Source: Gemmobacter lutimaris (GTDB lineage: Bacteria; Pseudomonadota; Alphaproteobacteria; Rhodobacterales; Rhodobacteraceae). Taken from it: a stretch of 64,000 nt of DNA. The stretch lies in NCBI RefSeq assembly GCF_003570715.1, contig NZ_QXXQ01000005.1:186001-250000 (forward strand), in the 5' to 3' direction. Shown here in pieces: positions 1 through 64,000 of the stretch (the first letter of the stretch is position 1; each line of letters starts with the position of its first letter). The position numbers and the translations under genes are program-made. Below the pieces are notes generated by a model. It saw nothing but the letters and a program-made list of their open reading frames with translations, had not been told where the DNA came from and did no database searches.

Positions 1-141
1 GCCGGTTCCGGCCCGGTCATCCAGCCGCGCGGTCAGCAGATAGGTCTGCATCCCGCCTTCGCGGTAGTTGTGCGAGGCTTGCAGCAACGCGGTCGATTTG
101 CCCGCATTCATGGTGGAATAGTGGAAGTAGAGCTTTGCCAT
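1..141 (-). CDS. tdk: Thymidine kinase, N-terminal part (runs off the left edge)
   Basis: The first 47 codons read from an ATG at 141 leftward. They contain the P-loop STMNAGKST at residues 9-17 and the following [13 protein letters not shown] stretch, which are characteristic of type II (TK1-like) thymidine kinases that phosphorylate thymidine to dTMP in the salvage pathway. The rest of the gene, including the lasso region and zinc site, lies outside the window. A strong hairpin lies only 18 bp upstream of the start. Confidence 0.93.
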
Positions 142-155
142 GCCGCCCGATAGCG

Positions 156-183
156 AAAAGCCCCGCTTGTCACAAGCGGGGCT
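156..183 (-). terminator. Perfect 12-bp hairpin with T-run in the tdk leader
   Basis: Positions 159-170 and 172-183 are exact reverse complements around a single base. On the minus strand the hairpin is followed by TTTTCGC, so it reads as an intrinsic terminator for leftward transcription. It ends about 15 nt before the tdk start codon. It either separates tdk from an upstream minus-strand transcript or acts as an attenuator. Confidence 0.6.
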
Positions 184-595
184 TCGGCACGGATACAAGC
201 ATTCACTCGTCCAAAATCGCATCGGGCGCCAGAAGCGCCGGCACTGGTTAAACAAGGCTCCCCCTGAGGAGGGGCGGGCGGGGGCACGCCGGGAGGTGGA
301 TTTGACGCAGCCAGCGCCACACCCGGACGGAACAAGGGCAGGGGGCGGCAGGCCGCCACACTCGTTACGTCACGTCCACGAGGGAGGACGCGCCGACACT
401 CGTTACTGACGGGCCCGCCGCGCAACCACCAGGTTTCCCGGCCGGTTTCCCCGTGGGGCAATGGCACGGCGGACCCCCACCCGCTCCGACGCTGGGGACG
501 CCGGAAGCTCACTCACTAACGTTCCGGGCTTGCCGGAACTGGATTATGAATGACAAAGCCCTGCCGTCCGATTAATGGGAAAAGAAATGGTGATT
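184..595. other. Non-coding or unresolved stretch between tdk and the HTH-like gene
   Basis: No credible gene is seen in this interval of about 410 bp. The open frames here (for example minus 512-108 and plus 140-409) overlap the tdk start or its hairpin and have composition typical of GC-rich chance frames. The decamer CACTCGTTAC occurs twice, near 360 and 398. A structured RNA transcribed leftward into the 156-183 terminator is possible, but no known RNA family was recognised. Confidence 0.4.
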
Positions 596-611
596 TCCCC
601 CAAATGGGGGA
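596..611. promoter_or_regulatory. Inverted repeat upstream of the HTH-like gene
   Basis: TCCCCCA at 596-602 and TGGGGGA at 605-611 form a perfect 7-bp inverted repeat about 20 bp before the start at 633. The position suits an operator for autoregulation, but the binding protein is unknown. Confidence 0.35.
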
Positions 612-632
612 TGTGGAAGGATTTCGGGTTTC

Positions 633-1088
633 ATGTCGATCGACTCCTATCTGAAAAAGCATACCGAGGCGCTTGTGAAGGACGTGGGTATCGAGGCAGC
701 CTGTGACCTGACCGGAAAATCGAAGGCGACCATCGGGCGCTACTATTCCGAACAGGATGAGCACAGCGACCGTTTCATGCCGATCGACGTGGTGGCGCAG
801 CTTGAGGCGGCGGCCCGCTATCCGCATGTGACCTCTGCTCTGGCGGAACTGCGCGGTATCACCTTCAGCTATGATGCCGAACGCCGTAACGCGCAGTCGG
901 CAGGCATCAATTCCGATGTGGTGGCGCTGGCGCAAAGGTTCGGGATGCTGATGGCGGAATACAACAATGCCATCGCCGATGGCCGCATCTCGGTGAACGA
1001 GGCGAAGCGCCTGCTGCGGGAAACGCTGGCGATCCAGCAGGTCTTGCTGGAGATGAAGCTGAACCTTGAGGAAGAAGCCGGGCATTGA
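633..1088 (+). CDS. Conserved small protein with N-terminal HTH-like segment
   Basis: This is a 151-residue protein. Residues about 14-40 (KDVGIEAACDLTGKSKATIG and following) look like a helix-turn-helix of the kind found in CII-like phage or chromosomal regulators. The C-terminal third is helical, acidic and probably coiled. No enzyme motif is visible. It stands alone between an upstream inverted repeat and a strong bidirectional terminator. A DNA-binding role is inferred from the HTH-like pattern only. Confidence 0.7.
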   Translation: MSIDSYLKKHTEALVKDVGIEAACDLTGKSKATIGRYYSEQDEHSDRFMPIDVVAQLEAAARYPHVTSALAELRGITFSYDAERRNAQSAGINSDVVALAQRFGMLMAEYNNAIADGRISVNEAKRLLRETLAIQQVLLEMKLNLEEEAGH

Positions 1089-1104
1089 ACCCTTGGCACA
1101 AAGT

Positions 1105-1136
1105 AAAAGGCCGGGCAGAACGCCCGGCCTTTTCCT
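1105..1136. terminator. Bidirectional intrinsic terminator
   Basis: GGCCGGGC (1109-1116) pairs with GCCCGGCC (1122-1129) over a 5-nt loop. The stem is flanked by AAAA on the left and TTTTCCTTTT on the right. It lies between the convergent HTH-like gene and rhlE and can serve both. Confidence 0.9.
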
Positions 1137-1140
1137 TTTA

Positions 1141-2511
1141 TCAGCCGCGAGCGGGGCGCCGGGGCGGGGCAGAGCCGCCTGCCGCCTTGCGCGCGGGCTT
1201 CTGGCCCTGAGGGCGGGCACCACCGGGCTTGCCCGCCGGTTTGCCGCCTTGCGGTTTCGCGCCCTGCGGCTTTTGACCCTGCGGTTTCTGCCCCTGCGGA
1301 CGCCCGCTGCCGCCGCGGCGCTGCTGGTTCTGCTGCGCCCGCGCGACCTTCAGCGCATTGGCCTCTTTCACCGCATCCATCGCCCAGGGAGCGCCGCCGA
1401 TCACGGGCACGGTTTTCTTCAGCAGCGTCTCGACCTGCTTCAGCTCATCCATCTCGGCCGGAGCGCAGAAGCTGACGGAACTGCCGCCAGCCCCGGCGCG
1501 CGCGGTGCGGCCGATGCGGTGGACGTAGTTTTCCGGCACGTTCGGCATGTCGTAGTTATAGACGTGGCGCACCGTCGGAATGTCGATGCCGCGCGCCGCC
1601 ACATCGGTGGCAACCAGCACATCCATCGTGCCCTCGCGGAAATCGGCCAGCGCGCGCTCGCGCTGGTTCTGGCTGCGGTTGCCGTGGATCGCTACCGCAT
1701 TGAAGCCCCAGGTCACCAGCAGCTTCGCCAGCTTGTCGGCGCCGTGCTTGGTGCGGGCAAAGACGATGGCTGCCTCGCCCGGATGCTTTTGCAGATAGCT
1801 TTCCAGGAGCTTTGCCTTGTCACCCTGCGGGGTGAAATGCACGCCCTGCACGATCTTTTCCGCCGGTTTGCCGGGGGGCGAGACCTGCACGCGGACCGGA
1901 TCGCGCAGATAGGTATCGGCGATTTCCTCGATGTCCTTCGGCATGGTGGCGCTGAACAGCAGGGTCTGGCGGCGCAGCGGCAGGAATTTGGCGATCTGGC
2001 GCAGCGAATGGATGAAGCCCATGTCCAGCATGTGATCGGCCTCGTCCAGCACCAGATAGCCGCAGCTGTCCAGCCGCACATCGCCGCGCTCCAAGAGGTC
2101 GATCAGCCGGCCGGGGGTGGCGATCAGCACATCGGTGCCCTTGGCCAGCCGTTCCGACTGCTTGTTGATCGAGGCGCCGCCCACCACCATGGTCAACTTG
2201 ACCGGCGTCCCCTTGGTGAAGGCAAAGATGTGGTCATAGATCTGCTGCACCAGCTCGCGCGTAGGGGCAAGGATCAGGGCGCGCACATTGCGCGGCCCCG
2301 GCGGGTGGGTGATGTCCAGCAGGCGGTGCAGCAGCGGCAGGCCGAAAGCGGCGGTCTTGCCGGTGCCGGTCTGCGCCAGACCCATCAGGTCGCGCCCCTT
2401 CATCACCTGCGGAATGGCCTGCGCCTGAATCGGCGTGGGCGTGGTGAAGCTGGTGCCTTCCAGCGCCTTGAGGAGTTTCGGCGAAAGGCCGAGATCAGCG
2501 AAAGTCGTCAT
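1141..2511 (-). CDS. rhlE: DEAD-box RNA helicase, RhlE type
   Basis: A 456-residue ATP-dependent RNA helicase. Visible motifs are the Q-motif region (TPTPIQAQAIP), Walker A AQTGTGKT, motif Ia PTRELVQQI, motif II VLDEADHMLDMGF, motif III FSATMP, and the motif V/VI ATDVAARGIDI and HRIGRTARAG. The C-terminal tail is lysine, glycine, proline and glutamine rich with repeated QGQKPQG-like units, typical of RhlE and likely to bind RNA. The start chosen is MTTFADLGL at 2511, because the 50 codons before it have no helicase similarity. It ends 5 bp from the shared terminator. Confidence 0.95.
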   Translation of the reverse strand: MTTFADLGLSPKLLKALEGTSFTTPTPIQAQAIPQVMKGRDLMGLAQTGTGKTAAFGLPLLHRLLDITHPPGPRNVRALILAPTRELVQQIYDHIFAFTKGTPVKLTMVVGGASINKQSERLAKGTDVLIATPGRLIDLLERGDVRLDSCGYLVLDEADHMLDMGFIHSLRQIAKFLPLRRQTLLFSATMPKDIEEIADTYLRDPVRVQVSPPGKPAEKIVQGVHFTPQGDKAKLLESYLQKHPGEAAIVFARTKHGADKLAKLLVTWGFNAVAIHGNRSQNQRERALADFREGTMDVLVATDVAARGIDIPTVRHVYNYDMPNVPENYVHRIGRTARAGAGGSSVSFCAPAEMDELKQVETLLKKTVPVIGGAPWAMDAVKEANALKVARAQQNQQRRGGSGRPQGQKPQGQKPQGAKPQGGKPAGKPGGARPQGQKPARKAAGGSAPPRRPARG

Positions 2512-2759
2512 ATGTCGTTCCAATAGTCTTTGGGATGCCGCAACGGGCATCCGCGAGGGGTGGCGGGTCGCCTCGTGCCGGGGGAACCCCCGTTCACCGT
2601 CGAAACCGCGGTGCCCCTGCGTGACTTGTGGGAACCATGGCCGCACCCCGTTCAGGCTCACGCGGCCGGGTGTCGGACAAGGCGCAGATGGGGCAGGGCG
2701 GCGCGAATGTCAAGCCTTTGCCGCTTTGCGGGGCGGGACCGTCGCGCTAGAAAAGGACC

Positions 2760-3713
2760 ATGACCGACGCCCGCATCCGCCTGCACCTGCCTGCCCATAT
2801 GCTCGACAACGGGGCGGCACGGATGCCGCAGTTCTATCGCCGCGCGCTGGAAGGGCTGTCGGGCCTTGGCGTGCGGGTGGAGCTTTGTCACCGCGACATC
2901 GACCGCCTGCGCGCTGGCCCCGAAGGCGGGCATCTGGATCTGGTCCATGCGGCGGCGGTGGGGCGGGGGCAGGCGCTGACGCTGGGCACCGCATATCTGG
3001 ACCGTTTCTTCTATGCCGACCCCGAGGGGATCTTCTTTGAAAGCAGCACGATGCGGGCGCGGTTCCGCCCAGATACCGTGCCCGAGGATCGCGCGGCGGA
3101 ATTTCTGGCCGATCTGCGCGCGCAATATGTGACGCCACGCCGGTCGCGCCACATCCAGCCCGAGGCGCAGGTGGCCTTCCCCGGCGGGCATATCGCGCTG
3201 TTCCTGCAAGACCTGTCCGACCCGGTGGAACGCGCGCGCCACATGACGGCGGCGGAAATGGTCGAGGCGGTGCTGGCGCATCGGGACGGGCGAATGCTGG
3301 TGGTGAAGCCGCATCCCCGCAACAGCGGGCCGGAGACCGAGGCGATCCTGCGCCGCCTGACCGGCGTTCCGGGCGTGCAGATCACCGAGGCCAATCTGCA
3401 CGACATTCTGGCGGGGGCGGCGGTTTCGGTCTCCATTTCCTCCTCCGTCGGGCTGGAGGGGATGCTGCATGGCGTGCCTGCGGTGTTCTTCGGGCAAAGC
3501 GACCTGCATCACTGCGCGGTCACGGTGACCCGCCCCGAGGACTGGCCCGCCGCACTGGACGCGGCGCTGGTGACGCGCTGGCCCTTTGCGCAATTCCTGC
3601 TGTGGTTCCTGCGCCGCCGCAATATCGACGCGCGCCGCCCCTTCCTGCCGAAACTGGTGGAGCGCATCCGCGCGGCAGGCTGTGACCCAGCCGCGCTGGG
3701 TCTCCGCGATTAG
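2760..3713 (+). CDS. Capsular polysaccharide synthesis/export-like protein (KpsC/KpsS-type fold)
   Basis: A 317-residue soluble protein. Residues about 178-240 hold [10 protein letters not shown] followed by [20 protein letters not shown], the nucleotide-sugar-binding half of capsule biosynthesis proteins of the Kdo-transferase/KpsC-KpsS type. The N-terminal half is less recognisable. It is isolated from other polysaccharide genes, so the glycan substrate is unknown. Its stop codon overlaps the stop of the convergent metG by a few bases. Confidence 0.65.
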
Positions 3714-5425
3714 CGGGTGCCCGCGAAACGCTGTTGCCAGTCGGCGCGTTCCTCGTCGGTGATCTTGCGGAACAGGTTTTCCGGCACGGTGAAGGCGTGG
3801 CCCGCAGGCAGGGCGCGCAGGGCAGCGCCGATGTCGGCGGGCCAAGTCCAGTCGTCCGAGCCCATGGCATCCATCATCGCTTGTGCCGCATCGGGGATGA
3901 AGGGTTGCGACAGGATCGCATAGACCCGGATCAGGTTCAGGCTGAGGCGGATCATCGCCTCGGCCCGTGCCGGATCGGTCTTGATCGCGCTCCACGGGGC
4001 GGCGGCTTGCAGGTATTCATTGCCGATCACCCAGATCGCCCGCAATTCGGCCGCCGCCTTGCGGACCTCGATCGCGTTCATATGGGCCTCGTAATCGCGG
4101 ATGCGCGCGCCCAGATCGGCGATCAGCGCGGTTTCCTCGGGGCCGAAGTCGCCGCCTTCCGGCACCGCCTCGCCCAGTTTCGACTTGGCGAATTTGGTGA
4201 CGCGGCTGACGAAATTGCCCAGAACGTCGGCCAGATCCTTGTTCACGGAAGCCTGGAAATTCTCCCATGTGAATTCGCTGTCGGCGCTTTCGGGCGCGTG
4301 GCTGAGCAGCCACCAGCGCCAGTAATCCGAAGGCAGGATCGACAGCGCCTGATCCATGAACACCCCGCGCCCGCGCGAGGTGGAGAACTGGCCGCCATCA
4401 TAATTCAGGTAATTGAAGGACTTGAGGTAATCGACCAGCTTCCATGGCTCGCCCGACCCCAGAATGGTGGCCGGGAAAGACAGGGTGTGGAAGGGCACGT
4501 TGTCCTTGCCCATGAACTGATAATAGGTCACGTCGTCGGCGCCCTTGTCGGTGCGCCACCAGCGTTCCCAGTCGGCGTCGGCCTTGCCATTGGCATCGGC
4601 CCATTCGGCGGTGCCGGCGATATATTCGATGGGGGCATCGAACCAGACGTAGAAGACCTTGCCTTCCATCCCCGGCCAGGGCTGATCGCCCTTCATCACC
4701 GGGATACCCCAGTGCAGGTCGCGCGTGATGCCACGATCCTGCAAGCCGTCACCATCGTTCAGCCATTTCTTCGCGATGGAGGTGGTCAGCACCGGCCAGT
4801 CGGTCTTGCTGTCGATCCAGGCTTCCAGCTTGTCGCGCAGGGCGCGCTGCATCAGGTAAAGGTGCTTGGTTTCCCGCACCTCAAGATTGGTGGAGCCGGA
4901 AATCGTGGAATGCGGGTTGATCAGGTCGGTCGGGTCAAGCTGCTTGGTGCAGTTGTCGCACTGGTCGCCCCGCGCGCTGTCATAGCCGCAATTCGGGCAG
5001 GTGCCCTCGATATAGCGGTCGGGCAGGAAGCGGTTGTCGTCGATGGAAAAGATCATCTTTTCCGATACTTCGCGGATCAGCCCGTGATCGGCCAGTTGCC
5101 CCGCGAAATGCTGGGTCAGCTTGTGGTTCCGTTGGCTGGAGGAGCGGCCGAAATGATCGAAGGACAGCCGGAAGCCACGTGCCAGATCGGCCTGAACCTC
5201 GTGCATCTCGGCGCAGTAATCGGCGACCGGCTTGCCGGCCTTGGCGGCGGCCAGTTCGGCCGGGGTGCCATGTTCGTCGGTCGCGCAGATGAACATGACC
5301 TCGTTGCCGCGCGCGCGCATGTAGCGGGCGAACAGGTCGGCGGGCAGTTGGCTGCCCACCAGATTGCCCAGATGCTTGATCCCGTTGATATAGGGAATAG
5401 CCGAAGTGATGAGAATCCGAGCCAT
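3710..5425 (-). CDS. metG: Methionyl-tRNA synthetase
   Basis: A 571-residue class I synthetase charging tRNA-Met. Near the N-terminus [16 protein letters not shown] carries the HIGH-type signature as HLGN. Four zinc ligands are seen in [17 protein letters not shown] around residue 143. The KMSKS loop appears as [10 protein letters not shown] near residue 350, a variant found in this MetRS subtype. The anticodon-binding helical domain follows ([17 protein letters not shown]). The start [12 protein letters not shown] at 5425 is preferred over a longer frame because the upstream codons fall in a repeat. Confidence 0.96.
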
Positions 5426-5434
5426 GCCGCGTCC

Positions 5435-5530
5435 CCTTTTCCATTGCGGCAGCATCCTGTGCCGCGGGCCTTTCCATTGCGGCGCCGCCAAGCGCCACAG
5501 GCCTTTCCGTTCCGCCGCTGTTTAGCGCCG
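5435..5530. repeat. Three degenerate 33-bp repeats upstream of metG
   Basis: CCTTTTCC-type blocks followed by a GC-rich segment start at about 5435, 5469 and 5502, with near-constant 33-bp spacing. They fill the metG leader. They could be non-functional drift, or leader structure affecting metG expression. Confidence 0.45.
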
Positions 5531-5558
5531 CAGACGAGGCGGGAAAAGGGCTTTCGGC

Positions 5559-6311
5559 CTATTGCGCGCAGTATCCGCCGTCGATCAGGTGATACGATCC
5601 GTTGATGAATTTCGCCTGATCCGACAAGAGGAACAGCGTCAGCGCCGCAACCTCGGCCGGTTGTCCCAGCCGCCCGACCGGATGCGCAGCCACCAGCGCC
5701 TCTTTCGCGCCCTCGGGCAGGTTGGCCAGCAGGGGCGTGTCAATGAAGGCAGGGCCGACGGCATTCACCCGGATGCCCTTGGCGGCATATTCCAGCGCGG
5801 CGGTGCGGGTCAGCCCAAGCAGCGCGTGTTTCGCCGCCACATAGGCGCCCGCATTGGCAAAGCCGACCGAGCCGAGAATCGAGGCCATGTTGACGATGGC
5901 GCCGCCGCCGGATTTCAGCATCTCGGGGATGGCGAAGCGCAACCCGTAGAACACGGCGTCAAGGTTCACGCCCATGACCTGCCGCCAGCCCTCCAGCGGA
6001 TACTCGCCCAAAGGCGCCATCGGCCCACTGATTCCCGCGTTGTTCACAAGCAGGTCCAGCCGGCCACCGGCCACCACTGCCTCGGCCACCAGCCGTTCGA
6101 CCACAGCCGGGTCCGAGACATCGCCCGCGCCGGGCAGGGCCTGCCCGCCCGCCGCGACGATCCGGTCGGCCACGGCGGCGGCGGTGTCGGGGTGCAGGTC
6201 GGCCACAATGACCCGCGCCCCGGCGCGACCCAGTTCCAGCGCGATGGCCTCGCCAATGCCGGAGCCCGCGCCGGTTACAAGGGCCGTCTTGCCGCTAAAG
6301 GAAATCTGCAT
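5559..6311 (-). CDS. SDR-family NAD(P)-dependent oxidoreductase
   Basis: A 250-residue classical short-chain dehydrogenase. It has the cofactor motif TGAGSGIG at residues 14-21, NNAG near 90, the catalytic Ser in NMASILGS, and YVAAK (Tyr and Lys of the catalytic tetrad). An Asp after the second beta strand (VADLHPD) suggests NAD preference. The substrate cannot be read from sequence. It lies upstream of metG on the same strand with about 130 bp between them. Confidence 0.88.
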   Translation of the reverse strand: MQISFSGKTALVTGAGSGIGEAIALELGRAGARVIVADLHPDTAAAVADRIVAAGGQALPGAGDVSDPAVVERLVAEAVVAGGRLDLLVNNAGISGPMAPLGEYPLEGWRQVMGVNLDAVFYGLRFAIPEMLKSGGGAIVNMASILGSVGFANAGAYVAAKHALLGLTRTAALEYAAKGIRVNAVGPAFIDTPLLANLPEGAKEALVAAHPVGRLGQPAEVAALTLFLLSDQAKFINGSYHLIDGGYCAQ

Positions 6312-6390
6312 TTCTGCCTCCTGTCACTGATTGCGCGGGCAGTATGGCACAGGCGTCAGGCGAGAGCGTTGATCCGGCGCAAATGGCCGA

Positions 6391-7611
6391 TCACTCTCCC
6401 GTGCGGTCGCGTTTCAGAAGACGCCCGATCAGGAACGAGGTGCGCGGTTCATAGGTATAGGCGGTGCGGGTCTTCGACGGGCGCACCCGCATCCGGGCGA
6501 AGCCGAAGACGATCAGCCCGGCATGGGCAATCCCGATCATCACGAACATCGCTTCCGGCCCGAAATGTTCAATCACCAGCGAGGCGACATAGGGGCTGGC
6601 GATGGCGCCCACCGCGTAAAGGAACATCAGCGCGGCGGAAAGCTCCACCCGTTCCTGCGGCTCGGCGTAGTCATGGGCGTGCGCGGTAGAGATCGAATAG
6701 ACGGGTAATGTGGCAAAGCCGAACAGCGCGGCGGCAGCAAAGACACCGGAAATGCCGGAGGCCGCCAGCGCGATGGTGGCGCCACAGGCGAAGATACCCG
6801 CAACCGAAATCCAGATCAGCACCGACCGGCGGTCATAGCGGTCAGCCAGCCAGCCGACCGGAATTTGCGCCACTGCCCCGCCCAGCACATAGGCCGCCAG
6901 AAACAGCGCGATCAGATCGGCACCCAGACCGACCTCCAGCCCGTAGACCGGGCCGACCATGCGGAAGGCCGCGCCTGTCACGCCCGATACCACCACCCCC
7001 ATGCTGGCCAATGGCGATTTGCGCCATGCAAGACCGGGGCGCAGACGGGGGGCCAGCGGGGTGGGGGGCGCCTCGCTGCGGGTCAGGGTCAGCGGGAAGA
7101 TGGCACAGCAGCACAGCAGCGCCAGCAGGTTGTAGGAAACGTAGGAGGCAGGCTCCAGCACGCCGATCATAAGCTGCGCGCCAAGGCTGCCCGCGATGTC
7201 CACAACCCGGTAAACCCCCATGGCGCGGGCGCGGGTCGCGTTCGTCACCTTGTCCTGCAACCATGCCTCGATGATCGTGTAACAGCCTGCAACACAAAGG
7301 CCCGAAGCCATCCGCATCACCGACCAGGCCAGCGGATCAACGATGAGCATATGCGCCAGAATGCCGATGGTCCCCGCCGCCGTGAAGGCCGCGAAGGCGC
7401 GCGAATGTCCGACAGACCCCATAAGCCGTGGCGCCCACCAGCAGCCAATGAAGAAGCCGAAGAAATGGGCTGAGCCCAGCAGGCCAAGCTGTTCGGTGGA
7501 AAAGCCGAGGCTCGCGCCCGAAATCGCATCCAGCGGCGCGACCCCGCCCGAACCGAGTTGCAGCAGCACGACAGCGAGGAACAGGGCGGCAAAAGAGATC
7601 AGCAGGCGCAT
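6391..7611 (-). CDS. MFS transporter, YcaD-like
   Basis: A 406-residue inner-membrane transporter with about twelve hydrophobic segments. The first loop WWAPRLMGSVGHSRAF and the central loop WLADRYDRRSVL (variant of GxxxDRxGRR) are MFS signatures. The EAWL segment and overall layout resemble the YcaD/quinolone-resistance-like subgroup. The start MRLLISFAAL at 7611 begins directly with the first membrane helix; the upstream in-frame codons are soluble and were excluded. The cargo is unknown. Confidence 0.85.
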   Translation of the reverse strand: MRLLISFAALFLAVVLLQLGSGGVAPLDAISGASLGFSTEQLGLLGSAHFFGFFIGCWWAPRLMGSVGHSRAFAAFTAAGTIGILAHMLIVDPLAWSVMRMASGLCVAGCYTIIEAWLQDKVTNATRARAMGVYRVVDIAGSLGAQLMIGVLEPASYVSYNLLALLCCCAIFPLTLTRSEAPPTPLAPRLRPGLAWRKSPLASMGVVVSGVTGAAFRMVGPVYGLEVGLGADLIALFLAAYVLGGAVAQIPVGWLADRYDRRSVLIWISVAGIFACGATIALAASGISGVFAAAALFGFATLPVYSISTAHAHDYAEPQERVELSAALMFLYAVGAIASPYVASLVIEHFGPEAMFVMIGIAHAGLIVFGFARMRVRPSKTRTAYTYEPRTSFLIGRLLKRDRTGE

Positions 7612-7769
7612 CGGCTCGTCATTCCGGCAGGGCTTGGCGGGCAGGTTGGCCCGGATTGCGCGCGGATGACAGGGCGAAATGATCACAGTTTGTAACAGCG
7701 CGTGAGGTGGCGCAGGTCTTGCCACTGCTGCGATCCGCTCTAAGCTGATGCCCGACAAGGAGAAACGTG

Positions 7770-8810
7770 ATGAAACAGGTTGCACTGGGCCGCAGCGGGC
7801 TCATGGTTTCGGAACTCTGCCTCGGCACGATGACCTGGGGCACCCAGAACACCGAGGCCGAGGCTTTTGCCCAGATGGATATGGCGACAGAGCGCGGCGT
7901 GACCTTCTGGGACACCGCCGAAATGTATCCGACCAACCCGGTCAGCGCTGAAACCGTCGGCGGGACCGAGACGATCATTGGCAACTGGTTCGCTGTGCGC
8001 GGCGGGCGTGACCGGGTGGTTCTGGCCACCAAGATCACCGGCAAGGGCAAGACGGTGCGCGCCGATCAGCCGATCAGCGCCGCCACGCTGCGCACGGCGG
8101 TCGAAGGCTCTTTGCGGCGTTTGCAGACCGATTACATCGACCTTTACCAACTGCACTGGCCCAATCGCGGCAGTTATCACTTCCGCCAGATGTGGCGCTA
8201 TGCGCCGCGCTTCGACGATCCGGCCGCGATCCGCGACAACATGGCCGAGGTGCTGCGCGCCGCCGGCGATCTGGTGGCCGAGGGCAAGATCCGCGCGCTG
8301 GGCTTGTCGAACGAAAGCGTCTGGGGCGCGGCCGAATGGCTGCGTCTGGCCGGGGTGGAAAACCTGCCGCGCATGGTCAGCGTGCAGAACGAATATTCGC
8401 TGCTCTGCCGCCAGTTCGATACCGACTGGGCCGAGCTTTCAGTGCTGGAGGATATGCCGCTGCTGGCCTATTCGCCGCTGGCGACGGGCCTGCTTTCGGG
8501 CAAATATGCGGGCGATGTGGTGCCCGAAGGCACCCGACGCGAACGCACCCCCGATCTTGGCGGACGGGTCACTGCGCAGGTATTCCCGGCCGTCTCTGCC
8601 TATCTGGGTCTGGCGCGCGATCATGGGCTGGACCCCTGCCAGATGGCGATCGCCTTCACCCGTCAGCGGCCCTTTGCCTGCATTCCGATCATCGGTGCCA
8701 CGACACTTGCGCAGCTTGAAAGCAATATCGGCGCCGCAGACCTGATGCTGTCGGACGAGGTGCTGGCCGACATCGACGCACTGCACCGTCTTTACCCCGC
8801 GCCTTACTGA
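7770..8810 (+). CDS. tas: Aldo/keto reductase, Tas-like
   Basis: A 346-residue TIM-barrel NADPH-dependent oxidoreductase. It shows GLMVSELCLGTMTWG, the catalytic Asp and Tyr in WDTAEMYP, Lys in LATKI, and His in YQLHWP. The C-terminal GATTLAQLESNI belongs to the NADP-binding site. The spacing and AEMYPTNP motif match E. coli Tas and relatives. The start is ATG 7770, six bases after AAGGAG; the adjacent GTG at 7767 is less well placed. Confidence 0.9.
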   Translation: MKQVALGRSGLMVSELCLGTMTWGTQNTEAEAFAQMDMATERGVTFWDTAEMYPTNPVSAETVGGTETIIGNWFAVRGGRDRVVLATKITGKGKTVRADQPISAATLRTAVEGSLRRLQTDYIDLYQLHWPNRGSYHFRQMWRYAPRFDDPAAIRDNMAEVLRAAGDLVAEGKIRALGLSNESVWGAAEWLRLAGVENLPRMVSVQNEYSLLCRQFDTDWAELSVLEDMPLLAYSPLATGLLSGKYAGDVVPEGTRRERTPDLGGRVTAQVFPAVSAYLGLARDHGLDPCQMAIAFTRQRPFACIPIIGATTLAQLESNIGAADLMLSDEVLADIDALHRLYPAPY

Positions 8811-8868
8811 ACCGCTTGCGCCTCGGGCGCGCTTCGGGCCTATTGGGGCGGGATAGGTGGGGGAAGGT

Positions 8869-9396
8869 ATGCGCCGGATTGCTGCGCTGTTGACGATTGG
8901 CCTGCTGGCGGCCTGCCAGTTGCCTGCGGGGCTGGGGGGGAGCAAGACCGCGCCACCGTCTGTGGCCGGTGTGACGGCCACACCGGGCACCATTACGGGC
9001 GGGGCGGTGACGACCTCGACACTTGCCCCGTCTGCGGGCGAGGCGAAGCCGCTGACTGCGCCTGAGACTGCCGAAAAACCCGTAGCAGAGCCAAACCCTG
9101 CCTCGCCGGTCAAGGCGGCTGACAAGCCTGCGGCGCCCAGGCAGGAACCCGAAATCAAGACGCCCGGTCAGATCAGTTGCGAAAAGGCGGGCGGCACCTG
9201 GTCTGCCGCAGGGCTGGCGCAGGCCAGGACCTGCGTGCGCCGCACCCGTGACGCCGGCAAACAATGCAGCCGGGAAAGCGATTGCGAAGGCTTCTGCCTT
9301 GCCCGGTCGCGCAGTTGTGCGCCGGTTACGCCGCTTTTCGGCTGTAATCCCATCCTTCAGGCAGATGGGCGAGAGGTCACCTTGTGTCTCGACTGA
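8869..9396 (+). CDS. Putative lipoprotein with cysteine-rich C-terminus
   Basis: A 175-residue protein with a lipoprotein signal (LLTIGLLAAC, Cys at about residue 16). A long Pro/Ala/Thr-rich linker follows, then a compact C-terminal domain with eight or more cysteines (ISCEKAGGTW through CLARSRSCAPV) that is likely disulphide bonded outside the cytoplasmic membrane. The start at 8869 follows a GGGGGAAGG ribosome site. It overlaps the next gene by 13 bp, implying one transcript. Function unknown. Confidence 0.75.
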   Translation: MRRIAALLTIGLLAACQLPAGLGGSKTAPPSVAGVTATPGTITGGAVTTSTLAPSAGEAKPLTAPETAEKPVAEPNPASPVKAADKPAAPRQEPEIKTPGQISCEKAGGTWSAAGLAQARTCVRRTRDAGKQCSRESDCEGFCLARSRSCAPVTPLFGCNPILQADGREVTLCLD

Positions 9397-9899
9397 TCCT
9401 TGTCGCGCTTTTGGTGCTGACCGCCTGTGTTCGCGCGCCCGAGCCTGCGCACTCTTTCCGCAACCCCGCGACGCCGATCTATTCCAGCGCGGTGCTGGAT
9501 GCGGCAAGCCTTGCGGGGCGCTGGCAGCAGGTCGGCACCTTCGGGGACAATCCCGAAGGCTGCAAAGGCGGCGCAGTCAGCTTCGGTGTGCCTGTCGGTC
9601 AGGCGCTGCCGGTGGAAGCGGACCTGTGCCTTGACGGGCAGCGCGCGCGCTATCGCGGGCAGGCCCGGCTGGTCGCGCCCGGCCGCCTGCAACTCGAAGG
9701 TGCCGTAGGTGCGCTGGCCGAGCCTTGGTGGGTGCTCTGGGCCGATGCCGACAGCCGCACGCTGGTCATCGGCACGCCTTCGGGGCGCATGGGCTTCGTG
9801 CTGGAACGCGGTGGCGTGACCTCGCCAGACCGGCTGAAGGCCGCGCGCGAGATCCTCGACTGGAACGGTTATCGCCTGGCCGGGCTTCAGATGTTCTGA
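9384..9899 (+). CDS. Lipocalin-like lipoprotein
   Basis: A 171-residue protein starting at GTG 9384 inside the end of the preceding gene. It has a lipobox LVLTAC and then the lipocalin opening motif LAGRWQQVGTF. It ends in a beta-rich region (WWVLWADADSRTLVIGTP) like Blc-type bacterial lipocalins, which sit in the outer membrane and bind lipids. The overlap with the upstream lipoprotein suggests the two act together. Confidence 0.75.
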   Translation: MSRLILVALLVLTACVRAPEPAHSFRNPATPIYSSAVLDAASLAGRWQQVGTFGDNPEGCKGGAVSFGVPVGQALPVEADLCLDGQRARYRGQARLVAPGRLQLEGAVGALAEPWWVLWADADSRTLVIGTPSGRMGFVLERGGVTSPDRLKAAREILDWNGYRLAGLQMF

Positions 9900-10750
9900 A
9901 CCCGTGCCCGCAGATCGCGCATATGCGCGGCGAAATCGCGGGCGCCCAGCATCGCCTCGCGCACCAGCCAGTCGAAATGCGCGCTGATCGTCTCGACCCG
10001 TGCACGGTCGCGGAAGGCGATGTAGTGGCGACCCAGATAGACCACGGCCAGCAGCGGGCCGAACACCGTCACCGGGGCCGAAAACACCCGCCGCGCATCG
10101 AACAGATACAGCCGCAGAGAAGGGTAAAGCTGATCCGCCAGCGCCTCGAACCGCTCGATCTGGCCCAGCCGCACATCAACGGGCAGCCCAGAGTAATAGC
10201 CGGTGCCGGTGGCAAAGGCCTCCATCTCGTGCAGGGGCAGGGCGATTTCGTAGTCCGATTGCGCCGTGCGCAGCCATGCCAGCTGGTCTTCGAAGGCGCC
10301 GATCGCCTGTTCGGCGGTGCGGCCCAGTTGCGGGCGATATTCCCATTCCACCAGCGCGCGGGTCTTCAGCATGTCGGGCAGCGTCGCCGGGACATGCCGG
10401 ATCTTGTAGCCCGCCGCCTCGCGGTGCCAGCCGAAGATCGCCTCGTCGAATAGGGCGCGCGGCGCCTCGCGCATGGTCAGTTGCGTGGCCAGCAGGTCGG
10501 CCAGCGGCTCGGGCCGCTCGGTCAGCCCCAGAAGCCAGTCGGCGCTGATCCCCAGCGCCTGCGCGCAATCGGCGGCAAGCTGGGCATTGGGCAGTCGCAC
10601 CCCATCGGCCAGAAGTTGCGAAATGGTGGAACGGTCCGCCCCGGTCGCACGCGCCAGCGCGGCCTGCGTCATCTGACGCGCGGACATGGCCTCGGCCAGT
10701 CGGGTGCGGAACAGGGCTGCGCGGTCGCGTTTGTCGATCTTTTCCATCAT
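9887..10750 (-). CDS. XRE-family transcriptional regulator
   Basis: A 287-residue protein. Residues about 17-72 are an HTH_3 domain (MTQAALARATGADRSTISQL). The C-terminal 200 residues are an unannotated alpha/beta effector-like region. Two consecutive ATG codons (10750, 10747) are possible starts. It is divergent from the desaturase gene with about 100 bp between, so it probably regulates that gene. Its 3' end overlaps the convergent lipocalin gene by 13 bp. Confidence 0.85.
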   Translation of the reverse strand: MMEKIDKRDRAALFRTRLAEAMSARQMTQAALARATGADRSTISQLLADGVRLPNAQLAADCAQALGISADWLLGLTERPEPLADLLATQLTMREAPRALFDEAIFGWHREAAGYKIRHVPATLPDMLKTRALVEWEYRPQLGRTAEQAIGAFEDQLAWLRTAQSDYEIALPLHEMEAFATGTGYYSGLPVDVRLGQIERFEALADQLYPSLRLYLFDARRVFSAPVTVFGPLLAVVYLGRHYIAFRDRARVETISAHFDWLVREAMLGARDFAAHMRDLRARVQNI

Positions 10751-10848
10751 TGGTGAATATAATCAATGATGATGACTTTGTCATGCGCATCTTCCGCATT
10801 CTCGCAGGTCGTGCCCGGTGCTAAGCCATTGAAAAAACCGGAGCCGCC

Positions 10849-11748
10849 ATGCGCCACACCCCCCGCACCGTTGAATGGATGACCCTGTCGCTGCTGGCGG
10901 CGACCTATGTGCTTTGGGCGCTGGGCACGACCTGGGCCTATGATCTGTCGCCCGTGCTGGGTGTGGTGCTGACCGGACTTGCCGTCGCTCAGTTTTCTTC
11001 GCTGCAACATGAGATGCTGCATGGACATCCCTTCCGTTCACGGCTGGCCAACGAGGCGCTGGCCTTCCCGGCGCTGAACCTGACCGTGCCCTATGGCCGC
11101 TTCCGCGACACCCATCTGGCGCATCACCACGACCCGATCCTGACTGACCCCTATGATGACCCTGAATCGAACTATTTCGACCCGGCGGTCTGGGCGCGAC
11201 TGTCCCGCCCGGCGCGCTGGCTGCTGGAGGTGAACAACACCCTCGCTGGGCGGGTGCTGCTGGGGCCGCTGATCGGCAATCTGCTGTGGCTGCGCGCCGA
11301 GGCCGGGCTCGCGTTGCGTGGCGACCGGGTGGTGATCCGCGACTGGCTGCTGCATCTGGCGGGGCTGGTGCCGGTGATCTGGTGGATCTGGGCTGCCCCG
11401 ATGACGGGCTGGGCCTATCTGGTGGCGGCCTATATCGGCCACGCCCTGCTGAAGATCCGCACCTTTCTGGAACATCGGGCGCATGAGGCTGCCCGCGCGC
11501 GCACGGTGATCATCGAAGATCGCGGCCCGCTGGCGCTGCTGTTTCTGAACAACAACCTGCATGTGGTGCATCACATGCACCCGAATGTGCCGTGGTATGA
11601 TCTGCCTGCGCTTTATCGCGCGCACCGCGATCACTATCAGCGCCGAAACGACGGCTATGTCTACCGCAGCTACGCCGAGGTATTCCGCCGTTACCTCCTG
11701 ACAGCGAAAGACCCGGTGCCCCATCCGCTTTGGCCGTTCCGGCGTTAG
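10849..11748 (+). CDS. Fatty acid desaturase/hydroxylase family membrane protein
   Basis: A 299-residue membrane di-iron enzyme. The three histidine boxes are HEMLHGH (about 54-60), HLAHHHD (about 90-96) and HVVHHMHP (about 239-246), with hydrophobic helices between them. It should introduce a double bond or hydroxyl group into an acyl chain or related lipid. The divergent XRE regulator points to lipid-responsive control. The stop overlaps the convergent NUDIX gene. Confidence 0.85.
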   Translation: MRHTPRTVEWMTLSLLAATYVLWALGTTWAYDLSPVLGVVLTGLAVAQFSSLQHEMLHGHPFRSRLANEALAFPALNLTVPYGRFRDTHLAHHHDPILTDPYDDPESNYFDPAVWARLSRPARWLLEVNNTLAGRVLLGPLIGNLLWLRAEAGLALRGDRVVIRDWLLHLAGLVPVIWWIWAAPMTGWAYLVAAYIGHALLKIRTFLEHRAHEAARARTVIIEDRGPLALLFLNNNLHVVHHMHPNVPWYDLPALYRAHRDHYQRRNDGYVYRSYAEVFRRYLLTAKDPVPHPLWPFRR

Positions 11749-12431
11749 GTGATCCGCCGGAAGGTGGGCCGGGTGCCTGAATTGTCGAAGAACGGCACAC
11801 CAGGTTGCTGCCCGCCGCGCATCAGAAGGGCGACTTCGGACAGGACGACCTCGGTGATAAAAGGCAGGTCCAGCCGCCGCACCTCGGTCAGCGAGATCCA
11901 GTGCAGATGCGAAAGCTCGTCACAGGCGGCCGAGAAATCCTCGACGTCGCCCTGAACGGCGTCTGCATCGGCAAGGAAGAAGCGCGCGTCAAAGCGGCGG
12001 GGGCGGCCGGGCGGGGTTACGGCCCGAAAGATGAAGCGAAGCCCCGAGGCATCGGGGCAAAGCCCGCGTGCCGCGAATGCCTCCCAGTCCGGGGGGGCGT
12101 CAGTCCAGATGCCGGGGCGGCCAAGGGCAAGCCCGGTTTCTTCAAACAACTCGCGGATAGCGGCTGCGGCCAGCGTTTCGGGCGTGATGCCGGTGCCATC
12201 AAGCCTTGCCCGGCAGGGCTCGGCCAGCGCGGCTGCCAGCGGCACGGCGGCATCGGTGCGGTCCACCGCGCCGCCCGGAAAGACGTATTTCGACGGCATG
12301 AAGGCGGCGCCTGCCCCACGCTGGCCCATCAGCACCTCGGGGCCATTGGTGCCCGCGCGCGTCAGAACAATGGTCGCAGCCGGACGAACCGGAACATCGG
12401 CGGCCCGGTCAGTCACTTGCGCCGAATCCAT
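11745..12431 (-). CDS. NUDIX hydrolase
   Basis: A 228-residue protein with a Nudix box GITPETLAAAAIRELFEETG at about residues 81-100, and the upstream KYVFPGGAVD strand. It resembles the NUDT19/CoA-pyrophosphatase-like group in length and layout, but the substrate is unproven. The start MDSAQVTD at 12431 lies 23 bp inside the end of the upstream DUF983 gene, suggesting translational coupling. Confidence 0.85.
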   Translation of the reverse strand: MDSAQVTDRAADVPVRPAATIVLTRAGTNGPEVLMGQRGAGAAFMPSKYVFPGGAVDRTDAAVPLAAALAEPCRARLDGTGITPETLAAAAIRELFEETGLALGRPGIWTDAPPDWEAFAARGLCPDASGLRFIFRAVTPPGRPRRFDARFFLADADAVQGDVEDFSAACDELSHLHWISLTEVRRLDLPFITEVVLSEVALLMRGGQQPGVPFFDNSGTRPTFRRIT

Positions 12432-12798
12432 GCATGCGCCGCGACCATTGCAGCGCAACGAAGGCGCCCTTGACGCGAGGTAACAGCCAGAGCGTCATCG
12501 CAACCGCAAGGACCGAGAAGATCGACACAAGGATCAGCGGATCGGGCCGCCATTGCACAAAGGCCCATAGCAGCGCCGGCCCCATGATATGCCCGACGAT
12601 CAGAATGGTGATATAGGCTGGCCCGTCATCGGCGCGCTGGTGATGCAGCGCCTCGTGGCAGACGGGGCAGCTTTCACGCACCGTCAGATAGCCGCGCAGC
12701 ACCGGCCCCGCCCCGCAATTTGGGCAGCGCCGACGCCAGCCGCGCACGAGTGCGGGCCACAGCGGGCGGTCGTCTTCGGTCTGCGCCAAAGTGGTCAT
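12409..12798 (-). CDS. DUF983 membrane protein
   Basis: A 129-residue protein with a zinc-ribbon-like N-terminal half (CPNCG and CPVCH, residues about 25-48), followed by two transmembrane helices (ITILIVGHIMGPALLWAFV and PLILVSIFSVLAVAMTLWLL). This is the DUF983 architecture common in alphaproteobacteria. Function is not established. It is cotranscribed with the overlapping NUDIX gene. Confidence 0.88.
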   Translation of the reverse strand: MTTLAQTEDDRPLWPALVRGWRRRCPNCGAGPVLRGYLTVRESCPVCHEALHHQRADDGPAYITILIVGHIMGPALLWAFVQWRPDPLILVSIFSVLAVAMTLWLLPRVKGAFVALQWSRRMHGFGASD

Positions 12799-13031
12799 CG
12801 GTCAACCTCGGGTCATGATCTGGGTCTGGGATCGGCGCAGCATAGGCGGGTGCAGGGGGCGGGGGCAAGGCCCGCTCCAAACATGCGCCGGAAAGTCGCA
12901 TTTAACGCGGCTCACGCCTCTGTGACGGAAAGTGAGCGGTTGAGGCGACGGAAACCCCGCGCCTAGTCGTTTGACTGGCATGACGGTGGCGCCATGCAGA
13001 GGCGGCCCACCCGACAGACAGGAGATTGAAG

Positions 13032-13682
13032 ATGCAGAAACGCACCCTTGTTTATACCGCTACCCTTGCCGCGATCCTCGCCGGGGGGCTTGGCTCTGCC
13101 GCGATGGCCGACCGTATGCGCGATCATGGTGGCATGGGGCCGATGGGCATGATGATGCAGGATGGGCCGATGTTCGACTTCGACAAGGTCGATACCGACA
13201 AGGACGGCAAGATCACCCCCGAGGAATTCGCCGCCGCCCGCGCCGCCCGCATTGCGGAGCTGGATGCCGACAAGGATGGCAAGATCAGCACTGACGAGCT
13301 GGTGGCCATGCGGATGCGCGGAGCGGAAGACCGCATCCGCGCGCAGGTCGGCCAGATGATGCAGCGTATGGATGCGGACGGCGACGGCGTGCTGACGGCG
13401 GCCGAGGTGCTGGCGATGCCGGGGCCGGGGCCGCAGATGCTCGCCCGCGTCGATACCGATGGTGATGGCGCAGTGAGCAAGGCCGAGGCCGAGGCGGCGC
13501 GTGACCGCATGATGGCCCGGATGGGCGATCACGGGCAGGGCCGCAGCCATCGTGACCACGGCAAGGGCGGTCACGGCAAGGATGGGCATGGCAAGGGGGG
13601 CCATGGACAGAAGGGCCAGGGCGGCATGGGGCAAGGTGGCAAGCCGATGATGCCGCCGCCCGAGGAAGGCGCTGGCAATTAA
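13032..13682 (+). CDS. Secreted EF-hand calcium-binding protein with His/Gly-rich tail
   Basis: A 216-residue exported protein. After a signal peptide (LAAILAGGLGSAAMA) come four EF-hand loops, DTDKDGKITPEE, DADKDGKISTDE, DADGDGVLTAAE and DTDGDGAVSKAE. The C-terminal 55 residues are repeats of His, Gly and Lys that could bind transition metals. The start ATG 13032 is seven bases after AGGAG; an upstream TTG at 13026 is too close. A terminator-like palindrome separates it from the sigma-factor operon, which encodes a metal-sensor-like protein. Confidence 0.88.
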   Translation: MQKRTLVYTATLAAILAGGLGSAAMADRMRDHGGMGPMGMMMQDGPMFDFDKVDTDKDGKITPEEFAAARAARIAELDADKDGKISTDELVAMRMRGAEDRIRAQVGQMMQRMDADGDGVLTAAEVLAMPGPGPQMLARVDTDGDGAVSKAEAEAARDRMMARMGDHGQGRSHRDHGKGGHGKDGHGKGGHGQKGQGGMGQGGKPMMPPPEEGAGN

Positions 13683-13697
13683 CGAGTGAGCATTGGG

Positions 13698-13717
13698 GAC
13701 GCGGCAATTGCCGCGTC
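13698..13717 (+). terminator. 20-bp palindrome after the EF-hand gene
   Basis: GACGCGGCAA at 13698-13707 is followed immediately by its exact reverse complement at 13708-13717, 16 bp past the stop. The T-tract is poor (CTCCGTTTC), so termination is plausible but perhaps incomplete. Confidence 0.55.
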
Positions 13718-13745
13718 TCCGTTTCGCGGATAACACCCGTTCAGG

Positions 13746-14351
13746 ATGCCGATGCCTCTTGATGCCACCTCAGACCTGCCCGATGCGGATCTGCTTGCCC
13801 GGTATGCGGCAGGCGACCGGGCGGCTGCGCGGGCGCTGACCCTGCGGTTCACCCCGCGCGTCCTTGGCTATGCCACCCGCCTTCTGGGAGATCGGGCCGA
13901 AGCCGAGGATGTGACGCAGGAGGCGATGCTGCGGCTCTGGCGCATCGCCCCTGACTGGCGGCCGGACGAGGCGAAGGTGGGCACATGGCTCTATCGGGTG
14001 GTCACCAATCTGGTGACAGATCGCTTGCGGGCGCGGGCGCGCAGGCCGGTGGATCTGCCGGATACCGTGCCGGAAGTAGCGGATGATGCCCCCGGCGCGG
14101 CTGCGGCAATGATGCAGCGCGACCGGATGGCCGCGCTGGATCTGGCCTTGGCATCCCTGCCCGAGCGGCAGCGTCAGGCGGTGGTGCTGCGCCATCTGGA
14201 AGGGCTTGCGAACCCCGAGATTGCCGCAATCATGGGCATCGGGGTCGAGGCGGTGGAAAGTCTGACCGCGCGGGGCAAACGCACCCTCGCGGCAGCATTG
14301 TCAGGCCAGCGGACCGCGCTGGGCTATGAGGATGAGGAGACCGGGACATGA
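13746..14351 (+). CDS. RNA polymerase sigma factor, ECF family
   Basis: A 201-residue protein with region 2 (DRAEAEDVTQEAMLRLWRIA, core and -10 binding) and region 4 (LASLPERQRQAVVLRHLEGL followed by an HTH). Linker features fit ECF sigma factors. Its stop overlaps the next start as ATGA, so it is cotranscribed with a one-TM protein that is probably its anti-sigma factor and with a CnrX/CpxP-like periplasmic protein. Confidence 0.92.
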   Translation: MPMPLDATSDLPDADLLARYAAGDRAAARALTLRFTPRVLGYATRLLGDRAEAEDVTQEAMLRLWRIAPDWRPDEAKVGTWLYRVVTNLVTDRLRARARRPVDLPDTVPEVADDAPGAAAAMMQRDRMAALDLALASLPERQRQAVVLRHLEGLANPEIAAIMGIGVEAVESLTARGKRTLAAALSGQRTALGYEDEETGT

Positions 14352-14734
14352 GTGTCAGGCTTCGGGAAGATGCGGATATGATGGCCGAAGGGCTGGACAG
14401 CCTGTTTGACGCGGCGCGAGCCGCGACGCCGCCCGATGCCTCTGGCCTGATGGCGCGGGTTCTGGCGGATGCCTATGTGGAACAGGATGCGCGCGCTGCG
14501 CAGGTCATGCCTTCTGCACCGGCGCGCAAGGGCTGGCGCACGGCGCTGGTGGCGCTGCTGTCACCCGGCAATGGCCGGGCGGCGGCCGGGCTGTTGGCCG
14601 CGACACTGGCGGGGGTCTGGATCGGCTTCGTGCAGCCCGCGCCGGTCGCGGGTGTGTCGCAGGCGCTTGAACCCGTGTCGGTGGATGTGGTCGAACTGAT
14701 CCCCGACCTTGATACCTGGCTGGCGGAGGGCTGA
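14348..14734 (+). CDS. Putative anti-sigma factor, single transmembrane helix
   Basis: A 128-residue protein with an acidic, helical N-terminal cytoplasmic part (about 1-75), one membrane helix (GLLAATLAGVWIGFV) and a short periplasmic tail. No zinc-binding motif is visible. The anti-sigma role is inferred from its ATGA overlap with the ECF sigma gene and its topology. Confidence 0.65.
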   Translation: MSVRLREDADMMAEGLDSLFDAARAATPPDASGLMARVLADAYVEQDARAAQVMPSAPARKGWRTALVALLSPGNGRAAAGLLAATLAGVWIGFVQPAPVAGVSQALEPVSVDVVELIPDLDTWLAEG

Positions 14735-14738
14735 GCCG

Positions 14739-15260
14739 ATGACGACGACCCCTGACGCGGCACCGTCCGAAACCCGCCGCACACGGCGCTGGAAACTTGC
14801 CTTCTTCGCGTCCCTGGCGGTCAACCTGATGGTTGCGGGCATCGTGGGCGGGGCTCTGCTGAAAGACCCGCATGATCGGCGCGCAGAGGTGCGCGACCTT
14901 GGATTTGGCCCGTTCACCGATGCGCTGAGCGATGCGGACCGCAATGCGTTGCGCAAATCATTCCGCGAACGCAGGCCGGATTTTCGTGCCGCCCGTGTGC
15001 AGATGCGGGCTGACATGTCCGAAATGCTGTCGGCATTGCGGGCCGAGCCTTTTGATCCCGTCCGCCTGTCGCAGGCCTTTGATACCCAGCAGGCGCGTCT
15101 GGCAGATCATCTGAAGCTTGGTCAGGATCTGATGCGCGACCGGCTTGCCGCCATGACCGATGCAGAACGCCATGCCTTTGCCGACCGGCTGGAACAACGG
15201 ATCACGCGGTTGCGCCCGCCGCGCGACGAGCGCAAGGGCGGGCAAGACGACAACCACTGA
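14739..15260 (+). CDS. Periplasmic heavy-metal-sensor-like protein (CnrX/CpxP type)
   Basis: A 173-residue protein anchored by an N-terminal helix (LAFFASLAVNLMVAGIVGGAL). The helical periplasmic domain contains DADRNALRKSFRERRPDFRA and later DAERHAFADRLEQRI, like the Spy/CpxP/CnrX hairpin fold. Starting 4 bp after the putative anti-sigma gene, it probably supplies the periplasmic input of the ECF system. The actual ligand is unknown. Confidence 0.75.
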   Translation: MTTTPDAAPSETRRTRRWKLAFFASLAVNLMVAGIVGGALLKDPHDRRAEVRDLGFGPFTDALSDADRNALRKSFRERRPDFRAARVQMRADMSEMLSALRAEPFDPVRLSQAFDTQQARLADHLKLGQDLMRDRLAAMTDAERHAFADRLEQRITRLRPPRDERKGGQDDNH

Positions 15261-15280
15261 TCCCGCCAGCCCCGGCTGGA

Positions 15281-16660
15281 TCACGCGGCATTGCAGCTTT
15301 GGATCACCTGATTGCGGCCGCGCGATTTGGCACAAAGCAGTGCCCGATCCGCAAGGCCCACCAGATCGGCGGCGGGAATGGTGTCTGACGCCGCGAGTTG
15401 CACCGCCAGTCCGATGGAAATGGTGACCTGCAACGCCTGCCCCCCTGACAGAATGATCGGCGGTTTCTCGATCGCGTGGCGCAACCGCTCGGCGGTCTGG
15501 CAGGCTTCTGCGGTTCCGGTCTCGGGCAGGGCTACCAGAAATTCTTCGCCGCCGATACGGGCCACAAGATCGGATGGGCGCAGGTTGGCGGACAACCGCT
15601 TCGCCACCTCGACGAGAACGGTATCGCCCGCGGCATGGCCCCATTGGTCATTTACGGTCTTGAAGCGGTCGAGGTCGATGACCATGACCGCAAATGCGGT
15701 GCCGCCGCTATGGGCGCGCTCGGCAATGGCGGCAAGGCGGGGCTGGGCATAGCGGCGATTGTAAAGCCCGGTCAGAGGATCGGTGACCGCGAGGCGCAGG
15801 CCATCCTGCACCGAATCGCGCAGCCGGTCGCCGTTGCGCTTGCGCCGCAGCAGGGATTGCAGCCTGAAGGCGAGTTCTTCGCCCGGAAGGTCGAAGGGCA
15901 GGGCGGCATTTGCGCCCATGTCGTAGGCGATGGCCATTTCGGCAGGGCGCATCCTTTCACCGATCAGAACCATGGCGCTATGCCGCGCGCTGCGGCGTGT
16001 CCGCAGGTCGGACATTAGGCGCAAACCGCCCCCCGCGCCGCCGATGTCGGTGTCCAGCACAAACGCATCGGCGGCCAACCCCTCTGCCGTGGCATTCAGC
16101 ACCTCGTCTCGGCCCATGCACCGCACCTCGGCCCCCGACCGGCCTGCAAGTTGCCTGCGCAGGCGCAGGGCCTGTTCGGGGCGTTCGGTGACAATGATGA
16201 CAAGTCCCTGCCGGTCAAAACCTGCGGGGGCCTCGGCCAGACCCAGCACCTGCAGGGCCTGTTCACGGTGGCCCAGTTCCTCTGCCGTTTCGCGCAGGCG
16301 CAGAAGATTGCGCAACCGTGCCATCAGAACCTGATCGTCCAGCGGCTTGGTCAGGCAATCTTCTGCCCCCGCCCGCAGCGCAGCCATGCGCAGCCCGGAA
16401 TCGGCTGCCGCCGCCAGCATCAGCACCGGAATATCCACCGTGGCCGGATCCCTGCGCAAACCTTCCAGCACCGCAAGGCCGGTCATGTCGCCCAGATCGG
16501 CATCCAGAAGGATTGCATCGGGTTTCGCCTCGCGGGCTAGGGCGAGGCAGCTTTGCCCATCACCGGCCAGCAGAGGCTGGTAGCAGGCCGCCGCCAGCTT
16601 CACCTTGAAGACGATGCGATTGGTGGCCACGTCATCCGCGATGAGAATTTTGCCGACCAT
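15281..16660 (-). CDS. pleD: PleD-like response regulator diguanylate cyclase (REC-REC-GGDEF)
   Basis: A 459-residue protein. REC1 (about 1-120) has ADDVATN, phospho-acceptor Asp in ILLDADLGD, and Lys in LTKPLD. REC2 (about 150-275) is more divergent. The C-terminal GGDEF domain has DPLTGLYNRRY, DLDRFKTVND and the active site GGEEF near residue 374. It should make cyclic di-GMP on phosphorylation. The start MVGKILIADD at 16660 follows GGAGAAGG. The divergent DUF3572 gene matches the alphaproteobacterial divK-pleD neighbourhood, but no divK is present. Confidence 0.9.
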   Translation of the reverse strand: MVGKILIADDVATNRIVFKVKLAAACYQPLLAGDGQSCLALAREAKPDAILLDADLGDMTGLAVLEGLRRDPATVDIPVLMLAAAADSGLRMAALRAGAEDCLTKPLDDQVLMARLRNLLRLRETAEELGHREQALQVLGLAEAPAGFDRQGLVIIVTERPEQALRLRRQLAGRSGAEVRCMGRDEVLNATAEGLAADAFVLDTDIGGAGGGLRLMSDLRTRRSARHSAMVLIGERMRPAEMAIAYDMGANAALPFDLPGEELAFRLQSLLRRKRNGDRLRDSVQDGLRLAVTDPLTGLYNRRYAQPRLAAIAERAHSGGTAFAVMVIDLDRFKTVNDQWGHAAGDTVLVEVAKRLSANLRPSDLVARIGGEEFLVALPETGTAEACQTAERLRHAIEKPPIILSGGQALQVTISIGLAVQLAASDTIPAADLVGLADRALLCAKSRGRNQVIQSCNAA

Positions 16661-16789
16661 TGCCTTCTCCGCCGCCGTCATCGTTCCCTGATCGACAGTG
16701 TTCCGCGAGATGGTTAAGAAATCATTGCCAGATGTTCACTCTTTTGGGGCAAAGCACGAAATGTCGCATCTTGAAATGGAGTTTTTCCG

Positions 16790-17071
16790 GTGATCGCGCG
16801 CGAGGCCGCCGAAACTCTGGCCATCCGCGCGCTGGGCTGGCTGGTGTCGCAGGAAGAGTTGTTGCCGGGTTTTCTGGCCGCGACAGGCAGCGCCCCGGCA
16901 GATCTGCCCGCGAGGGTTGCCGACCCCGAATTTCTGGCGGCGGTCATGGATTTTCTGCTGGCCGAAGATGCGATGGTCGTGGCTTTCTGCGAGTCGGCTG
17001 GGCTGCCATATGAGGCCCCCATGCAGGCGCGGGCGGCCTTGCCGGGCGGCGATCTGCCCCACTGGACTTGA
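16790..17071 (+). CDS. DUF3572 protein
   Basis: A 93-residue protein starting at GTG 16790. The ALGWLVSQEELLPGFLAATG and VMDFLLAEDAMVVAFCESAG segments are typical of DUF3572, a small helical alphaproteobacterial family often found next to divK/pleD. No biochemical function is established. Confidence 0.85.
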   Translation: MIAREAAETLAIRALGWLVSQEELLPGFLAATGSAPADLPARVADPEFLAAVMDFLLAEDAMVVAFCESAGLPYEAPMQARAALPGGDLPHWT

Positions 17072-17103
17072 TGGCGCTGGTTGCGCAGGGAGAAGGCGAT
17101 TAC

Positions 17104-17811
17104 ATGATCGACGCGCTCATCTTTGACAAGGACGGCACGCTGTTCGATTTCCGGCAAAGCTGGGGGGCTTGGGCGGCGCGGCTTCTGGCCGAACTGGAGC
17201 CCGATGCCGACCGCCGCGCGGTCTTGGCGCAGGCCATCGGTTTTGATGCGGCCCGGATGGATTTCGCGCCAGACAGCCCGGTCATTGCGGCCACTGCGCC
17301 CGAAATCGCCGAAGCGATGCTGCCGCATCTGGCGCCCGAGGCCGCAGGCAGCCTTGTGGACCGGATGAACCTTCTGGCAGCGGAGGCCCCGACGGTCGAG
17401 GCGGTGCCGCTGGTGCCGCTGTTCACTTCGCTGAAGGCGCGCGGGTTGAAGATCGGGCTGGCGACCAATGACACCGAAACCCCGGCACGGACACATCTGC
17501 GCAATCACGGTGTGCTGGACCTGTTCGATTTCGTGGCCGGATATGATTCCGGCTATGGTGGCAAACCTGCTCCGGGGCAGCTGCTGGCCTTTGCGCAACA
17601 TCTGGGGCTGCATCCGGCGCGCATCGCCATGGTGGGCGACAGTCGGCATGACATGGAGGCCGGGCGGGCGGCGGGCATGACTTGCATCGCCGTTCTGACG
17701 GGCATCGCCCTGCATGACGAACTTGCACCGCATGCCGATCTGGTGCTGGATCATATCGGTGCGCTTCCGGGCTGGCTGGACAGCCTTCCGGTGGAGACGC
17801 CGGGGCGGTAG
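17104..17811 (+). CDS. HAD-superfamily phosphatase, phosphoglycolate-phosphatase-like
   Basis: A 235-residue protein with the HAD nucleophile motif FDKDGTLFD (residues about 6-14), motif II Thr in LATND, a Lys in YGGKPAPG and motif IV GDSRHDMEAG. A helical C1 cap lies between motifs I and II. It likely dephosphorylates a small phosphometabolite; Gph-like assignment is by similarity only. ATG 17104 follows GGAGAAGG at good spacing. Confidence 0.82.
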   Translation: MIDALIFDKDGTLFDFRQSWGAWAARLLAELEPDADRRAVLAQAIGFDAARMDFAPDSPVIAATAPEIAEAMLPHLAPEAAGSLVDRMNLLAAEAPTVEAVPLVPLFTSLKARGLKIGLATNDTETPARTHLRNHGVLDLFDFVAGYDSGYGGKPAPGQLLAFAQHLGLHPARIAMVGDSRHDMEAGRAAGMTCIAVLTGIALHDELAPHADLVLDHIGALPGWLDSLPVETPGR

Positions 17812-17908
17812 CCAAAAAACGACACAAACCTGTCGCGTGCGTTGTCCGCCTGGGGCTTCGCTTTCGGCCATTCTGGCACGAAGCGGAATCTCAGCATGGA
17901 GAACGGGC

Positions 17909-19468
17909 ATGAGCGACGATCAGGGCCGCAAACGCAGCCGCGCCGGTGGCCGGGCGGGCAATCAGGCGCGTGCCGGTACCGCCGTGATCGACCAGATGCC
18001 CTGGCGTATCCCGGTGCTGCCTGACGCCCCGGTAGAGCCGCTGGACGCCGAAGGTGTGCAGCGTGTGCATAGCACCGCCATGCGCATCCTGAAGGAAATC
18101 GGCATCGAGATGCTGAACCCCGAAGCCTGCGAGATCCTGAAACAGGCGGGGTGCAAGGTTTCGGGCACCAATGTGAAGATGGACGAGGATTTCGTGATGG
18201 AGATGGTGCGCAAGGCGCCGTCGCAATTCACCATCACGCCGCGGAACCCGGAACGCGAGATCATCCTTGGCGGGCGACACATGGTGTTCGTCAATGTCTC
18301 GTCCCCGCCGAATGCCTGGGATCTGGAACGCGGCAAGCGATCCGGCGATTTCGAGACGTTCAAGGAATTCATGAAGCTGACGCAGTACTTCAACTGCATC
18401 CATATCGCCGGCGGCTACCCGGTGGAGCCGATCGACATTCACCCTTCGGTGCGGCATCTGGACTGCCTGTTCGAAAAGCTGACGCTCACCGACAAGGTGT
18501 GCCACGCCTACAGCCTTGGCGCCGAGCGGGTCGAGGATGTGATGGAGATGGTGCGCCTTGCCGGCGGGCTCAGCCATGATGAGTTCGAGGCCAAGCCGCG
18601 GATGTATACCAACATCAATTCGGTCTCGCCCCTGAAACACGATTATCCGATGCTGGATGGTGCGATGCGGCTGGCGCGGCGGCGGCAACCGGTGGTGGTG
18701 ACGCCCTTCACGCTGGCGGGCGCCATGGCGCCGGTCACCATGTCAGGCGCGGTGGCGCTGTCGCTGGCCGAGGCGCTGTCTGCCATTGCGCTGCTGCAAT
18801 ACATCAGCCCCGGCTGCCCGGTGGCTATCGGCACCTTCACGTCGAACGTCGATATGAAATCCGGCGCCCCGGCCTTTGGCACGCCGGAATACATGCGGGC
18901 GACACAGATGACCGGGCAGCTTGTGCGCTTCTACGGCGTGCCGCAGCGGTCTTCCGGCGTCTGTGCGGCCAATGTGCCGGATGGCCAGAGCATGTGGGAA
19001 ACCTGCAATTCGCTTTGGGCTGCCGTGCAGGCCGGGTCCAACATGGTCTATCATGCGGCCGGTTGGCTGGAGGGCGGGCTGATCGCCAGCCCCGAGAAAT
19101 TCGTGATGGATTGCGAGGTGCTGCAAATGATTCAGCGCTACTGCGAGCCGCAGACCTTTGCCACCGGCGACGACGATCTGGCCTTTGACGCGATCCGCGA
19201 AGTGGGCGCTGGCGGGCATTACTTTGGCTGCCAGCATACTCAGGACCGTTATCAGACCGCCTTCTATTCTCCCTTCCTTGCCGACTGGCGCAATTACGAG
19301 GCGTGGCATCAGGATGGTGCGGTCTGGACGGCGGAACGTGCGCACCGGATGTATAAACAGATCCTCGCCGATTTCACCCCGCCCCCCATTGAGGGCGACC
19401 GTCTGGAGGCGCTGACCCGCTTCGTGGCGCAGCGCAAGCAGGAAGGCGGGGCGCCCACTGATTTCTGA
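17909..19468 (+). CDS. MttB-family methyltransferase (non-pyrrolysine)
   Basis: A 519-residue protein of the trimethylamine methyltransferase (MttB) superfamily, recognisable by the TIM-barrel segments YTNINSVSPLKHDYPMLDG, VTPFTLAGAMAPVTMSGA and FGTPEYMRATQMTGQLVRFY. It has no in-frame amber codon, so it is the pyrrolysine-free type that demethylates quaternary amines such as glycine betaine to a corrinoid protein. No corrinoid protein gene is adjacent. The start MSDDQGRKR at 17909 follows GGAGAACGGG. Confidence 0.85.
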   Translation: MSDDQGRKRSRAGGRAGNQARAGTAVIDQMPWRIPVLPDAPVEPLDAEGVQRVHSTAMRILKEIGIEMLNPEACEILKQAGCKVSGTNVKMDEDFVMEMVRKAPSQFTITPRNPEREIILGGRHMVFVNVSSPPNAWDLERGKRSGDFETFKEFMKLTQYFNCIHIAGGYPVEPIDIHPSVRHLDCLFEKLTLTDKVCHAYSLGAERVEDVMEMVRLAGGLSHDEFEAKPRMYTNINSVSPLKHDYPMLDGAMRLARRRQPVVVTPFTLAGAMAPVTMSGAVALSLAEALSAIALLQYISPGCPVAIGTFTSNVDMKSGAPAFGTPEYMRATQMTGQLVRFYGVPQRSSGVCAANVPDGQSMWETCNSLWAAVQAGSNMVYHAAGWLEGGLIASPEKFVMDCEVLQMIQRYCEPQTFATGDDDLAFDAIREVGAGGHYFGCQHTQDRYQTAFYSPFLADWRNYEAWHQDGAVWTAERAHRMYKQILADFTPPPIEGDRLEALTRFVAQRKQEGGAPTDF

Positions 19469-19526
19469 CCGCCTTTCCCTTGCCCCCGGGGCGGGATAAC
19501 CTGCGCCGGAACGGCAGGAGGCAGGC

Positions 19527-21263
19527 ATGGACCGGCAGATTTCGCAACGCATCGCCATGGCGGCGACCGGGGGGGTGGCAGGGCTGGCCTTCTTTGTGCT
19601 GGGCCAGATCCATGATTATCAGCTGCTGCCCGAACGCGCGGCACTGGCGCTGACCGGCTTTACGCTCGTATTCTTCGTTGCCGTTCTGGGCATGGCCGGA
19701 CCGCTGTCCTTGCGCCGCGCGCTGCTGACCGCGTTGCCGCTGGCGCTGAGTGTCGGTCTTGGCCTTGCATGGGTCAGCCTGCGCTTCGTCTCGCTGGACC
19801 AGATGTTTGGCACGCCCACCGTGATCCTTTCCGCGCTTGCGCTGACCTTCCTGCCGCAACCCTTTCTGGTGGCAGCGCAGCAAAGCCACTGGCGCGACTA
19901 TCGCCTGCTGTTTACCGAAGCCTGGACCATCGTGATCCGCTACGCGGCGGCCTGGCTGTTCGTCGGCATCGTCTGGGCTGTGCTGTTCCTGTCGGATGCA
20001 CTGCTGAAGACCGTGGGTATCGGCCTGCTGGGCGATCTGATCAGCGCACCGCTGTTCAGCCCGATCATCACGGGTATCGCGCTGGGCCTTGGCATCGCCG
20101 TTATCGACGAGATGTCGGACGTGATGTCACCTTACCTGATCCTGCGGTTGTTGCGGTTGCTGCTGCCGGTATTGCTGCTGGTGGTTCTGCTGTTCCTTGT
20201 GGTGCTGCCGGTGCAGGGGCTGGACGGGCTGTTCGGCTCGCTTTCGGCGGCGGCGACGCTGCTGACCATTGCGGCTACCGGGGCAACGCTGGTGACCTCG
20301 GCCGTCGATCAGTCGGACGACGAGGCCGCGCGCGCCGCGCCGGTGCGGCTGGCCGCGCGGGCGATGGCTGTGCTGATCCTCGCGCCTGCCGTGCTGGGGG
20401 CATGGGCGATCTGGCTGCGTGTCGGGCAATATGGCTGGACCCCCGAACGGGTGCTGGCTGCTGTGATCGCGGGCTTCGGGTTGGGCTACGGTCTGCTTTA
20501 TGCTCTGGCCGCCCTGCGTCCGGGCAACTGGATGGCCCGGTTGCGGCAGGCCAATATCGTGATGGCACTTGTGCTGATCGCGGTGGCGGCGGCGCTTCTG
20601 ACCCCGATCCTCAACCCCGAGCGTATCGCCGTCCAAAGCCAGCTTGCCCGGCTGGACACAGGCCGCGTTGCCGTGGCCCGTTTCGATCTGGAGGCGATGC
20701 AAGGCTGGGGACGGTCCGGCCGCGACGCGGTTGAGGCATTGCGCCAGCGCGCGACCGAGCCGGGGCAGGAGGCGCTGGCCGAGCTGTTTGTGCGCAAGCC
20801 ACTGGCAGCCCCGGCATCGCCCGAGGATGCGGCGGCGCTGCGCAAGGAGATTGCGACCCTCATGCCGGTCCGGCCTGCGACGGCCGCGGCGCTGCGTGAT
20901 CGCGTTCTGGCGGATCTGGCGGCGCCCGAACTGGCGGACTGGCGGCAGACCTGTCTGCATGAATTGCCGGGCGGCGGTGCGCCGGGATGCCTGATGATTG
21001 TGGGCGATTTCTGGCCACATGCACCGGGGGACGAGGCGCTTGTCTTGCTGTTGCGCGATGGCGGCGCGCTGGATGTGACTGGTTTTGGCTGGCGCGATGG
21101 CTTGTCCGAGCGGCGGTATGTCAGCCCGCTGGAAGGTCGCCTGCCGGAAGGGGCCGAGGCCGTGGCATTGCTGCGCCGCTTTGCCGAAACCCAGCCCGAG
21201 ATCGTGCCGGTGCCGCTGAACGCCCTGCGTCTTGGGGATGCCGTGCTGCCGCTGCTGCCCTAA
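19527..21263 (+). CDS. DUF4153 membrane protein
   Basis: A 578-residue protein. About 380 N-terminal residues hold ten or so membrane helices, including the strongly hydrophobic LLLPVLLLVVLLFLVVLPVQ. The C-terminal 200 residues are soluble. The order of helices and the SLDQMFGTP and SPIITGIALGLGIAVIDE segments fit DUF4153, a family of unknown function common in Rhodobacteraceae. ATG 19527 is preceded by GGCAGGAGGCAGGC. Confidence 0.8.
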   Translation: MDRQISQRIAMAATGGVAGLAFFVLGQIHDYQLLPERAALALTGFTLVFFVAVLGMAGPLSLRRALLTALPLALSVGLGLAWVSLRFVSLDQMFGTPTVILSALALTFLPQPFLVAAQQSHWRDYRLLFTEAWTIVIRYAAAWLFVGIVWAVLFLSDALLKTVGIGLLGDLISAPLFSPIITGIALGLGIAVIDEMSDVMSPYLILRLLRLLLPVLLLVVLLFLVVLPVQGLDGLFGSLSAAATLLTIAATGATLVTSAVDQSDDEAARAAPVRLAARAMAVLILAPAVLGAWAIWLRVGQYGWTPERVLAAVIAGFGLGYGLLYALAALRPGNWMARLRQANIVMALVLIAVAAALLTPILNPERIAVQSQLARLDTGRVAVARFDLEAMQGWGRSGRDAVEALRQRATEPGQEALAELFVRKPLAAPASPEDAAALRKEIATLMPVRPATAAALRDRVLADLAAPELADWRQTCLHELPGGGAPGCLMIVGDFWPHAPGDEALVLLLRDGGALDVTGFGWRDGLSERRYVSPLEGRLPEGAEAVALLRRFAETQPEIVPVPLNALRLGDAVLPLLP

Positions 21264-21316
21264 GGGCTTTGTTAAGGCCCGTGCCCTAGCCTTGCGGGAA
21301 TCCGAGGGGGTTTCCG

Positions 21317-21913
21317 ATGCACGGTCTGATCAACAGGGCGATCCAGTGCTTTCTGCGCGATACCTATGGCGCGCCGGTCTGGGCGACCGTCGCGCAGGAG
21401 GCGGAGCCGGGGCTTGAAGGGTTTGAGCCGATGCTCGTTTATGACCCCGATCTGACCGACCGGGTGATCGACGCCGCTGCACGGCTTCTGGCCCGGCCGC
21501 GCGATAGCGTGCTGGAGGATCTGGGCATTTATCTGGTGTCGCATCCCAATGTGCAGGCGCTGCGGCGGCTCTTGCGCTTCGGCGGGGTCACTTTCGTCGA
21601 TTTTCTGCAATCATTGGAAGAATTGCCCGGTCGCGCCCGGCTGGCGGTACCCGACATTGATCTGCCCGTGCTGGAACTGCAGGATCATTCCGCCACCGAA
21701 TTCACCCTGACCTGCCGCTCGCCGATCCGGGGGGCGGGGCATGTGGTGGTCGGCCTGTTGCGGGCGATGGCGGATGACTACGGCGCGCTGTGCCTTGTCG
21801 ATCATGGCGGGTGTGCGGGCGACTGCGAAAGGATCGAGATAACGCTTGCGAAAACCGGGTTCAGCGCCGGTCGGCAGTTCGATCTGGCGCGCGTCATGCC
21901 GGGAGGGGCGTAA
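21317..21913 (+). CDS. H-NOX (heme NO-binding) domain protein, apparently lacking the usual proximal histidine
   Basis: A 198-residue protein with the H-NOX opening MHGLINRAIQCFLRDTYG and the RRLLRFGGVTFVDFLQSLEEL helix. By eye, the position of the proximal heme ligand (His105 in soluble guanylate cyclase beta) is Pro104 here (EELPGRARLAVP), and the YxSxR propionate motif appears as CRSPI. His76 (SHPN) is an alternative ligand. It is translationally coupled to an HNOBA-GGDEF cyclase, the classic H-NOX partner, so it should be a signal input even if heme binding is altered. Confidence 0.82.
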   Translation: MHGLINRAIQCFLRDTYGAPVWATVAQEAEPGLEGFEPMLVYDPDLTDRVIDAAARLLARPRDSVLEDLGIYLVSHPNVQALRRLLRFGGVTFVDFLQSLEELPGRARLAVPDIDLPVLELQDHSATEFTLTCRSPIRGAGHVVVGLLRAMADDYGALCLVDHGGCAGDCERIEITLAKTGFSAGRQFDLARVMPGGA

Positions 21914-22911
21914 TGCGTCCCGCTAGTTTCGACGCATCGGCCCTTGGTCTTCTGTTGCCGCTGCATCTGTATGTCGCGGCAGACGGACGCTTGCGCGGTT
22001 TTGGCCCGACGGCAGCCAAACTTCTGAGCCAGACCTGCGGGGGCGCCAGTTTCTTTGACGTGTTCGAGATCAGGCGCCCGTCCGGTATCCTTGACATCGC
22101 AGGGTTGCAGCGCGTCACCGGGCAGCGACTTGTCCTTTCTGCGCGGGCGGTCCCGATGACGCCGTTTCGTGCCATAGCCGTGCCGCTGGCCGTGGGGCAG
22201 GGACTGCTGGTCAACCTGTCCTTCGGGATCGACATCATGGATGCCGTGCGCCGCCATGCCCTGACCAGCGCCGATTTCGCGCCAACCGAACTGGCCATGG
22301 AACTGCTTTATGTGGTCGAGGCCAAATCTGCCGTCACGGATGAATTGCGGGGTTTGACCCTGCGCCTGCAGGGGGCGAAGACCGTGGCGGAGGAGCAGGC
22401 GGCAACCGATGCGCTGACCGGCCTGCGTAATCGCCGCGCGTTCGAGCTTGCCTTGCAGCGCACGATTGATGCGGGTCAAACGTTTGGATTGATGCACCTT
22501 GATCTGGATTTCTTCAAACAGGTAAACGACAGCCTTGGCCATGCGGCGGGCGATCATGTGCTGCGCATGGTCGCGCGCGTCCTGACAACGGAAACCCGGA
22601 GCGGTGACACGTTGGCGCGGATCGGCGGAGACGAATTCATGCTCCTCCTGCCCGGAGCTACCGATCCGACGCGACTGGTGGATATCGCTCACCGGATCAT
22701 TTCCCGCATTTCTGACCCGATCGCATACGAGGGGCAGATCTGCCGGGTGGCTGCCTCGGTCGGCATAACAATGTCGGGCTTTTATCACCCGCCGGAGGCT
22801 GCGACAGTCATGCAGGATTCCGATCTTGCGCTTTATGCCGCGAAACACGCGGGCCGGGGGTGCGCACGGATGCACCGGCCCGACAGCGCAACACTGGATG
22901 TCGGGCCATGA
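21913..22911 (+). CDS. HNOBA-GGDEF diguanylate cyclase
   Basis: A 332-residue protein whose ATG shares a base with the H-NOX stop (TAATG). Residues about 10-125 match the HNOBA domain (LHLYVAADGRLRGFGPTAAK), and a coiled linker of about 60 residues follows. The GGDEF domain has DALTGLRNRRAF, LDLDFFKQVNDSLGH and RIGGDEF near residue 238. RSGD five residues before GGDEF is an intact product-inhibition I-site. It should make cyclic di-GMP under control of the H-NOX partner. Confidence 0.9.
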   Translation: MRPASFDASALGLLLPLHLYVAADGRLRGFGPTAAKLLSQTCGGASFFDVFEIRRPSGILDIAGLQRVTGQRLVLSARAVPMTPFRAIAVPLAVGQGLLVNLSFGIDIMDAVRRHALTSADFAPTELAMELLYVVEAKSAVTDELRGLTLRLQGAKTVAEEQAATDALTGLRNRRAFELALQRTIDAGQTFGLMHLDLDFFKQVNDSLGHAAGDHVLRMVARVLTTETRSGDTLARIGGDEFMLLLPGATDPTRLVDIAHRIISRISDPIAYEGQICRVAASVGITMSGFYHPPEAATVMQDSDLALYAAKHAGRGCARMHRPDSATLDVGP

Positions 22912-22917
22912 CGCGCC

Positions 22918-24156
22918 TCAGATCGGGGTGGACGGCGCCCCCCCTTCGAAATGGTTCGGACGGCTGTAGTCGCAGGGGGCTTCCTGCATCTGAAGGTGCA
23001 GTTGCGTTCCGGTATAGGGATGCGCGCGCGCCACCGCTTCGTCAAAATCAATACCAAGGCCCGGCGCCTCGGGCGGCAGGATATAGCCGTCTTCCCAGCG
23101 GATCGAATTCCGGATCAGTTTCTGGTGGAAGGCCCCACCCGTTTCAATGGTTTCGGCAATCAGCAGATTGGGGATCGAAGCCGCCAGATGCACATTCGCC
23201 GCCCATTCCACCGGCCCTGCATAAAGATGAGGCGCCATCTGGGCATTGAACACCTCGGCCATGGCGGCGATCTTCTTCGCTTCCCAGATGCCACCGACCC
23301 GTCCCAGCGCGGGTTGCAGGATTTTGACACCGCCTGCCCGCAGCAGGGTGCCGAATTCGGCCTTGGTGGTCATCCGCTCGCCCGTCGCCAGCGGCACACG
23401 CACCGATTTCGCCACTTCGGCGAATTCCAGCAGATTGTCGGGCGGGATCGGCTCTTCATACCACAGCGGGTTGTATGGTTCGAGCTCGCGCCCCAGACGG
23501 ATCGCGCCGGGGGTGCTGAACTGGCCATGGGTGCCGAACAGCAGGTCTACCCGGTCGCCCACCGCCGCGCGGATGGCGCGACAGAAGACGACGGAACGGG
23601 TGATGTCGGACATGGCGGGTTCGTGCCCGCCGCGAATGGTATAGGGACCAGCCGGGTCGAACTTCACCGCTGTAAAGCCAAGATCCATGAAACGCACGGC
23701 CGCTTCGGCCGCCATCTCGGGCGAGACCCAGAATTCGGCGCTTTCCCGGCCGGGTTCGGGGTAAAGATAGGTATAGGAACGGATGCGTTCATTGATCCGC
23801 CCCCCCAGAAGTGCCCAGACGGGGCGGTTGCGCGCCTTGCCAAGGATGTCCCAGCAAGCGATCTCCAGCCCTGAAAAGGCGCCCATTACCGTGGGATCGG
23901 GCCGTTGGGTGAAGCCCGAGGAATAGGCGCGGCGGAACATCAGCTCGATGTTTTCCGGGTTTTCGCCCTGCATGTGGCGTTCGAACACATCTTCGATCAC
24001 CGCCTGCATGGCCTTCGGGCCGACGGTCGAGGCATAGCATTCGCCATACCCCGTGATGCCGTCATCGGTCGTCAGCTTCGGGAAAATCCAGTATCGCCCG
24101 CCCCAGCCCGGTGCGGGCGGAGCGACGATGAAGAGTTCCAGATCCTTCAGCTTCAT
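22918..24156 (-). CDS. Mandelate racemase/muconate lactonizing enzyme family protein (sugar-acid dehydratase-like)
   Basis: A 412-residue enolase-superfamily protein. The barrel carries AVKFDPAGP (KxD-type position), the metal-ligand regions LFGTHGQFS and WYEEPIPPDN, ATGERMTT and the C-terminal IAETIETGGAF. The layout resembles acid-sugar dehydratases such as galactonate dehydratase, but the exact substrate is not determined. The start MKLKDLELF at 24156 follows GGGGAGA. Its promoter region contains a perfect TGCGAC-N7-GTCGCA palindrome. Confidence 0.82.
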   Translation of the reverse strand: MKLKDLELFIVAPPAPGWGGRYWIFPKLTTDDGITGYGECYASTVGPKAMQAVIEDVFERHMQGENPENIELMFRRAYSSGFTQRPDPTVMGAFSGLEIACWDILGKARNRPVWALLGGRINERIRSYTYLYPEPGRESAEFWVSPEMAAEAAVRFMDLGFTAVKFDPAGPYTIRGGHEPAMSDITRSVVFCRAIRAAVGDRVDLLFGTHGQFSTPGAIRLGRELEPYNPLWYEEPIPPDNLLEFAEVAKSVRVPLATGERMTTKAEFGTLLRAGGVKILQPALGRVGGIWEAKKIAAMAEVFNAQMAPHLYAGPVEWAANVHLAASIPNLLIAETIETGGAFHQKLIRNSIRWEDGYILPPEAPGLGIDFDEAVARAHPYTGTQLHLQMQEAPCDYSRPNHFEGGAPSTPI

Positions 24157-24471
24157 GTGCTGTCTCCCCTGTCGCTGAGGCGGGGCCAGTCGATTTCCGT
24201 CGCCCGCTCCCGCTGTGTTCAGGAGAAAGGCTAAGCCCGCAATGGACTTGAGGCCAGTGATTGCGCGACAAGGGTGGCCTGTGTGCGACAATTTCCGTCG
24301 CAAATGCGGCGCCTGCGTCGCGGTGGAGATTTGTGCCTGCAAACCGATCTGGATGTCGTGAAAGGACAAGGTTGTCACAAGCGAAAGATCGCACGGATCA
24401 GGAATGCTTATGTTATTTCAATATATCAGCCGTCTTCTTTCGCACGGACCATAATTGCCGGATTGTTCGAT
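24157..24471. other. Intergenic promoter region of the enolase-superfamily gene
   Basis: This 315-bp gap holds no credible gene. Its right half is AT-richer (ATGTTATTTCAATATATCAG near 24410) than its surroundings, and it includes the 24284-24302 palindrome. It probably carries the leftward promoter of the downstream dehydratase-like gene. Confidence 0.5.
24284..24302. promoter_or_regulatory. TGCGAC-N7-GTCGCA palindrome
   Basis: Two perfect 6-bp arms at 24284-24289 and 24297-24302 lie about 130 bp upstream of the leftward gene at 24156. The dyad suits a dimeric regulator of the GntR, IclR or LysR kind. No regulator gene is adjacent. Confidence 0.4.
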
Positions 24472-25254
24472 TTACACATGACCTATGCGGCGCAAGAAGC
24501 CGGAAAGCGCCTCGGCAAATGCTTCGGGAGCATCGACTGGCGGCAGATGGCCTGAACCGCGCAGCAGGCGAAACTCGGCTCCGGCGATCAGTTCGGCGGT
24601 TTCGCGCACCAGATCAGGCGGGGTCGATCCGTCCTCGCTGCCGGAAAGGACCAGCGTTGGCAGGGTCAGGCTGGCGGTCGGGGTATAGAAATCTGTCCCG
24701 CCAATCGCGGCGCAGGCGCCGACATAGCCATCAGGCTGACAGGCCATCACCCGTTCGCGCCATGGCAGATGACGATCCTCTGCGCGGAAACGGCGGCTGA
24801 ACCAGCGCTCCATCGTGGCATCGGCCACGGCTTCCATCCCGGTATCGGCTACGGATTGCGCACGGGCCTGCCACTGGCTTTCGATACCGATGCGCGCGGC
24901 GGTATTCGACAGGACCATGCCGCGCACCAGATCCAGCCGCTTGACGGCCAGCCCCTGCGCCACAAGCCCGCCCATCGACAAGCCGACGAAAACGCAATCC
25001 TTCACCCCCAGATGATCCAGCAGGCGTTCCGCATCGCGCACCAGCGCGCCCATTGTGTAGGGTGGTGCGGGCACGTCCGACCCGCCATGGCCGCGATGGT
25101 CATAGCGGATCAGCCGGAGGCCAGGGGGCAACAGCGGCAGCACCGCGTCCCACATCGTCAGGTCAAGGCCAAGCGCGTGGGAAAAGACAACAGGCGCACC
25201 AGAACCTTCATCGCGGTAGTTCAGGCGCAGGTCGGGCAGAAAGGCCAGCGGCAT
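24472..25254 (-). CDS. pcaD: Alpha/beta hydrolase, 3-oxoadipate enol-lactonase-like
   Basis: A 260-residue alpha/beta hydrolase with oxyanion segment FSHALGLDLTMWD, nucleophile elbow GLSMGG (Ser about 98), an acidic residue near VLSGSEDGSTPP and His in GSGHLPPVDAP. The length and GLSMGGLVAQGLA resemble PcaD of the beta-ketoadipate pathway, but no other pca gene is nearby, so a different ester or lactone is possible. It is the last gene of a four-gene minus-strand operon, 3 bp after the dehydratase. Confidence 0.7.
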   Translation of the reverse strand: MPLAFLPDLRLNYRDEGSGAPVVFSHALGLDLTMWDAVLPLLPPGLRLIRYDHRGHGGSDVPAPPYTMGALVRDAERLLDHLGVKDCVFVGLSMGGLVAQGLAVKRLDLVRGMVLSNTAARIGIESQWQARAQSVADTGMEAVADATMERWFSRRFRAEDRHLPWRERVMACQPDGYVGACAAIGGTDFYTPTASLTLPTLVLSGSEDGSTPPDLVRETAELIAGAEFRLLRGSGHLPPVDAPEAFAEALSGFLRRIGHV

Positions 25255-25257
25255 GGC

Positions 25258-26235
25258 TCAGCCCCCGAAGCGCGACAGCGCCGAAGCGAAAAGGCCAGCG
25301 TCGATATTCCCGCCCGAGGCGATGACGATCACATCGTCGCCCTCGATCTGGTCGGGGCGGAACAGCGCGGCGGCAAGCGCCACGGCACCGCCGGGTTCCA
25401 GCACGATCTTCAGACGCGTGAAGGCCAGTGCGACGGCCTGCAACGCCTCGTCATCCGTCACGGCAAAGCCGGGGCCGCAGAGGCGGCGGTTGATCGGGAA
25501 GGTCAGCGCGCCGGGGGCGGGGGTGACGATGGCATCGCAAAGCGAGCCTGCCAGCCGGGCGTTGCGGCAGACCTCGCCACTGGCAAGGCTGCGGGCGGTG
25601 TCGTCAAAGCCTTCAGGTTCTGCCGGGCGAGGGCGCAGGCCGGGCGCGCGGCTTTCCAGCGCAAGCCCGACGCCGGCTGTCAGCCCGCCACCGCCGCAGG
25701 GAATGATGACATCCGCCTGCCGGATGCGGTGTTCGGTCGCCTGTTCCGCGATCTCAAGCCCACAGGTGCCTTGCCCGGCGATGACCTCGACCTCGTCATA
25801 GGGTTTGATCAGCGTCAGGCTGCGCTCGGCGGCGATACGGGCGCCGATGGCATCACGATTTTCACGCTCGCGGTCATAAAGCACAACCTCGGCACCAAGA
25901 TCGCGGGTATTGGCGATCTTCAGCCGGGGCGCGTCGCCGGGCATCACAATGACACAAGGCGCGCCGTGGCGTTGCGCAGCCAGTGCCACGCCCTGCGCAT
26001 GATTGCCCGAGGAATAGGCGATGACGCCCTTTTCGCGCTGGTTCGGTGTCAGGGCCGATACCGCCGACCAGCCGCCGCGAAACTTGAAAGAACCGGTATG
26101 TTGCAGGCATTCGGCCTTCACCCAGACCCGGCGCCCGGCAATGTCGTTCAGGAAGGCAGACCCCAGCAGCGGCGTGCGCAGCGCGTGGCCCGCCAGACGG
26201 GCGGCCGCGGCTTCGATATGGGCGATGTCGGTCAT
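25258..26235 (-). CDS. PLP-dependent threonine/serine dehydratase family protein
   Basis: A 325-residue fold-type II PLP enzyme. The Schiff-base Lys is in HTGSFKFRGGW (about 51), the PLP phosphate loop is PCGGGGL (about 180), and the SSGNHAQGVAL substrate loop is present. The C-terminal ACT domain of biosynthetic IlvA is absent, so it is a catabolic-type ammonia-lyase (threonine, serine or hydroxyaspartate-like). It overlaps the upstream hydrolase gene by 4 bp. Confidence 0.82.
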   Translation of the reverse strand: MTDIAHIEAAAARLAGHALRTPLLGSAFLNDIAGRRVWVKAECLQHTGSFKFRGGWSAVSALTPNQREKGVIAYSSGNHAQGVALAAQRHGAPCVIVMPGDAPRLKIANTRDLGAEVVLYDRERENRDAIGARIAAERSLTLIKPYDEVEVIAGQGTCGLEIAEQATEHRIRQADVIIPCGGGGLTAGVGLALESRAPGLRPRPAEPEGFDDTARSLASGEVCRNARLAGSLCDAIVTPAPGALTFPINRRLCGPGFAVTDDEALQAVALAFTRLKIVLEPGGAVALAAALFRPDQIEGDDVIVIASGGNIDAGLFASALSRFGG

Positions 26236-27056
26236 GCCATGCTCCTGATCCAGCGATGCAGAGCATCGACGGATTCGGTTTCGTCAAGGAAGGGGATATG
26301 GGCGCGGTCCGGCACATCGGCAAAGATCATGTCGGGGCGGCGTCGGCGCATCTCGGTCGCGGTCGCTTCGGACAGCAGATCGGAATTGGCCCCCCGGATC
26401 AACGCGACCGGCAGGTCCGCCAGCGCGTCGAACAGCGGCCAGGCTTCCGGCAGATCGCCCTTGAAGGCGGCAAGGAAAGCATCGCGCAGCGCCGGATCAT
26501 AGGTGATGCCAAGCCCGCGTTCAGTGGGCTTGTAATGCAGCCGCGCTTCCTCCAGCCAGCGGGTTGCGGGCACATTGGCAAAGCCCGGCATGTTGCGGGG
26601 CAGGGCCTCGGCCAGTGCTTCGTGGCTTTTGGCGCGGGGGTTGTGGCCGATGTAGTCGAAAATCCGCTCCAGCCCCGGACGTTCGATCACCGGGCCGATG
26701 TCGTTCAGCGCGGCGCCCAGCAACCGGTCCTTCGCGGTGGCAGCGAGGAACATGGCGATCAGCCCGCCGCGCGAGGTGCCCAGAACGGCGGCTTTGTCGA
26801 TTTTCAGATGATCCAGCAGGCGCAGCGCATCCTGCGCCTCTTGGGGCACGGTGTAGGTATCGGCGCCGGTCCATTCGCTGGCGCCGCGCCCCCGGTAATC
26901 CATGCGGATCAGCCGGACGGGTGGCATATGCGGGATCATGTAATCGAAATCGCCCATTGTGCGGGTCAGGCCGGGCAGGCACAGCACAGGCAGCCCCGCG
27001 CCTTCGTCCTTGTAGGCAAGGCGGGCGCCATCGGCAGCAGCGAAGAATTCGGTCAT
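26232..27056 (-). CDS. Alpha/beta hydrolase
   Basis: A 274-residue hydrolase with LCLPGLTRTMGDFDYM, the RMDYRGRGASEW strand, nucleophile elbow GTSRGG (Ser about 96) and a C-terminal His in VPDRAHIPFLDE. The Arg after the nucleophile (SRGG) distinguishes it from PcaD-like enzymes. The substrate is unknown. Four-base overlaps with both neighbours place it second in the operon. Confidence 0.8.
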   Translation of the reverse strand: MTEFFAAADGARLAYKDEGAGLPVLCLPGLTRTMGDFDYMIPHMPPVRLIRMDYRGRGASEWTGADTYTVPQEAQDALRLLDHLKIDKAAVLGTSRGGLIAMFLAATAKDRLLGAALNDIGPVIERPGLERIFDYIGHNPRAKSHEALAEALPRNMPGFANVPATRWLEEARLHYKPTERGLGITYDPALRDAFLAAFKGDLPEAWPLFDALADLPVALIRGANSDLLSEATATEMRRRRPDMIFADVPDRAHIPFLDETESVDALHRWIRSMA

Positions 27057-27727
27057 GGCAGAAGGTCCGTCAGTGAAGAAAGGTCTCGGGCAATATGGTC
27101 TGGCCGTCCCGGCAGGCGGTCAACCGGCGCGCCCATGCGGTTGACCCAGAGCGTGCGGAAGCCGAAAGCACTGGCCCCCGCCACGTCCCAGCCGTTCGAG
27201 GACACGAACAGAACATCAGCCGGGGCCACATCGAAACGCGCGGTCACCAGCGCATAGACCGCCGGGTCGGGCTTGTAGATGCCCAGATCCTCGACCGACA
27301 GCACGGCGTCGAGCATGGAGGCAACGCCCGCCGCACGGGTGGCAGAGGCCAGCATGGCGGGCGTTCCGTTCGACAGGATCGCCCGTGGCAGGCCGCGCGC
27401 CTGCACGGCGGCCAGCATCGCGGGCACCTCCGGGTAGGCGGGCAGTTCGTCGTAAAGCGCCAGCAAGCGGGTGCGCAGGGCCACGTCCTCCAGTCCCGCC
27501 GCTTCCATCGCCCAATCCAGTGCCTCGGCGGTGACGGTGGCGAAATCGGCATGGTCGCGCATCAGGCTGCGCAGCCATGTATATTCAAGCTGTTTGCGGC
27601 GCCAGTCATCGGCCAGTCGGGGCCAGAGGCCTGCCAGTCGGCTGTCGCTGGCGGCTGCCACCCGCGCGGCACCCGCGACGTCAAACAGCGTGCCATAGGC
27701 ATCGAAAACCACCACTGAAACCTGCAT
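27053..27727 (-). CDS. Haloacid dehalogenase, type II
   Basis: A 224-residue HAD protein. It has the nucleophile Asp in FDAYGTLFDV, Ser/Asn in ILSNGTPAML, Lys in YKPDPAVY and the C-terminal SSNGWDVAGASAFGF typical of (S)-2-haloacid dehalogenases. It may hydrolyse 2-halo acids or be a phosphatase relative. The start MQVSVVVFDAYG at 27727 was chosen because upstream codons show no family similarity. It is first in the operon. Confidence 0.8.
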   Translation of the reverse strand: MQVSVVVFDAYGTLFDVAGAARVAAASDSRLAGLWPRLADDWRRKQLEYTWLRSLMRDHADFATVTAEALDWAMEAAGLEDVALRTRLLALYDELPAYPEVPAMLAAVQARGLPRAILSNGTPAMLASATRAAGVASMLDAVLSVEDLGIYKPDPAVYALVTARFDVAPADVLFVSSNGWDVAGASAFGFRTLWVNRMGAPVDRLPGRPDHIARDLSSLTDLLP

Positions 27728-27854
27728 TGCGCACCTCCGGGGCGCAAACTGGCACAGGGACGGCCCGGGCGAAAGGGGGGCAGCGGCGGATCGTCGCGCT
27801 TGCCCCGCGCCGGTCCAGCCCCTAAACCCGTCGGCGCGAGACAGGAGAAGCGCG

Positions 27855-29636
27855 ATGGCCCGTGGCACCCAACCCCTTCCCGACCGCGCCACATCGAAAC
27901 GTGTGGGCGCGCTTTCCGGGCTGAAACCTTTTCTTGCGCCGTATCGCCTGATGGTGATCGGCGCGCTGGCGGCGCTGACGCTGACCGCCACGGTCAGCCT
28001 GATCCTGCCACTGGCGGTGCGCCGGGTGGTCGATAATTTCAACTCCGCCGCCGGGTTGCTGGACCAGTATTTCGGGGCGGCTCTGCTGATCGCCGCCACG
28101 CTCGCGCTGGGCACCGGGGCGCGCTACTATCTTGTCACCCGGTTGGGTGAGCGGGTGGTGGCGGACATCCGCCGCGCGCTGTTCAACCGCGTCTCGGGCC
28201 TGTCGCCCGCCTTCTTTGAACGCATCCTGACCGGCGAGGTGCTGTCGCGGCTGACCACCGATACGACGCTGATCCTGTCTGTGATCGGGTCTTCCGTTTC
28301 GGTCGCGCTGCGCAATGTGCTGCTGCTGCTGGGGGGCCTTGGCTTCCTGTTCTGGACCTCGCCGAAGCTGACCGGCCTTGTTCTGCTGGTGGTGCCGGTG
28401 GTGGTGGTGCCGATCGTGGTGATGGGGCGCAAGCTGCGCAAGCTCAGCCGCGACAATCAGGACTGGATCGCCGCTTCGTCGGGATCGGCCTCCGAGGCCT
28501 TGCAGGCAGTTCAGACTGTGCAGGCCTATACGCATGAGGGTCGCACCCGCGCCGCATTCGCCGATGTGACCGAGAAATCCTATGCCTCGGCACAGGCGCG
28601 GATCGGCACGCGGGCGGTGATGACGGTCATCGTGATCTTCCTCGTCTTTGCCGGGATCGTCGGTGTGCTGTGGATCGGTGCGCGCGACGTGCGCGAAGGT
28701 GCGATGACGGCGGGCGAGCTGGTGCAGTTTGTCATCTATGCGGTGATGGTGGCGGGGGCCGTGGGCGCGCTTTCGGAAATCTGGGGCGAGTTGCAGCGCG
28801 CGGCCGGTGCGACCGAGCGTCTGGTCGAACTGTTGCATGCTGAAGATACGGTGCAAGACCCGCCCGCGCCCAAGGCGTTGCCGCGCCCGGTGAAGGGTGA
28901 AATCGCCTTTGAAGGCGTGCGCTTCCATTATCCCACCCGGCCCGAAACCTCGGCCTTGAACGGCGTGGACCTGCTTGTCCGCGCGGGCGAGACGGTGGCG
29001 CTGGTCGGTCCTTCGGGGGCGGGCAAGACCACGATCCTGCAACTTCTGCAACGGTTCTACGATCCGCAGGAAGGCCGGGTGACGCTGGACGGGATCGACC
29101 TGCGCGACATGGCGCGCGGCGACTTCCGTCAGGCCATGGCGCTGGTGCCGCAAGACCCGGTGATCTTCGCGACCTCCGCACGCGACAATATCCGCTTCGG
29201 CCGCCCCGAGGCGAGCGATGCCGAGGTGGAGGCCGCCGCCCGCGCCGCCGCTGCGCATGATTTTCTGACCGCGCTTCCCGAAGGCTATGACACTTTCCTC
29301 GGTGAACGGGGCGTCATGCTGTCGGGCGGACAGAAGCAGCGGGTGGCCATCGCCCGCGCCATCCTGCGCGATGCGCCGGTGCTGCTGCTGGACGAGGCGA
29401 CCTCGGCACTGGATGCGGAAAGCGAACGCGCGGTGCAGGCGGCGGTGGACCGACTGGCCGAGGGGCGCACCACGCTGGTGGTGGCGCACCGTCTGGCCAC
29501 CGTGAAACGTGCCGACCGGATCGTTGTCTTTGAAAGTGGCCAGATTGTCTCGCAGGGCAGCCACGAGGAACTGGTGGCCGAGGGCGGGCTTTACGCGCGC
29601 CTCGCGCGGCTGCAATTCACTGACGGCGCGGCCTGA
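27855..29636 (+). CDS. ABC exporter, fused permease and ATPase (MsbA/LmrA-like)
   Basis: A 593-residue half-transporter. Six membrane helices (about 30-320) are followed by a nucleotide-binding domain with Walker A GPSGAGKT (about 384), the Q-loop VPQDPVIF, signature LSGGQKQR (about 491), Walker B VLLLDEAT and the H-loop VAHRL. It should act as a homodimer exporting lipids or drugs. ATG 27855 follows ACAGGAGAAG. No accessory gene indicates the cargo. Confidence 0.92.
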   Translation: MARGTQPLPDRATSKRVGALSGLKPFLAPYRLMVIGALAALTLTATVSLILPLAVRRVVDNFNSAAGLLDQYFGAALLIAATLALGTGARYYLVTRLGERVVADIRRALFNRVSGLSPAFFERILTGEVLSRLTTDTTLILSVIGSSVSVALRNVLLLLGGLGFLFWTSPKLTGLVLLVVPVVVVPIVVMGRKLRKLSRDNQDWIAASSGSASEALQAVQTVQAYTHEGRTRAAFADVTEKSYASAQARIGTRAVMTVIVIFLVFAGIVGVLWIGARDVREGAMTAGELVQFVIYAVMVAGAVGALSEIWGELQRAAGATERLVELLHAEDTVQDPPAPKALPRPVKGEIAFEGVRFHYPTRPETSALNGVDLLVRAGETVALVGPSGAGKTTILQLLQRFYDPQEGRVTLDGIDLRDMARGDFRQAMALVPQDPVIFATSARDNIRFGRPEASDAEVEAAARAAAAHDFLTALPEGYDTFLGERGVMLSGGQKQRVAIARAILRDAPVLLLDEATSALDAESERAVQAAVDRLAEGRTTLVVAHRLATVKRADRIVVFESGQIVSQGSHEELVAEGGLYARLARLQFTDGAA

Positions 29637-29756
29637 TCCCGCCGGCAGGGGGAATTTTGCCGCAGAATGTTCACTGGAACCGCACAGCAATGCGGGGCAT
29701 TCTTTGCCTGTAAGGGCCGGGCATGTTGCCGCGGCCGGTGATGATGGGAGAATGTC

Positions 29757-30209
29757 ATGGGTCTTTGGTCCTTCGTGAAGGATGCCGGCGCGTCTCTGTT
29801 CGGCTCGGAAGCCGAGGCCGCCGAGGCACCGGAAGCTGCCGCCGCCAAGGAAGAGGCGCTGAAGAAAGAGGTTGCGAAGCTGGGCCTTGATGCCAAGGAT
29901 GTGCAGATCAAGGTCGAGGGCGACAAGGTCAAGCTGACCGGCAAGGCCTCAACCCCGGAAGCGCAGGAAAAGATCATCCTCGCCGTGGGCAATGTCGATG
30001 GTGTGGCCGAGGTCGAGGCCGAGGATCACCCCGATGCCCCCGCCCCTGTGTTCCACACCGTCAAGAAAGGGGATACCCTTTCGGCCGTCGCCAAGGCGAC
30101 ACTTGGCAATGCCAACCGATATATGGAAATCTTCGAGGCGAACAAACCGATGCTGAGCCACCCGGACAAGATCTATCCGGGTCAGATGCTGCGCATTCCG
30201 CAGAAGTGA
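29757..30209 (+). CDS. kbp: BON-LysM protein, Kbp/YgaU-like
   Basis: A 150-residue protein. It has a short N-terminal segment MGLWSFVKDAGASLFG, a BON domain (about 30-90, VQIKVEGDKVKLTGKAST), and a C-terminal LysM domain (about 100-149, HTVKKGDTLSAVAKATLGNA). This matches E. coli Kbp (YgaU), a cytoplasmic potassium-binding protein, in length and order. It is monocistronic and followed by a hairpin terminator. Confidence 0.88.
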   Translation: MGLWSFVKDAGASLFGSEAEAAEAPEAAAAKEEALKKEVAKLGLDAKDVQIKVEGDKVKLTGKASTPEAQEKIILAVGNVDGVAEVEAEDHPDAPAPVFHTVKKGDTLSAVAKATLGNANRYMEIFEANKPMLSHPDKIYPGQMLRIPQK

Positions 30210-30216
30210 TCGTGGC

Positions 30217-30243
30217 GCGGGCGGCCGCTGCGCCGCCCGCTTC
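30217..30243 (+). terminator. Terminator-like hairpin after the BON-LysM gene
   Basis: GCGGGCGGC (30217-30225) pairs with GCCGCCCGC (30232-30240) and is followed by TTCTG, just after the stop at 30209. The weak T-run makes it a probable rather than certain intrinsic terminator. Confidence 0.55.
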
Positions 30244-30390
30244 TGACGCTGCGTCGGGCCGGGCAGGACGTAGCGTTGCCAGATGCCGCCTTTGCTTGCG
30301 GCATGGCCCGGAAATCCGCATTCTGGGTCGCAGGAGACCGCCCGGTCGTCGCATCACGCGCGGAACCGGCGGCAGGGGAGGAATTGACGG

Positions 30391-32277
30391 ATGGGAAGCT
30401 TTGCCAATGTCGCCGACATCAAGGCGATCGAGGCCGAAATGGGCTGGGCCGAACGTGACATGGCCCGTAGCATTCACGACTTCATCGGCCGCGCGGCCAA
30501 GGCTCACGGAGCCCGCCCCGCTGTAACCTACATGCTGACTTCCGGTCCTGCCGATCCTTCGGAAACCCTGACTTGGGCTGAACTTTTCGGCAAGGTCACG
30601 CAGGCCGCCAACCTGTTTAGCAGTCTGGGTGTCGGCGAAAAGGATGTGGTGGCCTTCGTGCTCCCCAACAGCTCGGAAACCGTGCAGGTGCTGCTGGGCG
30701 GCATGGTTGCGGGAATCGTGAACCCGATCAATCCGCTGCTGGAACCCGAACAGATCAGCGCGATCCTGCGCGAGACCAATGCCAAGGTCGTCGTCACCCT
30801 GCGCGCCTTCCCCAAGACCGACCTGTCAGCCAAGGTGGCCGAGGCGGTGAAATACGCGCCTTCGGTCAAGACGGTGCTGGAAATTGATCTGCTGCGCTAC
30901 CTGAAGCCGCCGAAGAAATGGATTGCGCATTTCCTGCGCCCCAAATCGCCGGTCGGGCATCATGCCAATGTCAAAAGTTTCCATGCCGAGATACGCAAAC
31001 ATCCGGCTGACCGGCTGACCTTTGCCGATACGCGCGAGGATCGTGTGGCCGCCTATTTCCACACCGGCGGCACCACCGGCATGCCGAAGGTGGCGCAGCA
31101 CAAAGTCTCCGGCATGGTCTATAACGGCTGGCTGGGGCACCGGCTGCTGTTCCGCGAAACCGATACGGTGATGTGCCCGCTTCCGCTGTTCCATGTCTTC
31201 GCGGTCTATCCGATCCTGATGTCCATGATCGCCTCGGGCGCGCATGTGATCTTTCCGACGCCGGCCGGTTATCGCGGCGAGGGCGTGTTTGACAACCTGT
31301 GGAAGCTGCTTGCGCGCTGGAAGGTGACATACCTGATCACCGTGCCCACCGCGCTGGCCGCGCTGATGCAGCGCCCGCTTGATGCCGATGTCAGCACGCT
31401 GCGCGGCGCCTTCTCCGGTTCGGCGCCCCTGCCGATCGAGTTGTTCAACCGCTTCGAAAAGGCGACCGGCGTGCAGATCATCGAAGGTTACGGCCTGACG
31501 GAGTGCACCTGCCTTGTATCTTGCAACCCGCCCTCGGGGGCGAAGAAGACCGGCTCTGTCGGCATTCCGTTCCCCTATACCCATGTCCGCATCCTGCACA
31601 CCGATGGTAATGGCGGCTTCCGCGAATGCGGTGTCGATGAGGTGGGCGAGATCTGCGTGGCAAACCCCGGTGTCTTCGAGGGGTCTACCTATACCGAGGT
31701 GGACAAGAACCGCTCGCTCTTCGCCGAGGGCCGTTATCTGCGCACCGGCGATCTGGGGCGGCTGGACGCCGAAGGCTATCTGTTCATCACCGGGCGGGCG
31801 AAGGATCTGATCATCCGGGGCGGTCACAACATAGACCCGGCGCTGATCGAGGAAACCCTGATGCGGCACGAGGCGGTGGCCTTCGTCGGCGCCATAGGCC
31901 AGCCCGATGCCCATGCGGGCGAGTTGCCCTGTGCCTATGTCGAACTGGTGAAGGGCGCGACCGTGACCGAGGCGGAGCTTGCGGCCTTTGCCAAGGAGCA
32001 TATCCCCGAACGCGCCGCTGTGCCGAAACACGTCGAAATCCTCACCGAACTGCCCAAGACTGCCGTGGGCAAGGTGTTCAAACCCGACCTGCGCCGCATG
32101 GCAATCCGCCGGGTTCTGGATGCCGCGCTCGCCGCCGAAGGTCTGGAAGCGCGCGTGGTCGAGGTGGTCGAGGACAAAAAGCGTGGCCTCACCGCAAAAC
32201 TCGCGCCGAAGGCCGAGGCAGATCGCGTGGCGCATGTGCTGGGCAATTTCGCAACCGCCTGGGACTGGCTGGGCTGA
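30391..32277 (+). CDS. Acyl-CoA synthetase, AMP-binding family
   Basis: A 628-residue adenylate-forming enzyme. It shows the P-loop-like YFHTGGTTGMPK (about 211-222), GYGLTECTC (about 366), the hinge-region YLRTGDLGRLDAEGYLFITGR and the C-terminal catalytic Lys in LPKTAVGKVFKP. It activates a fatty or aryl acid to its CoA thioester through an acyl adenylate. The chain specificity is unclear. ATG 30391 is preceded by GGGAGGAATTGACGG. Confidence 0.88.
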   Translation: MGSFANVADIKAIEAEMGWAERDMARSIHDFIGRAAKAHGARPAVTYMLTSGPADPSETLTWAELFGKVTQAANLFSSLGVGEKDVVAFVLPNSSETVQVLLGGMVAGIVNPINPLLEPEQISAILRETNAKVVVTLRAFPKTDLSAKVAEAVKYAPSVKTVLEIDLLRYLKPPKKWIAHFLRPKSPVGHHANVKSFHAEIRKHPADRLTFADTREDRVAAYFHTGGTTGMPKVAQHKVSGMVYNGWLGHRLLFRETDTVMCPLPLFHVFAVYPILMSMIASGAHVIFPTPAGYRGEGVFDNLWKLLARWKVTYLITVPTALAALMQRPLDADVSTLRGAFSGSAPLPIELFNRFEKATGVQIIEGYGLTECTCLVSCNPPSGAKKTGSVGIPFPYTHVRILHTDGNGGFRECGVDEVGEICVANPGVFEGSTYTEVDKNRSLFAEGRYLRTGDLGRLDAEGYLFITGRAKDLIIRGGHNIDPALIEETLMRHEAVAFVGAIGQPDAHAGELPCAYVELVKGATVTEAELAAFAKEHIPERAAVPKHVEILTELPKTAVGKVFKPDLRRMAIRRVLDAALAAEGLEARVVEVVEDKKRGLTAKLAPKAEADRVAHVLGNFATAWDWLG

Positions 32278-32283
32278 ACCAGG

Positions 32284-32724
32284 TTAGCTGTCGGTGTCGA
32301 TCCAGATCGTCACCGGCCCCTGATTGACCAGCTCCACATCCATATCGGCGCCGAAGATGCCATTGGCGGTGGGTAGCCCCTCCGCCTGCATCCGCGCGGT
32401 GAAATAGTCATACAGCCGCTGTCCTTCGGACGGGGGCGCGGCGGTCGAAAATCCGGGACGGTTGCCGCGCAGATCGGCCGCCAGCGTGAACTGGCTGACG
32501 ATCAGGCAGGCACCGCCGATGTCGCGCACCGACAGGTTCATCTTGTCCTTGTCATCGCGAAAGATGCGCAGCTTGGCGATCTTTGCCGCCAGCTTGTCGG
32601 CCTCGGCTTCGGTATCGCCCTGCATGGCGCAGACGAGGATCATCAGCCCCGTCCCGATCTCGCCTGTCACCGCGCCATCCACCGTGACGCGGGCGCGCGA
32701 AACTCTCTGGACGATGGCCCTCAA
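32284..32724 (-). CDS. dtd: D-aminoacyl-tRNA deacylase
   Basis: A 146-residue enzyme that hydrolyses D-amino acids from mischarged tRNA. The start [17 protein letters not shown], the SQFTLAAD motif (about 78-85) and the C-terminal NQGPVT motif (about 134-139) are diagnostic of Dtd. It overlaps the upstream pfkB gene by 4 bp and converges on the acyl-CoA synthetase gene. Confidence 0.96.
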
Positions 32725-33644
32725 AGCTCGGACCGCCAGGGCGGATTGGCGCCCGCGCGCGACACGGTCACGGCCGCCGCGCGCGTGCCAAGGCTCAGCG
32801 CCGCGTCCAGCACCGTATCGGGCAGGGTGGTCAAAGCCTGCTTCGTCAGCACACCTGCTTCGTCCAGCGCCGCCAGAACGCCCGCGTTGAACGTATCGCC
32901 TGCGCCTACCGTATCAGCCACAGTCACCTTGGTCGCCGCGACGAAGCGATCCTGCGTTGCCGTGACCGCCCGTGCACCCGCCGCGCCCTCGGTGATGAAC
33001 ACCAGCTTCGGGCCCTGCGCGACAATCCCCCGCGCCAGCGCCGAAACCTCACCCGGACCCAGCAGCCAGTGCAGATCCTCGTCCGACAGTTTCACGATAT
33101 CGGCCCGCGCGATCATCCGCTCGATCCGCGCGCGATAGTCCGCTTCTTTCCCGGCAATGAAACCGGGCCGGATATTGGGGTCGATCATCGTCACCCGTGC
33201 GGGAGCCTCACGCGCCTGCAACGCCTCGTAGGTGCTGGCGGCGGGATTGTTCACCAGACTGATACCGCCGAAGAACAGCGCGCCCACATCGGCCGGCAAT
33301 TCGGGCAGTTGATCAACCGAAAGCATCCGCCCCGCCGTGCCCTCATCGTAAAAGGCATAGGTCGCCTGACCGTTCACCAGCTTGACGAAAGCCACCGTCG
33401 TCGGCCGTTCAGAACGCGCCAGAAATCGCGTATCCACTTTCGAGGCTTCCAGCGTCTCGGCCAGAATCTCGCCCAGCATGTCGGTCGAGACGCCTGAAAA
33501 GAAGGCCGAAGGTGCGCCCAGCCGGCCCAGCGCGATGGCGGTATTGAATACCGCCCCCCCGGCATAAGGTGCGAAACAGGGTTCGCCCGCCGTGCTTTCG
33601 CGCGGCAACATGTCGATCAGCGCCTCGCCACAGCTCAGAATCAT
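32721..33644 (-). CDS. PfkB-family sugar kinase, probable fructokinase
   Basis: A 307-residue ribokinase-fold kinase. The N-terminal [11 protein letters not shown], the [15 protein letters not shown] substrate lid region and the C-terminal [12 protein letters not shown] (catalytic Asp in GAGD) are present. Fructose is the likeliest substrate by similarity. A LacI-type operator lies 40-60 bp upstream, suggesting sugar-responsive repression. Confidence 0.88.
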
Positions 33645-33683
33645 CGCAACCTCCCGAAGTTTCGGCGCTTATATCCGAAAAAA

Positions 33684-33703
33684 CAATGTTAGCGCAAACA
33701 TTG
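33684..33703. promoter_or_regulatory. LacI-family-type operator upstream of the sugar kinase
   Basis: CAATGTTAGCGCAAACATTG is a near-perfect 20-bp dyad with the central GC typical of LacI/ScrR/FruR operators. It lies 40 bp upstream of the pfkB start and probably overlaps its promoter. Confidence 0.7.
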
Positions 33704-33849
33704 CCCTTGTTCCTTGCAAAATACTCCCGGAGGGGGAGCCCGGAACGGGCGGGGGAGGCAGGCAGTAAACAAGGAACGACATAATTTCAATTCTCTAGAT
33801 GTGTTCCCATGGATTTATACGCCAAATATACGCCGTGCCGCATTGGGCT
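33704..33849. other. Probable left junction of the phage-like element
   Basis: Within this gap the sequence passes from chromosomal kinase DNA to phage-type genes. No tRNA and no clear core att repeat was recognised. The segment near 33785-33840 (TTTCAATTCTCTAGATG and following) is AT-richer than the chromosome to its left. The junction is inferred from the change of gene content only. Confidence 0.4.
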
Positions 33850-34584
33850 TCAGGTGAGGTCGTCAAGGCGTCGGATTTTCGCAACCGGCTCAAGGATCGT
33901 GCTGTATTCCCCTTGGGCGTCGCGGGTCACGATCAGTTCGTAGAAGTCACCGCGATAGTCGCCGCAGTTCTTGATCTGGTCGTGACCCAGCTTCAAGAGG
34001 TCGGCTTGTGTCATATCCGCGCCGGGGATCACACCGATGACCATAGACGCCTCTGGCCGGTTGTTGGGCGTGAACCGGAACTTTCCACCGCCGAGGTCGT
34101 GGGCAAGCCGCACTTCGAGGGTGAGAAGGTGGCCGTTCACGATTGCGGTAAACTCGAACTCGGACGCGGGTTCGGTGTTCGTGGCGACATGCCCACCAGC
34201 GACTTGGATCATGCCGCTCACGAGGTTCACAGCCCCGTTCGCGGCGCGGAAGCGGCCACCCTTTTCAGCAGTCGGAATGTCGGGCTTGAGGCCGAGCGAC
34301 AGCCAGCCTTCGTCAATGCCCAGAATGTCGGCCAAGGCCCGCATCGTTCGGGGATTGGGGCGCGTCTCGCCAGAGAACCACTTCCGAGCGGCTTCGGCCG
34401 ACACGGAAATCCCGTGCCGCTCCGCAAGCGTGTCATACACCCACTTCTGCTTGCCGCGTGGCAAGTCGGTCGGGCAATGAGGGTTGGCTTGGCACGCTTC
34501 TTCAAGGCGGTGCGCAAAGGCGGCATCACGAATGACGCCCCGCTTGGTGTTCGGGGCATCGCGGGTTGTGGCAGTCGTTTTCAT
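33850..34584 (-). CDS. XRE/CI-like repressor of the phage-like element
   Basis: A 244-residue protein from MKTTATTRDAP. Residues about 45-95 form an HTH (YDTLAERHGISVSAEAARKW, then PRTMRALADILGIDEGWL). The C-terminal half is a beta-rich unannotated domain; no LexA-type Ser/Lys protease signature was seen. It sits at the left edge beside an upstream TTCAA-N7-TTGAA palindrome matching those across the element, so it is the prime candidate for the element's repressor. An in-frame start at 34623 is less likely because it would run through that palindrome region. Confidence 0.75.
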   Translation of the reverse strand: MKTTATTRDAPNTKRGVIRDAAFAHRLEEACQANPHCPTDLPRGKQKWVYDTLAERHGISVSAEAARKWFSGETRPNPRTMRALADILGIDEGWLSLGLKPDIPTAEKGGRFRAANGAVNLVSGMIQVAGGHVATNTEPASEFEFTAIVNGHLLTLEVRLAHDLGGGKFRFTPNNRPEASMVIGVIPGADMTQADLLKLGHDQIKNCGDYRGDFYELIVTRDAQGEYSTILEPVAKIRRLDDLT

Positions 34585-34623
34585 CGAGATACCTATGCAA
34601 TTTCCAAGCCGGTAAGGCCACAT

Positions 34624-34640
34624 TTCAACTTACTATTGAA
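34624..34640. promoter_or_regulatory. 17-bp operator-like palindrome upstream of the repressor
   Basis: TTCAACTTACTATTGAA has TTCAA and TTGAA arms separated by 7 bp, the same geometry as the sites in front of many other genes here. It lies 40 bp upstream of the repressor start and could mediate autoregulation. Confidence 0.55.
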
Positions 34641-34704
34641 TGTGTGAATTACAAGGGTGTCATTCAACTATCTGTGGATAGCGCCACTTTTGGGCTTGAC
34701 TATC

Positions 34705-34995
34705 TCAAGCGTGCGTTGCCTCGCCAAGCCATTTCAACCACTTAGACACATCACTGAACCGCATGAGATGCGGCGGCTTCAACGTAGCAACACCTTCGGG
34801 CACCTCTCTGCCGAACGCAACGATGAATTTCGATCCGGTTGATCCGCTATAAATGAAGGTGTTCACAGCGTCATCTTCCAGCCAGTTCAGGCCAGATACC
34901 GACCATGGCAGTTCGGAATCAGCAGCGTCAAATTTGGGGTTCTTGGACTCGCTTTGGTCAATACTGCGGACACTACCGTCCCGAATCCAAGCCAT
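34705..34995 (-). CDS. Hypothetical small protein
   Basis: A 96-residue protein with no recognised domain. It lies in a locally AT-rich stretch between the repressor and the SNF2 helicase. The C-terminal FSDVSKWLKWLGEATHA is amphipathic. Lower GC than its neighbours suggests a recently acquired accessory (moron) gene. Confidence 0.55.
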   Translation of the reverse strand: MAWIRDGSVRSIDQSESKNPKFDAADSELPWSVSGLNWLEDDAVNTFIYSGSTGSKFIVAFGREVPEGVATLKPPHLMRFSDVSKWLKWLGEATHA

Positions 34996-35126
34996 GAGCA
35001 GCGTCCTCCCAAGGTCAAAAGCAATGACGTTAAGCTAGTCTTGATGGGCTGGCGTTTCAAGGCGTCGAGGTTGAAATGTTCTCGTTTTGTTTCAGTGTTC
35101 GTGTATTGGATAAAATGCTGTAATTA

Positions 35127-36641
35127 CTATGAAATTTCGATATATGTCGCTTCAAAAATCCGATGCTGAACCGCGTCCTTGTCACATAGAATAGGCAGAA
35201 TACGTTCGTCGTGAGTGCCTTCCGCCACGATTCTATGGCTGAACACCACTTCGTGCTTCTGGCCCGAACGCCACAGGCGCTTGTTGAACTGCTGGAACAG
35301 TTCGAGGTCGGAGTTCAGGCCATACCAGACCGAGATGTTCGAACCCTTTTGGATGTTCAGCCCGTGACCGGCCGATGCCGGGTGAGCCAAGATCATGTCA
35401 ATCTCGGATCGGTTCCAGGCGTGCATCACCCCGCGAACGTCCTTCGCTTCGTTCAGCACAACGGCTTTGGGGAACCTCTTGCGAATCCGTTCCAGATCGA
35501 AGCGGAAGCTGTATGCCACGAGCAACGGCATACCGTTGGCCTCGGCGTGCAGCCCCTCCAAGGCGTCAATTTTGCAATCGTGAATCCAGACGTGGTTGCC
35601 GTCCTCCTGGTAGGCCGAGCCGTTGGCGAATTGCAGCAGCTTGTTGGTGAGAACCGCCGCGTTCACCGCGTCAATGTCGTATACGTCGCTGACCAGATTG
35701 CGCCGAAAGCGGTGGTATTCGTCCATCACCTTCGGAGGCAGCCTCACCCTGATTTCGTTCTCCACCAGCTTGGGCAGTTCAGCATAGTCCTTGGGGTTCA
35801 GGCTGAACATCACATCGCTGAGGCGCCGCATGATTTCCGCCTCAGCACCGGGTTTCGGCGTCACCTCATAGGTGTAGTTGTTTTGGTTGAACCAGCGGTC
35901 CATGAACTGCGTCTTGTTGCGACCCAGCCGTTCACCCTGATCCACGATATAGGACAACCCGTAGAGGTTTTGCAGGCCGTTCGGTGCAGGCGTCCCGGTG
36001 AGTTCGATCACGGCGCGGGTCTTTTTCCTGGCCTGCACCAAGACCCCGAACCGGGTTAAGGCACGCTTCGGGGTCCGCATCTTGGCGTTCTTCAGCATGG
36101 ACGCTTCGTCAATGACGATGGTGTCATAGGGCCACCGCTTGCCATTACCGAAGTGCGCCCACAGCCAGGGCAGGTTTTCCTTGTTGACGATGTGGATTTC
36201 GGTCGCCTCGGCACAGCGCGCAGCGCGGCGCTTGGCGTCGCCCGTGATCACGGAATAGGTCGTTTCGCAGGTATGGCGCCAAGCCTCAATCTCGTCGGGC
36301 CATGTGGCTTCTGCAACGAACAGCGGAGCCACGATCAACACGCGCCGAACCACTCCGGCGTCCAGCATGTCGCGCAGCGCGGTCAGCGTCGAGACGGTCT
36401 TCCCGCTGCCCATGTCATAGGCCAGGATCAGACTCGGCGGGCCGTCTGGCGCCCAGATCGTCTTGATCAGGTCCACCGTGACATTCTGGTAGTGCCGCAG
36501 ATCGTCGCGGCCCAGCTTGCGCGGTGCGTCGTCCAATGACGGCCCGCCGTTGTGGCTCAGCATGGCTGCGGGTGCCACGGTGCGGGCCACAAGCGGGAAG
36601 CCGAGGCGCGCCAGAAGGTGATCGAGGGGCGCGGAACTCAT
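35127..36641 (-). CDS. SNF2-like DNA helicase/ATPase
   Basis: A 504-residue SF2 ATPase. Walker A is in AYDMGSGKTVSTL (about 74-86), motif II is VIDEASMLKN (about 171), motif III is ELTGTPAPNGL, and the late motif is FQQFNKRLWRSGQ. This compact phage SNF2 form commonly travels with VRR-NUC, DUF2800 and DUF2815 genes in phage replication modules. Its ATG overlaps the VRR-NUC stop as ATGA, so the two are translationally coupled. Confidence 0.88.
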   Translation of the reverse strand: MSSAPLDHLLARLGFPLVARTVAPAAMLSHNGGPSLDDAPRKLGRDDLRHYQNVTVDLIKTIWAPDGPPSLILAYDMGSGKTVSTLTALRDMLDAGVVRRVLIVAPLFVAEATWPDEIEAWRHTCETTYSVITGDAKRRAARCAEATEIHIVNKENLPWLWAHFGNGKRWPYDTIVIDEASMLKNAKMRTPKRALTRFGVLVQARKKTRAVIELTGTPAPNGLQNLYGLSYIVDQGERLGRNKTQFMDRWFNQNNYTYEVTPKPGAEAEIMRRLSDVMFSLNPKDYAELPKLVENEIRVRLPPKVMDEYHRFRRNLVSDVYDIDAVNAAVLTNKLLQFANGSAYQEDGNHVWIHDCKIDALEGLHAEANGMPLLVAYSFRFDLERIRKRFPKAVVLNEAKDVRGVMHAWNRSEIDMILAHPASAGHGLNIQKGSNISVWYGLNSDLELFQQFNKRLWRSGQKHEVVFSHRIVAEGTHDERILPILCDKDAVQHRIFEATYIEIS

Positions 36642-36916
36642 CGGAACAGATCGAACGCCGCTTCGATGGAGTCGATCACATGCACCACGGTCCCGGCGCG
36701 GCGCAGCTTGGCGATTTCCCGAACCTGATCCGGCCGCAGCGTCTCGCCGGGCGCCTTGTATTCCACGAGGAACGGCCCGGTATCGTCGCGGCTATAGAAC
36801 TTATCTGGCGCGCCGCGCCGCCCGGTCCAAGCCAGCTTGCGGACAATGAAGCCCGCCGATTTGGCCCGCTTGTCGGCCTGCGCTTCGATGTAAGCCTCTT
36901 TCACGCCGCTCGACAT
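36638..36916 (-). CDS. VRR-NUC domain nuclease
   Basis: A 92-residue stand-alone VRR-NUC protein. The catalytic pattern is GAPDKFYSRD followed by FLVEYKAPG (Asp and ExK) with a downstream Gln in LRPDQVREI. Such small phage VRR-NUC proteins act as structure-specific nucleases. The start MSSGVKEAY at 36916 overlaps the end of the methylase-like gene by 16 bp and its stop couples to the SNF2 helicase. Confidence 0.88.
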   Translation of the reverse strand: MSSGVKEAYIEAQADKRAKSAGFIVRKLAWTGRRGAPDKFYSRDDTGPFLVEYKAPGETLRPDQVREIAKLRRAGTVVHVIDSIEAAFDLFR

Positions 36917-37680
36917 TCCGCAGCGCCTCCTTGCAGTAGATCGTTGAAGTGGTGCAGCGGCTTGCCCCATGTGCGGGCCATGGCTGCGGAGATGCCGGGA
37001 TATGTGGCGCTGCGGGTCTTCCAGCGTTCATCGCTGGGCGACAGCGCGTTCTGGCCGCTGTCTGTCTGGTTCGCCCAGCGTTCCACGGTCTTGCCGCTGC
37101 CTCTGGGCCATTCCACGCGCCGACCCGCAACCCGCTGATCCGCAAACCGAAGCAGCGGGCGCAGGTTGTGCAGCCAAAGGCATGTCGCCTTACTGGCGTC
37201 GTCACCGAAGTCGTAAGGCTGGATGATCTGATCCGGCTTGCGGATCGCGGTCGAAATCGCGCCAACGGGGTTTTCGATTGCGATGCGGGGCAGGGGCAGG
37301 GCCATGATGCGGCGAACCGTCGCCAAGGCTTCCCGACGCGCGCGCGCGCGGGCCTCTCCGGTCAGCGTGCCGGGCTTGACCCTCTGGTGATACCCAACGC
37401 CGGGCCAGCGCGCGAAATCAGGCTCATTGAACGCCCAGGCCGCGCTATTGGTCAGATAGGTGCAATCCGGGTGGAACACGCCGAGGTCGAATGTAAGGCC
37501 CACAGCGGTAAAGCGCGCCAAGGTTTCGAACACATCGCCCTGGACGTGCCCCCCTGCGGCGGGCCGGAACACCGACCCATCCACCGCAGGAAGAATGTCG
37601 CACGACACGACGAAGTGGCCCCGCGCTTCGAAGGCCCGGCGCGTCATGCCGCTGGTTTCCATGCCGATGAACACCCTCAT
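36901..37680 (-). CDS. C5-cytosine-methyltransferase-like protein
   Basis: A 259-residue protein. The N-terminus MRVFIGMETSGMTRRAFEAR resembles SAM-binding motif I, and VSCDILPA holds the acidic SAM ligand. HPDCTYLTNSAAW occupies the place of the catalytic PCQ loop (Cys about 72), and IAIENPVGAIS corresponds to the ENV motif. No restriction enzyme is nearby, so any activity is probably an orphan phage methylase or base modifier. It is coupled to PolB by a 4-bp overlap. Confidence 0.65.
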   Translation of the reverse strand: MRVFIGMETSGMTRRAFEARGHFVVSCDILPAVDGSVFRPAAGGHVQGDVFETLARFTAVGLTFDLGVFHPDCTYLTNSAAWAFNEPDFARWPGVGYHQRVKPGTLTGEARARARREALATVRRIMALPLPRIAIENPVGAISTAIRKPDQIIQPYDFGDDASKATCLWLHNLRPLLRFADQRVAGRRVEWPRGSGKTVERWANQTDSGQNALSPSDERWKTRSATYPGISAAMARTWGKPLHHFNDLLQGGAAECRAA

Positions 37681-39740
37681 GCCGCAAGGCCCAGCACGGC
37701 TTCAGCAATGGCAATCAACGGGGCACGATAGACACGCGGCGCCGCCCCAATGTCACGAAGCATGTCATGGGCCGCGACGACATAGCGGTGCCGGTCCAGA
37801 TCGTCGGGCACCTCCATGTCGTCGGGCAGCGTCATCATCGGCTGACAACCCTCGGTCTTTGGGACCATGGGGCGGTTGCCGGTCGTCGGGTGGCCCGCCC
37901 GCTTCAGGATCGGGTTGCCTTCCGTGGACCAGTAGTATCGGACCAGTTTGCCCAGATAGCGTTCACCGCCGTAGCCGATCAGCGGTCTGGAACGGATCGT
38001 CTTGCCCTTGGCGTCGATCCGTTCGTGAGTGCCATAGATCGGTTCGCCCGGACCCCATGTCGCGCCGCCAGTGGCATTGATGATGCAAAGGAACTGCCGC
38101 AGATCGGTGCAGCCGAAGATCGTGTCTTCCAGCGGAATGCCATTGCGCAGATAGCCCAGCACGGCATCCGCAACGATGGTCATTTGCGGGTTCTTCTTCA
38201 GGCCGTCGCGGCTCGGGTCGTAGTCGGTGTTAGCCTCGCCCCAAGGCAATTCCTTGGACCAGTGATTCGCCAAGGTGCCTTTTCGCTTATATGAACCGTC
38301 GGGTTTCAGGGCGATATAGGCGTTGACGCTTTGGCTGTAGACCGAGGCGTATTCCGCGAACTCAAGGTTGAAAGAGGTAAGCCCTTCCCACCATTCGATA
38401 ATGTCTTGGATCGGGCTGGGTTTCAGCCTGTCGGTGGGTTTGCCCTTGTCGTTGAGAACAAATCCGTCCCATTTCGTGCGGGGGCATTTGAAGATCACGC
38501 CGTCGGTGTTTGCGCTGACCACCGGAATACCGGCGAGGTGCGCAGCCTCGATCAGCATGAGCAGAGACAGTTGGCCGGTCAGGGTGACGGAAATCAGCAG
38601 GTGAGGCGCGAACAATACTGAGAACGCCGATCCCAATTTGCCGTAGGAACCGTTGATCGCAATTTTCAGACCCTTGTCGGTAGTCTTGTCTTTCGCGCGT
38701 TTCGCGGCAAGTCGGCGGTCAATAATTTGCTTGTAGACCGGCAAGAATTGCGGACCCATGGCCTTGGGATAAAGGCCGAGTTTCATAATGATCGACGGGT
38801 ATTGCGACGCCACGTCAGCGTCGATCAGAACCACGTCGGCGTCGCTATGAACCGAGCGGTTCGACTCGGTGGAGTGCAACCCGCCAATGCCAAGGGTGTA
38901 TTTCAGGCCGTCGAATTGAATGTCGAAATCTGAGAATGACTTCGGCAGGTCCACCTTGCAGTTCTTGCCGAGGCGAATATCTGTGTTTCGGATCGTTTCC
39001 AGAACTTCGCGCATGTATGGCGTCTGAAACTTGATCCATTCCGGCACTTCATAACGGAAGGCGTGGCCCTCGGAATACATCGCCTTTTGGATGCGCTGCC
39101 CACGGTGTTCCTCGACGCGGCTTTTCAGGATGCCTTCACCGACCTGCGCGTCGGATTTGGAGCGCAGTTCGAGGCCATAGGTTTTCCCGAGTTCCACGCG
39201 CAGATCGAGCGGTTCAGCGAGGCGGCGAAACAGTTCCTCGGTGCCGTCAAGATCGCCGTATTGGCAATATTCAATAACGTCATCCATTTCCTTCGGGGAA
39301 AGGATGCGGTCATGCTCATATGGTAGTTCTTGCAGACGCTTCATCTGCATCCGACCAATCAGGGTCTTGAGGCCGTCCCTGACGGACGGATTAGGTTCGA
39401 ACAGGTCAATGTGATCCAGGTTCTTCGGGATGACGATTTCAAGTTCCCGCTCGGCCCGCCAATGCGGCACGCGGTTCATAATGATGTGGTTCGCCGCGTC
39501 CTTCACATCATCCAATGACGCGCCGCTCAGCATTTTGTAGATCACGGGCAAGTCGAAGTTCAGGCTGTTGAAGCCCACGGTCGTATTGCCGCGCAGAATT
39601 TTGCGGACCTTTGCGAAATCGAAATAGGTCCGTTCCGAAAACTCGAAATGCGCGCGAACCCCATCCTCGACCCGCTTGATGCCGAGGTAGAAGAAATTTC
39701 GGTAAATCTCGGTGTCGATGATGAGGGTTTTGCCCGGCAT
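37677..39740 (-). CDS. Family B DNA polymerase with 3'-5' exonuclease domain
   Basis: A 687-residue replicative polymerase. Exonuclease motifs are IIDTE (Asp9, Glu11), GFNSLNFDLPV and a YCQYGDLDGT Exo III-like segment. Polymerase motif A is DADVASQYPSII (Asp309), motif B is KIAINGSYGKLG (Lys359), and motif C is SANTDGVIF (Asp413), where the usual DTDS reads NTDG but the metal-binding Asp is kept. The start MPGKTLIIDTE at 39740 shares TGATG with the upstream gene's stop; a start at 39761 is possible. Confidence 0.87.
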   Translation of the reverse strand: MPGKTLIIDTEIYRNFFYLGIKRVEDGVRAHFEFSERTYFDFAKVRKILRGNTTVGFNSLNFDLPVIYKMLSGASLDDVKDAANHIIMNRVPHWRAERELEIVIPKNLDHIDLFEPNPSVRDGLKTLIGRMQMKRLQELPYEHDRILSPKEMDDVIEYCQYGDLDGTEELFRRLAEPLDLRVELGKTYGLELRSKSDAQVGEGILKSRVEEHRGQRIQKAMYSEGHAFRYEVPEWIKFQTPYMREVLETIRNTDIRLGKNCKVDLPKSFSDFDIQFDGLKYTLGIGGLHSTESNRSVHSDADVVLIDADVASQYPSIIMKLGLYPKAMGPQFLPVYKQIIDRRLAAKRAKDKTTDKGLKIAINGSYGKLGSAFSVLFAPHLLISVTLTGQLSLLMLIEAAHLAGIPVVSANTDGVIFKCPRTKWDGFVLNDKGKPTDRLKPSPIQDIIEWWEGLTSFNLEFAEYASVYSQSVNAYIALKPDGSYKRKGTLANHWSKELPWGEANTDYDPSRDGLKKNPQMTIVADAVLGYLRNGIPLEDTIFGCTDLRQFLCIINATGGATWGPGEPIYGTHERIDAKGKTIRSRPLIGYGGERYLGKLVRYYWSTEGNPILKRAGHPTTGNRPMVPKTEGCQPMMTLPDDMEVPDDLDRHRYVVAAHDMLRDIGAAPRVYRAPLIAIAEAVLGLAA

Positions 39741-39907
39741 CAGCGCGACCCGGCACGGCATTGCGGCGGCTCAGGATCGTTCACATCCCAGGCCAAGTTG
39801 CACTTCGCGCACACCATTTGGTCACTGTATTGCCGAGCAACACATGCGGGCCGGGTGTCGGCGGCTTGCGCCGCAATGAACCGCTCATAGGCTTCCTTGA
39901 TCCGCAT
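39740..39907 (-). CDS. Small zinc-ribbon-like phage protein
   Basis: A 55-residue protein starting at MRIKEAYERF. It has Cys pairs CAKC and a downstream C near the end (PEPPQC). It lies 10 bp after the exonuclease stop and its TGA overlaps the polymerase ATG, so it is part of the replication operon. Function unknown. Confidence 0.65.
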   Translation of the reverse strand: MRIKEAYERFIAAQAADTRPACVARQYSDQMVCAKCNLAWDVNDPEPPQCRAGSR

Positions 39908-39917
39908 GTCGCGCGCC

Positions 39918-40508
39918 TCACAAGCCCAAGAGGTCGTCAATATCGTTCGCCGGGGCGGTCGGAGCGGCTTGATCACGCTTCGGATCGCGCAGCATTTGCC
40001 AGTAGCGGGAAACCCATGCGGCTTGGTGCTTGGCGTCATCCAGGGCGTTGTGATGCACGCCGGAGCCAGCGATTTTCGGGGGGCGCATACCGGAGATTTC
40101 CGCGATGGTGCGGCAGCAGCGGATGTTCCAGAATTTCCAGATTGGGTTCAGGTCGAGGGCACGCCAGAAGCCGTATTCCAGAATGGTCATGTCGAAGCCG
40201 GGGCCATTGCCCCAGACCTTGACTTGATCCCAATTGGTATAGAACCCGGACAGGTCAGCCAGTGCGATGCGCAACGGCGTTGTTCCTGCCACTACGGCTT
40301 TGCGTGCCGCCTCACTCTGGGTCAGCCACCATTTCAGCGTTTCGCCGTCAGGAGCGCCGTATTTCAGGGCGTCACTTACGTCGATTGCGCGATAAAACTC
40401 TTGGCCCAATGCGCCGGTTTCAGGGTCGAATTTCACCGCGCCGATGGTCAGGATCGGTGCGTTGGGCCGCGTCCCCATCGTTTCAATGTCGATCATCACA
40501 TGCAGCAT
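39918..40508 (-). CDS. DEDDh-type 3'-5' exonuclease (Rv2179c/RNase-AS-like)
   Basis: A 196-residue RNase H-fold exonuclease. It has HVMIDIETMG (Asp7, Glu9), WGNGPGFDMTILE and HHNALDDAKHQA, the DEDDh catalytic set. It could proofread or trim phage nucleic acid. It ends in ANDIDDLLGL, an acidic DDLLG tail that recurs in other proteins of this module. A degenerate operator-like palindrome lies 12 bp upstream. Confidence 0.85.
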   Translation of the reverse strand: MLHVMIDIETMGTRPNAPILTIGAVKFDPETGALGQEFYRAIDVSDALKYGAPDGETLKWWLTQSEAARKAVVAGTTPLRIALADLSGFYTNWDQVKVWGNGPGFDMTILEYGFWRALDLNPIWKFWNIRCCRTIAEISGMRPPKIAGSGVHHNALDDAKHQAAWVSRYWQMLRDPKRDQAAPTAPANDIDDLLGL

Positions 40509-40519
40509 TTCGTTGCCCG

Positions 40520-40536
40520 ATCCATAAAAGGTTGAT
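40520..40536. promoter_or_regulatory. Degenerate copy of the 17-bp operator-like palindrome
   Basis: ATCCATAAAAGGTTGAT keeps the right arm and the flanking TTGCCCGATC seen beside the copy at 50448, but the left arm has a mismatch (ATCCA). It precedes the leftward exonuclease gene. Confidence 0.35.
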
Positions 40537-40563
40537 TGGCGCCCCGCGTTTTACGGGGCGCCA
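40537..40563 (-). terminator. Hairpin after the DUF2815 gene
   Basis: TGGCGCCCCG (40537-40546) and CGGGGCGCCA (40554-40563) form a perfect 10-bp stem with a 7-nt loop, 11 bp past the DUF2815 stop in the leftward direction. There is no T-run, so it may attenuate or stabilise a message end rather than fully terminate. Confidence 0.5.
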
Positions 40564-40573
40564 GAATGTTGAA

Positions 40574-41233
40574 TCAGATGCCCAAGTCGTCATCACCGCC
40601 GGAAGACGACCCGCTGCCCAGATCGTCTTCGTCGTCGCCGTAGTCATCGAACTCGGAGTCGTCCATGTCGCCGCCAGCGAACTCCTCGTCACGCTTCCAG
40701 AATTGCAGAGCGTCGCATGTCACGAAGATGCCGTTGCCGCCCTTGTCCTGCGACTTGATCGGGAACAGGTGGAAATAGGCGATGGCCCAATGGCCTGAGC
40801 GGAACAGGTCCAGTAGGATTTCTTCATCGTCAATCTCGTTGCCGCGCCGGTCGCGGAACTTGAACTTCCGGTCGTTGGTCAGCTTGAGATAGCGGGTATC
40901 GGCATAGCCGCTGCGCACATCACCATCTTCCGTAAGGTATTTGTCGCCGTCGAACAGCGGCCAGCGGCCTTTCGGGCCATCGTCCAGTGCGGTCTTGAAT
41001 TTCGCCGGTTCCTTGCCGGGAAATTCCTTGCGCATGAAGTCGATGATCCCTTCGTTGATCACCTTGATCGACGCTGCGCCCTCGGTCGTGTTCTTGTAGA
41101 GCAGCCCGTTGGTCCGGTATTTCAGCGAACCGTTCTCGAAGCTGCGGGTCTTTTCAAAGCCCTTGAAGAAACTCAGGCGAACCAGGGCTTTGATGCGGCC
41201 GGTCTGAGGATTGAAGGTAGGTTTGAAGGACAT
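40574..41233 (-). CDS. DUF2815 protein, ssDNA-binding-like
   Basis: A 219-residue protein. The OB-fold-like body (KVINEGIIDFMRKEFPGK, GRWPLFDGDKY, HWAIAYFHLFPIKSQDKGG) fits DUF2815, a phage family thought to be an ssDNA-binding protein. The last 35 residues are extremely acidic (DDSEFDDYGDDEDDLG ending GGDDDLGI), like the C-terminal tails of SSB and gp2.5 proteins that recruit partners. It lies between the DUF2800 nuclease and the exonuclease. Confidence 0.85.
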   Translation of the reverse strand: MSFKPTFNPQTGRIKALVRLSFFKGFEKTRSFENGSLKYRTNGLLYKNTTEGAASIKVINEGIIDFMRKEFPGKEPAKFKTALDDGPKGRWPLFDGDKYLTEDGDVRSGYADTRYLKLTNDRKFKFRDRRGNEIDDEEILLDLFRSGHWAIAYFHLFPIKSQDKGGNGIFVTCDALQFWKRDEEFAGGDMDDSEFDDYGDDEDDLGSGSSSGGDDDLGI

Positions 41234-41269
41234 TTGGTTTCCTCGTTGGTTGGTTGGTCGGTTTCAGGG

Positions 41270-42484
41270 TTAAAGCGTGCCCAGATCGTCGCCGTAGTCC
41301 TCGAAGTCATCGACAAGCGGCGCGATTGCGTCTCGCTTGTCCTCGATTGGCGCGATGGTGGGCTTGGGGTCTTCTTGGGTGATAAATCCGCCCGGAAGTT
41401 CAGCGCCTTTACCCATTGCCTTCAGGGCTTGGGTTGGCGTGATCAGCTTTTTGTTGAACGTGGCGTCAAGGCCGAGACGCTGTTTCAGGAACGCCTCGGC
41501 CGCGCCTTCGGTGGCCCACTTTCGCGGGGGCATTCGACCGTATACCGCCTTCTGACCAGCGGTCGGGCCGTTGTCCAAGAGGTGTTGCAGCGCCGCGCCG
41601 CCGATGAAGTTCAGCCATTGCTCAATCTCGCGCTTCTTCGTCGCAAGCGCGATGATCCGCTCAGGAGTAAGGCCGTCGATCTGCGGCGGCGCCCACTGTT
41701 CCGGCGCGTCGAGGTCGTCAAACTCAAGGTCAAGCAGATCGAACATATCGGCGTTGTGCGCCGGGCAACCGCCCTTGCGGTTCGGCAGGTTCGCGGCGGG
41801 GCACCACGCGCAACCCTTCTGGGTCGGGATAAGCGGGGCGCTTGGGTCAGTTGTCGCCGCAGCCTTGACCCGCAGTTCCTCACCGAAGGCCAGTAGTTCA
41901 TCCAGCGTCACTTCCCAATAGCCGCCACCGGCCGGATGGCGGGGCTGGTCGATGATGATCAGGAACATGGTCGCGTCGGTGACGTGCCGCGCGAAATTGT
42001 CCCAGAAGCCCAGGGCGTAAATCATCTGCTGGGTGTTCTTCACCGCAGATACCGGGACGCCTCGGCCATACTTCAGATCGGAAATGACGATGAGGTGACG
42101 CCCAGCCACACCGGAGTCGAGCGTTCCGAACTGGCCCGGCATCCAGCGGCTCAGATTGATGCGCTTTTCAACGAACACCTCACCATCGAACTGGCGAATT
42201 TCGTCAATTCCGGGCTGTAGGAAGTCAGCCATTTCGGCGTCGCATTCATAGAGCGCGCCGTTGACCCTGACCTTGGTTCCAATGAAGTCATAAGCATCGA
42301 ACCCAAGATCAAGGCATTGTTCCCTGATCCAGTGGGCCGCAGTCCCCTCATCTGCAAATGTGCTGGATTCATTGGGGTAATTCTTGGTGAAGTTCACCGC
42401 GCCGGGGCACGACAGCCACCGGCTAGAATCCGATGGACCGAGGCGCGCATGGGCGCGACCAGTGTTTCCAAATGGTGCAGACAT
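41270..42484 (-). CDS. DUF2800 PD-(D/E)XK nuclease (RecB/Cas4-like)
   Basis: A 404-residue protein. The N-terminus GPSDSSRWLSCPGAVNFTKN and DEGTAAHWIREQCL, then GTLDSGVAG and VISDLKYGRGVPV (Asp and ExK-type positions), match DUF2800, a RecB-family exonuclease domain. CAWCPAA followed by CPAHN may bind an iron-sulfur cluster, as in Cas4/AddB. It ends DDFEDYGDDLGTL, close to the acidic motif in DUF2815 and the primase. The ATG at 42484 follows GGAAAG; an upstream TTG is less likely. Confidence 0.87.
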   Translation of the reverse strand: MSAPFGNTGRAHARLGPSDSSRWLSCPGAVNFTKNYPNESSTFADEGTAAHWIREQCLDLGFDAYDFIGTKVRVNGALYECDAEMADFLQPGIDEIRQFDGEVFVEKRINLSRWMPGQFGTLDSGVAGRHLIVISDLKYGRGVPVSAVKNTQQMIYALGFWDNFARHVTDATMFLIIIDQPRHPAGGGYWEVTLDELLAFGEELRVKAAATTDPSAPLIPTQKGCAWCPAANLPNRKGGCPAHNADMFDLLDLEFDDLDAPEQWAPPQIDGLTPERIIALATKKREIEQWLNFIGGAALQHLLDNGPTAGQKAVYGRMPPRKWATEGAAEAFLKQRLGLDATFNKKLITPTQALKAMGKGAELPGGFITQEDPKPTIAPIEDKRDAIAPLVDDFEDYGDDLGTL

Positions 42485-42539
42485 TTCGCTTTCCAAGGCT
42501 TTCGCCGCGTGGGCCGCAAGTTCGGCTCACAGAGGGAAA

Positions 42540-42565
42540 GCCTTGGCCCGGAGTAGGGCCAAGGC
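42540..42565 (-). terminator. 10-bp hairpin between small gene and DUF2800
   Basis: GCCTTGGCCC (42540-42549) and GGGCCAAGGC (42556-42565) are exact complements around a 6-nt loop. The leftward strand continues TTTCCC. It lies directly after the 61-residue gene and may partly terminate it. Confidence 0.55.
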
Positions 42566-42573
42566 ATGTGGAC

Positions 42574-42759
42574 TCACTCGACGGCAAGAAGTTCGTCGGC
42601 GTGGAACCAGCGGTCTTCGGCACGGCCGTCGGCCGAGGTGTATTCCACGAGGTATTGCGGCATGTTGGACCGCAGGTATTCGGCAAAGCCGGTGATCCGG
42701 CCCGTTTCGCCGCTGCGTGCGATTTTGACGTTCTGGCCCATCTCGAAATTGGGGTTCAT
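42574..42759 (-). CDS. Small phage protein with KOW/SH3-like barrel
   Basis: A 61-residue protein (MGQNVKIARSGETGRITGFAEYL then YLVEYTSADGRAEDRWF). The beta pattern and the GETGRITG turn are typical of a widespread family of small phage proteins of unknown function. It sits between the DUF2800 gene and the acidic-tailed protein on the same strand. Confidence 0.75.
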   Translation of the reverse strand: MNPNFEMGQNVKIARSGETGRITGFAEYLRSNMPQYLVEYTSADGRAEDRWFHADELLAVE

Positions 42760-42849
42760 ATCGTTTGCTCCGTCTGATGGATTTCGCGGGTCGTGGACCG
42801 CGCCGCGCGTGCATCAGTCGGCACGCGCGGCGCAGCGATACTTCCGGGC

Positions 42850-43341
42850 TTAGATGCCCAGATCGCCTTCGTCGGCCCCACCTTCCGGCTCGGGATCGGC
42901 GGCAAGACGGCCCACGCCGAAGCCCTTGTCGGCCTTCTTCGCCTTGTCGTTCAGCCAGCCGTGCAGCTTGGTGATCTTGCCGTCATCGCCGTCCAGATCG
43001 GGCAGGGCCTTGGCGCCGAGTTGCTTCAGCACGTTGCGCAGCGCCTCTTTCCGGGCCGTCACCTCGGGGTGGATGCCATCGGGGTTTTCGGCGTCTTCCT
43101 CCTTGGCGAACTCACCCAGCCAGTCACCGAGGTCGGACTTCAGCGCGGCGAAGGCGGACTTTTCCGGCTCAGCCTTCGGTTTGTCGGCAGCCTTCGGTTT
43201 GTCGGCGGCCTTCGGCTTGTCAGCAGCCTTCGGCTTGTCGCCGGAAGCGGCGGCGGGGGCGGCGGCCAGGACGGCTTCCAGCGCGGCGGTATTGCGGTTC
43301 AGGGCTTCGATCAGCGCGGTTCCGATTGCTTCGATGCTCAT
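42850..43341 (-). CDS. Phage protein with Lys-Pro-Ala linker repeats and acidic tail
   Basis: A 163-residue protein. An N-terminal helix (IEAIGTALIEALNRNTAALEAVL) is followed by four DKPKAA-type repeats forming a flexible linker. A helical domain (FAALKSDLGDWLGEFAKEEDAENP) and a C-terminal GGADEGDLGI tail follow. The tail resembles those of DUF2815 and DUF2800 here. The start at 43341 follows GGAGAC. It heads the leftward replication operon, close to the divergent operator at 43410. Confidence 0.75.
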   Translation of the reverse strand: MSIEAIGTALIEALNRNTAALEAVLAAAPAAASGDKPKAADKPKAADKPKAADKPKAEPEKSAFAALKSDLGDWLGEFAKEEDAENPDGIHPEVTARKEALRNVLKQLGAKALPDLDGDDGKITKLHGWLNDKAKKADKGFGVGRLAADPEPEGGADEGDLGI

Positions 43342-43409
43342 TCGCTTTGTCTCCAAGACTCAGGGTTGGGTTCGTCGTGCTGACCGTAGTAATGGCGTTC
43401 AATTCTCAG

Positions 43410-43426
43410 TGCAACAAAAAGTTGAC
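43410..43426. promoter_or_regulatory. 17-bp operator-like palindrome in the divergent promoter
   Basis: TGCAACAAAAAGTTGAC has CAA-N7-TTG arms and lies between the divergent leftward (43341) and rightward (43484) operons, 68 and 57 bp from their starts. Its right arm contains TTGACT, a good -35 element for the rightward operon. Confidence 0.6.
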
Positions 43427-43483
43427 TAGGCAACACATGACGGATAGGCAAAGAGACGCAACGAACTTCAAGAGGTGTATCCC

Positions 43484-43834
43484 ATGGCCCAGAGCGACGA
43501 AGACTTGCTCGGCATTGCGGGCGGCAAATATCCCGCGCAACGCAAGGCGACGCGCAATTCCGGCGATCTGGGGCAGTTGCACGCCCTGCTTCGTCGCGGG
43601 CTGCCGGATTTTACGCATGACGGAATCTTTGAGGCGAAGCGATTCGCCCGCACCATCGGCGTCAGCTACCAGGCGATCTATAAATGGTTCGACCGGGAGC
43701 GGATTTCTCCAAATCGCGTGGCCCGGATCATTGAACTTTCGGAGGAAACGACGGAATGGCCCGAAGGCTTCGTGCCGCTGAAGCGCGATGACTTCTGGCC
43801 GTTCATGGGGAACGCCGACAGCCGCGCAATCTGA
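43484..43834 (+). CDS. Cro-like HTH protein
   Basis: A 116-residue protein. Residues about 50-85 form an HTH (EAKRFARTIGVSYQAIYKWF followed by RISPNRVARIIELSEE). It faces the repressor end across the replication operon, with an operator-like palindrome upstream, so a Cro or early regulator role is likely. Its N-terminus carries SDEDLLGI, similar to the DDLLG motif of replication proteins. ATG 43484 follows AAGAGG at 8 bp; a GTG at 43475 overlaps that site. Confidence 0.75.
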   Translation: MAQSDEDLLGIAGGKYPAQRKATRNSGDLGQLHALLRRGLPDFTHDGIFEAKRFARTIGVSYQAIYKWFDRERISPNRVARIIELSEETTEWPEGFVPLKRDDFWPFMGNADSRAI

Positions 43835-43854
43835 ATCTTGCGCGGTGATCGAGC

Positions 43855-46338
43855 ATGTTGGAACAGGCGGTCGGCCTATCGGAAATCGGCTTTGCGCTGC
43901 ATTGGCTGCATCAGCGGTCAAAGCGGCCCATCGGCAAGGATTGGGCGAATAAGCCCGTAAACTCGCCCCAGAAATTGCGGGATACATTCGACCCCAAGTT
44001 CAACTTGGGTGTCCGTCTCGGAAAATGGTCAAACCTCAGCGGGTTTTTCCTTTACATCATCGACGTTGATATTCGTAAGCCCGAACTTGCCCAGGACGCG
44101 CTGGACAAGCTGGGCGACATGCTGCCCGAATTGAACACGCATGTCGCGCCCTGCGTCGTGTCGGGTTCGGGGGGCGCAAGCCGTCACTATTACCTGCTTT
44201 GCGACAAGCCTTTCCCGTCACGGAAGTTCGCCCATAGCCCCAGCTTCACGCTGGTATGGGATGACGACAAGGGCCGTGACGTTAAGAAGTGGGATTGGGA
44301 ACTCCACTTGCTTGGCACTGGTTCGCAGGCCGTAATTCCGCCCTCGATCCACCCCGATACCGGCAAGCGGTATAAATGGATCAGGGAGTTTGACAGGTTC
44401 GACTTCGAGTTCGGCGCAATCGACCCGGTTCCTGCCGAAGCCTTGGAGCGGCTTGTCGGCTATGAAAGCGTTGGGGAGATAAACCCCGAACGCCTTCGGC
44501 CCATGGGGCTGAGCCTGAGCGACATGCGGGATTACCTCGTTGACCTGCCGGTTGAAACGTGGGTCGAGGACCGTGACGGCTGGTATCGCCTCGGCATGGC
44601 GATTCACCACGAAACGGCGGGCAGCGTTGCGGGTTTCGACCTGTGGTGTGAGATTTCGCGCCAGTCGAAGAAGTTCGATGAGCGGGACTCCAAGCGGGTC
44701 TGGAAATCGTTCAGGGACCGCAGCGACCGCCTGCCGTTCCGCATGGCTTCTATCGTGGCCGTGGTCAACGACATGCGGATGGAAAGCGAGTTCGAGGACT
44801 ACGGCGAGGATGATCTTGACGCCGAGGTGGCGGCGGCCCGCGCCGAGGACGAAGGCACGACGCCGGGCATGTTCGATGACCTGTTGGGCGACGCCAACGG
44901 GAAGGTGCCGGGTCGCAAGCCCTCGAAGTCCCAAGTGGCTCTGGCGCGGCAGCAAGCCGAAGATGCGCTTGGCAAAGAGGTGCCGAAATGGATCAGGCGC
45001 ATGAACCAGAAGCACGCCCTTCTTCGCAACGAGGGGCGGACTGTGGTGATGGATTTCAAGGCGAACGGTGACGTTGCGTTCGGCTCTGTGTCCGATCTTC
45101 ATCAGCTATATGAAAACGACCGGCGCCCGAAAGACGATACCACGGTGCCGGTGTCGAAGCTGTGGATGCAGCATAGCGGGCGAAGGACTTACCCCAATGG
45201 GGTGGTGTTTCTGCCAGGCAAAGACCTCGAAGGGACATACAACTATTGGCAGGGCTTTTCCGTTGAGCCTGACGGCACGAAGTCGTGCGCGCTTTTCCTG
45301 CGCCACCTCCGCGAAGTCTATTGCCAGAACGACGAAGACCTTTTCAGTTACCTGATCCGGTATTTCGCCCATCTGGTCCAGCAGCCCGAGGACAAACCGG
45401 GGGTCGCGCTGGTGGTTCGCGGCGGCAAGGGCTGGGGCAAGGACACGCTGTTCGAATACATCGGGCGCCTGTGCATGAACCACTACGTCGGCGTGTCGCA
45501 CAAGGATCATGTCGTCGGCAAGTTCAACCACCACGTTATGAAATGCCTCGTCCTCCACATGGAAGAAGCATTTTGGGCCGGTGATAAAGCCGCCGATGGC
45601 CAGCTAAAGAGCCTGATCACAAGGCCGACGATCCTCATCGAACCCAAGGGGTTGAATCCCTTCACAATGAACAGCGTGCTGCGCCTGTTCATCACATCGA
45701 ACGAAGATTGGGTTGTGCCAGCGACGCCGGGCGAACGCCGGTATTGCGTGTTGGACGCCAGTTCGAAACATAAGGGGAACCACGCCTATTTCCGCGCATT
45801 GCGGGCCGAGATGGACGGCGATGGTCCTGCGGCATTGCTGTATCACCTCCTGAATATCGACCTCACCGGCTTCGAAGTAAGGGAAGTGCCGAATACCGCT
45901 GCCTTGGGTGAACAGAAACTTCAGGGCCTCAAGAACGTGGACCGCTGGTGGTTCGACGTTCTTCAGCAGGGTTACATCGAAGGGTTCGGCCGCGAAGCGG
46001 ACAATATCGACACGCTGTCATGGGCCAATGGCGAAGTGAGAGTTGCGAAGGCCGAATTGCGAGAGGTATATGAGCGGTGGCTGAGAACTAGGCGCTATGA
46101 CGGCGAGGCGCTTTCCCCGGTCCATTTCACGAAACGCCTGCGCTACCTGCTTCCCGGTATGGTATTGACCAGGTATCGCGGATCAGCGGGACTCGCCCAG
46201 GGGTTCGTAATTCCTGATTTGCAGCGCGCCAGGACCGAGTTCGAAACCGCCATTGGATCGGTGATCAATTGGGAAGGCGAAGGCGCCGTTGTCGATGAAA
46301 CGGAAGACGATGATCTGAGCAATGGCGAGGGGGATTGA
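43855..46338 (+). CDS. Prim-pol/DUF5906 primase-helicase
   Basis: An 827-residue replication initiator-type protein. The N-terminal 200 residues resemble the bifunctional primase/polymerase domain (GKDWANKPVNSP, FLYIIDVDIRKPE, SGSGGASRHYYL). A linker (about 310-375) contains EFEDYGEDDLDAE and MFDDLLGD. The C-terminal SF3-type helicase has Walker A RGGKGWGKDTL (about 522), VLHMEEAFWAGD and the sensor FITSNEDWVVPA, matching DUF5906. It should unwind and prime at the element's origin. Confidence 0.88.
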   Translation: MLEQAVGLSEIGFALHWLHQRSKRPIGKDWANKPVNSPQKLRDTFDPKFNLGVRLGKWSNLSGFFLYIIDVDIRKPELAQDALDKLGDMLPELNTHVAPCVVSGSGGASRHYYLLCDKPFPSRKFAHSPSFTLVWDDDKGRDVKKWDWELHLLGTGSQAVIPPSIHPDTGKRYKWIREFDRFDFEFGAIDPVPAEALERLVGYESVGEINPERLRPMGLSLSDMRDYLVDLPVETWVEDRDGWYRLGMAIHHETAGSVAGFDLWCEISRQSKKFDERDSKRVWKSFRDRSDRLPFRMASIVAVVNDMRMESEFEDYGEDDLDAEVAAARAEDEGTTPGMFDDLLGDANGKVPGRKPSKSQVALARQQAEDALGKEVPKWIRRMNQKHALLRNEGRTVVMDFKANGDVAFGSVSDLHQLYENDRRPKDDTTVPVSKLWMQHSGRRTYPNGVVFLPGKDLEGTYNYWQGFSVEPDGTKSCALFLRHLREVYCQNDEDLFSYLIRYFAHLVQQPEDKPGVALVVRGGKGWGKDTLFEYIGRLCMNHYVGVSHKDHVVGKFNHHVMKCLVLHMEEAFWAGDKAADGQLKSLITRPTILIEPKGLNPFTMNSVLRLFITSNEDWVVPATPGERRYCVLDASSKHKGNHAYFRALRAEMDGDGPAALLYHLLNIDLTGFEVREVPNTAALGEQKLQGLKNVDRWWFDVLQQGYIEGFGREADNIDTLSWANGEVRVAKAELREVYERWLRTRRYDGEALSPVHFTKRLRYLLPGMVLTRYRGSAGLAQGFVIPDLQRARTEFETAIGSVINWEGEGAVVDETEDDDLSNGEGD

Positions 46339-46346
46339 GGCGCGCC

Positions 46347-47039
46347 ATGCCAGCGTATCGCTCAGACGCCGAGACGCAAATCCGCACCGCCGTTGTTGAA
46401 GAACTGCGCCGCGTCATGCCCTGCGCCCGCATCATCCATGAGGTGAACGCTTTCTCGTTCGGCAACCGGATCGACGTGCTGGCCGTGGCAACGGATCGGA
46501 TCGTTGCGGTTGAAATCAAGTCGGAGCGCGACAAGCTGGACCGGCTGGAACGCCAGATCGAGGCGATGCGCGGCATTGCCCATGTCACCATCGCCGCGCT
46601 TCACCAGAGGTTCTTGCGGCGATCCCACCTGGACGGCTTGACTGCGCCCGACGAGGCCCGTGGCGCGCTTGTGTGGGTCTATCCCAGGGCGACGCGCCAC
46701 GGTCATCCCGAGGTGGGCCAGAGGTGGCTCATGCCGGGCCAATGGGGTGGTGCCGCGACGCACCGCGATATGCGGCTCAGGGATGGCTCCAAAGCCGTGA
46801 CGATGCTTTGGCGCGACGAATTGATTTCGATCTGCCGCAGGGCCGGGATTGAGCGTGTTTCGGCGCTACGCATGGACGAACTGGCCGACTTGATCCGCTG
46901 GCGGCTGACCGGGGCAGAGATAACCCGTGCGGTGTGCCGCGAATTGCGGCAACGCCGCTGTGCCGAGGCCGATCCACCGATTTTTGATGATTGCGGCGCG
47001 GAGCCGCCGCGCGATCCATTCGAAGGGCTGTTGGGATGA
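46347..47039 (+). CDS. PD-(D/E)XK nuclease-like protein
   Basis: A 230-residue protein. FSFGNRIDVLAVATDRIVAVEIKSERDKL (quoted here in part: NRIDVLAV and IVAVEIKSERD) gives the Asp and ExK of a PD-(D/E)XK fold, like MmcB-type DNA repair proteins. The C-terminal half is basic and helical and may bind DNA. It ends DPFEGLLG, a weak match to the DDLLG tails. ATG 46347 is 8 bp after the primase stop. Confidence 0.72.
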   Translation: MPAYRSDAETQIRTAVVEELRRVMPCARIIHEVNAFSFGNRIDVLAVATDRIVAVEIKSERDKLDRLERQIEAMRGIAHVTIAALHQRFLRRSHLDGLTAPDEARGALVWVYPRATRHGHPEVGQRWLMPGQWGGAATHRDMRLRDGSKAVTMLWRDELISICRRAGIERVSALRMDELADLIRWRLTGAEITRAVCRELRQRRCAEADPPIFDDCGAEPPRDPFEGLLG

Positions 47040-47350
47040 GCGTTGTGGCACATTGCGATGAAACGCGGCGCCGCGTCAGGCTCACGCTCTGGGCCTATGC
47101 CTACGAGTTTCGCCATGACGCCTTGGTGCCTGACGCGGTGTTCGACGCCGAGGCCCGGCGCGTCGATCTGAGCCGCAGCACCAGCCGCCCCGATCTGGAC
47201 CAGTGGTGGCGCGACAACTTCGATCCCAGCACCGGGGTATGGATCAGGCGCCACCCCGAACTGACCGTTGTGGCGCGGCTCTATGTCACGCTGAAGCGCG
47301 CCAAGCGGGCCTGGTTGATCCGCAGCCTGTTCCGCGATGTTCTGGGGTAG
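47036..47350 (+). CDS. LigA Ia-domain-like small protein
   Basis: A 104-residue protein coupled to the nuclease by ATGA overlap. LTLWAYAYEFRHDALVPDAV and the later VDLSRSTSRPDLDQWW resemble the Ia subdomain of NAD-dependent DNA ligase, which recognises the nicotinamide moiety, but the adenylation and OB domains are absent. Such stand-alone LigA-related proteins occur in alphaproteobacterial phages. It may modulate the host ligase or bind NAD. Confidence 0.6.
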   Translation: MSVVAHCDETRRRVRLTLWAYAYEFRHDALVPDAVFDAEARRVDLSRSTSRPDLDQWWRDNFDPSTGVWIRRHPELTVVARLYVTLKRAKRAWLIRSLFRDVLG

Positions 47351-47404
47351 TGATGCCAAAGGCAAACAGTCGAGCGTAAGCTCTGAGCGGCATCACTACC
47401 CCAG
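47342..47404. terminator. Perfect 16-bp inverted repeat between convergent genes
   Basis: CTGGGGTAGTGATGCC (47342-47357) and GGCATCACTACCCCAG (47389-47404) are exact complements separated by 31 bp. The left arm overlaps the LigA-like stop and the right arm ends 8 bp before the convergent stop at 47413. The position suits a bidirectional terminator, but there is no T-run. A protein-binding or recombination site is possible. Confidence 0.5.
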
Positions 47405-47412
47405 CGTATTTC

Positions 47413-47754
47413 CTAGTCACTGTCGCGCAGTGCGTCCCTCAGAGCGTCGTCAACCATTTTGTCGAAGGTCAGTTGGTCAGGATCGTCCTTGCCGTAGGGG
47501 TAGTTCGGCTCCGCGTCCAGGATCACACTCCTGATGAAGTCCCCCTTGAGTTCCCCTGCCATCATCTTCCCGAGACGTTTGGCAACGTTGGTTTCAATTT
47601 TTGCCCGCTGTCGATCCATCTGTTCAACTGCGTCAGTCAACCTGCTGAGTGCGTCGATGAGTAGATCGCTCGGGTGAACGCCATCGCTGTTAAGCGCAAG
47701 CTTGGCACTGGAAAGTTGACGTCTAATCTCAGCGAAATCATAAGGTTGTGACAT
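47413..47754 (-). CDS. Hypothetical coiled-coil protein
   Basis: A 113-residue protein, start MSQPYDFAEIRR. It is largely helical (LIDALSRLTDAVEQMDRQRAKIE) with an acidic C-terminus. It is oriented against its neighbours in a lower-GC stretch, which suggests an accessory gene. Function unknown. Confidence 0.55.
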   Translation of the reverse strand: MSQPYDFAEIRRQLSSAKLALNSDGVHPSDLLIDALSRLTDAVEQMDRQRAKIETNVAKRLGKMMAGELKGDFIRSVILDAEPNYPYGKDDPDQLTFDKMVDDALRDALRDSD

Positions 47755-47851
47755 GACTTTCCCTAACTTTGTTGTTCGGTGTAGCACCTAGCTTGATACT
47801 ATATGCCTTGCGAGATTACACTCAACCGCAATTTGAAAAACGGAGGTGGGA

Positions 47852-48526
47852 ATGAGTTCACCGGAAATTTGGGCGACGGTAGTGTTTCTTGGAGTTTGCT
47901 TCCTGAGTTATCTAGTTTACGGCCCTGCGCCTTCATCCGAACTGCATGACACAAATTCTGGGGAGGTTGTCAGTTTAATTGACCTTGGATCGCGTGCTCC
48001 CAAGGCGGCTGGCATATACCATGCTGTTTTGATACGACAATCTGGTAATGTTTATCGCGATCTTGGGCTATTTCCGTCGGCGCAGGCGGCACTGGCCGAG
48101 GCGTGTAAATCTTTTCGTAGGGCGAGCGTTGAGATGGTGCGTATTACACATTGCGACGAGACTTCAATGGCGGTCTATCGCAAAATTTACAATTTTCGGG
48201 GGCGAGCGGAAGGCAAAAAATTAGCAGGCGTCACTATCAGGCTTGTTGAAGCTGCTCCCTCGCGTCCCATTGATCAACTGGAAATTAGTTTCCGGGATGC
48301 TGAGAATAAGGGGGGAACAAAATGGGTAGTCTACTTCAATTACCGTTGCAAAAAGTGCGGAGGAACAAAAATTGAAACACCGGATGCGAAGAATGAACTT
48401 GGCGTGGTATTTTGCGAAGGGTGTGGGCATAATTTTGGAACTCTTGCGGAGGTATCCGAGTTGTCCAATAGAAAAGCCGAATATGAGGTTCTACGGTTAG
48501 AATCAGAGCGGGCCGGAGGGAGGTGA
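47852..48526 (+). CDS. Membrane-anchored protein with C-terminal zinc ribbon
   Basis: A 224-residue protein with one N-terminal membrane helix (IWATVVFLGVCFLSYLVYG), a middle domain with no recognised fold, and a zinc ribbon CKKCGG then CEGCGHN near residue 170-195. The local GC is clearly lower than the rest of the element, pointing to recent acquisition. ATG 47852 is 6 bp after GGAGG. It could be a defence or superinfection function, but nothing shows this directly. Confidence 0.6.
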   Translation: MSSPEIWATVVFLGVCFLSYLVYGPAPSSELHDTNSGEVVSLIDLGSRAPKAAGIYHAVLIRQSGNVYRDLGLFPSAQAALAEACKSFRRASVEMVRITHCDETSMAVYRKIYNFRGRAEGKKLAGVTIRLVEAAPSRPIDQLEISFRDAENKGGTKWVVYFNYRCKKCGGTKIETPDAKNELGVVFCEGCGHNFGTLAEVSELSNRKAEYEVLRLESERAGGR

Positions 48527-48533
48527 AATAGGA

Positions 48534-48806
48534 ATGAAGAAGTTCCACTGCACCGCGCCACTTATCATCGGGGCGAACCGCTATGCCGCGAAGTGCTTCC
48601 GCTGCGGCAGGCGCATCGAACCGGGCCAAGGCCAGGTCATTGCGCCTAGCGCCGCCATGGACGCGGTGTGGCACGCCAGTGGCACGGGCTGGCATACCGG
48701 CTATCCCCAGCGCGTGCTTGTGACGCAGCACGCGGAGTGCGCCGCGATCTGGGGCGGCTCGACGCATCATCGCATCCATGGGCCTTGCCTCGCCCCGCCG
48801 CTGTGA
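48534..48806 (+). CDS. Small zinc-finger-like phage protein
   Basis: A 90-residue protein. CFRCGRRIEPGQGQVI with later HAEC and HHRIHGPC suggests a metal-binding knuckle. It begins 8 bp after the membrane-zinc-ribbon gene. Function unknown. Confidence 0.6.
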   Translation: MKKFHCTAPLIIGANRYAAKCFRCGRRIEPGQGQVIAPSAAMDAVWHASGTGWHTGYPQRVLVTQHAECAAIWGGSTHHRIHGPCLAPPL

Positions 48807-48824
48807 AACGCCCGCTCTGCGGCC

Positions 48825-49097
48825 CTAGAAACGTCCTTCTCTGGCATTGTCGCAGAACTCGTCTAGCCGCTTCGTCCGGTTCAGATGGGTGATGATTTCC
48901 CTGGTCCGTGCTTCAACCACTTCGGTGGCGGCATCGGTGCTGATCATCATGTGCCGCGCCCCGGTGGCGCGTTCCAGATCGGCTTGGAGCGGAACGGCTT
49001 GGCCCGAGACAGGGGTGAGCGTGGCGCGGACCAGCGCAAAACCTGTGACGCGCCACGGGGCGCATGTTTCACCACGACCGCCATTCTTCTTCGCCAT
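48825..49097 (-). CDS. Hypothetical small protein next to the putative origin
   Basis: A 90-residue protein, start MAKKNGGRGETCAPW at 49097. The C-terminal ATEVVEARTREIITHLNRTK is helical. It is transcribed leftward, away from the iteron region, from a start about 100 bp from the first iteron. Function unknown; its position would suit a small origin-linked protein. Confidence 0.5.
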   Translation of the reverse strand: MAKKNGGRGETCAPWRVTGFALVRATLTPVSGQAVPLQADLERATGARHMMISTDAATEVVEARTREIITHLNRTKRLDEFCDNAREGRF

Positions 49098-49198
49098 GAG
49101 CCACATTCTGCGCACCCCTTGCCATGGATTCCATCGCCTCGATCCTATTCCGTCGCGGTGCGCCGAAGCGAGGCGTGACGCGGGCCGAATTTGGGCCG

Positions 49199-49520
49199 TT
49201 CAGGGTTGTTACCCTGAACAGTTCAGGGTAAAAAATCGCCACCCTGAACACCTAAGTCTATGATATTTATGACGAAAAGACTGGTGTTCAGGGTGTGCAG
49301 GGTAAAATTGGGGAAAATCGCCAGGAATCTGGGAAAAGCGTCTCAAAGTAGTTCAATGATTAAACTATATCAGATTTTCAGGAATCAGGATGAAAAACCA
49401 CCATGAACACCCTGAACACCCTGAACACTACCATATATTCCAAGTAAAATATAATAAATATATATACTTAGGGTGTTCAGGGTAGTGTTCAGGGTAAACC
49501 CATATGTTCAGGGTAAACCT
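49199..49520. other. Putative replication origin: CCTGAACA iterons flanking an AT-rich core
   Basis: About ten copies of an octamer-to-decamer (ACCCTGAACA or its complement TGTTCAGGGT) occur at 49199-49250, 49285-49294, 49400-49430 and 49471-49516, in both orientations. They surround a segment very rich in A and T at 49431-49470 (ATATTCCAAGTAAAATATAA and following). No gene covers the region. Iterons beside an AT-rich stretch are the usual layout of a plasmid or phage origin, and a prim-pol/helicase gene lies 3 kb away. Confidence 0.7.
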
Positions 49521-49525
49521 TCCTT

Positions 49526-49587
49526 CGTTCGATCCTATATTATTTCAAGCCTAAATAGTTGCAAATGCAATTGAATAGGATCGAACG
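49526..49587. repeat. 13-bp inverted repeat with GATCGAAC core
   Basis: CGTTCGATCCTAT (49526-49538) and ATAGGATCGAACG (49575-49587) are exact complements 36 bp apart, directly right of the iterons. The same GGATCGAACG core is repeated at 49677 and 49745. Confidence 0.7.
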
Positions 49588-49650
49588 AGTGGGGTATTTT
49601 GATACCACTGAAAATGGGGGTAAAAATTTCGGGTCGCCCCGGCTCAAAAT

Positions 49651-49755
49651 CCGTCGATACGTTCCATCCGTCGATAGGATCGAACGGAAAACCGGGCCAG
49701 CGATGGAACCTATCCCATCCGTCGATACGTTCCATCCGTCGATAGGATCGAACGG
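49651..49755 (+). repeat. 37-bp exact direct repeat (two copies)
   Basis: An identical 37-bp sequence beginning CCGTCGATACGTTCCATCCG and ending in the GGATCGAACGG core occupies 49651-49687 and 49719-49755, 68 bp apart. Together with the adjacent inverted repeat it forms a second repeat family beside the iterons. Confidence 0.8.
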
Positions 49756-50032
49756 CGGGCCAGCCGACAGCATCACCCCGGTTCACAGCCGTGGCCCGGT
49801 TGTCGGTTGAGCGTCAGTCTCGAAATCGACGCGGATTGTCAGTAGGTCGTCGGTTTGGAAAGTGGCACGGCCGCAGAACCGCAATGCCGCTGAACCGGAG
49901 TGCCGTCAGACGCGGGGAATTGGGCGTTTCCACCGAAAAAACTGAAAAAGTGCCGATCAACCGAGCCTCGGAGCCTCCCCCCGGCAGGGCCTGGGCCGGG
50001 AAGGACCCGAAGCCAAGCCCTGCCGGGCCAGC

Positions 50033-50227
50033 GGATCGACGGGGGAACGGATCGACGGGGGAACGGATCGACGGGGGAACGGATCGACGGGGGAACGGAT
50101 CGACGGGGGAACGGATCGACGGGGGAACGGATCGACGGGCCAGCGGATCGACGGGCCAGCGGATAGACGGGCCAGCGGATCGACGGGCCACGCCGGGCCA
50201 GACGGATCGACGGGGGAACGGATCGAC
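50033..50227 (+). repeat. 16-bp tandem array
   Basis: GGATCGACGGGGGAAC repeats head to tail from 50033, with ten copies in strict 16-bp register and two more slightly out of phase up to 50227. Later copies read GGATCGACGGGCCAGC. Because 16 is not a multiple of three, all forward frames cycle through the same codons without stops, so the long open frames here are not evidence of a gene. Confidence 0.85.
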
Positions 50228-50249
50228 CGGCCCGGCGCCTTGGCGTGCT

Positions 50250-50427
50250 GATCCTCGAGCGGCTGGCGTGCTGATCCTCGAGCGGCTGGCGTGCTGATCC
50301 TCGACCGGCCCGGCGCCCTGATCCTCGACCGGCCCGGCGCCCTGATCCTCGACCGGCTGGCGCCCTGATCCTCGACCGGCTGGCGCCCTGGCGCCCCGAT
50401 CCTCGACCGGCACGCGGCGCCCTGGCG
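50250..50427 (+). repeat. GC-rich mosaic repeat array 1 (about 7 units)
   Basis: Seven units of a 23/24-bp element built as CTGGC or CCCGGC, then GTGCT, GCCCT or GCCCC, then GATCCTCGA, then CCGG or GCGG. The array follows the 16-bp array and ends in GCGCCCTGGCGTCAAAAC, leading into a promoter/operator cassette. It has no stop codons on the minus strand, which explains a spurious 205-codon frame. Confidence 0.9.
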
Positions 50428-50447
50428 TCAAAACTTGTTATTGCCCG

Positions 50448-50464
50448 ATCAACAAAAGGTTGAC
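50448..50464. promoter_or_regulatory. 17-bp operator-like palindrome with -35 element
   Basis: ATCAACAAAAGGTTGAC lies 54 bp before the gene at 50519. The right arm provides TTGACC as a possible -35, with CAGATT 17 bp downstream. The surrounding 50 bp are nearly identical to those after array 2. Confidence 0.6.
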
Positions 50465-50518
50465 CGCGTAACGCGGCAATGGCAGATTAAGACGTGACGC
50501 GAATCTAGGGGAATTGAA

Positions 50519-50737
50519 ATGATCAAAGATGAATTGACCATTTGGCGCCTGACGTGGAGTCATGCGACCGGCGTTTATTGGCTGGCAATGCGCCTTTGCC
50601 AGCGTGACGACTCCGAGGCTTGGCTGGATATTTTCCGCAAAGATGAGCGCGGCGTTACCTTTGCGGCAAGCCGCAAGAAACCCGCTTTGCCTGACAATGC
50701 GCGCCAAATGGCGCGGCATGTTGCAATGTTTCGCTGA
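50519..50737 (+). CDS. Hypothetical small protein
   Basis: A 72-residue protein beginning MIKDELTIWRLTWSHATGVY, preceded by AGGGGAATTG. It is the first of three small genes between arrays 1 and 2, running under the operator at 50448. No domain recognised. Confidence 0.6.
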   Translation: MIKDELTIWRLTWSHATGVYWLAMRLCQRDDSEAWLDIFRKDERGVTFAASRKKPALPDNARQMARHVAMFR

Positions 50738-50751
50738 TAGGAGTCGATCCG

Positions 50752-51162
50752 ATGAAAACCAGTGTAACCAACAAAATCACCACGGGGCATTTCAGCCTGC
50801 GCGACTCCTTTGATATTCCCGCAGGCACGCCGGTAATCTTCGGGGCGCCGGATTGTGACGGGAAGCCTTTCCCGCATTGGGTGCTGGCCGAAGAAACCGC
50901 CGCGCGGCTTTCCGGCAATCCGCACGACGCCGCGCGGCGGTTTATCGTGGTGCATCCCGATCACGTCACCCCGGCGCCGGGTGACGGCTACGCCGCACAA
51001 CTGGCTCATAGCCGCGCCAATTTGCCAACGCTGGCCGAAGTCAGGGCCATGGCCCGGCGTGAAAAGCGGGAAATTGTGCAGCGCGTGCTTATGGCGGATG
51101 ACACAATTGCCTGTATCAAAGCTGGGCCGCGTGGCGGCCTGAAGATTCTCGGCCGGTTTTAA
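50752..51162 (+). CDS. Hypothetical protein
   Basis: A 136-residue protein preceded by AGGAGTCGATCCG. The N-terminal part is beta-rich (ITTGHFSLRDSFDIPAGTPV, FVVH-like strand FIVVHPDHVTPAPGDGY) and the C-terminus is basic. No family recognised. It is the second gene of the cassette between arrays 1 and 2. Confidence 0.6.
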   Translation: MKTSVTNKITTGHFSLRDSFDIPAGTPVIFGAPDCDGKPFPHWVLAEETAARLSGNPHDAARRFIVVHPDHVTPAPGDGYAAQLAHSRANLPTLAEVRAMARREKREIVQRVLMADDTIACIKAGPRGGLKILGRF

Positions 51163-51176
51163 GGGGAGTCCAGACA

Positions 51177-51401
51177 ATGCGCCCCCTGATCACTGGCCCG
51201 AAGCTGGCAACCGATGAATATATCTATTCGCGCGGCAAGGCGTCGCGCGACGCGGCCGAAGAACGGATTGAGTCGCTGATCTGTGAAGGGGAGATAAGCC
51301 CGGCGGAAAAGCCGCGTGCCGCGCGTTACACGCTGGCCGATGGCGTCACAGCACGCTGGGCCATTGTTTTGACCGATACCGCCCTTTCGCCCTACGTCTG
51401 A
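51177..51401 (+). CDS. Hypothetical small protein
   Basis: A 74-residue protein (MRPLITGPKLATDEYIYSRG and following), preceded by AAGGGGAGTCC. It is the last gene before an intrinsic terminator. No domain recognised. Confidence 0.58.
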   Translation: MRPLITGPKLATDEYIYSRGKASRDAAEERIESLICEGEISPAEKPRAARYTLADGVTARWAIVLTDTALSPYV

Positions 51402-51404
51402 TCC

Positions 51405-51443
51405 GCACGCCAGCACGCCAGCACGCCAGCACGCCAGCACGCC
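51405..51443 (+). repeat. 8-bp tandem repeat
   Basis: GCACGCCA is repeated five times (the last copy partial) between the 51401 stop and the terminator hairpin. It is probably a slippage-prone simple repeat. Confidence 0.75.
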
Positions 51444-51444
51444 G

Positions 51445-51476
51445 GGCCGCCCTACATAGGGCGGCCATTTGCTTTT
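51445..51476 (+). terminator. Intrinsic terminator before array 2
   Basis: GGCCGCCCTA (51445-51454) and TAGGGCGGCC (51457-51466) form a perfect 10-bp stem, followed by ATTTGCTTTT. It ends the three-gene transcript; array 2 begins immediately after it. Confidence 0.88.
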
Positions 51477-52668
51477 CTGGCCCGGCGCCCCGATCCTCGA
51501 CCGGCTGGCGTGCTGATCCTCGAGCGGCCCGGCGCCCCGATCCTCGACCGGCCCGGCGCCCCGATCCTCGACCGGCCCGGCGCCCCGATCCTCGACCGGC
51601 CCGGCGCCCTGATCCTCGACCGGCTGGCGCCCTGATCCTCGACCGCCCCGGCGTGCTGATCCTCGACCGGCTGGCGTGCTGATCCTCGACCGGCTGGCGC
51701 CCTGATCCTCGACCGCCCCGGCGCCCTGATCCTCGACCGGCTGGCGCCCTGATCCTCGACCGGCTGGCGCCCTGATCCTCGACCGGCTGGCGTGCTGATC
51801 CTCGAGCGGCTGGCGCCCCGATCCTCGAGCGGCCCGGCGTGCTGGCGTGCTGATCCTCGACCGGCTGGCGCCCTGATCCTCGAGCGGCTGGCGCCCTGAT
51901 CCTCGAGCGGCTGGCGCCCCGATCCTCGAGCGGCCCGGCGTGCTGGCGTGCTGATCCTCGACCGGGCTGGCGCCCTGGCGCCCTGATCCTCGACCGGGCT
52001 GGCGCCCTGATCCTCGAGCGGCTGGCGCCCTGATCCTCGAGCGGCTGGCGTGCTGGCGCCCTGATCCTCGACCGGCCCGGCGTGCTGATCCTCGAGCGGC
52101 CCGGCGCCCTGATCCTCGAGCGGCCCGGCGCCCTGATCCTCGACCGGCTGGCGCCCTGATCCTCGACCGCCCCGGCGTGCTGATCCTCGACCGGCCCGGC
52201 GTGCTGATCCTCGAGCGGCTGGCGTGCTGGCGTGCTGATCCTCGAGCGGCTGGCGCCCCGATCCCCGACCGGCCCGGCGCCTGATCCTCGAGCGGCTGGC
52301 GCCCCGATCCCCGACCGGCCCGGCGCCTGATCCTCGAGCGGCTGGCGCCCCGATCCTCGACCGGCCCGGCGCCCTGGCGTGCTGATCCTCGAGCGGCTGG
52401 CGCCCCGATCCTCGAGCGGCCCGGCGCCCTGATCCTCGACCGGCTGGCGCCCCGATCCTCGACCGGCCCGGCGTGCTGATCCTCGAGCGGGCTGGCGCCC
52501 TGATCCTCGAGCGGCTGGCGCCCTGATCCTCGAGCGGCTGGCGCCCCGATCCTCGACCGGCTGGCGTGCTGATCCTCGAGCGGCCCGGCGCCCCGATCCT
52601 CGACCGGCCCGGCGCCCCGATCCTCGAGCGGCTGGCGCCCCGATCCTCGACCGGCTGGCGCCCTGGTG
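51477..52668 (+). repeat. GC-rich mosaic repeat array 2 (about 48 units)
   Basis: About 48 consecutive 23/24-bp units fill nearly 1.2 kb with no unique spacer. Each unit combines independently variable parts: CTGGC or CCCGGC; GTGCT, GCCCT or GCCCC; GATCCTCGA (rarely GATCCCCGA); CCGG or GCGG. Occasional doubled sub-units such as CTGGCGTGCTGGCGTGCT indicate slippage or recombination. The minus strand has no stops in any frame, which yields a meaningless 406-codon open frame. All three arrays have the same orientation. Confidence 0.95.
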
Positions 52669-52688
52669 TCAAAACCCGTTATTGCGTG

Positions 52689-52705
52689 GTCAACAAAAGG
52701 TTGAC
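52689..52705. promoter_or_regulatory. 17-bp operator-like palindrome with -35 element
   Basis: GTCAACAAAAGGTTGAC is a near-perfect dyad 61 bp before the gene at 52767. TTGACC at 52701-52706 and CAATCT 17 bp later form a possible promoter. The flanking sequence from array end to TAAC matches that after array 1. Confidence 0.62.
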
Positions 52706-52766
52706 CGCATAACCTGAAACCGGCAATCTAAACACACGGCGAATCGCGCCTGAAAGGAACGCAGGA

Positions 52767-52964
52767 ATGGATAACCTTTTGCCTTTTGCGAACCATGCCA
52801 GCGGCTTTAACGCCGCGCGGGCCGGTATCGCTGCGGAATACATTAGGCGCAATTTTGCGTCGCGGAACAATTGCCGCGCCAGCGCGGCCTATAATCGGGC
52901 CGCGTTGCGAGATGCTTGCGCCGCGTTGCGTTGCGGCAAAGCCTTGGGAGTCGTGAAATGCTGA
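52767..52964 (+). CDS. Hypothetical small protein
   Basis: A 65-residue Ala/Arg-rich protein preceded by AAGGAACGCAGGA. It overlaps the next gene by 7 bp. It is the first gene of the long small-gene operon between arrays 2 and 3. No domain recognised. Confidence 0.58.
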   Translation: MDNLLPFANHASGFNAARAGIAAEYIRRNFASRNNCRASAAYNRAALRDACAALRCGKALGVVKC

Positions 52965-53167
52965 TCCGCGCCGCCAAGCCGCGCCCCGTCATCATTGCGG
53001 CCCGGAAAGCCGCGCGCGCCGCTGGGGCGATGACCTACGCCGGGAATCCGTGTCACGCCGGGCATGATGGGACTCGCTACACCGCAACGCGGCAATGCGT
53101 GGCTTGCGCCAAGGCGGCCCGGCTGGCCCAGACCGAACGCGAAAAAGCCGAAAGGGGCGCCAAATGA
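52958..53167 (+). CDS. Small Cys/His zinc-binding-like phage protein
   Basis: A 69-residue protein. YAGNPCHAGHDGTRYTATRQ followed by CVACAKAARL gives the C..GH.G.RY...CV.C pattern common in small phage proteins related to HNH-associated zinc ribbons. It starts inside the previous gene and overlaps the next by 4 bp. Confidence 0.65.
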   Translation: MLIRAAKPRPVIIAARKAARAAGAMTYAGNPCHAGHDGTRYTATRQCVACAKAARLAQTEREKAERGAK

Positions 53168-53241
53168 GTTTCGCCGCTGGACTGGCCCTTGCCGTGATCT
53201 GCGCCGGGCTTTTCGCAACTTGGGCCGCGCCGCGCCTTTAG
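53164..53241 (+). CDS. Single-span membrane peptide
   Basis: A 25-residue peptide (MSFAAGLALAVICAGLFATW then AAPRL) starting in an ATGA overlap with the preceding gene. It is a single hydrophobic helix with a basic end. The tight coupling supports it being real; function unknown. Confidence 0.5.
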   Translation: MSFAAGLALAVICAGLFATWAAPRL

Positions 53242-53252
53242 CGGGCCATTTG

Positions 53253-53269
53253 ATCAACAAAAAGTGGAG
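53253..53269. promoter_or_regulatory. Degenerate 17-bp operator-like palindrome
   Basis: ATCAACAAAAAGTGGAG keeps the left arm, while the right arm has become TGGAG and overlaps the ribosome-binding site of the gene at 53281. Confidence 0.4.
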
Positions 53270-53280
53270 CAAGAAACACG

Positions 53281-54279
53281 ATGACGAACAAAACACCATG
53301 GCAACGCGCCACGGCCCCGGATTGCACGCTTTCCGAAGCGTGGCACGCCTCGCCCTATGTCAGCACCGAAGCCGCGCCCCGCAATATCGCTTTGGTCCGG
53401 GCTTTCCGGTTTCATCGCGGCCGCATGGTCGGGCCGCGCGCCTTGCGCATCAGCGCCACGGCCGCCTTGGCTTTCGCGCAGCAGGACGTGGAACAGGGCA
53501 AAGCCCGCTGGCCCGGCCATGGCACCACCCAAGCCGGGGCGCCGGATGAGCAAGGCTTGCGCTATGTCGAGAACCCGACCGCCATGGGCCTTCGGCTTGT
53601 CGGCTATGTCCGGCCCGAGTTCCGTCATGCCCGCGTCTGGCATGACGGCGATATGGGGTATTACGACAACCCCTATTCCGAGTCGTGCCGCGACGGTTCA
53701 GGGCTGATTTATGGCGTGGTTTATCAACTGCCGGGCCGGAACGGCGAGTCGCGCTTCGTCGCGGGTTACGTCGCGGGCGGGGATTGTGGCGACGGCGCAA
53801 CCATTGATTTGGGCCGGGTCTTCACCGATCCGCGCGGCGATTATTACGCAGCGCCGGGCGACCTCGACGCGGCACGCGACGCGGCCCGCGCGGCCGACTC
53901 CATCGCGGAACACGCGGCGGAACAGGCGCGGGAACATGAAACGGCTTGGCGCGCCGGAAGCGAATGGCGTGAAGCCGTGGAACGGATCAAAGACGCGCGC
54001 CGGGAATATTACGCCTTGAACGCTGAGCGGCGGATGATGCGCCGCCGTATTGGCGCGATGCCCGGCGTTGAATTGATCTGCGCCACGATCCGCAAAAATC
54101 TTTTGGCCCTGGCCGATGAAATCGGAGAGGCGCGGGACCGCATGACCGAATTGGCGCGGGACCGCATGACCGAATTGGCGCGGGGCGACTGTTCCACGCT
54201 CTGCTTTTACCCCAGCGACGTTTTGCGGGCCGCGTTTTGCGACGGCGCCGACTTGCCGCTCGACGCATTCCCGGCCTGA
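53281..54279 (+). CDS. Hypothetical phage protein with internal 24-bp duplication
   Basis: A 332-residue protein. The N-terminal 200 residues are globular with no recognised fold (WHDGDMGYYDNPYSESCRDG). Residues about 200-305 are a long charged coiled coil. The eight residues ARDRMTEL occur twice in tandem near 284-299, from an exact 24-bp DNA duplication. Function unknown. Confidence 0.65.
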   Translation: MTNKTPWQRATAPDCTLSEAWHASPYVSTEAAPRNIALVRAFRFHRGRMVGPRALRISATAALAFAQQDVEQGKARWPGHGTTQAGAPDEQGLRYVENPTAMGLRLVGYVRPEFRHARVWHDGDMGYYDNPYSESCRDGSGLIYGVVYQLPGRNGESRFVAGYVAGGDCGDGATIDLGRVFTDPRGDYYAAPGDLDAARDAARAADSIAEHAAEQAREHETAWRAGSEWREAVERIKDARREYYALNAERRMMRRRIGAMPGVELICATIRKNLLALADEIGEARDRMTELARDRMTELARGDCSTLCFYPSDVLRAAFCDGADLPLDAFPA

Positions 54280-54316
54280 AACCCGCAACACAGCCTGAAG
54301 CAAGGAAACCCGAACG

Positions 54317-55084
54317 ATGACTTTCACGCTTGACGACGCCAAAGCCATGGCCCCGGAAAATGCTTTTGACGTGACGGCGGAAAACTACGTCGCCCGCTGG
54401 AAGACTCCGAATGAATATCACCGCGAAGGCTATGTGACTGGCGCGCGTTTCGCGGCTTTCGCCTTGGCCCGCGACATTTTGACCGAATTGCAGCCCGAGT
54501 TGACGGGCTGGACCGTCGCCACCTATGACAACGAACCCGCCACGCTCAACTCCGACCGGGTTTCGCTGCGGAAAGGCCCGGCCCGTATTTGGCTGACGTG
54601 CCAATCTTGGGGCGCGGCCGGGTTTCAGCGTGTGAAATTCCAAGCCTATTGCGTGTCGGAAGACAATCGCAGCGGCCCGAGTGTTGAAGCCAGTGCGGCG
54701 CTTGACCGTGGCGCGGCCGCCATCGCCAAGGAAATCAAGCGCCGCATCCTGCCCCGGCTGGAAGATTTGACCAAGGCGCAAAACACCAAAGACAAGGCGG
54801 CCCGTGAAACGGCCGCGCGTTTTGCCGCCAAGCTGGAAAAGTTGATCCGCAAATACCCCGATCTGCGGATCAAGGCGGAACAGCCCGAAAAGGCCGATTA
54901 CATCAGCGTAAGCACGAAATACGGCGCCGCCATTTCCGCCGATCTGCGGATCTATGAAACGTCGGCTCGGCCCGACGGTGAATTGGTTTGGCGCGCAATG
55001 CCGCGCAGCGGCTACGGGGTTTCGATTGACGACATTGACTCCAAGGCGGGCCGCGAATTTTTCGCCCTGCTTAATCGTGCGTGA
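54317..55084 (+). CDS. Hypothetical phage protein
   Basis: A 255-residue protein, preceded by AAGGAAACCCGAACG. It is an alpha/beta N-terminal domain (to about 130), a basic helical segment (AAAIAKEIKRRILPRLEDLT) and a C-terminal beta-rich part. No family recognised. It belongs to the array 2-3 operon. Confidence 0.62.
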   Translation: MTFTLDDAKAMAPENAFDVTAENYVARWKTPNEYHREGYVTGARFAAFALARDILTELQPELTGWTVATYDNEPATLNSDRVSLRKGPARIWLTCQSWGAAGFQRVKFQAYCVSEDNRSGPSVEASAALDRGAAAIAKEIKRRILPRLEDLTKAQNTKDKAARETAARFAAKLEKLIRKYPDLRIKAEQPEKADYISVSTKYGAAISADLRIYETSARPDGELVWRAMPRSGYGVSIDDIDSKAGREFFALLNRA

Positions 55085-55088
55085 CACG

Positions 55089-55211
55089 ATGAACAGCCCC
55101 GCAATGCAATGGCTTGGCGATGCAATCGGCGCCCTGACTCTGGTTATCGGCTTCCCGTTCGGGGCGCCCTACGCCGTGGCGCTGATCCGCGCCGCCTTGT
55201 CCTATCTTTGA
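55089..55211 (+). CDS. Small membrane protein
   Basis: A 40-residue protein with one hydrophobic helix (LGDAIGALTLVIGFPFGAPY). It starts 4 bp after the previous stop. It could be a holin-like or inner-membrane regulator peptide, but this is only size and hydrophobicity. Confidence 0.5.
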   Translation: MNSPAMQWLGDAIGALTLVIGFPFGAPYAVALIRAALSYL

Positions 55212-55233
55212 AACTCCAATAGGGGAATCCGCA

Positions 55234-55725
55234 ATGCCGAAATTTGTGATGGATGGCCGCGACGAAGCGGCGCGCCGGGAAAGCCAATTCGTTTTCGGTT
55301 TCATCGAAGCAATGTTTTTCACGGAAACCGAACCCGGAACCTGTATCGCGGAATGGCATGACGCCGAAGCCGTGGCGATGCGGGAATCCGGTCAATGGGC
55401 CGCGCTTCCCGGTGATGCGGGTTATACCGATCTGCACCCCGACACGCTGGCCCGGATTCGCGCGGATTGCGAAGCCTGGCAAAACGCCCATGTCGATCTT
55501 TTGGCGCTGGCCTATGACCGGCCCGGATATGATGAGGCGCAAGCCGGGCGGGACTATTGGTTTACCCGCAACGGCCACGGAGTCGGCTTTTGGGACCGCA
55601 AGGAATTGCGGGCCGATGATCTGGGCGAAAAACTTTCGCAGGCGTGCCGCTACAGCGAATTGAACCCGTTTTTCGGCAACCATGTGAGCCATGGTGACGC
55701 GCCATTCGTTCACCTCGACATTTAA
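55234..55725 (+). CDS. Conserved phage protein
   Basis: A 163-residue acidic protein. The segment YWFTRNGHGVGFWDRKELRA is a pattern seen in many small phage proteins of unknown function. It is preceded by AGGGGAATCCGCA. No catalytic motif identified. Confidence 0.68.
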   Translation: MPKFVMDGRDEAARRESQFVFGFIEAMFFTETEPGTCIAEWHDAEAVAMRESGQWAALPGDAGYTDLHPDTLARIRADCEAWQNAHVDLLALAYDRPGYDEAQAGRDYWFTRNGHGVGFWDRKELRADDLGEKLSQACRYSELNPFFGNHVSHGDAPFVHLDI

Positions 55726-55742
55726 CGCAAGGAATAACCGCG

Positions 55743-55886
55743 ATGTTGCACCCCGACGACGACCTTAGCCCAAAGCAACGCCGCGCCGTGGCGCGCCATT
55801 GGCACCGCCTGCAAGTCACCCTGCCCGGCATGGGCGCGGGGCGGCGCATCTCGACCCGCAACCCGATCAAGGAGTCGGCCAAATGA
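55743..55886 (+). CDS. Small basic protein
   Basis: A 47-residue Arg/His-rich protein (DDDLSPKQRRAVARHWHRLQ) whose stop is coupled to the next start by ATGA. It may bind nucleic acid. The assignment rests on coupling and spacing. Confidence 0.5.
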   Translation: MLHPDDDLSPKQRRAVARHWHRLQVTLPGMGAGRRISTRNPIKESAK

Positions 55887-56206
55887 TGGCACCCCGCCAA
55901 ATGCCGCGCCGCTATCTCGACGGCGCCCCGCCAATTGTCGCGGCGCAAGTTCTGGACCTGTTCCGCATCACCCCGGCCGCGCCGCTGGATTTTGACCTGA
56001 TCCTGAAGCCCGATCCGGCCGACTCCGAAGTGCTTGGCCTGGACTTCGGCGCCTATGGCACGCGGGGCACGCATTTTTTCCTGACCCGCCATGAGGCGCG
56101 CGCCTATCGTGCCAGGAACAGCCGCCGCCGCGTGGCATGGGCCGATCTGCCGACCGCCACGCAACGCGCGATTGTGGCATATCTGGAATGGGACCCCGCC
56201 GAATGA
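55883..56206 (+). CDS. Hypothetical small protein
   Basis: A 107-residue protein from MMAPRQMPRRYL, with a central FDLILKPDPADSEVLGLDFG segment. It is coupled by ATGA overlaps to both neighbours. No domain recognised. Confidence 0.58.
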   Translation: MMAPRQMPRRYLDGAPPIVAAQVLDLFRITPAAPLDFDLILKPDPADSEVLGLDFGAYGTRGTHFFLTRHEARAYRARNSRRRVAWADLPTATQRAIVAYLEWDPAE

Positions 56207-56448
56207 CTCTTTCCGTCAAGCTGATCATCGGGGCGAATGCCTATGCTTGCGTCACGCATGACGCGGGCCAGACAGACATTCGCCTTTCGCCGGGTAAATC
56301 CGCCGTCGCTTCGCTTCGGGAATACGCCACGGAATGCGAAGCGCGCGCCGCGCGGGAAAAGGACAAGGCGGAACTGGCACGCCGGGCCGCCGATCATTTG
56401 GAACGTGACGCCGGGCCGGGACTGGCGCGACGCGGCGCCCCGGTCTAG
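56203..56448 (+). CDS. Hypothetical small protein
   Basis: An 81-residue protein starting in an ATGA overlap. A short beta N-terminus (LIIGANAYACVTHD) precedes a charged helix (EYATECEARAAREKDKAELA). It ends 10 bp before the HerA-like gene. Confidence 0.55.
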   Translation: MTLSVKLIIGANAYACVTHDAGQTDIRLSPGKSAVASLREYATECEARAAREKDKAELARRAADHLERDAGPGLARRGAPV

Positions 56449-56458
56449 GCTTTTCCGC

Positions 56459-57697
56459 ATGACGACCGCACCGCAAGCCATTGCTCTGGGCCGAGGCGGC
56501 CGCAACGCCCCCGGAATCCCGCTGCACCTCCTGACGCGGCACGCCCTTGTTACGGGCCAGACCGGCACGGGCAAAACCGTAACGCTATTGAGCGTTGCGG
56601 AACAGCTTTCGCGGGCCGGGGTGCCCTTGCTTCTGCCCGACGTGAAAGGCGATCTAAGCGCCATTGCGCGAAGCGTTCCCGGCGTCACGCGGCTGGACGT
56701 GATGAGCGGCGCGGCCCAGATACCGCTTTGGGACTTCGGCGCCGATCTTCTGGGCCGCGCGATGGAACTAAGCGAACCCCAAGCCGCTACCCTGGAAATT
56801 GTTTTTGCCTGGGCCGATGACACGGGCGCCCCGCTCGACACGCTGGCCGATCTTCGGGCCGCGCTGGCCCGCGTGCTGGGCCAGCGCGACGCGGTTTCGC
56901 GGCATTACGGCTATGTTTCGCAAGTCAGCCTTGGAGTCGTTCAACGCGGCGTGCTGCGACTGGAACGCGCCGGGGCGGCCCCGATCTTCGGCCCGGCCCG
57001 GCTTGACATTGCGGCGCTGGTGGATCAACCGGGCCGCGTGACCCTGCTAGACGCGACGCGGCTCTTTCAATCGCCCCGGCTTTACGGCGCGGTAATGCTA
57101 CGGCTGTTGCGGGAATTGTGGCGCCGTTTCCCGGAACGGGGCGACGCGGCCCGGCCCCGGTTCGCTCTGGCAATAGATGAGGCGCACGCCCTTTTTGCTG
57201 AAGCTGGCCCGGCGTTGCTGCGCCAGACGGAACAGACGGCCCGGCTTATCCGTTCCAAAGGCGTCGCCCTGATCCTCGCCAGTCAGATGGAGTCTGACGT
57301 TCCTGCCATCGTGGCGGAACAATGCGCCAGCCGTATCAGGCACGATAGGGCGCTAGGCATCGGTCGGGCCGAACTTGTGACGCTGGACCGCGCCTCGGGC
57401 CGGGCCACGGCGCCGGAAATTGTATGTCCCGTCATGCCGGATTGCGGCACGGCGCCTTGCGACGCCGTGCCCGCGATGACGCTGGCACCAGCGTCGCGCC
57501 CCGCTGATCCGGCCGCGCCGATTAGCGCCGAACCGTGGCGCGACGCCGGGGCGGTATTGGCCGCGCTGCTTTTCGTCGCCGCGCCTATCGTCGCCGTGGC
57601 CCTGATCGTCTGGGGCGGCGGTGGAGCCTTCCTTTTCGGTGTTTTGCTGGCCCTTGGCCTAGTATTCCTGTTCAACCCGCCCCGGCCCGGCGGTTGA
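56459..57697 (+). CDS. HerA/FtsK-like ATPase with C-terminal membrane segments
   Basis: A 412-residue ATPase. Walker A is LVTGQTGTGKTVTLL (about 32-46), LLLPDVKGDLSAIA follows, Walker B is FALAIDEAHALFAEAG (about 238) and the sensor is LILASQMESDVP. This fits the DUF853/HerA-like group. Unusually it ends in two hydrophobic helices (AALLFVAAPIVAVALIVWGG and FLFGVLLALGLVFLF). That would tether a DNA-translocase-type ATPase to the membrane. The start at 56459 was chosen because upstream codons overlap the previous gene out of frame. A terminator follows. Confidence 0.78.
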   Translation: MTTAPQAIALGRGGRNAPGIPLHLLTRHALVTGQTGTGKTVTLLSVAEQLSRAGVPLLLPDVKGDLSAIARSVPGVTRLDVMSGAAQIPLWDFGADLLGRAMELSEPQAATLEIVFAWADDTGAPLDTLADLRAALARVLGQRDAVSRHYGYVSQVSLGVVQRGVLRLERAGAAPIFGPARLDIAALVDQPGRVTLLDATRLFQSPRLYGAVMLRLLRELWRRFPERGDAARPRFALAIDEAHALFAEAGPALLRQTEQTARLIRSKGVALILASQMESDVPAIVAEQCASRIRHDRALGIGRAELVTLDRASGRATAPEIVCPVMPDCGTAPCDAVPAMTLAPASRPADPAAPISAEPWRDAGAVLAALLFVAAPIVAVALIVWGGGGAFLFGVLLALGLVFLFNPPRPGG

Positions 57698-57743
57698 AAT
57701 ACGACGGGCCGCCGCACCAATCCGCCCCAGGTTCTAACCATGG

Positions 57744-57769
57744 CCCGCGCCACGCAAGGCGCGGGTTTT
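57744..57769 (+). terminator. Intrinsic terminator before array 3
   Basis: CCCGCGCC (57744-57751) pairs with GGCGCGGG (57758-57765) over a 6-nt loop and is followed by TTTTC. It closes the operon ending with the HerA-like gene. Array 3 begins about 10 bp later. Confidence 0.85.
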
Positions 57770-57779
57770 CGCTGTTCCG

Positions 57780-58597
57780 GCTGGCGCCCTGGCGCCCTGA
57801 TCCTCGAGCGGCCCGGCGCCCTGGCGTGCTGATCCTCGACCGGCCCGGCGCCTGATCCTCGAGCGGCCCGGCGCCCCGATCCTCGAGCGGCCCGGCGCCC
57901 CGATCCTCGAGCGGCCCGGCGCCCTGATCCTCGACCGGCCCGGCGTGCTGGCGTGCTGATCCTCGACCGGCTGGCGTGCTGATCCTCGACCGGCTGGCGC
58001 CCCGATCCTCGAGCGGCCCGGCGCCCCGATCCTCGACCGGCCCGGCGTGCTGATCCTCGACCGGCTGGCGTGCTGATCCTCGACCGGCTGGCGCCCCGAT
58101 CCTCGAGCGGCCCGGCGCCCCGATCCTCGACCGGCCCGGCGTGCTGGCGCCCCGATCCTCGAGCGGCCCGGCGCCCCGATCCTCGACCGGCCCGGCGTAC
58201 TGGCGCCCCGATCCTCGAGCGGCCCGGCGCCCTGATCCTCGAGCGGCTGGCGCCCTGATCCTCGAGCGGCCCGGCGCCCCGATCCCCGACCGGCTGGCGC
58301 CCCGATCCTCGACCGGCCCGGCGCCCCGATCCTCGAGCGGTCCGGCGCCCTGATCCTCGAGCGGCCCGGCGCCCCGATCCCCGACCGGCTGGCGCCCCGA
58401 TCCCCGACCGGCTGGCGCCCCGATCCTCGACCGGCCCGGCGCCCCGATCCTCGAGCGGCCCGGCGCCCTGGCGCCCCGATCCTCGAGCGGCCCGGCGCCC
58501 TGGCGGCCCGATCCCCGACCGGCTGGCGCCCCGATCCCCGACCGGCTGGCGCCCCGATCCCCGACCGGCTGGCGCCCCGATCCCCGACCGGCTGGCG
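57780..58597 (+). repeat. GC-rich mosaic repeat array 3 (about 32 units)
   Basis: About 32 units of the same 23/24-bp mosaic element as arrays 1 and 2, in the same orientation. GCCCC-GATCCTCGAGCGG and the GATCCCCGACCGG variant dominate here. It starts just after the 57744-57769 terminator and ends at the stop codon of the leftward gene at 58599. Minus-strand open frames through it, including a 453-codon one, are artefacts of the stop-free repeat. Confidence 0.95.
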
Positions 58598-58598
58598 G

Positions 58599-59123
58599 TC
58601 AATCTACCAGAAGCCCGGCGCGCCGGGCTTCTTGCATGAGCCATTCGTGGTTGTCCAAGCCGTCAACCTTGGCGTCACTTGGGTCAATTCGCCTTGGGGG
58701 ATACCCCGTCGCCGTCACGGAGTCGCATGTGAAATCGCCCCTGATAACCGCGCCGTGTAGGTTCTGGGCGTCAAACTCGACAACCCATTGCCAGTTGATC
58801 GGGTTCGGCGGGTTGGCTTTCCATTCTTCCCGCCGCTGATCCCATTGGCGCGTTTCGTGGCCCATTGCGCCCGGCCTTGGGGCGAAGCCAGCCATGTATT
58901 CCTCTGGCGTCATAGCGAATTGGTATAGCTTGGCATCGCGGCGCTTGTATGTCGCAGGCGATATTATCCTATCTAGGAACGCGGTTTCACAACTCGCAAG
59001 CCACGCGGTTCCGCTGCGATTTTCGTATTCCCGGTATCCGAAATATAGCATGGCGCCAAAACCGATTGCCACACCTACGCCTATTAGATTCACACGCTTC
59101 AGCGCCACGTCATCCCGCTCCAA
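58599..59123 (-). CDS. Membrane-anchored hypothetical protein
   Basis: A 174-residue protein with one N-terminal membrane helix (VNLIGVGVAIGFGAMLYFGY) and a soluble, probably periplasmic domain with two cysteines (WLASCETAF, GDFTCDSV). Its last codons contain a perfect 24-bp palindrome and it ends exactly where array 3 stops. It is one of few leftward genes in this half. Confidence 0.65.
   Translation of the reverse strand: MERDDVALKRVNLIGVGVAIGFGAMLYFGYREYENRSGTAWLASCETAFLDRIISPATYKRRDAKLYQFAMTPEEYMAGFAPRPGAMGHETRQWDQRREEWKANPPNPINWQWVVEFDAQNLHGAVIRGDFTCDSVTATGYPPRRIDPSDAKVDGLDNHEWLMQEARRAGLLVD
58609..58632. repeat. Perfect 24-bp palindrome
   Basis: AGAAGCCCGGCG (58609-58620) is directly followed by its reverse complement (58621-58632), inside the last codons of the leftward gene. 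With no loop it could extrude as a cruciform, bind a protein, or act as a leftward terminator for transcripts entering the array. Confidence 0.6.
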
Positions 59124-59359
59124 ATTCTCGTTTCGATTCCGCCAATGCCCTCGCGTGACATGTCAATTTGGCATAATTGTGACGTGACGCACACCGGCAA
59201 TCCGGTGCTGACACAGTGCGGGCCGAGGCGTAAGCCCCTTGGATGGATCGCACCCCGCCTGGCCCGGCCCGCGCCAAACTTTTCCGCCAAATCTTTCGAC
59301 GTTTCAAAACTGGAAGAACGCAAAGCCAACCAAAGTTTTGGTATTGCGGCGCCCCTCAG

Positions 59360-59376
59360 TTCAACATAATGTTGAG
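59360..59376. promoter_or_regulatory. 17-bp operator-like palindrome (best-conserved type)
   Basis: TTCAACATAATGTTGAG has arms TTCAA and TTGAG around CATAATG, 38 bp before the start at 59414. TAGAAT at 59382-59387 could be the -10 box. The sequence is close to a perfect dyad. Confidence 0.62.
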
Positions 59377-59413
59377 CAATCTAGAATCAGGTGGGGCAGA
59401 GGGGTCATCCGAA

Positions 59414-59998
59414 ATGACGCATGACGGCGAAACATCGGACTGCGACGATCACAACTGGATCGAGCATATCACCCTTGGCGCGCCGACCGTCTTGGTCTGC
59501 ACGAAATGCGGCCTGCGACGCGCCATCGTTGCTGGCAATCAACCCGGCCACGACTGTCAGCAACCGAATCTGGTGATAGTGCCCAAAGTCCTGCTGATAG
59601 CATCGGATCGTGGCGTTTGCGTCGGTGGTCGCTGGGACGGGTGGATGATGGTGAAGCACCCCAACGGGCAATGGGTTTCGCATCACAAATTGGATGCGGT
59701 CAGCCCGATTACGGAAATGTCCGACTTGTTGCGCGCCATCGGGACGGGCGGTGGCCCATTGATCCCACTTTCGCCGATGGGCGACAAACCGATAATCGCG
59801 CGAGATGCGGAGAGGGCGCCAGAGATTTCTGCGCTAATCGAGGGCTGGGGCAAGCTGATCTGCGAAGCGGAAATGCAAATGTCGGACGATGCTGATTGCG
59901 GCGAACGAATTGATCTGCGGGACTATGGCGTCTGTGTTGATGTTGATACCGCGAAGGCCACACTCACCGCACTCCGTGCTATCAGGGGTGACGCATGA
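59414..59998 (+). CDS. Hypothetical phage protein with zinc knuckle
   Basis: A 194-residue acidic protein. HNWIEHITLGAPTVLVCTKC and GLRRAIVAGNQPGHDC give a possible Cys/His metal site near residue 35-55. The remainder has no recognised fold. The start MTHDGETSDC at 59414 is preferred, since earlier codons run through the operator. It overlaps the next gene by ATGA. Confidence 0.62.
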   Translation: MTHDGETSDCDDHNWIEHITLGAPTVLVCTKCGLRRAIVAGNQPGHDCQQPNLVIVPKVLLIASDRGVCVGGRWDGWMMVKHPNGQWVSHHKLDAVSPITEMSDLLRAIGTGGGPLIPLSPMGDKPIIARDAERAPEISALIEGWGKLICEAEMQMSDDADCGERIDLRDYGVCVDVDTAKATLTALRAIRGDA

Positions 59999-60210
59999 CC
60001 GCCCGACCCGACTTCGACCACAACCTTTCGACGGATTGCCCCGTCCCGATCAAAGCCAAGATCACGGCATACATGCGCGCCGTGGAACAGTGGGCCTTCA
60101 AAGGCGCGCAACACCCCGAGGATCACGCAGCCATTGAAATGAATCTGAAGGCGGCGCGTTACAATTTGGAGCAGACCATCCAGAGCGCGTTGAAGCGGGC
60201 GGCTAAGTGA
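59995..60210 (+). CDS. Hypothetical small protein
   Basis: A 71-residue helical protein (YMRAVEQWAFKGAQHPEDHA) that overlaps the preceding gene and shares its last base with the next start (TGATG). Similar short helical proteins are common in phage early blocks. Function unknown. Confidence 0.58.
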   Translation: MTARPDFDHNLSTDCPVPIKAKITAYMRAVEQWAFKGAQHPEDHAAIEMNLKAARYNLEQTIQSALKRAAK

Positions 60211-60350
60211 TGGCGGCGTTCGCCGGGTTCGTCGCAGGCGTTCTTTTCACTGGCGCGGTTCAACAACAAAGCGATGGCCTTGCTGCAATGAGCATTGCAT
60301 CGGCCATTTTCGCAATCATTTTCACATTCGAGGCCAACCGAAATGACTGA
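60210..60350 (+). CDS. Small two-span membrane protein
   Basis: A 46-residue protein with hydrophobic segments FAGFVAGVLFTGAV and MSIASAIFAIIFTF separated by a polar turn. It overlaps both neighbours. The size and two helices are holin-like, but no lysis genes are adjacent. Confidence 0.5.
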   Translation: MAAFAGFVAGVLFTGAVQQQSDGLAAMSIASAIFAIIFTFEANRND

Positions 60351-60762
60351 TCGAAATTGGCGCGAAGCCAAACTTCCGACTTGGGTGAAAGACTCGATCA
60401 TATCCGAACTCAACGCGGTTGCCATCCGCGCAGCACTGTCGTGGCCCAACGAAGGGCGGCCCGTGCCTGTGCCATTCCGATGGGGCGACTACGACAACCT
60501 GGTTGGAACGCCGGAAGAAGGCGTGTTCTGGACCACTGAGTTCAATGCTGTCGGTAGCGTCAGAGTTGCGCGCAATGACGGCATTGCCGCGCCGGTTCAC
60601 AAGACTTGGCGCTTCTCCTGCGATGGCGGCAATTGGTCCACCACGGTGGTTCGCGGCCCGCTGTTCCGAACCGAGCGAGAAGCGCGTCTCGCACTTCTCT
60701 GGCAGCACTGTGATAGGTTCGCCGTGGAACTCGCGGCCCTGCGCAAACCGCTGTGCATGTGA
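60343..60762 (+). CDS. Hypothetical phage protein
   Basis: A 139-residue protein (MTDRNWREAKLPTWVKDSII). Tryptophan-rich strands VFWTTEFNAVGSVRVARNDG and HKTWRFSCDGGNWSTTVV suggest a beta sandwich. It overlaps the previous gene by 8 bp and shares TGATG with the next. Function unknown. Confidence 0.58.
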   Translation: MTDRNWREAKLPTWVKDSIISELNAVAIRAALSWPNEGRPVPVPFRWGDYDNLVGTPEEGVFWTTEFNAVGSVRVARNDGIAAPVHKTWRFSCDGGNWSTTVVRGPLFRTEREARLALLWQHCDRFAVELAALRKPLCM

Positions 60763-61337
60763 TGATCGACGGACTGACCTTCTCCGAGGTTTCCAAAATT
60801 TTCGGATCGACCGATGCGCCAAAGGAAGACGATGGCCCGGACCTCCTGTTGCGGCGGATTCGCAGCTTCGACGCCAGGGGCCTCGTCGTGGCTCAGAGGG
60901 GAGATAGCGGGGTTCGGGAAGGCTATCTCGATCTGGAACAGGCGTGCCGCTGCATCGTGTTCCACGAATTGATGGAACTCGGCTTCGACGGCGAGGTGCT
61001 GCGGTCGCTGCGGCGCGCCCTTATCCAGCGCGACGACCCAACCGGCCCAACGGCAATGGGGCTTGTAATTGCCGCAATCCGGCGCGGCGTTGAACCTGCC
61101 CAAGTTCAACTCGTGATCCACCGGCTCAAACGAAAAACCCCAAAGGGATATGGGCATGTGTTCCGCTTCACCGGGATTGGCGATGGCATGGAAAGCCGCG
61201 TCTCGCCAGAGAATACGGGGCACGCCTGTGTCACGCTCGATCTTGGCGCCCTGCTTTCACGTTTCACGGCCGGGTTCGACACAGCAATGGCGAAACTGCG
61301 ACACAAGGCAGCCAAATCGAACAGGATCAACCGTTAA
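60762..61337 (+). CDS. Putative MerR-like regulator
   Basis: A 191-residue protein. The N-terminal GLTFSEVSKIFGSTDAPKED and LLLRRIRSFDARGLVVAQRG resemble a winged-helix MerR-type DNA-binding fold. The C-terminal 100 residues are helical with no recognised effector domain. It is last in the operon under the 59360 operator. The identification is tentative. Confidence 0.5.
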   Translation: MIDGLTFSEVSKIFGSTDAPKEDDGPDLLLRRIRSFDARGLVVAQRGDSGVREGYLDLEQACRCIVFHELMELGFDGEVLRSLRRALIQRDDPTGPTAMGLVIAAIRRGVEPAQVQLVIHRLKRKTPKGYGHVFRFTGIGDGMESRVSPENTGHACVTLDLGALLSRFTAGFDTAMAKLRHKAAKSNRINR

Positions 61338-61404
61338 TCCGCCTTGCTTAAAACGCCGATCTATGCGCTAATTATAGCACCCTGAAATTGAACCGGAACC
61401 AAGC

Positions 61405-61719
61405 ATGATTGACCTCAGCGCAATGACCCTCAGCGAATTGCGGGTCTTGGAACGCCATGTCGCAAAAGCAATTGGCGATTACGAGAACCGCAAGAAGCGG
61501 GAGGCGCTGGCCGAAATGAAGGCCCTTGCGGCGCAACACGGCTTCACCTTCAACGACCTCGGGCTTGAAGATGCTGCACCGAATACCCGTGCCCCGGCCA
61601 AGCCGAAATACGCCAATCCCGCCGATCCGACCCAGACTTGGAGCGGGCGGGGCCGAAAGCCGGGATGGGCCATTGATGCGCTGGCCCAAGGCAAGACGCT
61701 GGACGATCTGGCGATCTGA
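61405..61719 (+). CDS. H-NS/HvrA-family nucleoid protein
   Basis: A 104-residue H-NS family protein. The N-terminal helix (LSAMTLSELRVLERHVAKAI) provides oligomerisation. The C-terminal KYANPADPTQTWSGRGRKPG is the DNA-minor-groove-binding core of the HvrA/Bph3v type, followed by WAIDALAQGKTLDDLAI. Phage-borne H-NS proteins silence AT-rich DNA or counter host silencing. It has its own terminator and sits beside two operator palindromes. Confidence 0.88.
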   Translation: MIDLSAMTLSELRVLERHVAKAIGDYENRKKREALAEMKALAAQHGFTFNDLGLEDAAPNTRAPAKPKYANPADPTQTWSGRGRKPGWAIDALAQGKTLDDLAI

Positions 61720-61744
61720 GGCGCGGGAGACGGCTTCGAAACGT

Positions 61745-61775
61745 GGCGCGATCCAGAGATGGGTGGCGCCTTTTT
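61745..61775 (+). terminator. Intrinsic terminator after the H-NS gene
   Basis: GGCGC with ATCCA on the left pairs with TGGGT and GCGCC on the right around GAGA, followed by TTTTT at 61771-61775. It separates the H-NS gene from the operator at 61788. Confidence 0.75.
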
Positions 61776-61787
61776 CCTTGACTAAAG

Positions 61788-61804
61788 ATCAACAAAATGT
61801 TGAA
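61788..61804. promoter_or_regulatory. 17-bp operator-like palindrome
   Basis: ATCAACAAAATGTTGAA lies immediately after the H-NS terminator and 97 bp before the gene at 61902. TTGACT at 61778 may be the -35 element, so a bound regulator would cover the promoter. Confidence 0.62.
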
Positions 61805-61901
61805 CAAATTGGGGACGGTTGAACAGTGTCGGCTTTGCGGCTCACACGCGCGTGGTTCAACTGGCTCCAACCGACTTCCAACCAACGGAGTGAACAACGC
61901 A

Positions 61902-62177
61902 ATGCGTATCCTGAATCTTTTGAGCGGGGCCTTGGCGGCTTTTGCGAGTGGCGGCGCTGCGGCTCAGGCCGTCCCGCTCAACGCTGCCCAGCGGCTCACC
62001 ATGGGCTTCTTCAGCGACGATCCCCAAGGCCGCGCCGTGGACTACAAGGCGCCTCACGCCCCGCGTGGCACCCCGGCCCGCCCGCGTCACCCCAGGGCGC
62101 GGCGTTTCCGCCTGGACATGGGCAACGGCAAGGCCATCGTGTTCCGGCCCCGCCTGTTCCGGGGGCATCGCGCATGA
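61902..62177 (+). CDS. Small basic protein with signal-peptide-like N-terminus
   Basis: A 91-residue protein. The N-terminus ILNLLSGALAAFASGGAAAQ resembles a signal peptide with an AAAQA cleavage site. The rest is strongly basic with Pro/His/Arg (HAPRGTPARPRHPRARRFRL). It overlaps the next gene by 4 bp. Function unknown. Confidence 0.52.
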   Translation: MRILNLLSGALAAFASGGAAAQAVPLNAAQRLTMGFFSDDPQGRAVDYKAPHAPRGTPARPRHPRARRFRLDMGNGKAIVFRPRLFRGHRA

Positions 62178-62536
62178 ACCTCGACAAGCTGCGGGCCGCG
62201 ATCCGCAACCACAAGGGCCACGTCTCGGTCTATGTCACGCTGGCGCCGGGGAAATCCTATTGGCTACCGCTGCAAAAGACGCCGTTGCTCGACGCCTTGG
62301 TCGAAGCATTTGCCGATGATCCGCGCGGCAAGACCGTGCCAACCGGCATTCACTTCGATCCGAACAGCGCCAGGCTCAGCCTGAACGCCGCCCCGGCCGT
62401 GGATCAGGATCAGGCTGAAGCTGAAGCCGCAGACCTCGATCTGGACCTCGGTTTGGGCCACGAGCCGAATGGCGGGTCGGACCTCGGCCTTGATGACGGC
62501 CTTGGGTTCGACGCCGATCCCGACCTTTCGATCTGA
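62174..62536 (+). CDS. Phage protein with acidic Asp-Leu-Gly tail
   Basis: A 120-residue protein. Residues 1-75 form a small domain (NHKGHVSVYVTLAPGKSYWL). The C-terminal 40 residues are almost entirely Asp, Leu and Gly (ADLDLDLGLGHEPNGGSDLG, ending DADPDLSI). The tail resembles the DDLG tails of the replication proteins, hinting at a shared partner. The start overlaps the previous stop. Confidence 0.6.
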   Translation: MNLDKLRAAIRNHKGHVSVYVTLAPGKSYWLPLQKTPLLDALVEAFADDPRGKTVPTGIHFDPNSARLSLNAAPAVDQDQAEAEAADLDLDLGLGHEPNGGSDLGLDDGLGFDADPDLSI

Positions 62537-62589
62537 CGCCGAAACGGCACCGGGACCACGGCAGAAAACCGTCTTGCCGTGGTCCAAAA

Positions 62590-62606
62590 TTCAACGTAGT
62601 GTTGAA
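62590..62606. promoter_or_regulatory. 17-bp operator-like palindrome (perfect TTCAA/TTGAA arms)
   Basis: TTCAACGTAGTGTTGAA has perfect 6-bp arms (TTCAAC and GTTGAA with flanking symmetry) 23 bp before the MazG-like gene. It is the most symmetric member of the family. Confidence 0.65.
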
Positions 62607-62628
62607 TAGTCAACAGGGAATCACCAAA

Positions 62629-63258
62629 ATGACGATGCACACCGAAACCACGTTGCGCCACATGTTCAACGCGGGTCGCCTGTATTCCGCCGATGCTATC
62701 AACGCGCTTGTCGCTGAAATCCACGCCGACAACGTGGCTGCGGGCTGGTGGACTGACCTCAAAACGGGCGAGTCGTTGATCGGGAAGCGCAACGTGCCCG
62801 AAATGCTGTGCCTGATCCACAGCGAGATTTCTGAAGCCTTCGACGGGATGAGCCAGCGGCTTCCCGATGACAAACTGACCCACAGGATGATGTTCGAAGT
62901 CGAACTGGCCGATGCGGTGATCCGCATCTTCGACCTTGCCGGTGGCACTCAGGTCAATCTCGGGTGGGCCATCACCGAGGCGCACCACAACGCCCCGGCG
63001 TCGATCTATGGTCCTGATGCCATGGCGCGCTTGATGGCGGTTCACAGCCGCCTCAGCGCCGCGATGGAGGCATACCGCAAGGCCAACAAGGCACGCTTCG
63101 ATGAAGCCTTGGGCGAAGCGGCTTGGGTGATCTGCGCCATCGCCGTGGCCCACGGCCTCGACCTCAGCGGGGCAATCCAGGAAAAGCGGGCCTACAACCG
63201 GCACCGTGCGGACCACAAGCGCGAGAACCGGCTTGCCCATGGCGGCAAGGCGTTCTGA
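62629..63258 (+). CDS. MazG-like nucleotide pyrophosphohydrolase
   Basis: A 209-residue all-alpha NTP pyrophosphohydrolase-like protein. EMLCLIHSEISEAFDGM and VELADAVIRIFDLAGG provide the ExxE and ExxD metal-binding pairs of the MazG fold. The C-terminal EKRAYNRHRADHKRENRLAH is typical of the phage subgroup. Phage MazG proteins adjust host nucleotide pools or ppGpp. The start MTMHTETTLR at 62629 follows AGGGAATC, directly after the 62590 operator. Confidence 0.82.
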   Translation: MTMHTETTLRHMFNAGRLYSADAINALVAEIHADNVAAGWWTDLKTGESLIGKRNVPEMLCLIHSEISEAFDGMSQRLPDDKLTHRMMFEVELADAVIRIFDLAGGTQVNLGWAITEAHHNAPASIYGPDAMARLMAVHSRLSAAMEAYRKANKARFDEALGEAAWVICAIAVAHGLDLSGAIQEKRAYNRHRADHKRENRLAHGGKAF

Positions 63259-63267
63259 GACGGCGGA

Positions 63268-63375
63268 ATGGGCGCAACAGCCATGTCTTACGAACTGCTC
63301 CTGATCTGGTCATACGGCGCTGCGGCACTGTGTGGCGGCGTGTTCCTCGGCTTCCTGATCTGGGGCCTGAAATAG
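63268..63375 (+). CDS. Single-span membrane peptide
   Basis: A 35-residue peptide with one helix (LLIWSYGAAALCGGVFLGFL). A second ATG at 63283 is possible. It starts 9 bp after the MazG-like stop. Function unknown. Confidence 0.48.
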   Translation: MGATAMSYELLLIWSYGAAALCGGVFLGFLIWGLK

Positions 63376-63410
63376 CACACCGGCAGGCCACGGCTGGGCT
63401 TGCTACATAG

Positions 63411-63427
63411 TTCAACAAATTGATGAC
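63411..63427. promoter_or_regulatory. Degenerate 17-bp operator-like palindrome
   Basis: TTCAACAAATTGATGAC keeps the left arm TTCAAC and a weakened right arm. It lies 11 bp before the start at 63439. Confidence 0.4.
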
Positions 63428-63438
63428 GGATAAATCCA

Positions 63439-63606
63439 ATGTGGATCATCACGTTTTCCGACGCCTGGATCATCATGTGCCTGCTTATCTGTGTCGCGCT
63501 GGTTTTCATGCCGCCGTGCAGCGGCGGGAACACGGCAGGGCGGCGGCGCAAGCCCGGATCGAGGGGCCACACCACCAATCCCAACCAAGGGGGCGACGAG
63601 AAATGA
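63439..63606 (+). CDS. Small membrane protein
   Basis: A 55-residue protein with one N-terminal helix (WIIMCLLICVALVFMPPC) and a basic Gly/Arg-rich tail. Its stop is coupled to the next start by ATGA. Function unknown. Confidence 0.5.
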   Translation: MWIITFSDAWIIMCLLICVALVFMPPCSGGNTAGRRRKPGSRGHTTNPNQGGDEK

Positions 63607-64000
63607 CTCAGCAACAGAACCACGAAACTGAAACGCGGCTCACCGCTGTCAGCCTCGCCGTGCTTCAGGAACGGCACCGCAGCACGGCCGAAGCCCTGGC
63701 CCGGCGCGAGGCTCAGCGCCGTGACTTGATGACGAAGCTGGTTTCCACGGATTACCAGATCGTCAAACTCACCAATGACTGTTCCGACTTCGCCACGGCC
63801 ATGGCCCGGCTTCAGGGCTTGGGCAACAAGTTCATGCCGATCACGGGCGTCACGGTGGAACGCGATGATCCGTATTTCCCCAATCCGCTGAACCCGGAAG
63901 CGGCCGCCGTTGACGCGGCGCGTATCGCGCCGATGCCGGATCGGGATTGGCGGGCCGTGGAGGCTGCGATCCAGATCAGCCGCGCCGTCCCGGTTGACGG
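63603..64000 (+). CDS. Hypothetical phage protein, cut by the right edge
   Basis: The first 132 codons are open to the window end. The N-terminal 60 residues are a charged coiled coil (LQERHRSTAEALARREAQRR). The remainder (VTVERDDPYFPNPLNPEAAA) has no recognised fold. Translation is coupled to the preceding membrane protein. Confidence 0.6.
   Translation, partial: MTQQQNHETETRLTAVSLAVLQERHRSTAEALARREAQRRDLMTKLVSTDYQIVKLTNDCSDFATAMARLQGLGNKFMPITGVTVERDDPYFPNPLNPEAAAVDAARIAPMPDRDWRAVEAAIQISRAVPVD

Follow-up and report, generated by a model that had tools for sequence, protein, structure and literature searches.

Modular tandem repeat arrays between the operons of an integrated temperate phage

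Three arrays of a GC-rich, GATC-anchored tandem unit lie inside a 65.9-kb integrated temperate phage, bearing an 18-bp att core and an integrase, in a host genome of 4.66 Mb. Phage genomes are compact, and the presence here of 2.2 kb of non-coding repeats calls for explanation. The arrays sit in the gaps that separate successive operons, their units are built of exchangeable modules of about 7-8 bp, and copy number varies among close relatives. Nor are they a one-off, since related phages carry other units in matching gaps, which is new here. The places of the arrays seem to be kept while their sequence turns over quickly. Our best explanation, of which we are about half persuaded, is that they are fast-evolving, recombination-driven spacer minisatellites at the operon borders of a temperate tailed phage. 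We judge so because unit sequence is not the same from phage to phage, isolates persist with as few as one or two copies, the arrays fold like shuffled sequence, and none of 17 gene-content gaps between related phages falls in arrays.

The window is the whole stretch of 64,000 nucleotides analysed, and its features are listed in Table 1. Split at GATC, arrays 1, 2 and 3 give 7, 48 and 32 units, so that the positions and the count of about 87 units in the first-pass annotation hold, as does its description of a phage-like element. Most units are of 23 bp (39/87) or 24 bp (32/87), and 13 have an added 8-bp sub-unit (31/32 bp); the last units of arrays 1, 2 and 3 (30, 27 and 21 bp) stop at the array border as set in the analysis. 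All keep GATCC-CGA and GGCG cores. The head is CTCGAC-CGG in 38 units and CTCGAG-CGG in 37, the two states named in the first-pass annotation, and there are two that it did not list, CCCGAC-CGG (9) and CTCGAC-CGC (3). The spacer slot holds CT (41), CCC (41), GCT (3) or others (2), and the sub-slots CCCC (35), CCCT (32), TGCT (26) or others (8). The proposal that the slots vary independently stands for head against spacer (p=0.21) and spacer against last sub-slot (p=0.74); it does not stand for the rare CCCGAC head, which is flanked by CCCC on both sides in every case, and head against last sub-slot (p=0.010) and last sub-slot against next head (p=0.019) are associated. The slot-wise shuffling itself is borne out, and this, with the lack of spacers, agrees with the earlier view that the arrays are neither CRISPR nor a simple satellite; no cas family was found in the subset of prophage ORFs searched, and CRISPR was ruled out. 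A 17-base unit pattern has 36 forward and no reverse matches in the whole 4.66-Mb genome, all 36 within the three arrays, in keeping with the claim that they point the same way. That all 87 units share one direction, with few private variants, would also fit selection, a point against the spacer-minisatellite explanation.

Table 1. Positions of the arrays and associated features in the window
Feature	Position	Strand	Remarks
Left att core, 18 bp	33748..33765	.	repeated at C45:285588-285605, outside the window
Primase/helicase gene	43855-46338		
Repeat-rich stretch	49195..49755	.	TTCAGGGT/ACCCTGAA copies in both senses, AT-rich core
16-bp array	50032..50227	+	CGGATCGACGGGGGAA, 12.6 copies; runs into array 1
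Array 1	50229..50427	+	7 units of 23/24/31 bp; after 16-bp array; ends ...CCCTGGCG, then block P1
Block P1	50428..50518	+	operator-like TCAACAAAAGGTTGA at 50449-50463; putative promoter, by eye
Operon between arrays 1 and 2	50519..51402	+	72-aa gene, 136-aa gene, then small ORF
8-bp array	51405..51443	-	GCACGCCA x4.9, complement of TGGCGTGC sub-unit; just 5' of hairpin preceding array 2
Terminator-like hairpin, T-rich tail	51445..51466	+	upstream of array 2; terminator-scan match; z -2.10
Array 2	51479..52668	+	48 units; starts 12 bases past 51445-51466 hairpin; ends ...CCCTGGTG, then block P2
Block P2	52669..52767	+	TCAACAAAAGGTTGA at 52690-52704; by sequence alignment to P1
Operon between arrays 2 and 3	52768..57697	+	small ORFs with phrog_8188, phrog_1915 and HerA-like ATPase genes
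phrog_8188 protein	53281-54279	+	within operon between arrays 2 and 3
phrog_1915 protein	55234-55725	+	within operon between arrays 2 and 3
HerA-like ATPase	56459-57697	+	last-listed gene of operon between arrays 2 and 3
Hairpin, then GTTTTCG	57742..57767	+	between HerA-like gene and array 3; z -1.50, equalled in 18/200 shuffles; no terminator-scan match
Array 3	57780..58597	+	32 units, hairpin on either side; starts 12 bases past first hairpin
Palindromic hairpin	58609..58632	.	past array 3; z -2.27; no terminator-scan match

The arrays lie outside coding sequence, in gaps between assigned ORFs (50228-50518, 51403-52767 and 57698-58598); long minus-strand ORFs run across arrays 2 and 3, which we infer to be by-products of stop-free repeats. 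Three pieces of array sequence show no more folding than their shuffles do (z +0.66 to +1.33), and structured RNA was ruled out on this ground. A REP/BIME element was ruled out by the same folding and by the confinement of the arrays to the prophage. Could the arrays be an assembly artefact or a generic repeat of chromosomes, REP-like or CRISPR? Repeats are hard to assemble, and one IMG/VR contig (L295) begins just past array A of the related prophage G001, as if assembly had broken there. However, a single contig spans all three arrays, 7, 48 and 32 being the copy numbers as assembled; the longest exact repeats are 103 bp within one array and 59 bp between two, and the units vary. Tandem Repeats Finder scores reach 1231 in the arrays, and 241,868 sampled bases of the host genome yield seven rows, none above 2.5 copies and no such array. 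Analogous arrays also occur in other complete phage records. We therefore regard an artefact or generic repeat as extremely unlikely; a chromosomal repeat was ruled out by the sampled host bases and by the few matches of the 14-base core in other genomes.

Searches of phages, plasmids and other genomes, as the first-pass annotation had proposed, find the unit as an array in this prophage only. The 14-base core is matched 74 times in the host genome and, at scattered positions, no more than 9 times in any of 100 other genomes, which argues against the scattered REP-like element considered earlier. Against 50,697 phage records, blastn gave no array match among the 20 of 31 matches listed for arrays 1, 2 and part of 3, and none for array 3; in plasmids there was no close match to the arrays and no distant match to array 2. 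In a tandem-pattern scan of viral and genome contigs, only the phage's own provirus had more than two matches among those listed. We found no second copy of this prophage, so copy-number variation is visible in relatives only, and the polymerase led to few: 1/394 family genomes and 1/385 class genomes (both the host's own) and 2/11 in the genus. Our comparisons therefore rest on few phages. For the HerA-like protein, 0/73 stretches in genome contigs were confirmed. Short arrays occur in RHph_X2_30 (24 bp x4.8 and 39 bp x2.7), contig L042/L380 (16 bp x7) and, in a gap, RcZahn (22 bp x4.8). In pCB2051-A (1-50000) and RHph_Y5A (25000-69421) long repeats lie inside genes only, and the G445 pieces have no intergenic repeat with at least three copies. 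The available part of PMC10783043 does not describe such repeats.

The related prophage G001, from a congeneric species, offers the closest comparison and has arrays of unrelated units in the matching operon gaps, the correspondence being drawn by eye from gene order. Behind its HerA-like operon lies a 20-bp unit (x46.6), and behind its 72/136-aa operon an array 206 bp long with a 23-bp unit. The two arrays have no unit in common, so that a single unit for each phage does not hold as a rule, and none is shared with the prophage studied here. That two prophages of one host genus differ in unit also makes a Chi-like hotspot for a host enzyme unlikely. Between G001 and IMGVR_UViG_2596583642_000003, 9,133 aligned bases are identical except for 23 bp inside array B. 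Array length thus varies in relatives, as the first-pass annotation had suggested comparing, in units other than those here.

The first-pass annotation also considered the arrays as a recombination platform, that is, as shared homology for swapping whole operons between phages. Over 655 bp, the 72/136-aa operon and its G001 counterpart have 80% DNA identity (86% and 82% aa identity for the two proteins) at polymerases only about 45% alike, and, with the primase as reference, this operon and the HerA operon point in opposite directions in the two prophages; repeats are also reported to correlate with gene diversity in the Rhodobacter RcD phages (PMC8601537, available part). Yet the DNA shared with G001 begins at a gene, not within an array. 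Among six RcD pairs, which share phages and are not independent, 0/17 gene-content gaps of at least 100 bp overlap any of the three repeat loci. Seven unit types are common to arrays 2 and 3 (19/48 and 17/32 units), and their longest common stretch, 56 bp, is equalled in 45/60 unit-order shuffles, so there is no evidence of recent longer-block exchange between them, which also counts against the spacer-minisatellite explanation. The proposal is weakened by these results, and we consider it distinctly improbable. Within arrays, the 80-bp repeat of array 2 is equalled in 7/100 unit-order shuffles, and the 103-bp repeat of array 3 is longer than in 100/100, an observation that speaks for local duplication.

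The RcD phages are related to this one and are likewise temperate Casjensviridae (44% aa in the polymerase, 39-40% aa in the HerA-like ATPase), with modular GC-rich units after the HerA operon and between small-gene operons, past terminator-like hairpins, where gaps were again matched by eye from gene order. Unlike the arrays here, of 7-48 units, they have a 70-bp unit in 1-4 cores at each of 17 loci in nine phages (one locus is cut by the record end and one phage has a single locus found), and in some isolates a locus holds just one core or two. Both loci of RcLkye carry a private junction module (3 and 2 copies), and the junction that the other eight phages have at 10/15 loci is missing from it, a pattern that speaks for homogenisation. 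The comparisons covered ten RcD phages in all. The available part of PMC8601537 gives neither a unit analysis nor a function for these repeats. Ruegeria phage DSS3-P1, also of Casjensviridae, likewise has GC-rich 8/16-bp modules in operon gaps, with repeats also at its end, and shares the octamer GGCTGGCG, possibly by chance; its arrays are shorter, of another unit and opposite in sense relative to transcription. In G001 and the RcD phages the last array adjoins a conserved cos-like block, and the RcSalem record has GGGACGCCGACC at both ends, equal in length to the reported 12-base overhang. These facts, and the repeat-rich stretch beside array 1, which from its composition appears origin-like, would fit arrays belonging to a cos- or origin-associated region. 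Matches to the cos-like block in this prophage are at chance level, however, arrays 2 and 3 are 2 to 9 kb from the origin-like stretch, and RcD and G001 arrays are also kilobases from cos; we think a role in packaging or replication very unlikely.

Near-identical blocks with an operator-like palindrome directly follow arrays 1 and 2 (P1 and P2, 46/52 aligned columns identical up to the end of the palindrome region), and the palindrome occurs at seven places in the prophage against 0.24 in shuffles. A promoter scan gave no match at P1 or P2, and a terminator scan gave six sites against 9.0 in shuffles, the only array-border match being the hairpin before array 2. Both results count against the spacer-minisatellite explanation. 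The palindrome argues for the main rival, in which the arrays are multi-site targets of a phage-encoded DNA-binding protein (a regulator, insulator or nucleoid-like protein) that co-evolves with the unit, position being kept while sequence drifts as with stoperators or satellite centromeres. The single direction of the units, their kept cores, and a GATC also in the 20-bp unit of G001 and the RcD core point the same way. Nevertheless, some RcD isolates have only one or two cores at a locus, no long array adjoins the HerA-like gene of RHph_X2_30 or of the G445 contig, the palindrome is missing from the G001 and RcKeef pieces searched, and many GATCs are expected anyway (450 outside the arrays, 381 expected from trinucleotides), which also tells against a Dam/GATC link. 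The prophage methyltransferase, phrog_757, had no match among solved structures. We regard a binding platform as rather unlikely. A centromere-like role, raised earlier, finds no support, given integration, the lack of a ParA/ParB family in the subset of prophage ORFs searched and a unit not common to relatives. As to iterons, the primase/helicase could act on the origin-like stretch. Cluster A stoperators and Cluster O 17-bp repeats of mycobacteriophages are short, phage-specific sites in many copies, often intergenic, and recombination between Cluster O copies has been described; they differ from the present arrays in being dispersed single sites, about a third of them in genes, those of Cluster O being palindromes (PMC4351075, available part). 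Stoperators are asymmetric, follow the direction of transcription and bind the phage repressor; the array units, also asymmetric and co-oriented, would be stoperator-like if they bound it too. It is also conceivable, though unlikely, that temperate Casjensviridae of Rhodobacteraceae have lineage-wide 'border satellites', positions being kept and the unit replaced and homogenised per lineage as in centromere satellite DNA because every phage encodes a protein that recognises that phage's array and so insulates or silences operons.

Under the spacer-minisatellite explanation, the phage would re-use terminator-spacer-promoter blocks at several places, so that unequal exchange, slippage and strand annealing could act on the spacers as homologous substrates. 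The recombination genes of the prophage include a phrog_69 exonuclease and phrog_112; the exonuclease and an encoded Gp2.5/Enc34-like ssDNA-binding, possibly annealing, protein would serve such exchange, through which modules would multiply, disappear, change order and, locally, become homogenised. Such a gap would tolerate growth because it is placed past a terminator and ahead of a promoter. If the arrays have a function, it probably does not depend on their exact sequence: they may provide distance or insulation between repressed operons, or do nothing. Bacterial VNTR or minisatellite loci likewise have tandem units with shuffled variants and change in copy number, but here several loci of one genome share a unit, and the arrays occur only at operon borders of a phage lineage. 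With kept positions, replaced sequence and polymerases about 45% alike, the arrays lend themselves to the study of satellite-like evolution in a virus: RcD phages are available as isolates that grow on Rhodobacter capsulatus, so the effect of losing or swapping an array is directly testable. If inert, the arrays would still mark recombination in phage genomes and serve as a caution for short-read assembly.

Three array-like features went beyond the first-pass annotation: the 16-bp array, the opposite-sense 8-bp array and the repeat-rich stretch at 49195-49755. Octamer periodicity as a general rule is borne out in part only: array 2 shows a chance-level lag-8 autocorrelation (0.33 vs 0.33), array 3 barely exceeds chance (0.38 vs 0.35), and the 16-bp array, G001 array B and DSS3-P1 are above it.

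The arrays are real and phage-borne. The window belongs to a contig of 300,250 bases, on which an 18-bp repeat encloses the element detailed in the table, and the same prophage is present in IMG/VR as IMGVR_UViG_2835163134_000004. By polymerase (about 44% at the amino acid level), the closest named phages are the RcD group from Rhodobacter and RHph_X2_30 from Rhizobium, whose records give the family Casjensviridae. The host probably belongs to the Rhodobacteraceae. TRF finds the arrays where the first-pass annotation had placed them, and splitting at GATC returns 87 units (7+48+32), in agreement with its estimate. A usual unit starts with GATCC-T/C-CGA-C/G-CGG, continues with a CT or CCC spacer and GGCG, and closes with a CCCC, CCCT or TGCT sub-slot; a second 8-bp sub-unit makes 13 of the 87 units 31/32 bp long. 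Every unit lies on one strand, as had been claimed, and a 17-base unit pattern has 36 forward and 0 reverse matches genome-wide, all inside the arrays. The proposed independence of the slots holds only in part. Among three slot pairs tested within units and one between neighbouring units, two fit independence (p=0.21, 0.74) and the other two depart from it (p=0.010, 0.019). In the latter the rare CCCGAC head, which occurs only with CCCC, is conspicuous.

Coordinates of features (window numbering unless stated)
Feature	Position	Remark
Arrays 1, 2, 3	50229-50427; 51479-52668; 57780-58597	GATC-anchored
P1, P2	50428-50518; 52669-52767	near-identical blocks 3' of arrays 1 and 2
Terminator-like hairpin	51445-51466	ends 12 bases 5' of array 2
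18-bp repeat	33748-33765; contig 285588-285605	encloses 65,858 bases
SNF2 helicase, DNA polymerase, exonuclease, ssDNA-binding protein, Prim-Pol/DUF5906 primase	left part of element	
Terminase, portal, protease, tail genes	within element	
Integrase	right end of element	
TCAAC-N5-GTTGA palindromes (7)	50449, 52690, 59361, 61789, 62591; prophage 67057, 93495	window numbering continued for the last two
Phage methyltransferase	36901-37680	family phrog_757; no Pfam, NCBIfam or PDB sequence match
HerA-like ATPase	56459-57697	C-terminal part with two likely membrane helices (judged by eye); conserved across RcD phages, RHph_X2_30 and contig G445
DSS3-P1 operon gap	L391:5522-5823	16-bp and 34-bp tandem repeats 5' of a TTGACA promoter-like site

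Array 3 begins 12 bases past a hairpin located 3' of the HerA-like gene, and another hairpin stands beyond its end; the terminator scan (6 sites in total vs 9.0 in shuffles) reported neither. Arrays 1 and 2 close with CCCTGG-C/T-G and run into P1 and P2, which are identical in 46 of 52 columns from array end to palindrome and both contain TCAACAAAAGGTTGA. Palindromes of this class (TCAAC, 3-7 bases, GTTGA) occur at seven places in the prophage vs 0.24 in shuffles. Elsewhere there are 8 in the G445 piece, 11 in RHph_X2_30 pieces, 1 in the Ruegeria phage DSS3-P1 and none in the G001 and RcKeef pieces searched. The palindrome is probably an operator, and the seven probably form a phage regulon. 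TTGACC-17-CAGATT and TTGACC-17-CAATCT, read by eye at P1/P2, are putative promoters that a sigma-70 scan did not report. The arrays may hold repressed operons apart or insulate them from each other.

The arrays are one case of a broader class of intergenic repeats in phages that has been little described. The polymerase is found in 2 of 11 genomes of the genus, the present one and that of G001, a related prophage in another species. There a 20-bp array (46.6 copies) separates the HerA-like operon from the one encoding the 72- and 136-aa proteins; 206 bp of 23-bp units (array B) lie 3' of the latter, directly behind a hairpin similar to that preceding array 2. Identity to G001 is 86% and 82% for the 72- and 136-aa genes, 45% for the polymerase and 42% for the HerA-like ATPase, and the direction of both operons relative to the primase is reversed. 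IMGVR_UViG_2596583642_000003 matches G001 over 9,156 aligned columns with 0 mismatches, and the single gap, of 23 bases, lies in array B; since it may be the same isolate, the gap could be variation or assembly. Ten RcD phages were examined in part (RcKeef, RcLkye, RcSalem, RcWhiteOak, RcGingersnap, RcCWillis, RcRios, RcPutin, RcIroh, RcMcDreamy), and nine have 1-4 cores of a 70-bp unit at two homologous loci behind a shared hairpin (17 loci, one of them truncated where the record stops). Both loci of RcLkye contain a junction module private to this phage and lack the other junction kind, which occurs at 10 of 15 loci in the remaining eight, and RcCWillis has the 70-bp unit in three regions. 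None of 17 gene-content gaps (>=100 bp between collinear blocks) in six RcD pairs overlaps the three repeat loci. DSS3-P1 carries modules of 8 and 16 bp in one operon gap and where its record begins, and some relatives are without long intergenic arrays. In part, the oddity of a single genome is explained away. That place is kept while sequence changes is a testable pattern, unusual for a virus.

We suggest that slippage and unequal exchange would drive the turnover of the arrays, in gaps that tolerate growth. This is favoured because position outlasts sequence, viable isolates have copy numbers down to 1-2, shuffled sequences fold as well as the array pieces do, and array 3 contains a 103-bp duplication reached by 0 of 100 shuffles. 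The boldest reading, which is also the main rival, has a phage protein co-evolving with the array unit. A stretch of 59 bp is common to arrays 1 and 2 (3 of 60 shuffles reach as much); the 56 bp common to arrays 2 and 3 were reached by 45 of 60 and do not support long-block exchange between them.

The RcSalem record has GGGACGCCGACC at both ends and a terminal AGATCGGA (observation on the ends of records OP009273 and MW677524), which looks like residual sequencing adapter. In the present prophage, 49195-49755 looks like a replication origin: densely spaced TTCAGGGT/ACCCTGAA copies, in either orientation, flank an AT-rich core, a 39-bp sequence is present in two identical copies, and ATAGGATCGAACG occurs three times.
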